Assembly (NCBI GenBank): GCA_903918375.1
Contig: CAIXED010000082.1
Span: 1-34,199 of the forward strand
Origin: an uncultured Pseudomonadota bacterium
Lineage (GTDB): Bacteria > Pseudomonadota > Gammaproteobacteria > Methylococcales > Methylomonadaceae
Direction of reading: 5' to 3'
Length of the DNA: 34,199 bases
The notes under the pieces are model-generated. The model did not search any database and had not been told where the DNA came from. It was given only the letters and a program-made list of their open reading frames with translations. Each line of letters starts with the position of its first letter. The stretch's first letter is position 1. The position numbers and the translations under genes are program-made. Positions 1 to 34,199 of this stretch are shown piece by piece.

Positions 1-462
1 GGCTATGTTACCCGGCAGCAGGTTGAGAGTATTTTTGATGTGCGTTTGCAAAAACTCGAATTTCCTAAAGACAATATCAATTACCGCCCGTATCCAATCT
101 ACATGGCAACTCGCGGTGGAAACTGGTACTTCGATCTTGGAATTTCCGAATCGAGTCCGGGGCAGTCGCATTTCGCTCTCGGCTGGGGTGAGTCACGGCA
201 AAGGCACCCCTGGTTCAGGCCCTACGACTCATCGCCGCTGCCCCCCCACGGTATGTGCCTATTACCCGACCAACTCATGCGGGATGTCGAACAACGCGGC
301 TGGATTTTTAAGCCCGGACCAGACGACTGGCACTTTAGTCCTGCTGTTTATTCAAAAAACTATATCAAGGGCAAGAGGGGCGTTTTATCTCTGGTTTTTT
401 TCAGACAAGACCACTGCCTTGAGTCTGTCGTGATCTCCACCACCTCTGATCGAACCGAATAG
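1..462 (+). CDS. Unknown protein, 3' part of a gene cut by the left edge
   Basis: The reading frame is open from the first base (Gly-Tyr-Val-Thr-Arg...) through a TAG stop, giving at least 153 residues. The first internal ATG is at 40, but the frame is open before it, so the gene most likely starts outside the window. The visible part is soluble-looking, rich in Trp, Pro, Arg and Asp, with no clear signal peptide, membrane segment or known motif. I do not recognise the family. It is followed by a MITE-like repeat and an AT-rich orphan gene, so it belongs to the accessory strip. A second open frame (5-433) overlaps it; the frame chosen here has better codon character and is open to the edge. 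Confidence 0.5.
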   Translation, partial: GYVTRQQVESIFDVRLQKLEFPKDNINYRPYPIYMATRGGNWYFDLGISESSPGQSHFALGWGESRQRHPWFRPYDSSPLPPHGMCLLPDQLMRDVEQRGWIFKPGPDDWHFSPAVYSKNYIKGKRGVLSLVFFRQDHCLESVVISTTSDRTE

Positions 463-510
463 ACCAAAGGAATAATCCCAACTAATCAAAACTTAAACCG
501 CACCAATTAA

Positions 511-636
511 CCGCGATACGATGCGCTAATTATTCAACTCACATAGGATGCTGCCGACGTAAGGAGGCGCATCGCTCGCGACCGTTGTGCCTCGCCGATG
601 GCTCGACACAACCTATTTTGAGCGCACCTTATCGCA
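511..636 (+). repeat. MITE-like dispersed repeat, copy A
   Basis: A 126-bp element that recurs at 2807-2932 with only about five mismatches. It is bounded by imperfect 14-bp terminal inverted repeats: GCGATACGATGCGC at 513-526 and GCGCACCTTATCGC at 622-635, matching at 12 of 14 positions once inverted. An inner GTTGTG...CACAAC pair allows a cruciform or hairpin. It carries no gene. The rest of the 463-690 gap shows nothing else recognisable. Confidence 0.8.
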
Positions 637-690
637 TTAATATTCTGTTATCCAGGAAATTTATTAAAATTACTTTTGGAGGGAAATAAC

Positions 691-1059
691 ATGAATCTTC
701 AAATGTCTGAAAATGAATTTATAAAGCATTTGACGATGCAATCCGACAATGCTTGGCGCTGCCATAAAGAATTTTCCATATTTTTAGAATATATAGAGCG
801 TGTAAAAAACTCAGATTTTATTAGTAATATTTTTAGCACACATGGTTTAAAAGAAATTAATAAAATTTGGTTTGATATGGAAATTGTTAATGCTTTAGCA
901 TTAGATGAATGGCAAAATGCTGGACAACCAGAAAATTGGCAATCCGAGTGGAATTCTAATTTTTTACCTGATGTCAAAAGCTTGATATTCAGTTTTAATG
1001 AAGCACTTATGAATCAAGGGTATCGCGATACAATGCACTACCTCGATACGGAAGACTAA
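691..1059 (+). CDS. Small hypothetical protein (122 aa)
   Basis: Start chosen at ATG 691 because a strong GGAGGG ribosome site lies 7 nt upstream; an in-frame TTG at 676 would place that site inside the gene. The 122-residue product is acidic and helical-looking, with several aromatic residues (Trp-Phe-Asp-Met-Glu, Glu-Asn-Trp-Gln-Ser) and no signal peptide or membrane span. The coding DNA is clearly more AT-rich than the housekeeping part of the window, suggesting acquired DNA. I do not recognise a family. Small, acidic, AT-rich orphans of this kind are often immunity proteins or antitoxin-like partners, but nothing in the sequence proves that. It is bracketed by MITE-like copies A and C. 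Confidence 0.65.
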   Translation: MNLQMSENEFIKHLTMQSDNAWRCHKEFSIFLEYIERVKNSDFISNIFSTHGLKEINKIWFDMEIVNALALDEWQNAGQPENWQSEWNSNFLPDVKSLIFSFNEALMNQGYRDTMHYLDTED

Positions 1060-1123
1060 TAATGAATCACCTTATTAAATGATGACAATGAACGATTACA
1101 GCCTCATTAATTCTCTATTGGCA

Positions 1124-1237
1124 CCGCGTACGGCGTGCTAATAATCAATCATTTTCGTATGATTGCAGGCGCATCGCTCGCGACCGTTGCGCCTCGCCGC
1201 TGGCTCGACACAACCTATTTTGAGCGCACCTTATCGC
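1124..1237 (+). repeat. MITE-like dispersed repeat, divergent copy C
   Basis: The right part (1166-1237, from AGGCGCATCG to CTTATCGC) matches copies A and B almost exactly. The left part (CCGCGTACGGCGTGCTAAT) is only loosely related to their left end. The right terminal repeat GCGCACCTTATCGC (1224-1237) is intact. It abuts the hairpin element at 1240-1325, so the two form a composite repeat block. Confidence 0.65.
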
Positions 1238-1239
1238 AT

Positions 1240-1325
1240 TGTAGGTTGGGTTCGGCGTTAGCAGCAACCCAACATGTTGGCCTTCGATTGTTGGGTTGCG
1301 CTCTATCGAGCGAACCCAAACTACA
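1240..1325. repeat. Long imperfect palindromic intergenic element
   Basis: The left arm begins TGTAGGTTGGGTTCG and ends CAACCCAACA; the right arm begins TGTTGGGTTGCG and ends CGAACCCAAACTACA. Inverted, the arms align along about 35 bp with a short centre, so the whole element can fold into one hairpin. It contains no gene; the open frames crossing it on both strands are by-products of the symmetry. It resembles the short palindromic repeats common in gammaproteobacterial intergenic DNA. Nothing else is evident between 1326 and 1418. Confidence 0.75.
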
Positions 1326-1418
1326 CAGCTTGCAATTACCCCAAACATAAGGATGTATCGAGCAAGAGATTAAATTAGAGTGAGTAATAACTTAGCTATG
1401 ATCATCCTGTCATACCCA

Positions 1419-1832
1419 TTACTCTAATACATGCGTTATTACAAAATTGCCTAATGCCTTAATTGCATCAACCGTCAATTCAATACCTTTCGTTTTTGCT
1501 GTGGCTTTAATTTTTTCCCAAATACCAGAAGACCTCATAGTATCAAGGAGATCATGTCCCTCCATTGTTAACCTTGGGCTATGAAGCCCATAACTAAACA
1601 TTCCATCTAAGGACCTGATAACTGTTAGACCATCAATGTACCCCGCATTAACAAGAAGTTCGAGATGCCCAAAAACTCTGGCTTCAATAGCATGAAATTC
1701 GTCTAACTGCTTTTCATATGTATCCCAATCTTGATCTTTGAAATTTGGTTTTACTGGAATATCAGAAAAAGGATTTTTCTCTTCTTCAATATCCAAAAGC
1801 AGTTTGCGTATCAATTCCCAGTCTCTTTTCAT
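1419..1832 (-). CDS. DUF2513 family protein
   Basis: 137 residues beginning Met-Lys-Arg-Asp-Trp-Glu-Leu-Ile-Arg-Lys, the typical opening of the DUF2513 family, followed by a helical region (HLELLVNAGYIDG), an RLTMEGHDLLD segment and a C-terminal helix (KGIELTVDAIKALG). This is the family's usual full length. DUF2513 proteins occur in prophages and accessory islands; the layout looks like a small winged-helix fold, but no biochemical role is established that I know of. It is not overlapped by neighbours and lies between the hairpin element and a zinc-ribbon membrane protein on the same strand, consistent with an accessory strip. Confidence 0.8.
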   Translation of the reverse strand: MKRDWELIRKLLLDIEEEKNPFSDIPVKPNFKDQDWDTYEKQLDEFHAIEARVFGHLELLVNAGYIDGLTVIRSLDGMFSYGLHSPRLTMEGHDLLDTMRSSGIWEKIKATAKTKGIELTVDAIKALGNFVITHVLE

Positions 1833-1906
1833 GGTATGACTTATAGTTGTGAAATTAAATTGATGTCAGGATATAAATCATAAGCCTGATTTAGCTATTT
1901 AAGAGT

Positions 1907-2707
1907 CTAATGACTCTTAGTTACCCAATGCTTATCTGCTTCAATTGCATCGTCAGGTCCCCAGTACCAACCTTTTTTTTCTATCTCTTTAAAAATATGA
2001 TCGCGTTCATCACAAGCAGAAATAGTTTCAGGGTCATCTCCACTACCTCCCCGACATTTATCATTTAACGTTTCTTCTTTATCAATAAGAGTTTTTACAT
2101 CAACCGACATAAGCTGTGATTGCGCTAACATTTGATTGTCTTTATTAATAATTTGATTGGTTTTTTCCTCGACAGATAAAGCCGATTTAGTGGGTTCTAT
2201 ATATTCTCTATCACCTTTAGAAGAATTAGTTAACTCAAAAGCTTGTGTAAAATATTCTAATCGATTGTATGGTGAACTAAATGATATTATCTGTTCAGAT
2301 CTTTTTACTGGTATATCAACTTTTGTTCCACTTGCCCATTCTTCGCAGCCAGCTTCCTTTACAGCGTCACTCCTTCCAAAGATAGTAGTCCAGAGACCAA
2401 GTATTTTTTGTATATCTGTTTTAGGGTCATGTAACAGATAAGCAGGACAAACAATAGCTTTATGGGTGGTGAAAATAGGTTTTGTATAATCCAGTTCTTT
2501 TCTTATTTCTTTTATATTTTCGCTAGGGATTTCTGTATCATTTTTTATAAAAATTACTAAGACAATAACAATTATCAACGATATTAAAATTACAGAGCCA
2601 CAACCAGAAAACATTCCACTTCCTTGATTTTGGCCACAATGGGGACAAGTTTTTGCACCCGAGGAAACAGAACTATTACAGGTCTTACATTTTATTAGCT
2701 TTGCCAT
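1907..2707 (-). CDS. Zinc-ribbon, single-pass membrane protein of unknown function
   Basis: 266 residues. An N-terminal zinc ribbon has two Cys-x2-Cys knuckles (CKTCNSS near residue 8 and CPHCGQ near 22). One hydrophobic segment follows at about residues 37-53 (VILISLIIVIVLVIFI). A hydrophilic C-terminal domain of about 210 residues would then lie on the far side of the membrane. The end contains a Cys-Asp-Glu-Arg-Asp segment before GWYWG, a pattern common in small periplasmic proteins, and two cysteines that could pair. The zinc ribbon with one span recurs in bacterial proteins of unknown role. The coding DNA is AT-rich. The start ATG gives the zinc ribbon at the extreme N-terminus as expected. 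No operon partner is evident. Confidence 0.7.
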   Translation of the reverse strand: MAKLIKCKTCNSSVSSGAKTCPHCGQNQGSGMFSGCGSVILISLIIVIVLVIFIKNDTEIPSENIKEIRKELDYTKPIFTTHKAIVCPAYLLHDPKTDIQKILGLWTTIFGRSDAVKEAGCEEWASGTKVDIPVKRSEQIISFSSPYNRLEYFTQAFELTNSSKGDREYIEPTKSALSVEEKTNQIINKDNQMLAQSQLMSVDVKTLIDKEETLNDKCRGGSGDDPETISACDERDHIFKEIEKKGWYWGPDDAIEADKHWVTKSH

Positions 2708-2806
2708 AATGATTTTTTTACACCGAAAAATTATTAATAACTAGAGAAAATGGGGTATAGAAGGCCATTATTATAACTTTATAAATTATTTTGTGGCCTA
2801 GATACA

Positions 2807-2932
2807 CCGCGATACGATGCGCTAATTATTCAACTCACATAGGATGCTGCCGACGCAAGGAGGCGCATCGCTCGCGACCGTTGCCCCTCGCCGATGGCTC
2901 GACACAACCTATTTTGAGCCCACCTTATCGCG
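2807..2932 (+). repeat. MITE-like dispersed repeat, copy B
   Basis: Near-identical to copy A (about 121 of 126 positions) and in the same orientation, with terminal inverted repeats at 2809-2822 and 2918-2931. Copies A and B are therefore direct repeats bracketing a 2.2-kb block holding the orphan gene, the DUF2513 gene and the zinc-ribbon gene. Confidence 0.8.
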
Positions 2933-3004
2933 TCAATTTAGGGAATTATCCAAACCAATGAGGCACATCAATCGAGTAACCAAAACTTATAGGCTTACTC
3001 TAAC

Positions 3005-3394
3005 TCAACCACCGCCAATTTGAATAATCTGATTCAATCGCTCGCAAACCTGACTAAACAAATTGTCTGGTAGTGATTTGAGCGGGTGAGGCTTGGCTTT
3101 GCGTAAACGCCAGTCGAATGATTTTGGTTGATGGCATAGCACATAGCTAGTTAGCTCTGCTTTACGACCGCTGGCTTTGCCGACGGCAACTGCAAAAGGA
3201 TTGTCGGCATTGTAGGTTGCGGTTGTCATTGGTAAACCGATGACTAGAGAGGTTTTCTCGTTAAAAATACGAGGTGATAAAACAAGAAATGGATGGATGT
3301 CGCGCATTTCCTGACCAACTTGTGGATTACAATCAATCCAGATAATCTCTTGCCGATTAGGCACCCAAGCCGATTGTTGTTTAATCGCTACCAA
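3005..3394 (-). CDS. mazF: MazF/PemK-type endoribonuclease toxin
   Basis: 129 residues with the MazF/PemK core: a PNRQEIIWIDCNPQVGQE strand pair near residues 12-29, the HPFLVLSPRIFN segment, IGLPMTT, and the later S-Y-V-L-C-H-Q motif. MazF family toxins cleave mRNA at short sequences. The start is a TTG at 3394 that overlaps the end of the upstream antitoxin gene by 7 bp. The next in-frame ATG would remove the conserved first strand, so TTG is strongly preferred. An uncommon start inside the antitoxin stop region fits translational coupling that keeps toxin output below antitoxin. All core segments are present, so it looks intact. Confidence 0.88.
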   Translation of the reverse strand: MVAIKQQSAWVPNRQEIIWIDCNPQVGQEMRDIHPFLVLSPRIFNEKTSLVIGLPMTTATYNADNPFAVAVGKASGRKAELTSYVLCHQPKSFDWRLRKAKPHPLKSLPDNLFSQVCERLNQIIQIGGG

Positions 3395-3642
3395 CGTTCA
3401 GCTCCAAGGATTTGCTCGCTGTTCATCACTTCGCCACCATGTCTGTCGGGATCGAATTGAGCTAAGCGTTGCTCTAGTGTTAGAGCTTGGTCTTTCAGTG
3501 GCGTGATGATTACCTTGTCACCCTCGACAGAAATACGCACTCTTTGATGATTGTGCAAATGAGCTTCTCTGGCAATAACCGATGGCAGGCGAACGCCTAA
3601 ATTATTACCCCATTGCTTGATGTCAAGTATAGCTTCGGTCAT
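3388..3642 (-). CDS. mazE: MazE-type AbrB-fold antitoxin
   Basis: 84 residues. The N-terminal half (ILDIKQWGNNLGVRLPSVIA, then VRISVEGDKVIITPL) is the swapped-hairpin AbrB/SpoVT DNA-binding fold used by MazE. The C-terminal tail (LAQFDPDRHGGE) is the toxin-wrapping part. The start at ATG 3642 has an AGGG site 6 nt upstream; the longer frame to 3678 adds residues atypical of the family. It overlaps mazF by 7 bp and is transcribed first, the normal order. It is expected to neutralise MazF and repress its own promoter. Confidence 0.88.
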   Translation of the reverse strand: MTEAILDIKQWGNNLGVRLPSVIAREAHLHNHQRVRISVEGDKVIITPLKDQALTLEQRLAQFDPDRHGGEVMNSEQILGAERW

Positions 3643-3656
3643 GGTAAGCCCTGTAA

Positions 3657-3677
3657 TGTTTAAACAAAGTATAAACA
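3657..3677 (-). promoter_or_regulatory. Likely mazEF promoter and autoregulatory operator
   Basis: On the minus strand a TATACT hexamer (3673-3668) is a good -10 element 25-30 bp before mazE. It is embedded in an inverted repeat TGTTTA-9-TAAACA (3657-3662 and 3672-3677). MazE-type antitoxins bind palindromes overlapping their own promoter, so this is the natural operator candidate. The -35 is not obvious. Confidence 0.45.
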
Positions 3678-3710
3678 CACTAATTCATGTTGTCACTACT
3701 CGGTGATTTT

Positions 3711-3751
3711 CAGTGCATCGCCGCTGGCTTAGCACAACCCACCTTATCGCG
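3711..3751 (+). repeat. MITE-like repeat, right-end remnant (copy D)
   Basis: A shortened right half of the same repeat: GCATCGCCGCTGGCTTAGC, then CACAACC joined directly to CACCTTATCGC, lacking the TATTTTGAGC stretch. It abuts the stop codon of the acetyltransferase toxin gene. Confidence 0.55.
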
Positions 3752-4261
3752 TTAAAAAAACGACTCTTTAAACAAAAACATTGGAATCGGGCTTTTAGGG
3801 TCAACAGGTGTTTCCAATATTGTGAATCCAAGCCCTAAATAAAATGAAACTGCATTTGGATCAGAATCAAGATAGATACCACGGCAACCAATCATATCGG
3901 CTGCCTTCTTGGTTTCAAGAAGTGCGTGTTTCATCAAGCGCTTACCATAGCCATTGTGTTTGTATTTTATATCGACACCCAGCATAACCAAACGCACACA
4001 AGGCACCCTATAAGGTAAGGATTGACTAGAGGTATTAGCCAATAATTGTTGGCTAACTTGTGACATCATCAAAGCATAAAATCCAACAAAGCTATCCTGA
4101 TTAGCGGTATCAATAAGCGCCCAAGCAACCGATGTACCTGCTTTGACTTGTGCTTTTAGGCTGTTATGAACGAATTTATTAACAATCAAATTATCGCAAT
4201 CAAACTTATTGATATTGTTGTATTTTTTCGTAACATCGAATCGCTCAATCTTTACTGTCAT
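3752..4261 (-). CDS. tacT: GNAT acetyltransferase toxin, TacT type
   Basis: 169 residues with a GNAT fold: CVRLVMLGVDIKY (beta-4), the acetyl-CoA pyrophosphate loop KHNGYGKRL at about 102-109, and AVSFYLGLGF with Tyr141, the position of the general acid in TacT/AtaT toxins. These enzymes acetylate the amino group of charged aminoacyl-tRNA and block translation. The gene follows the DUF1778 antitoxin with a 4-bp ATGA overlap, the standard arrangement of this TA type. The N-terminus (IERFDVTKKYNNINKFDC) also matches the family opening, FDCGN-like. It appears intact. Confidence 0.87.
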   Translation of the reverse strand: MTVKIERFDVTKKYNNINKFDCDNLIVNKFVHNSLKAQVKAGTSVAWALIDTANQDSFVGFYALMMSQVSQQLLANTSSQSLPYRVPCVRLVMLGVDIKYKHNGYGKRLMKHALLETKKAADMIGCRGIYLDSDPNAVSFYLGLGFTILETPVDPKSPIPMFLFKESFF

Positions 4262-4542
4262 TTATCAATGACCTCAAAATCGGGTAATTCTCCGAGAGCC
4301 TTCATTGCTTCAGTTGGCGCGGGGGGATTTTGCATTAACTCCGCAAAACGACGTTGACCATCAAGACTTAATTGAATCGTAGAATGATTGTTTATAACTT
4401 GTTGTGCACGCTCAGCAGCAGGGCCAAGCACGAAAGCGGTTACATCAATCCCCATTATCGCAGCAGCACGAAAAATAATATCTTTCATGTCATTAGTAGT
4501 TTTCAACTCCATACGCGCTTGTTTCAATGCTGTTGCTTTCAT
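4258..4542 (-). CDS. tacA: DUF1778 (TacA-type) antitoxin
   Basis: 94 residues. An N-terminal ribbon-helix-helix region includes KDIIFRAAAIMGIDVTAFVL, characteristic of DUF1778. A C-terminal toxin-binding tail carries LSLDGQRRFAELMQNPPAP, close to the family motif in which a residue after LS..D packs on the toxin. ATG 4542 is preceded at 6 nt by AGAGGTG; an upstream in-frame TTG at 4560 would bury that site. It lies first in the operon and overlaps the toxin by 4 bp, as expected for an autoregulated module. Confidence 0.85.
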   Translation of the reverse strand: MKATALKQARMELKTTNDMKDIIFRAAAIMGIDVTAFVLGPAAERAQQVINNHSTIQLSLDGQRRFAELMQNPPAPTEAMKALGELPDFEVIDK

Positions 4543-4574
4543 GATTTTCACCTCTTTCAATTTTGAATTTTATT

Positions 4575-4593
4575 GTACGACCAATAGCCGTAC
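4575..4593. promoter_or_regulatory. Candidate TacAT operator
   Basis: Inverted repeat GTACG-9-CGTAC, with flanking TT/AA extending the symmetry, lies 33-51 bp upstream of the antitoxin start. DUF1778 ribbon-helix-helix proteins repress their own promoters by binding such short palindromes. A clear -10/-35 pair is not resolved. Confidence 0.4.
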
Positions 4594-4659
4594 CAAATCA
4601 ATGCAAGTAACGGAAATTTGATTTCGATACGGCTTCGATCATGGGCTACGCTGTGATTT

Positions 4660-6033
4660 TCAAGCAATAAAATTCAAGCCTAACCCAATCACCCCACAAA
4701 CCAAAATCACGCTAATTACGCCAATTTTGAATCGCATCAAGGCAATTAAAGCCGCCAAACTAATCACAATAGCAACAGCATCAATCTGTTCGCCATAACC
4801 ATGTGGGTAGAAAACGTGTAACGCAAAAAACCACGCTAAATTGAGAATCACGCCAACCACAGCCGCGGTGATTGCGGTTAATGGTGCGGTGAATTTTAAG
4901 TTGCCGTGCGTCGATTCGACCAATGGCCCGCCAGCGAGAATAAATAAAAAGCTGGGTAAAAAAGTGAAGAAGGTCAACACGCTGGCGGCAACTGCGCCGG
5001 CTAAAAACAGTTGATCAGCACCAAATAGTTCTTTGCTCCAGCCAGCCACAAAACCAACGAAAGTCACCACCATAATCAGCGGCCCGGGCGTGGTTTCACC
5101 GAGCGCCAAACCATCCATCATTTGTTGCGGGGTTAACCAATTAAACGTCTCAACCGCGCCCTGATAGACATAAGGCAAAACGGCGTAAGCACCGCCAAAA
5201 GTCAGCAACGCTGCTTTGGTAAAAAACCAAGCCATTTGCGTCAATGCTCCATCCCAACCATATTGGCTATACAAAAAACCGATTGCCCCGCCCCATAACA
5301 ACAAACCCAATAGCAGCACTTTTGCTAGTCTTAGCCAACTGAATAAAGCATGGTCTGGGGTTGGCGTTTGGTCATCGATCAAAGCGGGGCCATAACTTTT
5401 TTTGGATGCACCATGCCCACCACCCATTTTGAATTTAGCAGGGGCAAGCTTACCGCCCACTGCGCCCAAAACCGCCGCGATCAGTACGATCAACGGAAAA
5501 GGTGTATCGAATATGAAAATCGCCAGAAACGCTAAACCGGCCAAACTCCACAACAGCCAGTTTTGCAAAGCTCTTGAGCCGATACGATAAGCGGCAAACA
5601 GCACTATCGCTGTCACCGCTGGTTTGATGCCGTAAAGCACGCCGCTAATGGCGGGTAGATGGCCGTAAGCAAGATAAATCCAACTCAAGCCGATTAGAAT
5701 CAACAACGACGGCAATACAAACAAAACCCCAGCCACCACGCCACCCAAACTGCGATGCATTAACCAGCCGATATAAGTGGCTAATTGCTGTGCTTCGGGG
5801 CCAGGTAGCAACATGCAGTAGTTCAAGGCATGTAAGAAACGCTGTTCTGATAACCAGCGACGTTTTTCGACTAACTCTTGGTGCATCATGGCGATTTGCC
5901 CAGCGGGGCCGCCGAAACTGATAAAACCTAGTTTTAACCAGAATAAAAATGCTTGCCAAAAGCTGATGGGATTGGGGGGCTGTTGGGTGTTTAAATTGTC
6001 CGCTAGCAAAGCGGGTTTGTGTTGATTGGTCAT
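4660..6033 (-). CDS. chrA: Chromate transporter, ChrA (CHR family, long form)
   Basis: 457 residues, the length of the two-domain CHR family, with a homologous half repeated after a linker. The first half has the signature FWLKLGFISFGGPAGQIAMM followed by EKRRWLSEQRF and LLPGPEAQQLATYIG. The second half repeats it as FFTKAALLTFGGAYAVLPYV, then TTPGPLIMVVTFVGF. About ten to twelve membrane spans are visible. Family members export chromate, often coupled to sulfate or proton gradients; some may carry other anions. ATG 6033 is chosen because it has an AGGCG site and starts close to the conserved core; the frame extends to a TTG at 6078 with no ribosome site. No ChrB regulator is next to it. Confidence 0.9.
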   Translation of the reverse strand: MTNQHKPALLADNLNTQQPPNPISFWQAFLFWLKLGFISFGGPAGQIAMMHQELVEKRRWLSEQRFLHALNYCMLLPGPEAQQLATYIGWLMHRSLGGVVAGVLFVLPSLLILIGLSWIYLAYGHLPAISGVLYGIKPAVTAIVLFAAYRIGSRALQNWLLWSLAGLAFLAIFIFDTPFPLIVLIAAVLGAVGGKLAPAKFKMGGGHGASKKSYGPALIDDQTPTPDHALFSWLRLAKVLLLGLLLWGGAIGFLYSQYGWDGALTQMAWFFTKAALLTFGGAYAVLPYVYQGAVETFNWLTPQQMMDGLALGETTPGPLIMVVTFVGFVAGWSKELFGADQLFLAGAVAASVLTFFTFLPSFLFILAGGPLVESTHGNLKFTAPLTAITAAVVGVILNLAWFFALHVFYPHGYGEQIDAVAIVISLAALIALMRFKIGVISVILVCGVIGLGLNFIA

Positions 6034-6113
6034 AACGCCTACATAATCCCAAAAATACGAAGTTTGGGATTTTAGCAATAAAAGCGTAGCGACTCAGTTG
6101 AAAACCCGTTGAT

Positions 6114-6356
6114 TCAAGCGGCTTGTTGATATTTTTGGGTCATGACAAATTGGTATAAGGTCTTGGGGTCGATATCGACTTGACCATTATTGAATTCCAA
6201 ACAGCCCCAATCTGAATCGACACGAGCTGAGGATAATTGACTTTGATCGACATAATCGCCAATTAAAGCTTTTAAATTTGCTCTAACTACGTCACCTGTT
6301 TCAAAGCTTAGCAAAAACAAGTAATCATCAAGATGTTGAATTTTTTCTAGTTTCAT
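6114..6356 (-). CDS. DUF2442 family protein
   Basis: 80 residues beginning Met-Lys-Leu-Glu-Lys-Ile and containing the DUF2442 pattern: a first strand pair (LFLLSFETGDVVRANL), a central loop, and the end motif with VDIDPKTLYQ. The start at 6356 lies 4 nt after the stop of the DUF4160 gene and uses the GGAG that spans that stop. The longer frame to 6410 overlaps the upstream gene and is not supported. The two genes form a coupled pair seen in many bacteria. Their biochemical role is not established that I know of. Confidence 0.78.
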   Translation of the reverse strand: MKLEKIQHLDDYLFLLSFETGDVVRANLKALIGDYVDQSQLSSARVDSDWGCLEFNNGQVDIDPKTLYQFVMTQKYQQAA

Positions 6357-6360
6357 TTCA

Positions 6361-6615
6361 TTACTCCAAAGGCGCAATCGTGTGAAAATTTTGGCTGTCC
6401 CACATATCAATCAATTCTTGTTGATGTAATTGAGCCCATTCGCTCACCAGTTCTCGGCATTTTTTAGGTAACTTGCCATCGATAATATTGAGATTTTCCA
6501 AAGCCATTACCGCCTGATGCTCGCCGTATTTAATGTGAATATGACGAGGCGGATGCTCTCTGTCAATTAAATACATTCTGATGATGATTCCGTAAAAACG
6601 ACAAATTTCGGGCAT
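6361..6615 (-). CDS. DUF4160 family protein
   Basis: 84 residues with the complete DUF4160 signature: MPEICRFYGIIIRMY at the start, the HPPRHIHIKYGEHQAV segment, and a helical C-terminus around WAQLHQQELIDMW. The HxPxHxHxxY block suggests a metal or nucleotide site but no activity has been shown to my knowledge. It is the first gene of a two-gene unit with DUF2442. Such tight small-gene pairs are sometimes listed as putative toxin-antitoxin modules; that is inference here. Confidence 0.82.
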   Translation of the reverse strand: MPEICRFYGIIIRMYLIDREHPPRHIHIKYGEHQAVMALENLNIIDGKLPKKCRELVSEWAQLHQQELIDMWDSQNFHTIAPLE

Positions 6616-6707
6616 TTGTTATCCTTCCGATAGAGGTTATCAATTGTCAGAAATCAATTCTAGTCCAGATCTCAAAAATCAACAGCACCAAGCAAACCCA
6701 CCTTTTA

Positions 6708-6716
6708 TGCGATAAT
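6708..6716 (+). promoter_or_regulatory. Extended -10 promoter of purE
   Basis: TG-C-GATAAT is an extended -10 element, predicting transcription from about 6723 and a leader of about 32 nt before purE. No good -35 is visible, as is common with extended -10 promoters, and no PurR-like palindrome was seen. Confidence 0.45.
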
Positions 6717-6754
6717 CCCCGCCCTTGTTTTATTGCAGATACCGGAGATTTTGC

Positions 6755-7252
6755 ATGACCGCATTAATTGGCATCATCATGGGTTCCACTTCAGACTGGG
6801 AAACCATGCAACATGCTGCACAAACACTTGAACATCTTAATATTCCTCACGAAGTCGAGGTGGTTTCGGCGCATCGCACGCCTGATAAGCTGTTTCAATA
6901 TGCGGAAAGCGCAGAAAGCAAAGGTTTGGAAGTGATTATCGCTGGTGCCGGTGGCGCAGCGCACTTACCGGGCATGACCGCTGCTAAAACCGCGGTGCCT
7001 GTGCTGGGTGTTCCGGTGCAATCGAAAGCCTTAAACGGCATGGACTCTTTATTATCTATTGTGCAAATGCCAGCTGGCATTCCTGTCGGTACTTTGGCGA
7101 TTGGTAAAGCCGGTGCTATCAATGCCGCGTTATTGGCTGCCGCGATTATCAGCAATAAACATCCACAATACCGCCCTGCCCTCGAAGCTTATCGCCAGCA
7201 ACAAACCGATAACGTCAACGCTAATCCAGACCCAAGACAGGTGCAGGCATGA
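6755..7252 (+). CDS. purE: N5-carboxyaminoimidazole ribonucleotide mutase, PurE
   Basis: 165 residues. It moves the carboxyl group of N5-CAIR to give CAIR in de novo purine synthesis. The class I PurE motifs are present: [17 protein letters not shown] near the start, VVSAHRTPD with the catalytic His, and [11 protein letters not shown], then [21 protein letters not shown] 6755 follows a GGAGATT ribosome site; the frame extends upstream without support. It overlaps purK by 4 bp (ATGA), the normal bacterial purEK arrangement, which means the organism uses the two-step PurK plus class I PurE route. Confidence 0.96.
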
Positions 7253-8343
7253 AAATCGGCATTTTAGGTGGTGGACAATTAGCGAGGATGATCGCTTTAG
7301 CCGGTTATCCGCTGGGCTTGAAGTTTATTGTTTTAGACCCTGATGCCAATGCCGGCGCGGCGGGTTTAAGTGAACATTTACACGGCGCTTATGATGATCC
7401 GGCTTTATTGGCTGAATTAGCAGAAAAAGCCGATGTGGTGACCTATGAATTTGAAAACGTCCCCGCTCATGTTGCTGAGTTTTTAACTAGCCACACCACA
7501 GTTTACCCACCCGCCAATGCTTTAGCAGTTGCTCAAGACCGTTTGCAGGAAAAAAACTTCTTCAAACAATTAAATATCGGCACTGCACCATTTGCCGCGA
7601 TTGATAGCTTGGACGATTTGCAACAAGCCATGCCCAGCATCGGTTACCCAGCGATTTTAAAAAGTCGCCGCATGGGTTACGACGGCAAAGGCCAAGTGGT
7701 GATTAAAGCGGAAAGCGAATTAGCGGCAGCTTGGCAAGCGATGAATGGCGCTGCTTCTATTATCGAAGGTTTTGTACCGTTCCAACGTGAAGTGTCGATT
7801 ATTGCCGCTCGCCGTCCATCCGGTGAGATCGTGTTTTATCCGCTCTCGGAAAACAGCCACCAAGGTGGCATATTGCGAGTGGCTGAATGCAAAACTAACG
7901 ATCCGCTACAAAGCAAAGCCGAAGCCTATGTTCGCAGTTTATTAGAAGCCTTGAACTACGTGGGCGTGATTGCTTTGGAATTGTTTGATGTTAAAGGTGA
8001 GTTGTTAGCCAATGAATTCGCGCCTCGCGTCCACAACTCCGGCCACTGGACGATTGAAGGTAGCGAAACCAGTCAATTTGAAAATCATTTGCGAGCGATT
8101 TTGGATTTGCCGCTGGGCTTAACCCAAGCCCGTGGTTATGCGGCGATGGTTAATTTCATCGGCGGTTTAGCCAATGATCAACAAATCTTGGCATTAGATA
8201 ACGCTCATTTGCATTTGTACGACAAAGCCCCGCGCAAAGGTCGCAAAGTTGCCCATGCGACAGTCAGAGCCGATGACGCCAATTTATTCAAACAATCACT
8301 CACCACCTTAGCCACTTTAGCCGACCAAGTTGACGACTCCTAA
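7249..8343 (+). CDS. purK: N5-carboxyaminoimidazole ribonucleotide synthase, PurK
   Basis: 364 residues of the ATP-grasp fold. It makes N5-CAIR from AIR, bicarbonate and ATP, feeding PurE. Visible motifs are the N-terminal [11 protein letters not shown], the ATP-binding [26 protein letters not shown], and the metal-binding region [17 protein letters not shown]. Length and motif order match the family. The start overlaps purE by 4 bp, and its stop is immediately followed by the start of the Fur-family gene, so the three are probably one transcript. Confidence 0.96.
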
Positions 8344-8817
8344 ATGACTGAGCACCTGCATCACGACCACAGCCAATGCATTCACACTGCCTTGGCGGCG
8401 GCTGAACAACTCTGTAAAGAACGCGGCGCATTGTTAACCCCAATCCGCCGCAAGACTTTGGAATTGATTTGGAATAGTCACAAAGCGATTAAAGCCTACG
8501 ATTTATTAGATCAACTGCGGCCAATTAACGACGCGGCCAAGCCATCAACGGTTTATCGGGCTTTGGATTTTCTGTTGGAACAAGGGCTGATTCATCGGGT
8601 TGAAAGCTTAAATGCTTTTGTTGGCTGCCATTGTTCAGGGATTCAACACGATCAATTGCTGTTGATTTGCACTGTCTGTCATAACATTGAAGAACGCGAA
8701 GCTAGTCCGGTTTTAGCGGCCTTGGCAACTGAATTACAGCAAGCGGGCTTCATTCCCCAGCGCAAAACCATCGAAATTCACGGTTTATGCCAAAATTGTA
8801 GTGATAAAAGCGCATAA
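8344..8817 (+). CDS. zur: Fur-family zinc regulator, Zur-like
   Basis: 157 residues of the Fur family. The winged helix includes LTPIRRKTLELI and STVYRALDFLLEQGLIHRVE. The dimerisation part carries two Cys-x2-Cys pairs (Cys109/Cys112 and Cys149/Cys152), a structural zinc site typical of Zur. The N-terminus is histidine-rich (HLHHDHSQCIH). Zur represses zinc uptake genes when zinc is sufficient. The overall pattern (FVGCHCSGIQHDQLLLIC) resembles gammaproteobacterial Zur rather than Fur or PerR, but metal specificity is inferred. The ATG directly abuts the purK stop (TAAATG), so expression is probably coupled to purEK, an unusual partner; no zinc transporter genes are nearby. Confidence 0.85.
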   Translation: MTEHLHHDHSQCIHTALAAAEQLCKERGALLTPIRRKTLELIWNSHKAIKAYDLLDQLRPINDAAKPSTVYRALDFLLEQGLIHRVESLNAFVGCHCSGIQHDQLLLICTVCHNIEEREASPVLAALATELQQAGFIPQRKTIEIHGLCQNCSDKSA

Positions 8818-8829
8818 ACTGACTATTTG

Positions 8830-8870
8830 TTGATCCACATCAAGATAGATTTGCCGTTCATCACTAGAAT
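8830..8870 (+). promoter_or_regulatory. Class II FNR-dependent promoter
   Basis: A perfect FNR/ANR box, TTGAT-CCAC-ATCAA, occupies 8830-8843. A good -10 hexamer, TAGAAT (5 of 6 to consensus), occupies 8865-8870. With +1 at about 8877 the box centre sits at about -41, the position where FNR replaces a -35 at class II promoters; no -35 hexamer is present. It begins only 12 bp after the zur stop. It is predicted to fire under low oxygen. Confidence 0.75.
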
Positions 8871-8876
8871 GAACCC

Positions 8877-8971
8877 ATGTCAGACGCTTTCCACCTCCTG
8901 TCTTTGGCATAATCCTCTTGAAAGATAGATAGACACTCTAAGGCGACCCGCTTTCTAGGTCGCCTTTTTTT
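8877..8971 (+). ncRNA. Predicted FNR-activated small RNA, about 95 nt
   Basis: The interval runs from the predicted start of the FNR promoter to a strong intrinsic terminator and has no plausible open reading frame or ribosome site leading into one. CCACCTCC (8891-8898), the complement of a Shine-Dalgarno core, lies in the 14-nt loop of a weak hairpin closed by AGAC (8882-8885) and GTCT (8900-8903). A second pyrimidine-rich stretch, ATCCTCTT, can be presented by a TCTTT/AAAGA stem (8901-8905 and 8920-8924). Exposed CCUCC-type loops are typical of regulatory RNAs that block ribosome sites. The layout parallels E. coli FnrS in logic, but I see no sequence similarity to it. Not a proven gene; a short leader with attenuation before the ligase gene is the main alternative. 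Confidence 0.6.
8940..8971 (+). terminator. Rho-independent terminator
   Basis: A 9-bp GC-rich stem, AAGGCGACC (8940-8948) with GGTCGCCTT (8958-8966), a 9-nt loop, then a T run to 8971. It separates the preceding transcription unit from the ligase gene. Confidence 0.88.
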
Positions 8972-9037
8972 GTTTGCTGATAAGTTGCTTGCAATGAAGG
9001 TTATAATCTCGACCTAAAGCAACAAACCTCCCCTGTT

Positions 9038-10993
9038 ATGCTCACCGACAATCAACTTTTACTGATCCAGCAAGCTGGGTTGGATTTTAATACGCTGGAT
9101 CAAACTAGGTTTTTAGCATTAAGCCAAAATCCTCATGATTTAACTGCCTGTTCGGATCAAGCATTAATCGCCTTTTTACAACTGGCTAATGCTTTATATC
9201 GTGGCGGTGAGCCACTTATTAGCGATGCTGATTACGATCATGTTTTTCTGGCCGAATTGAAACGCCGTTTACCCGACCATCCCTTGCTTGAAAGTGTCGA
9301 ACCTGAACCTCAATTCGCTGGAAAAACCGTTGATTTGCCAGTCATCATGCTGTCTACCGACAAAGCCTATAGCCGTGATGATGTTGAACGCTGGGCAGCA
9401 CGGATTGAAAAAGCGGCGGCGGAATTAGACATCAATTTTGCTGAACTAGAATTTAAAGTCAGCCCGAAATTAGATGGCTATGCCGCTTATGACGATGGCC
9501 AAAGCCTTTATACTCGTGGCGATGGTCGTAAAGGTCAGGACATTAGCCGAGTATTCGAGCGTGGTTTACAAGTCGCAAACCAAGGCGCGCGCGGTTTGGG
9601 CGCGGGTGAAATCGTCGTTATCCGCAGTTATTTTGCCGAACATTTAGCCGACTTCTTCGATAACTCACGCAATTTCCAAGCTAGCGTCATCAAAGAAAAA
9701 CAATTAGATCAACACGCCGAACAAGCGATTGCTGATGGCGCAGCGGTGTTTTATCCATTTGCTTTATTACCGGCTTGGACAGGGGTTTGGGCAGAGTTGA
9801 TTGCTGATTTCGACAACATCATTAAAGATATCTGGCATAAGCTGGATGTTGATGTTGACGGGGTGATTTTAGAAATTACCAACGACACCTTGAAACAAGC
9901 GATGGGCGCGACTCGTCATCATCACCGCTGGCAATTGGCTTATAAAGAAAATATACACACCGCTGAAGTCAAAATACTAAGAATAACGCCACAAACATCT
10001 CGCGCAGGTCGGATAACGCCTGTTGTCGAATTTGATCCAGTGCGTTTAAGCGGGGCTTCGTTGACCAGAGCCACCGCCCATCATTACAAAATGGTGTTAG
10101 AAAAAGGCATCGGCCCCGGCGCAGTAATTCAATTGGCGCGTTCCGGTGAGGTGATTCCAAAAATTGAGCAAGTGCTTGTCGCAGTAGAGCCGCAAATTCC
10201 TGAGCATTGCCCTAGCTGCGGGCACGATTTGATTTGGGATAATGATTATCTGATTTGTCCGAATAATTTGGCCTGCCCTGCCCAAATCAGCAATAGCATG
10301 GAGCACTTTTTCAGAGTGTTAAAAAACAATGATGGCTTTGGCGCGGCAACGATTAAAAAGCTCTATGAATTTGGTATTCGTCGGGTTGATGCGATTTATC
10401 AGCTGAATTTAGAACAATTTGAAAGCATGGGTTTTGGCCCTAAACAATCGCAAAATTTGCTCGATCAATTGCAACGCAGTCGCGGTGAAGCGATTGAAGA
10501 TTGGCGGTTTTTGGCAGCGTTTGGGGTGTTTAGAATGGGGCTGGGTAACTGCGAGCGCTTGCTAAGTCATTACCGATTGGATGAAATTTTTAATCTCACT
10601 GAAAACGAGATTGTCGCGATTGAAGGCTTTGCCGAGAAAACCGCTTCGGTGATTACTGAAGGTTTTGCCAACATTAAGCCGCTGTACGAACAATTAATCG
10701 CGCTGGGTTTTAATCTACAAAACACCCAACAGCAAGCCAGCGAAACCGATCATCCTTTAGCGGGAAAAACGCTGGTATTTACCGGCACTTTGCACAGCGG
10801 TTCACGCGATGAACTCAGCAAACAAGCTAAAGCCAAAGGCGCTAAAGTTGGCAGCTCGGTTTCAGCGAAAACTAATTATTTAGTGGCTGGCGATAATGTC
10901 GGCGCTAATAAAATCAATGCCGCTCAAGACAAAGGTGTGACGGTGATTAGCGAAGCTGAGTTTTTACAATTACTGAATGGAGCGGCGGCATGA
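9038..10993 (+). CDS. ligA: Divergent NAD-dependent DNA ligase (LigA family)
   Basis: 651 residues with every LigA domain in order: Ia domain (LISDADYDHVF near 60-70), adenylation domain with the nucleotidyl lysine in KLDG (Lys144) and TRGDGRKGQD, Glu191 (motif III), RWQLAYK (motif V, Lys303), OB fold (SRAGRITPVVEFDPV), a four-cysteine zinc finger (Cys391, 394, 407, 413), helix-hairpin-helix repeats and a C-terminal BRCT domain (LAGKTLVFTGTL). It seals nicks using NAD+. Two features are odd. Motif IV reads DGVILE, so the lysine corresponding to E. coli Lys290 is Glu279, and the Tyr-His pair of the Ia domain is not evident. It may be a second, specialised ligase rather than the replicative one. 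A TATAAT at 9002-9007 is the likely -10; no Shine-Dalgarno precedes the ATG. It overlaps thiD by 4 bp. Confidence 0.85.
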   Translation: MLTDNQLLLIQQAGLDFNTLDQTRFLALSQNPHDLTACSDQALIAFLQLANALYRGGEPLISDADYDHVFLAELKRRLPDHPLLESVEPEPQFAGKTVDLPVIMLSTDKAYSRDDVERWAARIEKAAAELDINFAELEFKVSPKLDGYAAYDDGQSLYTRGDGRKGQDISRVFERGLQVANQGARGLGAGEIVVIRSYFAEHLADFFDNSRNFQASVIKEKQLDQHAEQAIADGAAVFYPFALLPAWTGVWAELIADFDNIIKDIWHKLDVDVDGVILEITNDTLKQAMGATRHHHRWQLAYKENIHTAEVKILRITPQTSRAGRITPVVEFDPVRLSGASLTRATAHHYKMVLEKGIGPGAVIQLARSGEVIPKIEQVLVAVEPQIPEHCPSCGHDLIWDNDYLICPNNLACPAQISNSMEHFFRVLKNNDGFGAATIKKLYEFGIRRVDAIYQLNLEQFESMGFGPKQSQNLLDQLQRSRGEAIEDWRFLAAFGVFRMGLGNCERLLSHYRLDEIFNLTENEIVAIEGFAEKTASVITEGFANIKPLYEQLIALGFNLQNTQQQASETDHPLAGKTLVFTGTLHSGSRDELSKQAKAKGAKVGSSVSAKTNYLVAGDNVGANKINAAQDKGVTVISEAEFLQLLNGAAA

Positions 10994-11772
10994 GTCAAAA
11001 ACCTGTAGTGTTGTGTTTTTCGGGACACGATCCTAGCGGTGGCGCGGGGATACAAGCCGACATTGAAACCATTATCAGCCACCAATGCCATTGCGCCAGT
11101 GTGATTACTGCCTTAACTGAGCAAGACAGTCGCAATATCAAAAAGCTGATCCCGCAAAAACCAGAAGACATTATTCAACAAGCTGAAACCGTGTTAGCTG
11201 ATTTTTCAGTCTCAGCGTTCAAAATCGGTTTGATTGGTCATCACGACACCGCCAAAGCCATTCAACAAATTTTGCTGCAATATCCACGAATTCCAGTGGT
11301 GCTTGATCCGGTTTTGGCGGCTGGTGGTGGCACAGCGCTAGGCAATCAACAGTTATTAGACGCCATCAATCAATTATTACTGCCATTAACCACGATATTG
11401 ACACCGAATAGTGAAGAAGCGCGGCGTTTAGCGCAGTGTGATGATTTGGTCGAAGCGGGTTGGGCGTTGCAGGCCAAAGGTGCTGAATATGTGTTGATTA
11501 CCGGCACACATGAAGCATCGGATTTGGTCAATAATCAATTATTCATGCCCGAACAAAAAACCGAAACCTTTCATTGGCAACGCTTGCCGGATAGTTATCA
11601 TGGCTCTGGCTGTACTTTAGCCAGTGCGATTGCCGCCCTCCTCGCGCAAGGTTTAGACCCGTTTGCCGCTGTCGCTGAAGCCCAAGAATTTACTTGGCAA
11701 TCCTTAGCTGAAGCCTATCAACCCGGCCAGGGCCAACACAATCCGAATCGTTTATTTTGGGTGGAATCATGA
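10990..11772 (+). CDS. thiD: Hydroxymethylpyrimidine/phosphomethylpyrimidine kinase, ThiD
   Basis: 260 residues of the ribokinase fold. It phosphorylates HMP and HMP-phosphate to HMP-diphosphate, the pyrimidine half of thiamin. The N-terminal FSGHDPSGGAGIQADIETI is the family signature; VLDPVLAAGGGTAL and the C-terminal anion hole DSYHGSGCTLASAIAALL are also present. Length is normal. The ATG overlaps the ligase stop by 4 bp and the gene's own stop overlaps thiE by 4 bp, so ligase, thiD and thiE look translationally coupled. No TPP riboswitch precedes this operon. An alternative name is bacimethrin/pyridoxal kinase-like ThiD; the thiE neighbour supports ThiD. Confidence 0.94.
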   Translation: MSQKPVVLCFSGHDPSGGAGIQADIETIISHQCHCASVITALTEQDSRNIKKLIPQKPEDIIQQAETVLADFSVSAFKIGLIGHHDTAKAIQQILLQYPRIPVVLDPVLAAGGGTALGNQQLLDAINQLLLPLTTILTPNSEEARRLAQCDDLVEAGWALQAKGAEYVLITGTHEASDLVNNQLFMPEQKTETFHWQRLPDSYHGSGCTLASAIAALLAQGLDPFAAVAEAQEFTWQSLAEAYQPGQGQHNPNRLFWVES

Positions 11773-12380
11773 AGCTGCCAAATCGTGGCTTATATGCCAT
11801 CACTCAACCCGAAGGCAAAACCATCGCGCAAGTAGTCTTCGAAGTCGAAGCGGCTTTAAAAGGTGGCGCGGTGTTGGTGCAATATCGGGATAAAGCGCCG
11901 TTAAATGCGCTGGCTTTGGCATCGCAGTTATTACCAATTTGTCATCACTATCAAGCGCCTTTGTTGATTAATGATGATGTCGAATTAGCTTTAGCGGTCG
12001 GTGCTGATGGCGTGCATTTAGGCCGTGATGATGGTGAAATTGCTCATGCCAGACAACGCTTAGGCGCTCAGGCAATTATCGGCACCTCTTGCTATAACGA
12101 TGTCGAAAAAGCTCAGGCAATGGCGGAGCAAGGTGCTGATTATGTGGCGTTTGGCCGCTTTTTTACCTCTGGTTCCAAACCTTTGGCTGCTGCCGCGGAA
12201 GTTGAAACTTTGCGAATTGCTAAACAGCACTTAAATCTGCCGATAGTCGCGATTGGTGGCATTTTGCCGGAAAATGGCGGCCAGTTAGTCAGTGCAGGTG
12301 CGGATTTATTGGCGGTAATTGGTGGGATTTTTGATTACGAAGCCGAAGCCGCAGCACGGTCTTATCAAGCGATATTCTAG
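11769..12380 (+). CDS. thiE: Thiamine-phosphate synthase, ThiE
   Basis: 203 residues of the TIM-barrel thiamin phosphate synthase. It joins HMP-diphosphate from ThiD with the thiazole phosphate. Motifs seen are LVQYRDKAP, LLINDDVELALAVGADGVHLGR split over the barrel, IIGTSCYND, YVAFGRFFTSGSKP and the phosphate-binding IVAIGGILPENG. ATG 11769 is chosen because GGTGGA lies just upstream and it gives the common 4-bp ATGA overlap with thiD; the frame opens 12 nt earlier at a TTG. The genes for thiazole synthesis are not in the window. Confidence 0.94.
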   Translation: MKLPNRGLYAITQPEGKTIAQVVFEVEAALKGGAVLVQYRDKAPLNALALASQLLPICHHYQAPLLINDDVELALAVGADGVHLGRDDGEIAHARQRLGAQAIIGTSCYNDVEKAQAMAEQGADYVAFGRFFTSGSKPLAAAAEVETLRIAKQHLNLPIVAIGGILPENGGQLVSAGADLLAVIGGIFDYEAEAAARSYQAIF

Positions 12381-12457
12381 CCAGCGTTCGCCCTAGCTAG
12401 TCTGAAATTGTTACAATGCACCACTTTCGTTCGACCGCCCAATTGACAAAATCCAGC

Positions 12458-13483
12458 ATGAATACAGAGCAACAAGTCACCCTCACCCAATTTATTATCG
12501 AGCAACAACGCCGTTTGCCGGATGCTTCCGGTGCATTTACCTTATTGCTGAATAACATTGCGACTGCTTGTAAACAGATTTCTCATCGGGTTAATCGTGG
12601 CGCTTTGATTGGCGTGTTAGGCAGTGCCGAGTCTGAAAACGTCCAAGGCGAAGTGCAGAAAAAGTTAGACATCATCACCCACGATATTATGGTCAATGCT
12701 TTAAATTGGGGTGGGCAACTAGCTGGGATGGCGTCAGAGGAAGTCGATGAGCCTATCGATATTCCTAGCCAATATGCTTTAGGTAATTATTTGGTGTTAT
12801 TTGATCCTTTAGACGGCTCATCAAATATCGATATTAATCTGACTGTCGGTAGTATTTTTTCTATCCTGCGTTATCCAAAAACCGTAGCGCCAGAAACTGA
12901 AGATTATTTACGACCAGGCCACGAACAAGTCTGTGCGGGTTTTGTTTTATATGGCCCATCCACTTTACTAATTTTAACCACAGGTGATGGCGTCAATGGT
13001 TTTACATTAGACCCCGATATTGGTGAATTTATATTAACTCATCGCAATATTCGCATCCCAGAAAAATATAATGAATTTGCGATTAATATGTCTAACCAAC
13101 GCTTTTGGGAGCCACCGGTTAAACGTTATGTTGATGAATGTGTGCAAGGTAGTGAAGGCCCTCGCGGTGAATATTTTAATATGCGCTGGATTGCCTCATT
13201 GGTGGCTGAGGTTTATCGAATTTTGACCCGTGGCGGTGTATTTTTATATCCTTACGATTATAAAGACCCATCAAAACCTGGCAGATTACGTTTAATGTAT
13301 GAAGCCAATCCAATGGCATTTATTGTTGAACAAGCCGGCGGTGCTTGTTCAACTGGTCGTGAAAGAATTTTAGATATAAAACCCAGCAGTATTCACCAAC
13401 GTGTACCCTTAGTATTAGGTGATAAAAACGAAGTCGAGCGGATTGTCGACTATCACCACCAATATGATCAAACTCAAGCTTAA
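12458..13483 (+). CDS. fbp: Class I fructose-1,6-bisphosphatase
   Basis: 341 residues. It hydrolyses fructose-1,6-bisphosphate to fructose-6-phosphate in gluconeogenesis, and also in the regeneration phase of carbon-fixing or formaldehyde-fixing cycles. Class I motifs are [20 protein letters not shown] with metal-binding acids, [32 protein letters not shown] and [17 protein letters not shown] with [13 protein letters not shown] 12458 (Met-Asn-Thr-Glu-Gln) matches the family start; an in-frame ATG at 12416 would add an atypical leader, and neither has a strong ribosome site. A TACAAT at 12412-12417 may be the -10. It lies 24 bp before fnr on the same strand. Confidence 0.93.
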
Positions 13484-13507
13484 ATCTTTTTACCCTGAAA
13501 GGAATCC

Positions 13508-14224
13508 GTGCCGAAATTAAATCAAGTAAGTTGTAATAACTGCGGTTTAGACAATATTTGTCTGCCTCGCGGTTTATCGCATGAAGAAATTGAAAGTATT
13601 AGTCAAATTATTAAAGCCAAAAAAACCTTGCAGCGTGGCGAGTTTATTTACCATGAAGGCGATAATTTTCGTGGCATTTTGGCGATTAAATCCGGCAGCG
13701 CCAAATTAGTCGGTGCCGACCAACATGGCAATGAACATATTTTAAATATTTTATTACCTGGGGAATTATTAGGTTTTGATGGTTTATCGACTGATAAACA
13801 CAGCTGTGCGGCAATTGCTTTAGAAACCACCAGTTTTTGTCTGCTGCCTGCAGATAGCATGGATCATTTATTCCAAAATATCCCAAGCTTAACTCGTGAG
13901 TTATTTCGTCATTCCGGCGAAAAAATGCTAGAAGATAAGAATCAATTGATACTCAGCAAACGCCCAGCTGAAGAGCGTTTGGCTTATTTTCTGATTAGTT
14001 TATCTGAACGCTTAAAACGCCGTGGATTCTCGGCATCAGAGTTTAAATTATCATTAAGTCGGCAGGAAATTGGTAATCATCTTGGTTTAGCGCTAGAAAC
14101 CGTCAGTCGCTTATTAAAGAAATTCCAAGAAGATGAAATGATTATGGTGCAGAATCGTTTTATAACTATTACTAATATATCAGCTTTAAAAAAACTACTA
14201 CAAGTCAACGAATCAGACCTTTAG
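13508..14224 (+). CDS. fnr: FNR/ANR-type oxygen-sensing transcription regulator
   Basis: 238 residues of the CRP/FNR superfamily. The N-terminus carries the [4Fe-4S] ligand set Cys9, Cys12, Cys18 (SCNNCGLDNICLP), with the fourth ligand at Cys111 in TTSFCLLP, equivalent to E. coli Cys122. The cyclic-nucleotide-like beta barrel follows, then a helix-turn-helix (LSRQEIGNHLGLALETVSRLL) whose E-xx-SR recognition triad is that of proteins reading TTGAT-N4-ATCAA. Oxygen would dissolve the cluster and inactivate it. The start is GTG 13508, behind AAAGGA; it gives a shorter N-terminus than E. coli FNR. A perfect target box lies at 8830 in this window. Its stop codon overlaps that of the convergent ABC permease (TTAG). 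Confidence 0.94.
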   Translation: MPKLNQVSCNNCGLDNICLPRGLSHEEIESISQIIKAKKTLQRGEFIYHEGDNFRGILAIKSGSAKLVGADQHGNEHILNILLPGELLGFDGLSTDKHSCAAIALETTSFCLLPADSMDHLFQNIPSLTRELFRHSGEKMLEDKNQLILSKRPAEERLAYFLISLSERLKRRGFSASEFKLSLSRQEIGNHLGLALETVSRLLKKFQEDEMIMVQNRFITITNISALKKLLQVNESDL

Positions 14225-14985
14225 TTTTTAATCCCTGTGCCTTTGTGTAGTAAAAATAAAGCGGTTAAGATTAACAAGACAATAAAGAAAACAATCATTA
14301 TCAAGGCGGTTTCGATATTAATATCGCTAACCCCAATCAAACCATAGCGGAAAGCATTAATCATATACAAAATCGGATTACCCAACGCTATGGTTTGCCA
14401 TATTTCTGGCAACATTGAGGTTGAATAAAACACCCCACCTAAATAACTGAGTGGTGTTAAAACGAAATTAGGAATGATAGAAATATCGTCAAAACTATCC
14501 GCAAATACCGCATTGATAAAACCGGCTAAGGCAAACAAAGTCGCGGTTAATACAAACACCAATAAAGCAATTTGCCAATGCAGCACAGGAATATCAGTAA
14601 AAAAAGTCGATATTCCAGCGACCACACAACCAACCAACACACCACGGGCAATTCCACCACTAACATAACCGGCCAAAATCACCCAATTTGGTACGGGTGC
14701 CACCAATAACTCTTCAATATGGCGTTGGAATTTAGTTGAATAAAATGACGATACGACATTTGAATACGAATGACTAATCACCGACATCAAAATTATCCCT
14801 GGCACAATATAGTCCATATAAGTTTGGCCATTAACATCGCCAATTCGGTCACCGATTAATTTACCAAAAATCAAAAAATATAAAGCGGTGGTAATTGCGG
14901 GTGGTAATAAAGTTTGCGGCCAAATTCGGGTAAATCGGCGGATTTCTTTAAATAAAATAGTGGTAAAAGCGATGGAATAATTCAT
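14221..14985 (-). CDS. ABC-2 type exporter permease (YadH-like)
   Basis: 254 residues with six hydrophobic segments and the ABC-2 pattern: an N-terminal amphipathic segment (FKEIRRFTRIWPQ), IFGKLIGDRIG, a second loop with FQRHIEELLVAPV (the coupling helix that meets the ATPase), and the late FVLTPLSYLGGVFYSTSMLP and NPILYMINAFRYG. This fits the YadGH-like exporter branch whose substrate is not settled. The ATG overlaps the ATPase stop by 4 bp, so the two subunits are made together. It is convergent with fnr with overlapping stop codons, leaving no room for a terminator between them. Confidence 0.88.
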   Translation of the reverse strand: MNYSIAFTTILFKEIRRFTRIWPQTLLPPAITTALYFLIFGKLIGDRIGDVNGQTYMDYIVPGIILMSVISHSYSNVVSSFYSTKFQRHIEELLVAPVPNWVILAGYVSGGIARGVLVGCVVAGISTFFTDIPVLHWQIALLVFVLTATLFALAGFINAVFADSFDDISIIPNFVLTPLSYLGGVFYSTSMLPEIWQTIALGNPILYMINAFRYGLIGVSDINIETALIMIVFFIVLLILTALFLLHKGTGIKN

Positions 14986-15887
14986 TGCACCAGATCGATA
15001 AACAGTTGTTCAAGACGGTTGGATTTATTTTTTAAACTCAATACTTTAATTCCCTGCTCAGAAAGTTGTTGGAATAAAGGATTAAGACCGTGGGTTTTTT
15101 CAACCGCAACGTTTAGGCTGTGACTATCAACCAGTTCAACGCTATAACCATCGATAACAGGCGCAACGGTTAAAGCTTGGTCAATATCTAATACAAACTG
15201 TTCAGTCTGAATTCGACTTAATAAATTCTGCATGGTGGATTTTTCGATAATCTGGCCGTGATTGATAATCGCAATATTGCGGCACAAACTTTCTGCTTCT
15301 TCCAGATAATGGGTGGTGAGAATAATCGTGGTGCCCTGCCGATTAACCTCTTCCATCATTTGCCACATCGAACGGCGAATCTCAATATCAACCCCAGCCG
15401 TTGGCTCATCCAAAATCAACAATCGCGGTTGATGCACCATCGCTCTGGCAATCATTAAACGCCGTTTCATACCGCCGGATAAACGCCGCGAAACCGTGTC
15501 GCGTTTTTCCCATAAATCCATTTGCCGCAAACAGCGTTCGGTTTGGATTAAAGCTTGTTTACGAGGCATGCCGTAAAAACCGGCTTGATTAAGTACGACG
15601 TTTTTAACCGTTTCAAATTGATTAAAGTTGATTTCTTGCGGTACTAAACCGATACAACTTTTGGCTTTGGCGCTGTCTTTTTGCAAGTCATAACCAAAGA
15701 TACTGACCTCACCACTGCTTTTGGTAACCAACGAACTGATAATGCCAATTAGGGTGGATTTACCGGCGCCATTGGGGCCAAGCAAGGCGAAAAAGTCGCC
15801 ATTTTCCACATCAAGATCAAGCCCTTTCAAGGCTTCAAAGCCGTTGTTATAGGTTTTTTTAAGATTTTGGATGGATAAAGCCTTCAT
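14982..15887 (-). CDS. ABC transporter ATPase (YadG-like)
   Basis: 301 residues. ATP-binding cassette motifs are complete: Walker A GPNGAGKST (about 38-46), Q-loop at LVPQE, signature LSGGMKRRLMIARA, Walker B LLILDEPTAGVD and the switch His in LTTHYLEEAE. A C-terminal extension of about 70 residues follows, common in this exporter branch. It energises the neighbouring ABC-2 permease. The ATG has no ribosome site; the minus-strand -10 element TATAAT ends only 6-7 nt before it, so the message may be leaderless. It is divergent from ppx. Confidence 0.9.
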   Translation of the reverse strand: MKALSIQNLKKTYNNGFEALKGLDLDVENGDFFALLGPNGAGKSTLIGIISSLVTKSSGEVSIFGYDLQKDSAKAKSCIGLVPQEINFNQFETVKNVVLNQAGFYGMPRKQALIQTERCLRQMDLWEKRDTVSRRLSGGMKRRLMIARAMVHQPRLLILDEPTAGVDIEIRRSMWQMMEEVNRQGTTIILTTHYLEEAESLCRNIAIINHGQIIEKSTMQNLLSRIQTEQFVLDIDQALTVAPVIDGYSVELVDSHSLNVAVEKTHGLNPLFQQLSEQGIKVLSLKNKSNRLEQLFIDLVQ

Positions 15888-15893
15888 TGGGTC

Positions 15894-15899
15894 ATTATA
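15894..15899 (-). promoter_or_regulatory. -10 element of the ABC operon, leaderless start predicted
   Basis: A consensus TATAAT on the minus strand ends 7 nt upstream of the A of the ATPase ATG (15887). Transcription would therefore begin at or within a base of the start codon. The -35 position (about 15917-15922, TTAAAC) is poor, which fits a controlled promoter. Confidence 0.5.
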
Positions 15900-15922
15900 A
15901 TGGCAACTGAGATAAGGTTTAA

Positions 15923-15939
15923 CGGAACAAACCGTTCCG
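15923..15939. promoter_or_regulatory. Perfect palindrome, candidate operator
   Basis: CGGAAC-AAACC-GTTCCG, a perfect 6-bp inverted repeat with a 5-bp spacer, lies in the 92-bp region between the divergent ABC operon and ppx, next to the -35 region of the ABC promoter. The size and spacing suit a dimeric repressor such as a TetR or GntR type. No such regulator gene is adjacent. Confidence 0.45.
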
Positions 15940-15979
15940 CGTCAATCTAGGGGATTCTACCAAAATTCCATCTTACCCG

Positions 15980-17497
15980 TTGACTGAACAGGACAGGACA
16001 TTGCCAAATCAAATACCGACTCATGTTGCCGCCATCGATTTAGGTTCTAACAGTTTTCATATGATTATCTGTAGCTTAAAAGACGGAAAGTTACAGACAG
16101 TCGATAAAATGAAAGAAATGGTGCGCTTAGCTGCTGGCTTAGATCGTGATAAAAACCTCGACAGTGACACTCAGCAACGCGCCCTTGCCTGCTTAGAACG
16201 CTTTGGGCAACGCATCAGCCATTTACCGCAAAATAGCGTCAGCATTGTCGGCACCAACACCCTGCGTAGCGCTAAAAACGCCCAACAATTCATCAGCAAA
16301 GCCGAAAAAGCCCTTGGTCATCCTATCCACATTATTTCGGGGATTGAAGAAGCGCGTTTAATTTACCAAGGCGTCGCTCACAGCTTAGCCAGCAACGGCA
16401 ATCACCGTTTTGTGATGGATATTGGCGGCAGTAGCACCGAATACATTATTGGCTTGCACGATACCGCCCACACTAAAGAAAGTTTGAACATGGGCTGCGT
16501 GACTGTCAGCCAGAATTTTTTCAAAAAAGGCGAAATTAACCGAAAAGCATTTAGAAAAGCTTGTTTGTTTGCCGAACAGCATTTAGAACCTTTCCAAGAT
16601 AAATTTAACAGTCGTCAATGGCAAGAAGCGATTGGCGCATCGGGCAGTTTAAAAGCCATTAACAGCGTGCTACAAGCATCGGGCTGGAGTAATAACGGCA
16701 TTACCATAGAAGGCATGGAGCAATTGGTAAATCAGCTGCTACTTCTTAAACACGTTGATGAGATCAATTTCGCTGGCCTGAGCACAGAACGCAAACCGGT
16801 ATTTATCGGTGCAGTAGCAATTGTTTATGCCACCTTTAAAACCCTAAACATTCAACAAATGACCGTGTCCGATGGCGCTTTGCGTGAGGGTTTAATTTAC
16901 GACTTGTTAGATCGGATTTACGACCACGATATTCGTAGCCAAACCAGCCAAATTATCGCTGAACGCTATCACGCTGACCGGAAACACGCTGAACGACTTA
17001 AACAAACCCTACGTTTTATCGCTTACCAACTTAAAGATCACCCCAGTTTCAAAGATCAAGAAACCAGTTTGCAATTTTTAGAGTGGGCGGCCGATTTACA
17101 TGAAATTGGTATTGAAATTGCCCATAGTCAATATCATAAGCACAGTGCTTATATTATTGAAAATGGCGATTTAGCTGGGTTTTCTAAGCAAGATCAATTG
17201 GTTTTATCTAAATTAGTTCGCAGTCATCGTAAAAAACTTAATTTAAGCCATTTTGCTGATTTAGTCGCACCTTGGAAACAAAATGCACCGATATTAGCAA
17301 TTGTGTTTCGCCTAGCCTGTTTATTACATCGTAATCGGCACAGTGATTGGGTAGATTTTAAAATTACACTTAAAGAACAAACCATTGAACTGATTTTTCC
17401 TGAGCAATTTTTTGAACAAGCCCCTTTAACTTACGCCGATTTAAAACAAGAAATTGATTATTTAAACGATGCTGGATTTACTTTGAGCCTGAAGTAA
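15980..17497 (+). CDS. ppx: Exopolyphosphatase / GppA family phosphatase
   Basis: 505 residues of the ASKHA Ppx/GppA family. It degrades inorganic polyphosphate or the guanosine pentaphosphate of the stringent response. Motifs: AAIDLGSNSFHMIICSL, SIVGTNTLRSAKNA, ISGIEEARLIYQG, FVMDIGGSSTEYI, GASGSLKAI and VSDGALREGLIYDLL; the C-terminal half is the HD-like helical domain (FLEWAADLHEIGIEIAH). Length fits Ppx. No ATG lies before the conserved core, so the start is a TTG: 15980, or 16001 which follows two AGGA tracts. Its stop overlaps the next gene by 1 bp (TAATG). Confidence 0.9.
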   Translation: MTEQDRTLPNQIPTHVAAIDLGSNSFHMIICSLKDGKLQTVDKMKEMVRLAAGLDRDKNLDSDTQQRALACLERFGQRISHLPQNSVSIVGTNTLRSAKNAQQFISKAEKALGHPIHIISGIEEARLIYQGVAHSLASNGNHRFVMDIGGSSTEYIIGLHDTAHTKESLNMGCVTVSQNFFKKGEINRKAFRKACLFAEQHLEPFQDKFNSRQWQEAIGASGSLKAINSVLQASGWSNNGITIEGMEQLVNQLLLLKHVDEINFAGLSTERKPVFIGAVAIVYATFKTLNIQQMTVSDGALREGLIYDLLDRIYDHDIRSQTSQIIAERYHADRKHAERLKQTLRFIAYQLKDHPSFKDQETSLQFLEWAADLHEIGIEIAHSQYHKHSAYIIENGDLAGFSKQDQLVLSKLVRSHRKKLNLSHFADLVAPWKQNAPILAIVFRLACLLHRNRHSDWVDFKITLKEQTIELIFPEQFFEQAPLTYADLKQEIDYLNDAGFTLSLK

Positions 17498-18807
17498 TGC
17501 AGTTTCAATTAAAGCATAAAATTGATTTTCATTTGCCAAGCCTGAATTGGCAAATACCAAAATGGGCTATAAAACCATTAAAAACACTAATGATTATTCT
17601 ATTAATCAGTTTTTGTTTAATATCAATTTTATTATGCTTTGCAATTGATAATTCGCCACAACCCATTGTCCCTCAGGGTCTGAATCGCGATGATATACAT
17701 CGAGCTAAACAACTACTTCATGTCACTCCCGAAGAGCGCGATAGCATTAAAACGGTCAGTCTTAACAGCAAAGACTTGAATATTGCGATTAACTATTTAC
17801 TCAATCATTATGTTGAAAACACCACTGCAATCAGGATTGATCCTGATCGAATCGCCTTTCAAATTGCTATTTTTGTTCCTAAAAGCCCGTGGGGACGTTA
17901 TTTAGACTTTAGCTTCAATATTCGCCAAAATGAAAAAGGTATTTATTTAAAATCACTAAAAATTGGTGAAATATCAATACCCGATAAAACAGCCAACTGG
18001 TTAGTTCCATTTATTGTTCATAACACCGGACTCAATCAATACTGGCAACTCGCCACACAATATATTAAAGACGTACAAATCACACCACAAAGTTTAGACG
18101 TCAGTTACCTTGGCTCACTTGCTGAACAAACCAAACAATTAGCCATCAAAAAACATAAAGATTATCCAAGTCTACATATTTACCAACAAAAAATTAACGA
18201 AATTGTTAATCTCCACGATCCAGAATGGCGTTTATCGATCATGGAATTAATGCAACCCTTATTTGCCACGGCTTATCAACGCAGCGATGAAGACCATGCG
18301 ATTAATGAAAATCATGCAGTGATTATTGCCGTCGCCAGTTATGTTTTTAAAGGTGAATTGCGTCGCTATTTACCGATTGGTTTAATTTATAACAAAGAAT
18401 ATCCAGTGTTTGCCTACAAACGGATTGATATTCCTCAACATTTCATTGCAGCGGCGCTTTTAGCGGCGGTTGATTCCACCGTGTTAACCCAACAATTGAG
18501 TGTTGATAAAGAAGTCGGCGATTCTCAACACGGCAGTGGTTTTAGCTTTATTGATTTACTCGCTGATCAAGCTGGGATTCGCTTTGGGCAAATGGCGACT
18601 GCATCACCAGAACAAGCCCGTAAATTACAAGAATTTATCGCTAATAATAAAGAATATGCCAGCATCATTCCCAATCCACAGGATTTGCCTGAACACATGG
18701 ATGAAGAGAGTTTTAAACAGCGCTATAGCGAAGTGGGCAGCCCTGCTTATCAAGCAGTAATTGAGCAGATAGACAGCCGAATTAAGCAATTAGCGATTTA
18801 CAATTAA
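17497..18807 (+). CDS. Membrane-anchored protein of unknown function downstream of ppx
   Basis: 436 residues. A short positively charged N-terminus and one hydrophobic helix at about 31-49 (LMIILLISFCLISILLCFA) predict an anchor with about 385 residues in the periplasm. The first periplasmic half looks beta-rich (TVSLNSKDLNIAINYLL, IRIDPDRIAFQIAIFVP). The second half is helical with a conserved-looking stretch HFIAAALLAAVDSTV and GSGFSFIDLLADQAGIRFG. I do not recognise the family. Translational coupling with ppx (1-bp stop/start overlap) suggests they act in a shared process, perhaps at the envelope, but no function can be given. Normal codon use for the window indicates a core gene of this lineage. 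Confidence 0.85.
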   Translation: MQFQLKHKIDFHLPSLNWQIPKWAIKPLKTLMIILLISFCLISILLCFAIDNSPQPIVPQGLNRDDIHRAKQLLHVTPEERDSIKTVSLNSKDLNIAINYLLNHYVENTTAIRIDPDRIAFQIAIFVPKSPWGRYLDFSFNIRQNEKGIYLKSLKIGEISIPDKTANWLVPFIVHNTGLNQYWQLATQYIKDVQITPQSLDVSYLGSLAEQTKQLAIKKHKDYPSLHIYQQKINEIVNLHDPEWRLSIMELMQPLFATAYQRSDEDHAINENHAVIIAVASYVFKGELRRYLPIGLIYNKEYPVFAYKRIDIPQHFIAAALLAAVDSTVLTQQLSVDKEVGDSQHGSGFSFIDLLADQAGIRFGQMATASPEQARKLQEFIANNKEYASIIPNPQDLPEHMDEESFKQRYSEVGSPAYQAVIEQIDSRIKQLAIYN

Positions 18808-18817
18808 AAACAATCTA

Positions 18818-18846
18818 TTGCTTAGCCCCAGTTAAAAAAATATAAT
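18818..18846 (+). promoter_or_regulatory. Sigma-70 promoter of argD-argF
   Basis: TTGCTT (18818-18823), a 17-bp spacer and a perfect TATAAT (18841-18846) predict a start near 18853 and a leader of about 53 nt before argD. No ArgR box was resolved. Confidence 0.65.
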
Positions 18847-18905
18847 CGCGCGCTTTTTTCCAGAACCTAATTCCGATTTTTCAATCACTTCATGGCCTTA
18901 GCACA

Positions 18906-20078
18906 ATGACAACACACATCATGCCCACCTACGCTCGGCAAGCGGTCACTTTTGAGCGCGGTGAAGGCGCTTGGTTATGGGATATTGATGGCAAGCGCTA
19001 TCTGGATGCGATTGCTGGAATTGCGGTTTGTAACTTAGGCCACGCCCACCCTGCTGTTCACCAAGCCTTATCTGAACAAAGCGGTAAATTGCTACACACA
19101 TCAAACCTTTACGGCATTGATTTACAAGCCAAAGTTGCCGACAAACTGACACAACTCAGCGGCATGGACAATGTGTTTTTTTGCAACTCCGGCACCGAAG
19201 CCAACGAAGCGGCGATTAAATTAGCCCGTAAATTTGGTCATCAAAACGGCATTGAAAATCCGGTGATTTTAACCACCGAAAAAAGTTTTCATGGCCGTAC
19301 CATGGGCGCACTCAGCGCCACCGGCAATGACAAAATCAAACAAGGCTTTGCCCCGTTATTGCCTGGTTTTATCCATGTGCCTTACAACGACATTGCGGCG
19401 ATTGAAGCGGCAGTGTCAGCCGATAGCAACATCGTCGCGGTTTTAATCGAGCCAGTACAAGGTGAAGGCGGGGTTAATGTGCCGGCTAGTGACTATCTCA
19501 ATCAAATTCGCCAATTATGCGACCGTCATCAAATTCTAATGATGCTGGATGAAATTCAAACTGGCGTTGGTCGAACTGGCAGCTTTATGGCCTTTCAACA
19601 AAACGGCATTAAACCTGACGTTTGCACCATGGCGAAAGCCTTGGGCAACGGTGTACCAGTCGGTGCTTGTTTAGCCAGCGGCAAAGCGGCAGCGGTTTTG
19701 ACTGCCGGTAATCACGGTTCCACTTTTGGTGGCAATCCTTTAGCTTGTGCAGCGGTATTAGCGGTACTGAATACCTTGAGTGACAACGATTTAATCGCCA
19801 ACGCCAAAATCAAAGGCCAACAAATTTGCGATCAAATCGCTCAAAAAACCACAGGCAACCCACATATTAAACAAATTCGCCATTTAGGCTTAATGATAGG
19901 CGTAGAACTCGACCGCCCCTGCGGAGAGTTAGTTGGCAAAGCCTTGGCACAAGGCTTGTTAATCAATGTCACCGCCGACAATACGATTCGCTTATTACCA
20001 CCCTTATTAATCGACGAGCAACAAATCGTCTTCCTGACCGATACATTGTCAGCACTTATTCAAGAATTTACTCGGTAA
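18906..20078 (+). CDS. argD: Acetylornithine aminotransferase, ArgD
   Basis: 390 residues, a class III PLP aminotransferase. It converts N-acetylglutamate semialdehyde to N-acetylornithine in arginine synthesis; the enzyme often also serves lysine synthesis. Motifs: [73 protein letters not shown], and the PLP lysine in [17 protein letters not shown], then [14 protein letters not shown]. Length is typical of ArgD rather than the longer ornithine aminotransferases. The adjacent argF, 5 bp downstream, confirms the pathway. Confidence 0.95.
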
Positions 20079-20083
20079 ATACC

Positions 20084-20986
20084 ATGCAGCAACCTAGACA
20101 TTTCACCAGTTTGTTGGATTTATCCAGCGATGAATTACGGACTTTGATAGCCAGAGCGATTTATCTTAAAAATCATCGTGATCCTGATTTTCAACCGCTA
20201 AAAGGTCGAGTTTTAGGGATGATTTTTGAAAAATCCTCTACCAGAACTCGTATTTCATTTGAAGCTGGCATGGCGCATTTTGGTGGTAGCGCAATCTTTT
20301 TATCACCACGCGACACCCAGTTAGGCCGTGGTGAACCTTTAGAAGACAGCGCAAAAGTGATTTCCAGCATGGTTGATTGCATCATGTTAAGAACGTTTAA
20401 GCATGAAACCGTCACCACATTTGCCCAACACTCACGAGTGCCGGTAATTAACGGTTTGACCGACTTATTGCACCCCTGCCAATTGCTGGCCGATATGCAA
20501 ACTTATTTTGAGTTTCGCGGTGATATTGCCGGCAAAACCGTAGCTTGGATTGGTGATGGCAATAATATGTGTCATTCCTACATCAACGCCGCCCGTCAAT
20601 TTGATTTCAAACTCAATATCGCCTGCCCGTTTGATTACCGCCCTAACCAAGCCATTGTTGATGCTGCGGGCCATCGTGTCGCGTTTTTCAATAGCCCAGA
20701 ACAAGCCGCCCAAGGTGCTGACTTAGTGGTCACCGATGTTTGGGCCAGCATGGGACAAGAAGAGGAACAGAAAAAACGCGAAATTGCTTTTAACGACTTC
20801 CAAGTGAATCAACAAACCATGCAAGCGGCCAACAGCGATGCTTTATTCATGCACTGTTTACCTGCTCATCGTGGTGAAGAAGTCACTGCCGAAGTGATTG
20901 ATGGGCCACAAAGTGTCATCTTTCCTGAAGCCGAGAATCGCCTTCATGCACAAAAAGCACTGCTTGAATTTCTCATCTGCCGATAA
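20084..20986 (+). CDS. argF: Ornithine carbamoyltransferase, ArgF
   Basis: 300 residues. It makes citrulline from ornithine and carbamoyl phosphate in arginine synthesis. The carbamoyl-phosphate loop [13 protein letters not shown], the DxxxH-type [11 protein letters not shown] motif, the ornithine-binding [13 protein letters not shown] and [11 protein letters not shown], and the catalytic [13 protein letters not shown] are all present. It starts 5 bp after argD and shares its promoter. Length and motifs match the anabolic enzyme. Confidence 0.96.
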
Positions 20987-21030
20987 TTTCGCTAAAATTG
21001 GCGCTTTTTATTAACCCAGAGAGCGTGGCC

Positions 21031-21669
21031 GTGAAAAAAGTATTAGCAAGTGCGATTGTCCTTTTCAGTTTCAGTGACTTTGCCAACGCAAGAACGGCTT
21101 TTGTCACCGACAGCGTCGAACTGCCCTTGCGTAGCGCGGACACCGAACGCAGTAAAATCGTCAAAATGCTAGCCAATGGTGCGCCTGTAACCATTTTCCA
21201 AGAAAACAATGAAAATGGTTACAGCTATGTTCAAGCCAGCAATGGCGCAGAAGGTTTTATCTTAACCCGCTATTTAAGCAACGAACCCGCAGCACGAACA
21301 CAATTAGAAGCCGCGACCAAAAAACTCGAAGCACTCCAAGAAGAAAACAAACAATTAAAATCCAGCAATTCCTCTAGTCAAGAAATTGGCAAAGAGCGCG
21401 ATAAACTCAGCAATGAGTTAACAGAATTACATCAAACTGCCGCCAACGCGATTCAACTCAAGCAACAACGCGACGAATTGCAAGAACGCGTAGTCACTAT
21501 CGAACGCGAATTACAACAATACAAACGCGACAACCAAGCCTTAACCGACAGCAGTAACCAAGACTGGTTCTTATACGGCGGTGGCTTGGCTCTATTTGGC
21601 GTCTTACTCGGTTTTATACTGCCTAAACTCAGCATGCGCCGTCGGTCAAGCGGCTGGGACAGCTTCTAA
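21031..21669 (+). CDS. SH3-domain, coiled-coil envelope protein (TIGR04211/YgiM type)
   Basis: 212 residues in a four-part layout: a signal peptide (KKVLASAIVLFSFSDFANA, cleavage predicted after Ala-Asn-Ala), a bacterial SH3 domain (about 25-87, VELPLRSADTERSKIV to GFILTRYLS), a coiled coil (about 92-175, TKKLEALQEENKQL onwards), and a C-terminal membrane helix (FLYGGGLALFGVLLGFIL) before a basic tail. This matches the YgiM-type protein widespread in gammaproteobacteria, anchored in the inner membrane with the SH3 domain in the periplasm; its role is not settled, probably linked to cell wall processes. The start is taken as GTG 21031, which begins the signal peptide; an earlier frame opening at 20998 would spoil it. 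Confidence 0.85.
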   Translation: MKKVLASAIVLFSFSDFANARTAFVTDSVELPLRSADTERSKIVKMLANGAPVTIFQENNENGYSYVQASNGAEGFILTRYLSNEPAARTQLEAATKKLEALQEENKQLKSSNSSSQEIGKERDKLSNELTELHQTAANAIQLKQQRDELQERVVTIERELQQYKRDNQALTDSSNQDWFLYGGGLALFGVLLGFILPKLSMRRRSSGWDSF

Positions 21670-21683
21670 ACCTATCAAATTTC

Positions 21684-21710
21684 AAACCTAGCTCACCGCG
21701 AGCTAGGTTT
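21684..21710 (+). terminator. Perfect hairpin after the SH3 gene, terminator-like
   Basis: An 11-bp perfect stem, AAACCTAGCTC with GAGCTAGGTTT, and a 5-nt loop, 15 bp after the stop codon. No clean T run follows, so termination would be weak or rho-assisted; RNA stabilisation is an alternative. Confidence 0.5.
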
Positions 21711-21757
21711 AGCTAGTTTGCTTCAATTATTTTTATACAGTTTCAGGATTCCTAAAC

Positions 21758-23452
21758 ATGGCTCAATCAGACGATAAAACCCGCAGTTTTTCTTCACTGG
21801 TCGTTGACGGCATGGAGCGCGCACCCAGCCGCGCAATGTTGCACGCAGTCGGCTTCAAAAATGAAGATTTCAAAAAACCACAAGTGGGTATCGCCTCAAC
21901 ATGGAGCATGGTCACTCCATGCAATATGCACATCAACCGTTTAGCAGACGATGCCGCACGCGGCGTTGACCAAGCCAATGGTAAAGCGGTGATTTTCAAC
22001 ACCATCACCATTTCTGACGGCATTTCCATGGGTACTGAAGGGATGAAATACTCTTTAGTATCACGCGAAGTGATTGCTGATTCGATTGAAACTGTGGTCG
22101 GTTGCCAAGGTTTTGATGGCATCGTCGCCATCGGTGGTTGCGATAAAAACATGCCAGGCTGCATGATCGCCCTCGCCCGTTTAAACCGTCCGGCGATTTT
22201 CGTTTACGGCGGCACCATTTTGTCTGGCTGTCATAACAACAAAAAACTCGACGTCGTTTCTGTATTTGAAGCAGTTGGCGCCCGTGCTAACGACAAAATT
22301 GACGATGCCGAATTAGCCGCTATCGAAGCGAAAGCGATTCCTGGCGCTGGCTCATGCGGCGGTATGTACACGGCTAACACCATGGCCTCTGCGATTGAAG
22401 CCTTGGGCATGAGCTTACCAAACAGCTCAGCACAGGCAGCGATTTCAGATGACAAACGCCTAGACTGCGAACGCGCAGGCGCAGCAGTGTTGGAATTATT
22501 GAAAAACGACATCAAACCGCTGGACATCATGACCAAGCCAGCCTTTGAAAACGCCATCACCGTCGTCATCGCTTTAGGCGGTTCAACCAATGCGGTATTA
22601 CATTTATTGGCAATGGCCAATGCCAGCGGCGTCGATTTAAGCTTGGATGACTTCACTCGCATCGGTGCTCGCGTCCCAATGTTGGCCGATTTAAAACCCA
22701 GCGGTCGTTACTCAATGGGTGAATTAGTCGAAATCGGCGGCATTCAACCATTAATGAAAGAATTGTTAAACGCTGGCTTATTACACGGTGATTGCTTAAC
22801 CGTCACCGGCAAAACCTTGGCGGAAAACTTAGCCGAAGTAAAAGACTACCCAGCCGAACAAGACATGATTCGCCCATTGGCAAATCCGATCAAAAAAGAC
22901 AGCCACTTGGCGATTTTGTACGGCAACTTGGCAACCGAAGGCGCAGTCGCCAAAATCACCGGCAAAGAAGGCTTGGTATTTAGCGGCACAGCGAAAGTCT
23001 TTGATGCCGAAGAATTAGCGCTTAAAGCGATTTTAGACGGCAGCATCGTCAAAGGTGAAGTGATTGTTATCCGCTACGAAGGCCCAAAAGGCGGCCCAGG
23101 TATGCGCGAAATGCTGTCACCAACCTCAGCGGTGATGGGTAAAGGCTTGGGCAAAGAAGTTGCTTTGATTACTGACGGCCGTTTCTCAGGCGGCACCCAC
23201 GGCTTCGTGGTTGGACACATCACCCCAGAAGCTCACGTTGGCGGCGCTTTGGCGATTGTCCAAGATGGCGACCAAATCACCATCGATGCAGAAACCAAAC
23301 AATTAACCTTGCACGTTGAACAAGCCGAAATCGACGCCCGTTTACAAAACTGGCAACAACCAGCCCCACGTTATACCCGTGGCGTGTTGGCGAAATATGC
23401 CAAATTGGTCAGCTCTGCGTCAAAAGGTGCGGTAACTGATAATCTGGATTAA
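21758..23452 (+). CDS. ilvD: Dihydroxy-acid dehydratase, IlvD
   Basis: 564 residues. It dehydrates dihydroxy acids in valine and isoleucine synthesis. Iron-sulfur cysteines are visible in [21 protein letters not shown] and [17 protein letters not shown], the pattern of the [2Fe-2S] class of IlvD, and [14 protein letters not shown] and [20 protein letters not shown] are also diagnostic. It is about 50 residues shorter than the E. coli enzyme, as in the bacterial short-form group. ATG 21758 is preceded by AGGA. No other ilv gene is adjacent. Confidence 0.95.
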
Positions 23453-23473
23453 TGCTTTAAACAACTCAACCAA

Positions 23474-23514
23474 TTTACCGTTCATCCTGAGCTTATCGAA
23501 GGATGAACGGTAAA
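23474..23514. repeat. REP-like hairpin between ilvD and the S1 gene
   Basis: A perfect 15-bp stem (TTTACCGTTCATCCT and its complement) around the loop GAGCTTATCGA. This is a well-known dispersed bacterial repeat whose minus strand reads in translation as FDKLRMNG, often misannotated as protein. It may also stop or stabilise the ilvD transcript. Confidence 0.8.
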
Positions 23515-23554
23515 ACCACCGCATCTTCCCCCCGCCTCCAACCACTGGACTCCC

Positions 23555-24388
23555 ATGATAGCCATCGGCAAATTTAATACCCTCACCATCGTTAGCAAAC
23601 GCGATGACGACATTTATCTGGATGATGGCGAAGGCGGCGAAATCAGCCTGATTGACCCGATTGCCGGACAAGAATACCCAATTGGCGCCAAACTCGATTT
23701 GTTTGTCTACACCGACGGCAGCGGCCAAATGATTGCCACCAGCAAAACCCCATTAGCCCAAGTCGATGAAGTCGCTTATCTAAAAATGGTTGCCCACAGC
23801 CATGCCGGTGCGTTTTTAGATTGGGGCGTACCTAAAGATTTATTAGTGCCCTTTAGTGAACAAACCTGCCCGATGTTTACCGGTCGCAGTTACTTGGTGA
23901 GATTGTTTTTAGACGAACAAAATCGCATCGCTGGCACCATGATGCTCAACGATTTTATTCAAGACGAAGCTTTTTATTACAAAGAAAACCAGCCAGTTGA
24001 CATCATCATTGCCGACTTCACCGACTTAGGATTTAAAGCGATAGTTGATCAAAAATACTGGGGGGTTTTGTATAAAAACGAAGTATTCCAACCCTTGCAA
24101 CGCGGCCAAAAACTCAAAGCCTTTATCAAAAAGCTACGCCCCGACAAACGGATAGATTTAATCCTCAATCTGGATAAATACGGTGAAAAAGTCGACGCCA
24201 CCAGCAGCAAAATCCTAGCGGTATTAAGCCAACACAACGGCTACATCGCCATAACCGACAAAAGCCCACCAGAAATGATTTACGACACCTTTGGGATTAG
24301 TAAAAAGATATTCAAACAATCAATTGGCGGCTTATACAAACAACGCAAAATTGTGATTGAGGATAATGGAATTAGGTTGCTTAGCTGA
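23555..24388 (+). CDS. S1-like RNA-binding protein, CvfB/YitL family
   Basis: 277 residues with the CvfB layout: several S1-type OB folds in tandem, seen as IGKFNTLTIVSKRDDDIYLDD (first), the diagnostic HAGAFLDWGVPKDLLVP (second), and YWGVLYKNEVFQPLQRGQK (third), then a winged-helix end (GISKKIFKQSIGGLYKQRKI) that reads as DUF-type helix-turn-helix. CvfB proteins bind RNA and affect virulence and translation in Firmicutes; the role in Proteobacteria is unclear. Length is typical. The ATG at 23555 begins directly at the first OB strand; no clear ribosome site is seen. It stands alone between the REP-like hairpin and an accessory strip. Confidence 0.88.
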   Translation: MIAIGKFNTLTIVSKRDDDIYLDDGEGGEISLIDPIAGQEYPIGAKLDLFVYTDGSGQMIATSKTPLAQVDEVAYLKMVAHSHAGAFLDWGVPKDLLVPFSEQTCPMFTGRSYLVRLFLDEQNRIAGTMMLNDFIQDEAFYYKENQPVDIIIADFTDLGFKAIVDQKYWGVLYKNEVFQPLQRGQKLKAFIKKLRPDKRIDLILNLDKYGEKVDATSSKILAVLSQHNGYIAITDKSPPEMIYDTFGISKKIFKQSIGGLYKQRKIVIEDNGIRLLS

Positions 24389-24423
24389 TAAGTACCGATT
24401 AACGCTAGAAAAATCACACTTGT

Positions 24424-24442
24424 AGGTGGGCTCTGCCCACCT
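24424..24442. repeat. Short GTGGGC hairpin repeat, copy 1
   Basis: AGGTGGGC-TCT-GCCCACCT, a perfect 8-bp stem, 36 bp after the S1 gene. A second copy with loop GGA lies at 26134. It may act as a bidirectional transcription stop as well as a dispersed repeat. Confidence 0.6.
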
Positions 24443-24654
24443 TGAGCCAATCCGTTATAAGAAAGGCTAACCCAATATCCCCGCTTCAACTGCTCAACCA
24501 CATCCGCCGAAATCCTATAACCCACCGCTCGCAGTTGATCAATCCAACCGGCATCAATCGCTTGCCGAATCAAAACGGCATCAGACGAAGAACAACCTAA
24601 ACATTCATCAGCAACCGCCTGAGTAATCAGCACATGGGTCAATAAATCCTTCAA
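24430..24654 (-). pseudogene. Remnant of a DUF3368/PIN-domain toxin
   Basis: The minus-strand frame reads a PIN-type stretch (LITQAVADECLG, then IRQAIDAGWIDQLR) followed by VGYRISADVVEQLKRG, the usual C-terminal end of DUF3368 toxins. The N-terminus with the first catalytic Asp and the central part are missing, and the frame then runs on through the hairpin repeat into the S1 gene instead of ending at the normal stop. It begins at a TTG overlapping the end of the antitoxin remnant. It is most simply explained as a decayed toxin gene. Confidence 0.55.
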
Positions 24655-24785
24655 CTTTGCGCCGCCGCACCCAATGACAACACCCGATCTTTAAACAAAC
24701 TCGCCGCCAAAGCCGGTTCCAGCTTGGCATGACGCAAAGCTTCCGATGGATTACGTTTTAAATTTCTAACATTGGTTGCAAACAT
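24651..24785 (-). pseudogene. Remnant of a Phd/UPF0175-type antitoxin
   Basis: 44 residues: TNVRNLKRNPSEALRHAK is the N-terminal part of an antitoxin family paired with DUF3368 toxins, and ALAASLFKDRVLSLGAAAQS resembles its downstream LYRDGHLSLGQAA-like segment. The intervening nucleic-acid-binding part and the whole C-terminus are absent, so an in-frame internal deletion and truncation are inferred. It lies just before the toxin remnant in the same orientation, the expected order. Confidence 0.55.
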
Positions 24786-24904
24786 CACCGCACCCCGAAT
24801 AAAAATTGCAGTGTAAGTCCACGCTTTGAGTGAACACAAGCCAAGCGAGTTGTTTAGCTAATAACTGCTGTTATGCAGAAATTTCAGTCATTCTCGGATA
24901 TGGC

Positions 24905-24977
24905 CGTCATTCCCGCGAAGGCGAGAATCCAGACCTCGAAGCCAACAAGCTAGATTCCCGCCTTCGCGGGAATGACG
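24905..24977. repeat. Inverted-repeat element of the CATTCCCGCGAAGGCGGGAAT class
   Basis: Arms of 28 bp (24905-24932 and 24950-24977) match with two differences around a 17-bp centre. This element is dispersed widely in Proteobacteria; its translation gives the tell-tale SREGENPD...LDSRLRGNDE, so the open frame 24830-25057 over it is not a gene. Confidence 0.85.
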
Positions 24978-25094
24978 AAGCCAATAGCAATGGCCAAGTC
25001 AATAATATAAAAACCTTTATAGATGACTATTTGGGTTTAAAAACCATAAAACTTTAAAAAATCAGCCCTTTATTTAATTACCTTAACATTTCGT

Positions 25095-25175
25095 TTTGTC
25101 ATTCCGTTAGGAATCCCTTGAACGCTAAGTGATTCAATACCTTTAAAATCAAGCGATCCCTAACGGGATGACAAA
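25095..25175. repeat. Second inverted-repeat element (CATTCCGTTAGG class)
   Basis: Arms TTTGTCATTCCGTTAGG... (25095-25120) and ...CCTAACGGGATGACAAA (25150-25175) pair with a few mismatches around a 29-bp centre. It is distinct in sequence from the neighbouring element at 24905. No gene is evident between 25176 and 25298. Confidence 0.75.
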
Positions 25176-25298
25176 GAAAAGTGATTCAGCAAATTCTAAG
25201 GAGACTTTGCCAGAGCTGATCAAATCAAAATCATAAATACTGCGTAACATCAGCTATTAAGATCCTTTAGTTTTTACTGATTTTCGCCTCTCTCTAGC

Positions 25299-25333
25299 TT
25301 TTGCGGAGAATACGTCGAATAATCTCCGCAAAA
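25299..25333. repeat. GCGGAGA hairpin upstream of the PIN toxin
   Basis: TTTTGCGGAGA (25299-25309) and TCTCCGCAAAA (25323-25333) form a perfect 11-bp stem with a 13-nt loop; a third TGCGGAGATT follows at 25335. It lies 84 bp before the toxin gene. It may be a hairpin repeat or an operator cluster. Confidence 0.6.
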
Positions 25334-25416
25334 ATGCGGAGATTAAATGCCTACCTAAATTTGGCAAAGCTCATGAGTTGTCAAAATAAGATTCAAGTGA
25401 TACCGTATTTAGTATT

Positions 25417-25827
25417 ATGAAAATCATCATGGATACCAACATTCTATTTGCAGGACTCTATTCATCGAATGGAGCATCCTTCAAAATCTTAGAGCTGCTT
25501 AGTGAACAAGTTTTAAGTTTATCTCTATCAACACCTTTATTACTTGAATATGAGGATGTTTTAAAACGGAATCAGGCAATTTTAAGATTAACGAATACCA
25601 AAATTGACATCATCTTAGACAGCATCTGTGGATTTTCTCAGCATCAAAAGGTTTATTTTTTATGGCGGCCTTACTTATCAGACCCTAAAGATGACTTGGT
25701 TCTTGAACTCGCTGTTGCCTCGAATGTATCAACCATCGTGACGCACAATCTCAAGGATTTTGTTGGTATTGAAAAATTTGGCGTTGAAGCCATTACGCCA
25801 AAAACACTATTGGAGCGATTAGCATGA
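25417..25827 (+). CDS. PIN-domain toxin (TIGR00305-type)
   Basis: 136 residues. The PIN nuclease fold is complete: MKIIMDTNIL with Asp6, the acidic cluster in LLEYEDVLKR (Glu44/Glu46), DPKDDLVLELAVAS (Asp92, Asp93) and the THNLKDF motif with Asp114. These residues bind the metal for RNA cleavage. It belongs to the branch described as a putative toxin-antitoxin toxin component, PIN family, rather than classical VapC. Its stop overlaps the start of a ribbon-helix-helix antitoxin by 4 bp, with the toxin first, an order seen in this branch. It appears intact, unlike the decayed pair 600 bp upstream. Confidence 0.85.
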   Translation: MKIIMDTNILFAGLYSSNGASFKILELLSEQVLSLSLSTPLLLEYEDVLKRNQAILRLTNTKIDIILDSICGFSQHQKVYFLWRPYLSDPKDDLVLELAVASNVSTIVTHNLKDFVGIEKFGVEAITPKTLLERLA

Positions 25828-26060
25828 GTGCATTAAGCCTAAGACTACCAGACTCGATTCATAGACACCTTAAGCAGTTAGCTCAAAAAGAAGGCGTTTC
25901 TATCAATCAATTTATTGCAAGTGCAGTTGCCGAAAAAGTATCAGCAATTGCCACTGAGGACTATTTGAAAATGCGTGCTGAACGGGCAAATAAGACTGAA
26001 TTCAAGACCATTTTGGCAAAGGTCTCTGATCGCCCCCCCTTAGCAGAAGACTTGTTGTAA
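25824..26060 (+). CDS. Ribbon-helix-helix antitoxin
   Basis: 78 residues. The N-terminal half SLRLPDSIHRHLKQLAQKEG then VSINQFIASAVAEKV is a HicB/Arc-like ribbon-helix-helix fold for DNA binding and dimerisation. The C-terminal tail (MRAERANKTEFKTILAKVSD) is the expected toxin-binding segment. It follows the PIN toxin with an ATGA overlap. It is expected to neutralise the PIN nuclease and repress the operon. Confidence 0.83.
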   Translation: MSALSLRLPDSIHRHLKQLAQKEGVSINQFIASAVAEKVSAIATEDYLKMRAERANKTEFKTILAKVSDRPPLAEDLL

Positions 26061-26133
26061 CGTATGCATAACAACGCAAGCAATGACAACCATTTAACTT
26101 TTTGATGAATTTGGTAAACACCAGCTTCAATTT

Positions 26134-26150
26134 GGTGGGCGGAGCCCACC
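26134..26150. repeat. Short GTGGGC hairpin repeat, copy 2
   Basis: GGTGGGC-GGA-GCCCACC, related to the element at 24424. It sits between the TA module and the restriction operon, 21 bp before the McrB-like gene. Nothing else was recognised in 26061-26171. Confidence 0.6.
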
Positions 26151-26171
26151 CTACTTCAAATCCCTAACCCC

Positions 26172-27974
26172 ATGCTCAGATCACTTATCAGCCAAATTTT
26201 AGCGGGATGGCCAACAGCCACCCGTGAACAATTTAAAGATCATCCAATTGCTAAAATTATTCGACAGGATTTTAAGGATGAAATTAGCAACATTATTTCC
26301 AACCAATATTCTGACTACATAATCTCTGGAAGTGCTGGAGCGGGTAATTGGGCAAATGTACCTTGGCTATCAATTCTAAATCCCCGCATTACTGAAACTA
26401 CACAAGCAGGGGTTTACCCAGTTTATCTATTTTGTGCCGATGGCTCAGGCGTTTATTTATCTTTAATGCAAGGTACAACTGCCCCGCAACAACGTTTAGG
26501 TAAAGTACAAGCAGACATTCAAGCTGCTAATTACGCGATAACAATAAGAAAAGAATTAGTCGGGCTTGCAGAATGGGGGGGATTAGAGATTGATCTAAAA
26601 GCCAACACCTCGCTCGGCAAATCCTACGAAAAAGCCCAAATTGCCGCAAAATTTTACCCAGCATCGGCGATTCCCAGCGATGAACAACTCAAAACTGATT
26701 TACTACAAGCCATGGGCTTTTATGAGGCTATCGAACCGATTTGGCAAACATTGAATCATCAAGCCCCTACCCCAAAACCATTACTTTCAAGCACCCCACT
26801 CCCCAAACCCTTTCTACTCCTAGCCGGCATTTCCGGCACCGGCAAAAGCCGCTTCGTTCGCCAACAAGCTGAACAACATCGAGCTGATTCAAGCAATTTT
26901 TGCCTAATTGCAGTTCGTCCAGATTGGCATGAGCCTTCGGATTTATTGGGTTATATCTCGCGAATTGGTGGTGATGGTAAAGCGCGTTATGTAGTGACTG
27001 ATTTATTGAAATTTATGGTTGATGCTTGGTTAGAGGCGATGGAATCGGTAAGCAACAATAAAATCAAGCTCAAACCCATCGAAGCAATAACACCGTTTTG
27101 GTTGTGTTTGGATGAAATGAATTTGGCACCCGTTGAGCAATATTTCGCGGATTATTTGGCGATTATCGAAACTCGGGAATGGTCTAATGGTGAATATAGC
27201 TGCCAGCCGTTATTGAAAAAAGCCAGCTTAGATCAAGTCGAAGATGAGCAGTTGTTACGGAAAAATCTAGCATTAAGCGCCAGCCAACACGATGAGCTTT
27301 GGACTTATTTCCGCGCCAATGGCATTGCCCTACCGCCTAATTTAATCGTCGCTGGCACCGTGAATATGGATGAAACCACTCACGGTTTTTCGCGAAAAGT
27401 GATTGATCGCGCCTTTACTATCGACTTTGGGGTGTTTTATCCCAATGACTTTAATAGTTACTTTCAGGATGAAAAAGACAAAATCCAAGCCAAAACCTTG
27501 AGCTTTCCGCTGTTATCGAAAGTGACAACGGCTGATTTGTCGGATTGTCTAGCCGATAGTGATGGCTCATTGAGTATTGGCTTTTTAACCGCTATCAACA
27601 AGGTATTAAAAGACACACCATTTGAATTGGCGTATCGGGCTTTGAATGAATTGTTATTGGCGGTGGTGAGTTTTGCGCCGCAAGATGCACGGCAGTTACA
27701 GGCGGTTTGGGATGATTTTTTAATGTCTAAACTGTTACCGCGAATTGATGGTGATGGCGAAAAATTACAAGCCGATGACAACGGCAGTTTGCTGACGCAA
27801 ATCAGCACTGTACTGGAAACCCATTTATCGGCAATTTGGGCGGCTAATCGACCGGATTTATTGCGCGAAAATTTTGATGACTCTGCTTGTGAGGTGGAAT
27901 GTCGGAGTAAAGCCAAATTGCAATGGATGCAAGATCGTTTAGCCAAAAATGGCTTTACCAGCTTTTGGCCTTAA
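26172..27974 (+). CDS. McrB-like AAA+ NTPase with MrcB N-terminal domain
   Basis: 600 residues. The N-terminal about 185 residues match the MrcB_N (DUF3578) domain: IIRQDFKDEISNIISNQY and SGSAGAGNWANVPWLSILNP. An AAA+ module follows: Walker A GISGTGKS (219-226), Walker B WLCLDEMNLAPVEQYFADYL (Asp314, Glu315) and GTVNMDETTHGFSRKVIDRAF with Asn398. McrB proteins form hexameric motors that power a McrC-type nuclease for modification-dependent DNA restriction. The usual McrB MNxxDR motif is here NMDET, so nucleotide preference is uncertain. The downstream gene 20 bp on encodes the nuclease. The N-terminal domain may be the target reader. ATG 26172 matches the family start (LRSLISQILAGWP) though no ribosome site is seen. 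Confidence 0.85.
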   Translation: MLRSLISQILAGWPTATREQFKDHPIAKIIRQDFKDEISNIISNQYSDYIISGSAGAGNWANVPWLSILNPRITETTQAGVYPVYLFCADGSGVYLSLMQGTTAPQQRLGKVQADIQAANYAITIRKELVGLAEWGGLEIDLKANTSLGKSYEKAQIAAKFYPASAIPSDEQLKTDLLQAMGFYEAIEPIWQTLNHQAPTPKPLLSSTPLPKPFLLLAGISGTGKSRFVRQQAEQHRADSSNFCLIAVRPDWHEPSDLLGYISRIGGDGKARYVVTDLLKFMVDAWLEAMESVSNNKIKLKPIEAITPFWLCLDEMNLAPVEQYFADYLAIIETREWSNGEYSCQPLLKKASLDQVEDEQLLRKNLALSASQHDELWTYFRANGIALPPNLIVAGTVNMDETTHGFSRKVIDRAFTIDFGVFYPNDFNSYFQDEKDKIQAKTLSFPLLSKVTTADLSDCLADSDGSLSIGFLTAINKVLKDTPFELAYRALNELLLAVVSFAPQDARQLQAVWDDFLMSKLLPRIDGDGEKLQADDNGSLLTQISTVLETHLSAIWAANRPDLLRENFDDSACEVECRSKAKLQWMQDRLAKNGFTSFWP

Positions 27975-27994
27975 TCTTTAGCGCGGTTTAGCCA

Positions 27995-30310
27995 ATGCCA
28001 GAAGTTTTACGCCTAGCAACAGCGGATTTTGTGTTCACGGTGTGGACTAAAGAGTTAGCCAGTTCGCAAGCCTTAATCGCCAAAACCTATAGCGAGCGTG
28101 GCTTGAACGCGCCTAATAGCGAGCTGCGTTTTAATCCACCGTTATTAGTGGCCGAGCAATTATTACGTTCTAAAACCGAGGACGAGGTGCTGTTCTTTGA
28201 GAACAAGCATTATGAATTTGAGTTTGAATTTAACCAGCCGTTTAGCGAGACCGAGCAGCCGCGATTAGTGCACCGTTTACGCAATATTGAAGACGGTTTT
28301 CATTATTCGCGCGGTTGTTTGCGCGGCATGATTAATTTTGGCAATGATGTTGGTTGGTTTCGATTGGCGGTTAGTTATCATCGCGATGGCAAGCCGATGA
28401 CTCAACAGATTTCCTTTGAAGTACAAGCCACTAAACTGGCGATGTCGCAAGATTTGGCCGAGATCAATCAGACCATCGACCGTTTTTATCCTTTATGGCG
28501 GTTTTCGTTTTTACCTAAAACCGAGCAAGAATTAGCGCCATCGCGCAAGCCACATGAGGCTTTTGAATTGTTGTGGTTGGCGCATTTCAAAAGCTTGCGC
28601 GAAGATTTGCAACAAGCCGTGCAACGGGTTTGTTATGCACCGCATAGTCGTTTATTGCCACAAACTAAATCTGTGCGCGCTGAACGTTTACGGGGACGTT
28701 TGAGTAGCCGATTGGAGCAACGTGTCAGCAGCCACTTGGCTAATGCCGAAAGCCATCATCATTATCAGCAATCGTCGCGGCAGTTGTCGGTCGATACCCC
28801 AGAAAATCGGTTTGTGAAAATGGTGCTTAGGCAATCGAGTTTGCGTTTAGCTCAGTTCAAACAACGCGCTGAGCTGTATAACCAAGTGCCCGATCAAGCG
28901 CGTTTATCGACTTCATTTTTAGCGGAGCTCGATGCTTGGCGAAAACCCTTGCAGCAGTTATTAAATCGCCCTTTGTTTACCGAAGTGGGCGAGTATCAGG
29001 GCATGAATAGCGAGTCTTTGGTGCTACATCAAAAAGCCGGTTACGCGGCGGTGTATCGAATTTGGCAACAGCTGAAATTGTATTTAGATGTGTTTGGCAA
29101 TCATGCTGCAATTTCGGTGCGTTCGGTGGCCGAGCTTTATGAAGTTTGGTGTTTGCTGGAAATCCGCAACATTCTGTTCGATTTAGGTTTTAAGGAACTA
29201 TCCAATCAAAAAGCCCAATTAATCACCAAACCGTTTGCTTTAGAAAAATCCATGCAAGATGGCATGGGAGCTGCGTTTGTTTTGCAACGGCATGATGGGG
29301 TTACGATACGCTTAGCGCATGAGCCAACTTTTAAGCGTTTGAGTGAAAATGCCAAATTAGGTGAAATTTACTCGACCTTTACCCACCAAAAACCGGATAT
29401 TTTTTTAGAAGCCAGCTTTGCCAATGGCGAACGGGTGCAATGGATTTTTGATGCTAAATACCGTTTAAATCTCGATAACGCGAATGGTGACTTGGCACCT
29501 GAGGATGCGATTAATCAAATGCACCGTTATCGTGACGCGCTGATTTATGTCAATCGCGCCACCAATGGCGAAATGGAAAAAACTCGGCCGATTTTAGGGG
29601 CGTTTGTTTTGTATCCAGGCTGTTTTGATGAACAAAACAGCGTGAATCCTTATCAAAAAGCGATTGATGAAATGGCAATCGGTGGCTTTCCCTTATTGCC
29701 GAGTCGCAACAATCATTGGTTGCGGCAATTTCTAATCGCTCGCTTTGGCAATGCCAATTTGCATTACAGCATCCCTAAGCCAGACCAATATTTTGTCGAA
29801 GAAGCCAGCCGGATTGCTCCACTGGGAATGCGAGTTGAGCGTTATGCGGATTTAACTTTGGCCGCGCCGTTGGGACCAAAAGGTGGACGCAGTACCAATT
29901 ACATGACGGCTTTCGAGCAAGGTAGCGCCAAGTGGTATCACATCCCCATCAGCACCACCGACAACAAAGCCATCAGCCGCCACGTCATGCAAGAGGTGAA
30001 GTTCTGTGCGATTGGTATTTATCAAGCCAACAGCACCGAAAAGCCGATTACCCATTTATATAGCGTTAAATCGGTGACGCGGGTTAAGCGTTATCAAATG
30101 ACGGTTGAGCAAGCGGGGGTTGTCAAAAATAAAGACGATGACTATTGGCTATTTGAATTTGATTACGCTCGCCGTTTAGCGAATCCTTTACCATTAGCGA
30201 TTAAAGGCCGTAAGTTCCAGTTTCAATTAACCAATGCCGCTGATTTATTAGTCGCGAAAGATTGGAAAAGCTTGCCGAATCGCTATGAAGTTTTGAATCC
30301 TGAAACCTAA
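27995..30310 (+). CDS. DUF2357/PDDEXK_7 nuclease partner of the McrB-like motor
   Basis: 771 residues. The N-terminal half is the DUF2357 scaffold (HYEFEFEFNQPF, then DTPENRFVKMVLRQSSLRLAQ and the SVAELYEVWCLLEIRNIL helix). It is followed by a PD-(D/E)xK nuclease core: Pro467-Asp468 in KPDIFLEASF and Asp486-Ala487-Lys488 in WIFDAKYRL, with MHRYRDAL after it. This is the McrC-like subunit of the two-gene type IV-style restriction system. About 170 residues beyond the nuclease (from about 600) form an extra beta-rich module, including WYHIPISTTDNKA and ITHLYSVKSVTRVKRYQM, resembling a PUA/EVE/ASCH-like base reader; that is inference. It is convergent with sdhE, 7 bp away. Confidence 0.82.
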   Translation: MPEVLRLATADFVFTVWTKELASSQALIAKTYSERGLNAPNSELRFNPPLLVAEQLLRSKTEDEVLFFENKHYEFEFEFNQPFSETEQPRLVHRLRNIEDGFHYSRGCLRGMINFGNDVGWFRLAVSYHRDGKPMTQQISFEVQATKLAMSQDLAEINQTIDRFYPLWRFSFLPKTEQELAPSRKPHEAFELLWLAHFKSLREDLQQAVQRVCYAPHSRLLPQTKSVRAERLRGRLSSRLEQRVSSHLANAESHHHYQQSSRQLSVDTPENRFVKMVLRQSSLRLAQFKQRAELYNQVPDQARLSTSFLAELDAWRKPLQQLLNRPLFTEVGEYQGMNSESLVLHQKAGYAAVYRIWQQLKLYLDVFGNHAAISVRSVAELYEVWCLLEIRNILFDLGFKELSNQKAQLITKPFALEKSMQDGMGAAFVLQRHDGVTIRLAHEPTFKRLSENAKLGEIYSTFTHQKPDIFLEASFANGERVQWIFDAKYRLNLDNANGDLAPEDAINQMHRYRDALIYVNRATNGEMEKTRPILGAFVLYPGCFDEQNSVNPYQKAIDEMAIGGFPLLPSRNNHWLRQFLIARFGNANLHYSIPKPDQYFVEEASRIAPLGMRVERYADLTLAAPLGPKGGRSTNYMTAFEQGSAKWYHIPISTTDNKAISRHVMQEVKFCAIGIYQANSTEKPITHLYSVKSVTRVKRYQMTVEQAGVVKNKDDDYWLFEFDYARRLANPLPLAIKGRKFQFQLTNAADLLVAKDWKSLPNRYEVLNPET

Positions 30311-30317
30311 TTCCACT

Positions 30318-30557
30318 TTAATCAAGCTTGATCTGACAGCGCTTAACCACCGCGGCTAAGCTGGCGTCAGTAGCTTGTCGATCCGCCATTAAATACGCCA
30401 TTAACTCAATATCTTCTAAGGCTAATAACTGCTGAAATGCCAATTGTTCTGCCTTATCAGCCGCTAAATAGTGATTATCCAAATAGCGCAACAAAATTAA
30501 ATCCAGCTCCAAAGTCCCGCGCCGACAACGCCAGCGCAGTTGCTTAATCTCGCTCAT
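30318..30557 (-). CDS. sdhE: Succinate dehydrogenase flavinylation factor, SdhE
   Basis: 79 residues with the SdhE/CptB signature RGxxE in [15 protein letters not shown] and a short helical bundle. SdhE promotes covalent attachment of FAD to SdhA. The start at ATG 30557 overlaps the sdhB stop by 14 bp; a longer frame to 30587 is inside sdhB. In E. coli sdhE sits elsewhere; here it closes the sdh operon, which fits its role. Confidence 0.9.
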
Positions 30558-31326
30558 GTTTAAGTAATTGCTGTTTGATTTCGGCAATCGCTTTGGCGGG
30601 ATTTAAACCCTTTGGGCAAGTATCGGTGCAATTCATGATGGTGTGGCAGCGATACAGCTTAAAGGCATCATTTAATTGCTCAAGCCGCTGTTGGTCTGCA
30701 TCATCGCGACTATCGGCTAACCAGCGATAAGCTTGCAACAACACCGCCGGCCCTAAATAGCGCTCGCTATTCCACCAATAACTTGGGCAACTGGTCGAGC
30801 AACACGCGCATAACACGCATTCATACAAACCATCGAGTTTGGCGCGTTGTTCTGGGCTTTGTAAGCGCTCTCCGTCAGTTGGCGCAGTGGTTTGATTAGT
30901 TAGCCAAGGTTGAATTGAAGCGTATTGCTCAAAAAAATGGCTCATGTCGGCAACTAAATCTTTAACCACCGCCATGTGCGGCAAAGGAAAAATTTTAATC
31001 GTGCCAGAGTAATCAGCAATCGCTTGAGTACAAGCCAAGGTATTTTTGCCATTGATATTCATCGCACAAGAGCCGCAAACCCCTTCGCGGCAGGAACGAC
31101 GAAACGCCAAACTGCTATCGATTTGATTTTTAATTTTTAAAATCGCATCCAACACCATCGGCCCGCAATCGTCTAAATCGATTTCATAGCTATCAATGCG
31201 CGGATTTTCGTCGCTGTCGGGATTCCAGCGATAGACTTCAACGCGGCGAACCCGCTTGGCACCTTGCGCCGGATAATGCTTACCAGGTTTGGGCTGTGAA
31301 TTTTTCGGCAAACTGAATTCGACCAT
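30544..31326 (-). CDS. sdhB: Succinate dehydrogenase iron-sulfur subunit, SdhB
   Basis: 260 residues. It relays electrons from SdhA FAD to quinone in complex II. The [2Fe-2S] ligands are Cys79, Cys84, Cys87 and Cys99 ([23 protein letters not shown]); the two later clusters use [12 protein letters not shown] and [17 protein letters not shown]. It is somewhat longer than E. coli SdhB, mainly at the N-terminus ([15 protein letters not shown]). The start overlaps the sdhA stop by 1 bp (TAATG) and sdhE follows with overlap, so translation is coupled through the operon. Confidence 0.96.
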
Positions 31327-33110
31327 TAGTAAGTCCTCTCTTTCAAGGCCACCACATCCACTTCATCCGTCAAGGTGTACAAATGCACTGGACGGTAATC
31401 AATCTGCACTTGATTATGGTGCCGCCAAGTTAAGCTGTGTTTGAGCCAGTTTTGGTCATCGCGTTTGGGGAAATCTTCGCGAGCATGAGCGCCACGACTT
31501 TCTTGGCGATTCGAGGCGGCGTTAATGGTTACTTGCGCTTGGCCGAGCAAATTATCCAGCTCCAAGGTTTCGACTAAATCGGTGTTCCAGATTAAGGATT
31601 TATCGCTAACGTTCACATCACTAAATGACTCGGCAATCTCGGCAATTTGCTCAACACCTTGTTGCAAAGTGCTGGCGGTTCTAAACACAGCGGCTTTAGC
31701 TTGCATGGTCATTTGCATATCAAGGCGAATCTCGGCGGTTTTGCGACTGCCATTAGCATGACGAATCTGATCAAAACGCGCTAAAGCCGCATCACAGGCA
31801 TCGGCAGCCAAGGGTTTAAGCGGTTGATTGGGTTTAATCAATTCCGCACAACGAATCGCTGCTGCGCGACCAAACACCACCAAATCCAGCAAAGAATTAG
31901 AACCTAAGCGATTGGCGCCATGCACCGACACACAAGCAGTTTCACCTATCGCCATCAAGCCCGGTACCACGTAATCGGGATTACCGTCTTTTAAGGTCAC
32001 CACTTCGGCTTTGTAATTAGTCGGAATCCCGCCCATGTTGTAATGCACAGTCGGTAACACTGGAATCGGCTGTTTAGTAACATCAATGCCGCCAAAAATC
32101 CGCGCGGTTTCGGAAATGCCCGGCAAGCGTTGATGAATCAATGCCGGATCGAGATGTTCTAAATGCAAATGCACATAATCTTTGTTAGGGCCAAGACCGC
32201 GACCAGCGTTAATTTCCATGGTAATCGCCCGACTGACCACGTCGCGCGAAGCTAGATCTTTGGCGTGAGGGGCATAACGCGGCATAAAGCGTTCACCTTC
32301 GGAGTTAGTCAAATAACCGCCCTCGCCTCGTGCGCCTTCCGACATTAAGCAGCCGGAACCATAAATCCCAGTCGGGTGAAATTGCACAAACTCCATATCT
32401 TGTAACGGCAAGCCAGCTCGTAACACCATGCCATTGCCATCGCCAGTGACGGTATGCGCTGAAGTACAGGAAAAATAACTACGGCCATAACCACCAGTGG
32501 CTAAGACGATTTGATGGCCACGAAACAGATGGATCGAGCCATCATCCAAACACCAAGCCAACACGCCTCGACATTCACCGTCTTGCATAATCAAATCTAG
32601 CGCGATGTATTCAACAAAAAATTCGGCTTTATGCTTTAAGGCTTGTTGATACAAGGTATGCAAAATCGCATGACCGGTGACATCAGCCGCAGCGCAAGTG
32701 CGTTGAGCTTGGCCCTTGCCATAATGGGTGGACATACCGCCAAAGGCGCGTTGATAAATTTTGCCTTCGGGGGTTCGCGAAAACGGTACGCCGTAATGCT
32801 CCAGCTCGATAATCGCTGGAATCGCTTCGCGGCACATATATTCAATGGCGTCTTGATCACCCAGCCAATCCGAGCCTTTGACGGTGTCATACATATGAAA
32901 CCGCCAATCGTCTTCGCCCATATTACCCAGCGCCGCGCTAATCCCGCCTTGTGCGGCAACGGTGTGACTACGAGTCGGAAACACTTTGCTGATACAAGCG
33001 GTTTTTAAACCTTTTTCCACTATGCCAAAAGTCGCGCGCAAACCCGCACCACCAGCACCGACCACCACCACATCGTGTTGATGTTCAATAATCGAATATG
33101 CAGCCGCCAT
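31326..33110 (-). CDS. sdhA: Succinate dehydrogenase flavoprotein, SdhA
   Basis: 594 residues. It oxidises succinate to fumarate in the TCA cycle. The FAD dinucleotide motif [14 protein letters not shown] near residue 15, the covalent FAD histidine in [15 protein letters not shown], the substrate loop [24 protein letters not shown], the [13 protein letters not shown] segment and [20 protein letters not shown] are all present. ATG 33110 is chosen because it has AGGA upstream and begins 2 nt after the sdhD stop; the frame opens earlier at 33191 inside sdhD. Confidence 0.97.
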
Positions 33111-33112
33111 GT

Positions 33113-33448
33113 TTATTGTCCTAAAACGATGATAATCAATGCCGCTATGCCAATGCAGCCGATAACAAAAAAGACGCCGCGACTGATCCAAATCAGTCGA
33201 TGGCGTAAAGTCAGTGTCGAAATATAATCTTCCAACACCACCTGAATCCCCAATGCCGCATGGTACAAAACCAATAACAACCAGCTCGCGATTGCTAGGC
33301 TGTTAGTGGCGGATGCTAACCAATCACGAATTTCGGTATAAGGCAGGTGTAAAGCCTTATTCAGGAAAACAAGCAACCAAAAAGTCAGCGGGATTAAAGC
33401 CAGCGCCGTTAAGCGTTGATGCCACCACTCTTGAACTGGCGAAGTCAT
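33113..33448 (-). CDS. sdhD: Succinate dehydrogenase membrane anchor, SdhD
   Basis: 111 residues with three membrane helices ([58 protein letters not shown]). The N-terminal [11 protein letters not shown] and the central [15 protein letters not shown] with its His and Asp-Tyr pair are the heme and quinone positions of SdhD. ATG 33448 overlaps the sdhC stop by 4 bp. Confidence 0.92.
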
Positions 33449-33819
33449 GCGTTCACTCCTAAACAATACAACGCTGTTAAAACCACTGTCGCCACTAATT
33501 CATACATCGCCAATCGCTGCAAAGTCGCGCGATCAAAGCCTTTTCCAGCATCCCAAAACAAATGCCTAACGCCATGACAAAGATGAAAAAACAAAGCCAG
33601 CACAAAGCCCCAATAGGCTAACTTTACCAACCAAAACCCCATCACAGCTTGCATAGCCTGATAAGCCGCTTCACCTGCTGCGACACTGATTAATAAATAC
33701 AGCACGCCGATCAAACCTAGCGATAAACAAACACCAGTAATGCGATGGCTGATCGAAATTAAGCCGGTTAACGGCAAGCGGTAGATTTGTAAATGCGGGG
33801 AAAGCGGACGCCTAGCCAT
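33445..33819 (-). CDS. sdhC: Succinate dehydrogenase cytochrome b556 subunit, SdhC
   Basis: 124 residues, three membrane helices. The N-terminal RPLSPHLQIYRLPLTGLIS and SISHRITGV are the family signature with quinone-site residues, and FHLCHGVRHLFWDAG carries His79, equivalent to the heme-binding His84 of E. coli SdhC. With SdhD it anchors complex II. ATG 33819 begins right at the conserved MARRPLSPHL; an upstream in-frame opening at 33873 overlaps the DUF1674 gene and is rejected. Confidence 0.94.
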   Translation of the reverse strand: MARRPLSPHLQIYRLPLTGLISISHRITGVCLSLGLIGVLYLLISVAAGEAAYQAMQAVMGFWLVKLAYWGFVLALFFHLCHGVRHLFWDAGKGFDRATLQRLAMYELVATVVLTALYCLGVNA

Positions 33820-33839
33820 AAACAGCCTCAGAAAATGGA

Positions 33840-34013
33840 TTAAAAATCGATGCAACGACCTTGGTTTTCCCAATCACCATAGCGAGTGGGATCTAGGCCA
33901 TTTCGACCATTGATTTCGGGAATTTGGATAGACTCGACTTGAAGCGGATCAAGTTCGGGTTTGATGGGTAAAACTGGGGGAATATCGGCTAAGGGCTTGG
34001 AATCTGTGTTCAT
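33840..34013 (-). CDS. DUF1674 protein, SDHAF4-like succinate dehydrogenase assembly factor
   Basis: 57 residues ending INGRNGLDPTRYGDWENQGR then CIDF, the C-terminal signature of DUF1674, the bacterial relative of the mitochondrial SDH assembly factor 4. That protein binds flavinylated SdhA and aids its pairing with SdhB. It is short and Pro-rich (IPPVLPIKPELDPL) in the N-terminal half, as usual. It is the first gene of the sdh operon here, 20 bp before sdhC. No Shine-Dalgarno is seen before the ATG. The location strongly supports the assembly role. Confidence 0.87.
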   Translation of the reverse strand: MNTDSKPLADIPPVLPIKPELDPLQVESIQIPEINGRNGLDPTRYGDWENQGRCIDF

Positions 34014-34024
34014 GGGAGAGTGAA

Positions 34025-34044
34025 TGCAGTTAGCTGAAACTGCA
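34025..34044. promoter_or_regulatory. Palindrome in the sdh leader
   Basis: TGCAGTT-AGCTGA-AACTGCA, a perfect 7-bp inverted repeat between the IS end and the first sdh operon gene. It could be an operator or an RNA hairpin in the leader. The only -10-like match upstream on the minus strand (TTAGAT) is poor. Confidence 0.4.
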
Positions 34045-34060
34045 ATCTAACACATCAATG

Positions 34061-34199
34061 GAGGGTGTCCTAGATTTTGTGTAAACGGGATTTAAATTAT
34101 CGGCTCACCATCCGATCCTCAAATTGAATAGTAAACCGATTTAGAGCGGCTTTCCAGTCACGCAATGGCATAGTCCATTTCTTACTAATATTCATCAAC
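34061..34199 (-). mobile_element. IS256-family insertion sequence, 3' end
   Basis: The transposase end is followed by an end sequence GAGGGTGTCC then TAGATTTTGTGTAAA, typical of the terminal repeats of this IS family. The other end lies outside the window, so the boundary at about 34061 is estimated and target duplication cannot be checked. Confidence 0.75.
34097..34199 (-). CDS. IS256-family transposase, C-terminal fragment
   Basis: Thirty-three codons are visible, reading ISKKWTMPLRDWKAALNRF, then TIQFEDRMVSR and a stop. The KW-x-MP-x-R-x-W-x-x-ALN-x-F pattern is the well-known end of IS256/IS1249-type Mutator transposases. The gene continues beyond the right edge; whether it is intact cannot be told. 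Confidence 0.85.
   Translation of the reverse strand, partial: LMNISKKWTMPLRDWKAALNRFTIQFEDRMVSR

Follow-up and report, generated by a model that had tools for sequence, protein, structure and literature searches.

The interval from 8830 to 8971 of the stretch of DNA analysed here (34,199 nucleotides, hereafter the window) probably encodes an FNR-activated, trans-acting small RNA that, judged from sequence comparison, would pair with the Shine-Dalgarno regions of pmoC and fae and shut off synthesis of methane-oxidation enzymes when oxygen is absent. We also favour, with some caution, a broader reading in which an oxygen-responsive sRNA of Methylomonas silences pmoCAB and fae together at the level of translation, evolved independently of FnrS and has had the pmoC leader adapt to it; this would make it the first riboregulator of methane oxidation. 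Particulate methane monooxygenase is one of the main biological checks on methane emissions, and Methylomonas inhabits the zone in which oxygen meets methane; to our knowledge, little is known of how these bacteria adjust methane oxidation on loss of oxygen. Since the prediction specifies a sensor, an RNA, a pairing of 13 bp and two targets, it is directly testable.

An earlier note on this DNA had described an FNR box without mismatches, a -10 element placed as in a class II promoter and a predicted transcript of about 95 nt ending in a terminator, and the sequence of 8830-8971 contains all of these. Reading on the forward (+) strand, as for the RNA parts, the neighbouring genes and fnr described below, the box TTGATCCACATCAA (8830-8843) is followed by a -10 element, TAGAAT, at 8865-8870. 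The predicted RNA of ~95 nt (8877-8971), delimited by the box/-10 spacing and by the 3' terminator, would start at about 8875-8878, placing the box centre at -40.5 if +1 is 8877 and at -41.5 if it is 8878. Sequence and fold both indicate an intrinsic terminator at 8940-8971, with a 9-bp stem, a 9-nt loop and a T7 run: the hairpin AAGGCGACC-(9 nt)-GGTCGCCTT occupies 8940-8966, and seven T follow to 8971. A promoter scanner reported no sigma-70 site with a -35 element here, as is expected at a class II site, and a terminator scanner did not report the 8940-8971 terminator because it allowed loops of at most 8. An RNA model matches the window at 8875-8972, the window itself being among the sequences from which the model was built. 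Taken alone against shuffles the box is mildly unusual: TTGATN4ATCAA occurs once in the window where 0.08 copies are expected, and 8 of 100 shuffles hold at least one copy.

It is conservation that lifts the observation above chance. A pattern of box, 45-75 bases and then CCTCTTNNAAGA has exactly one match in 36 of 37 genomes of the genus, a count whose independence, like that of all cross-genome counts here, is limited by kinship among the genomes; the sole genome without it is an assembly 83% complete. A reversed control pattern matched none of the 37 and 2 of 311 genomes of the order. Outside the genus the box-plus-core pattern was found in 2 of 274 genomes, both belonging to one genus (g23), and a direct DNA search recovered the element in 34 of the 37 genus genomes. 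In all 35 loci measured the box fits TTGAYN4RTCAA (the pattern search used TTGAN6TCAA), and the distance from the start of the box to a CCATGTC-type stem is either 45 bases (20 loci) or 46 (15 loci), so that a class II start falls in the first bases of the stem. TAnnnT-like hexamers are found at the -10 position in relatives, read by eye in the loci listed with their spacing. An FNR-type promoter and sRNA anatomy are conserved as a unit across Methylomonas, which supports this part of the earlier reading.

We take the 37-genome set to be Methylomonas on the names among 22 stretches that matched the box-plus-core pattern in a scan of a named collection. Fourteen of these are Methylomonas (M. 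koyamae, M. methanica, M. lenta, M. fluvii, LW13 and others), and five are uncultured proteobacteria or Methylococcales-type genomes that agree with the loci of the genus search; the remaining three (Marinamargulisbacteria, Actinomycetes, Romboutsia) may be chance. Methylomonas sp. LW13 therefore carries the RNA (locus L108). Four g23 loci (L056-L059) hold FNR-box RNAs with a similar CCUCUUU-type core; in three of them (L057-L059) the upstream coding sequence does not look, by eye, like the end of zur, and these may be moved copies or look-alikes. Of the weak matches of the RNA model in genus g22 and others (E ~1e-3 and above), the five loci read (L060-L064) were set aside, no FNR box being visible in them by eye. 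A plasmid search gave no match.

By fold and alignment, the RNA begins with a 5' hairpin and ends with the terminator, and the linker between them is mostly unpaired. In the 5' hairpin (8877-8910), AUGUCAGA pairs with UUUGGCAU, and in relatives the form is CCAUGUC..GACAUGG; CAUGUCA..UGACAUG is present in many genomes, and compensating forms GUCG..CGAC and GUUA..UAAC also occur. Across 26 distinct sequences 90.8% of the cells of the 5' stem are paired (13-45% in slid controls), and three of its eight pairs have changed on both sides. A stem shuffle control separates these values moderately from chance, 20 of 500 shuffles reaching the paired share, 56 of 500 the three pairs and 5 of 500 the covariation score. 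On a first alignment, in which the terminator stems did not line up with one another, RNAalifold returned six pairs of the 5' stem only and missed the terminator; relatives keep terminators though the stem sequences differ. Fold z-scores are -2.1 for the window and -3.6 to -5.5 in four relatives.

The predicted fold of the window RNA shows, besides the terminator, CCACCUCC inside the loop of the 5' hairpin (8891-8898), and the anti-Shine-Dalgarno sequence CCACCTCC in this loop had been given prominence in the earlier note. Among the 36 genomes with the element, however, just three closely related ones (G000, G009, G025) have the CCACCTCC loop, and most of the others have a UUUCCUACC-like loop. 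As a probe in the target scan described below, the CCACCUCC loop ranks pmoC 13 and fae 949, and the genus loop ranks pmoC 160 of 1,684; we have rejected the loop as the main seed and regard it as auxiliary at most. A second pyrimidine-rich stretch, which the earlier note had mentioned in passing, is instead the likely active part. It corresponds to the conserved, unpaired seed AUCCUCUUGAAAGAUAG (8912-8928), which lies in the linker, the most constant part of the RNA: UCCUCUUGAAAGA is present in 30 of 30 aligned sequences and the whole 17-mer in 26 of 30.

Candidate targets were ranked over about 1.9 Mb of the 2.786-Mb source genome, of which the window is contig C82, with 200-base overlaps counted twice. 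Home-made gene calls gave 1,704 genes, of which 1,684 starts were used and 20 dropped for short or ambiguous context. The first probe scored, a 24-mer that spans the linker, ranked fae at the top (-22.7) with pmoC next; the conserved 17-mer inside it, scored afterwards, ranked pmoC at the top (-17.3 kcal/mol) with fae next (-16.3). When opening energies were included, the 17-mer gave pmoC rank 1 and fae rank 3. Of 14 probes of 17 bases stepped along the RNA, the one at the linker (offset 36) is alone in ranking both genes among the first three; the next probe gives fae rank 1 and pmoC rank 44. The pmoC pairing joins CCUCUUGAAAGAU (8914-8926) to AUCUUUUAGGAGG in 13 contiguous base pairs, two of them G-U, across the Shine-Dalgarno sequence. 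Pfam confirms pmoC, pmoA and Fae (AmoC, AMO and Fae), and pmoC is followed by pmoA- and pmoB-like genes. The sdh operon, suggested in the earlier note as a target, is not favoured by the linker: sdhB ranks 50, sdhD 86 and both sdhA and sdhC 525 of 1,684 with the 17-mer, and the four rank 386, 341, 522 and 401 with opening energies; pmoC and fae stand at 1 and 2, or 1 and 3, in the same two rankings. Probing with the loop of the window RNA puts the sdh starts at 88 to 636. xoxF ranks 8 to 10 by duplex energy and 112 with opening energies.

Shuffled linkers serve as a control on this ranking. When 2,000 shuffles were made that keep UCCUCUU, 35 reached the pmoC energy and 15 the fae energy, but none reached both. 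In 25 such shuffles scored genome-wide, fae remained in the top four in eight and pmoC in the top five in one; part of the signal is therefore plain anti-Shine-Dalgarno pairing. Nor is the total of strong duplexes in the scan clearly above that of shuffled linkers (14 vs 7.2, sd 4.5, at -16 or below; 32 vs 29.3 at -14 or below), and in the absence of a convincing enrichment the case rests on which genes rank highly and on the comparison among genera.

For that comparison pmoC leaders were read in 32 of the 37 genus genomes (30 loci plus G006 and G038), leaving out three with no match (G009, G040, G042) and two at contig edges (G025, G043), and fae leaders in 30 of the 37, the best copy of each gene being used; 30 chosen genomes outside the genus gave 29 pmoC leaders (none found in G047) and 29 fae leaders (no close copy in G051). 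All 32 Methylomonas pmoC leaders contain AATCTTTTAGGAGG, and in a gapless alignment of the 24 distinct ones the final 19 positions show no variation, while among the 41 positions ahead of them just one is invariant. Among the 29 pmoC leaders from 25 other genera of the family, AATCTTTTAGGAGG occurs in two (G085 and G124), both from g23, and these two genomes carry a similar FNR-box RNA with the core CUCCUCUUUGAAAGAUA or CUCCUCUUUGAAGAUA. A genome of another genus (G069) with a PmoC equally close to that of the window (92%) has neither an RNA match nor this form of the leader. The picture within g23 is less tidy. Three of its genomes (G107, G137, G059) lack AATC, and two of these (G107, G137) have more diverged RNA-like elements whose duplexes with their own pmoC reach -15.2 and -12.1, respectively; the linker of G107 pairs more strongly with some other leaders than with its own, and there is thus no clean co-variation in g23. 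Moreover, the TTTTTAGGAGGTAGAA portion of this leader is widespread among genera that lack the RNA, and most of them share its general AGGAGGTAGAA part, so that the genus-specific match is short (AATC plus one extra base). For fae, median duplex energies are -14.0 in 30 Methylomonas leaders and -10.3 in 29 others, but the distributions overlap: the weakest inside the genus is -12.7 and the strongest outside -15.8, and in two genomes outside it that gave no RNA match (G065 and G061) the fae duplexes equal those of the genus in strength.

The same evidence bears on an alternative that we consider unlikely, though still worth weighing: that this is an FNR-activated sRNA whose chief targets are other mRNAs, or many mRNAs at once by general anti-Shine-Dalgarno pairing, with pmoC and fae standing out through strong, accessible ribosome sites. 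The 17-mer does contain CCUCUU, complementary to Shine-Dalgarno sequences; hit numbers are not clearly enriched over shuffles, and fae often stays high in shuffles that keep UCCUCUU. TCAAGAGG is found at other starts (a YgiT-like gene in L243 and a secreted-protein gene in L221), and TTCAAGAGG precedes further genes in relatives. However, the pmoC complementarity extends 7 nt past the Shine-Dalgarno sequence, the two energies are not jointly reached in any of the 2,000 shuffles that preserve that sequence, and the extra bases are found, among the leaders read, only in the RNA-bearing genus and in the two genomes with a similar RNA.

Searching the 37 genomes for TTCAAGAGG before an ATG gave, among the matches listed, many candidates and no uniform set among those read; by inferred name they include a conserved 434-residue protein, a secreted protein of ~487 residues, nifH in two genomes and an MsrP-like protein. 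Some individual starts may be recorded here for their own sake. The nifH-like genes in L131 and L145 have TTCAAGAGGAG at the ribosome site, and nitrogen fixation could be a further target. A YgiT-type zinc-finger gene near 6301 in L243 has TTTCAAGAGG there, a perfect match to part of the linker, and a YgiT-type relative in G012 (L152) has TTCAAGAGG. A CopC-domain gene has CAAGAGG at its ribosome site in the window genome (L205 near 8229) and TTCAAGAGG in G002 (L120). A cytochrome P460-like gene (PF16694; L195 near 12340) ranks ninth of 1,684 with opening energies.

It is very improbable that the conserved unit is a terminator and leader serving zur or ligA without action in trans. The neighbours speak for it: a Fur-family regulator (PF01475; Zur-like, the name being inferred) lies upstream at 8344-8817 and an NAD-dependent DNA ligase (Pfam) downstream at 9038-10993, and loose motifs recognise the Fur-family/Zur-like C-terminus in 27 of 35 loci, the ligase in 23 of 35, and a zur-like end, a ligA-like start or both in 31 of 35. 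Against this, the element has a conserved promoter box of its own, its terminator ends ahead of the region in which ligA starts, that region carries a TATAAT-like sequence itself, and the most conserved part is unpaired and lies inside the RNA.

The earlier statement that the product has no reading frame needs correcting, as a short ATG frame (MSDAFHLLSLA, 8877-8912) lies inside the RNA; on comparison of the loci it is probably not coding. A related sense micro-frame, MSxAFLP(L/S)T, recurs from the 5' end of the RNA in the window and its relatives, and is probably a by-product of the conservation of stem and loop. Coding is unlikely because the length from stem to core departs from the common 33 by a non-multiple of three in 9 of 35 loci; in at least one of these (L002) the length change sits behind the stop of the frame. 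An antisense frame behind AAGAGGA was rejected, being broken or altered in several loci. Hence, although related frames occur in many of the 35 loci, we give hardly any credence to the idea that the RNA is a very short messenger, or a messenger and sRNA in one, for a 9-11 residue peptide (MSxAFLP[L/S]T) read from a 5'-terminal AUG, since in nine loci the stem-to-core length departs from the common one by a non-multiple of three, neither a leader nor a ribosome site would fit, the bases that are conserved come after stem and loop, and several frames end early or run on.

The reading we prefer, an FNR-made sRNA acting on pmoC and fae, has its putative regulator at hand. The FNR oxygen sensor gene fnr (13508-14224) lies 4.5 kb from the RNA in the same window; it was assigned from relatives of solved structure, the best being the FNR-type regulators 9qll and 5cvr (E 2.1e-51), and from an alignment in which Cys 9, 12, 18 and 111 match cysteines of solved FNR, which we take to hold the oxygen-sensing cluster. 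It is located just downstream of a fructose-1,6-bisphosphatase-like gene (12416-13483, named from sequence only). Hfq is encoded in the genome (PF17209 at C71:50972-51157). When oxygen is gone, FNR in its iron-sulphur form would bind the box and activate the class II promoter, and the ~95-nt RNA would fold to leave the linker exposed between the 5' hairpin and the terminator. Probably helped by Hfq, AUCCUCUUGAAAGAUAG would then pair over the Shine-Dalgarno sequences of fae and of pmoC, the first gene of pmoCAB; ribosome binding would be blocked, and no new methane monooxygenase or formaldehyde-handling enzyme would be made when the oxidant is absent. What the sequences show directly are these parts and their conservation, the fnr gene, and the complementarity with its spread among genera; transcription and its dependence on FNR, the help of Hfq, pairing in the cell and repression are inferred.

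Pairing over the Shine-Dalgarno sequence normally blocks translation, as is established for many sRNAs, and methane monooxygenase needs oxygen, so that a repressor made under FNR would be sensible. According to the accessible part of a study of Methylomonas sp. LW13, a low-oxygen zone had 1.26 log2 less pmoCAB mRNA and 1.02 less xoxF mRNA than a better-oxygenated one, pmoCAB were still the most expressed genes at low oxygen, and small RNAs had been removed from the samples (PMC11072679). In Methylomonas sp. DH-1, according to the accessible part of another report, a synthetic sRNA on a RyhB scaffold cut carotenoid output by 40% (PMC7720504), and sRNA-type repression thus seems workable in the genus. 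Both results agree with the prediction, and neither tests it.

The suggestion that the RNA is probably undescribed stands. Rfam gave no match at gathering score in the window, the FnrS family included; between 8700 and 9100, with E values up to 5, only sRNA71 and isrD appeared, both far below gathering; and in 12 relatives' loci no sRNA family was matched, and the two hits there, one to a group II intron and one to a tRNA, lie away from the element. Literature on Methylomonas and methanotroph sRNAs, FNR and pmoCAB yielded no description of it, within a search that largely covered papers outside subscription. The proposal of a functional analogue of FnrS is likewise supported; the best reading is of a non-homologous counterpart that would work like FnrS but is not FnrS by the Rfam model tested.

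The targets of FnrS are aerobic functions. In E. coli its FNR class II site is at -41.5 and its induction is anaerobic and FNR-dependent, and the accessible part of the same source reports no homolog seen outside Enterobacteriaceae (PMC3032703). The RNA described here resembles FnrS in its FNR class II site and in that it would also lower aerobic functions; it differs in having no Rfam match and in its predicted targets, which are methane oxidation genes. Another parallel is the fnrS of Neisseria gonorrhoeae, called AniS in meningococcus, an anaerobic equivalent in another lineage that we liken by description and not by sequence. It is presented, in the accessible part of the source, as an FNR-induced sRNA with a predicted class II FNR site, -10 element and terminator, its targets being open at that time (PMC3032703). 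NrrF of Neisseria meningitidis, as far as the accessible text goes, is a metabolic sRNA on respiratory genes such as sdhCDAB (PMC5586341), but it is under Fur and not FNR, and sdh is no leading candidate here. The sRNAs EcpR1 and alpha-r45 of Methylosinus sporium 5 are also from a methanotroph and are described as conserved among alphaproteobacteria; the accessible part of that report gives no link to FNR or pmo (PMC12403871). What we rate as new in the present case is that an sRNA of the FNR type occurs in a further lineage and that its predicted target pathway is a new one.
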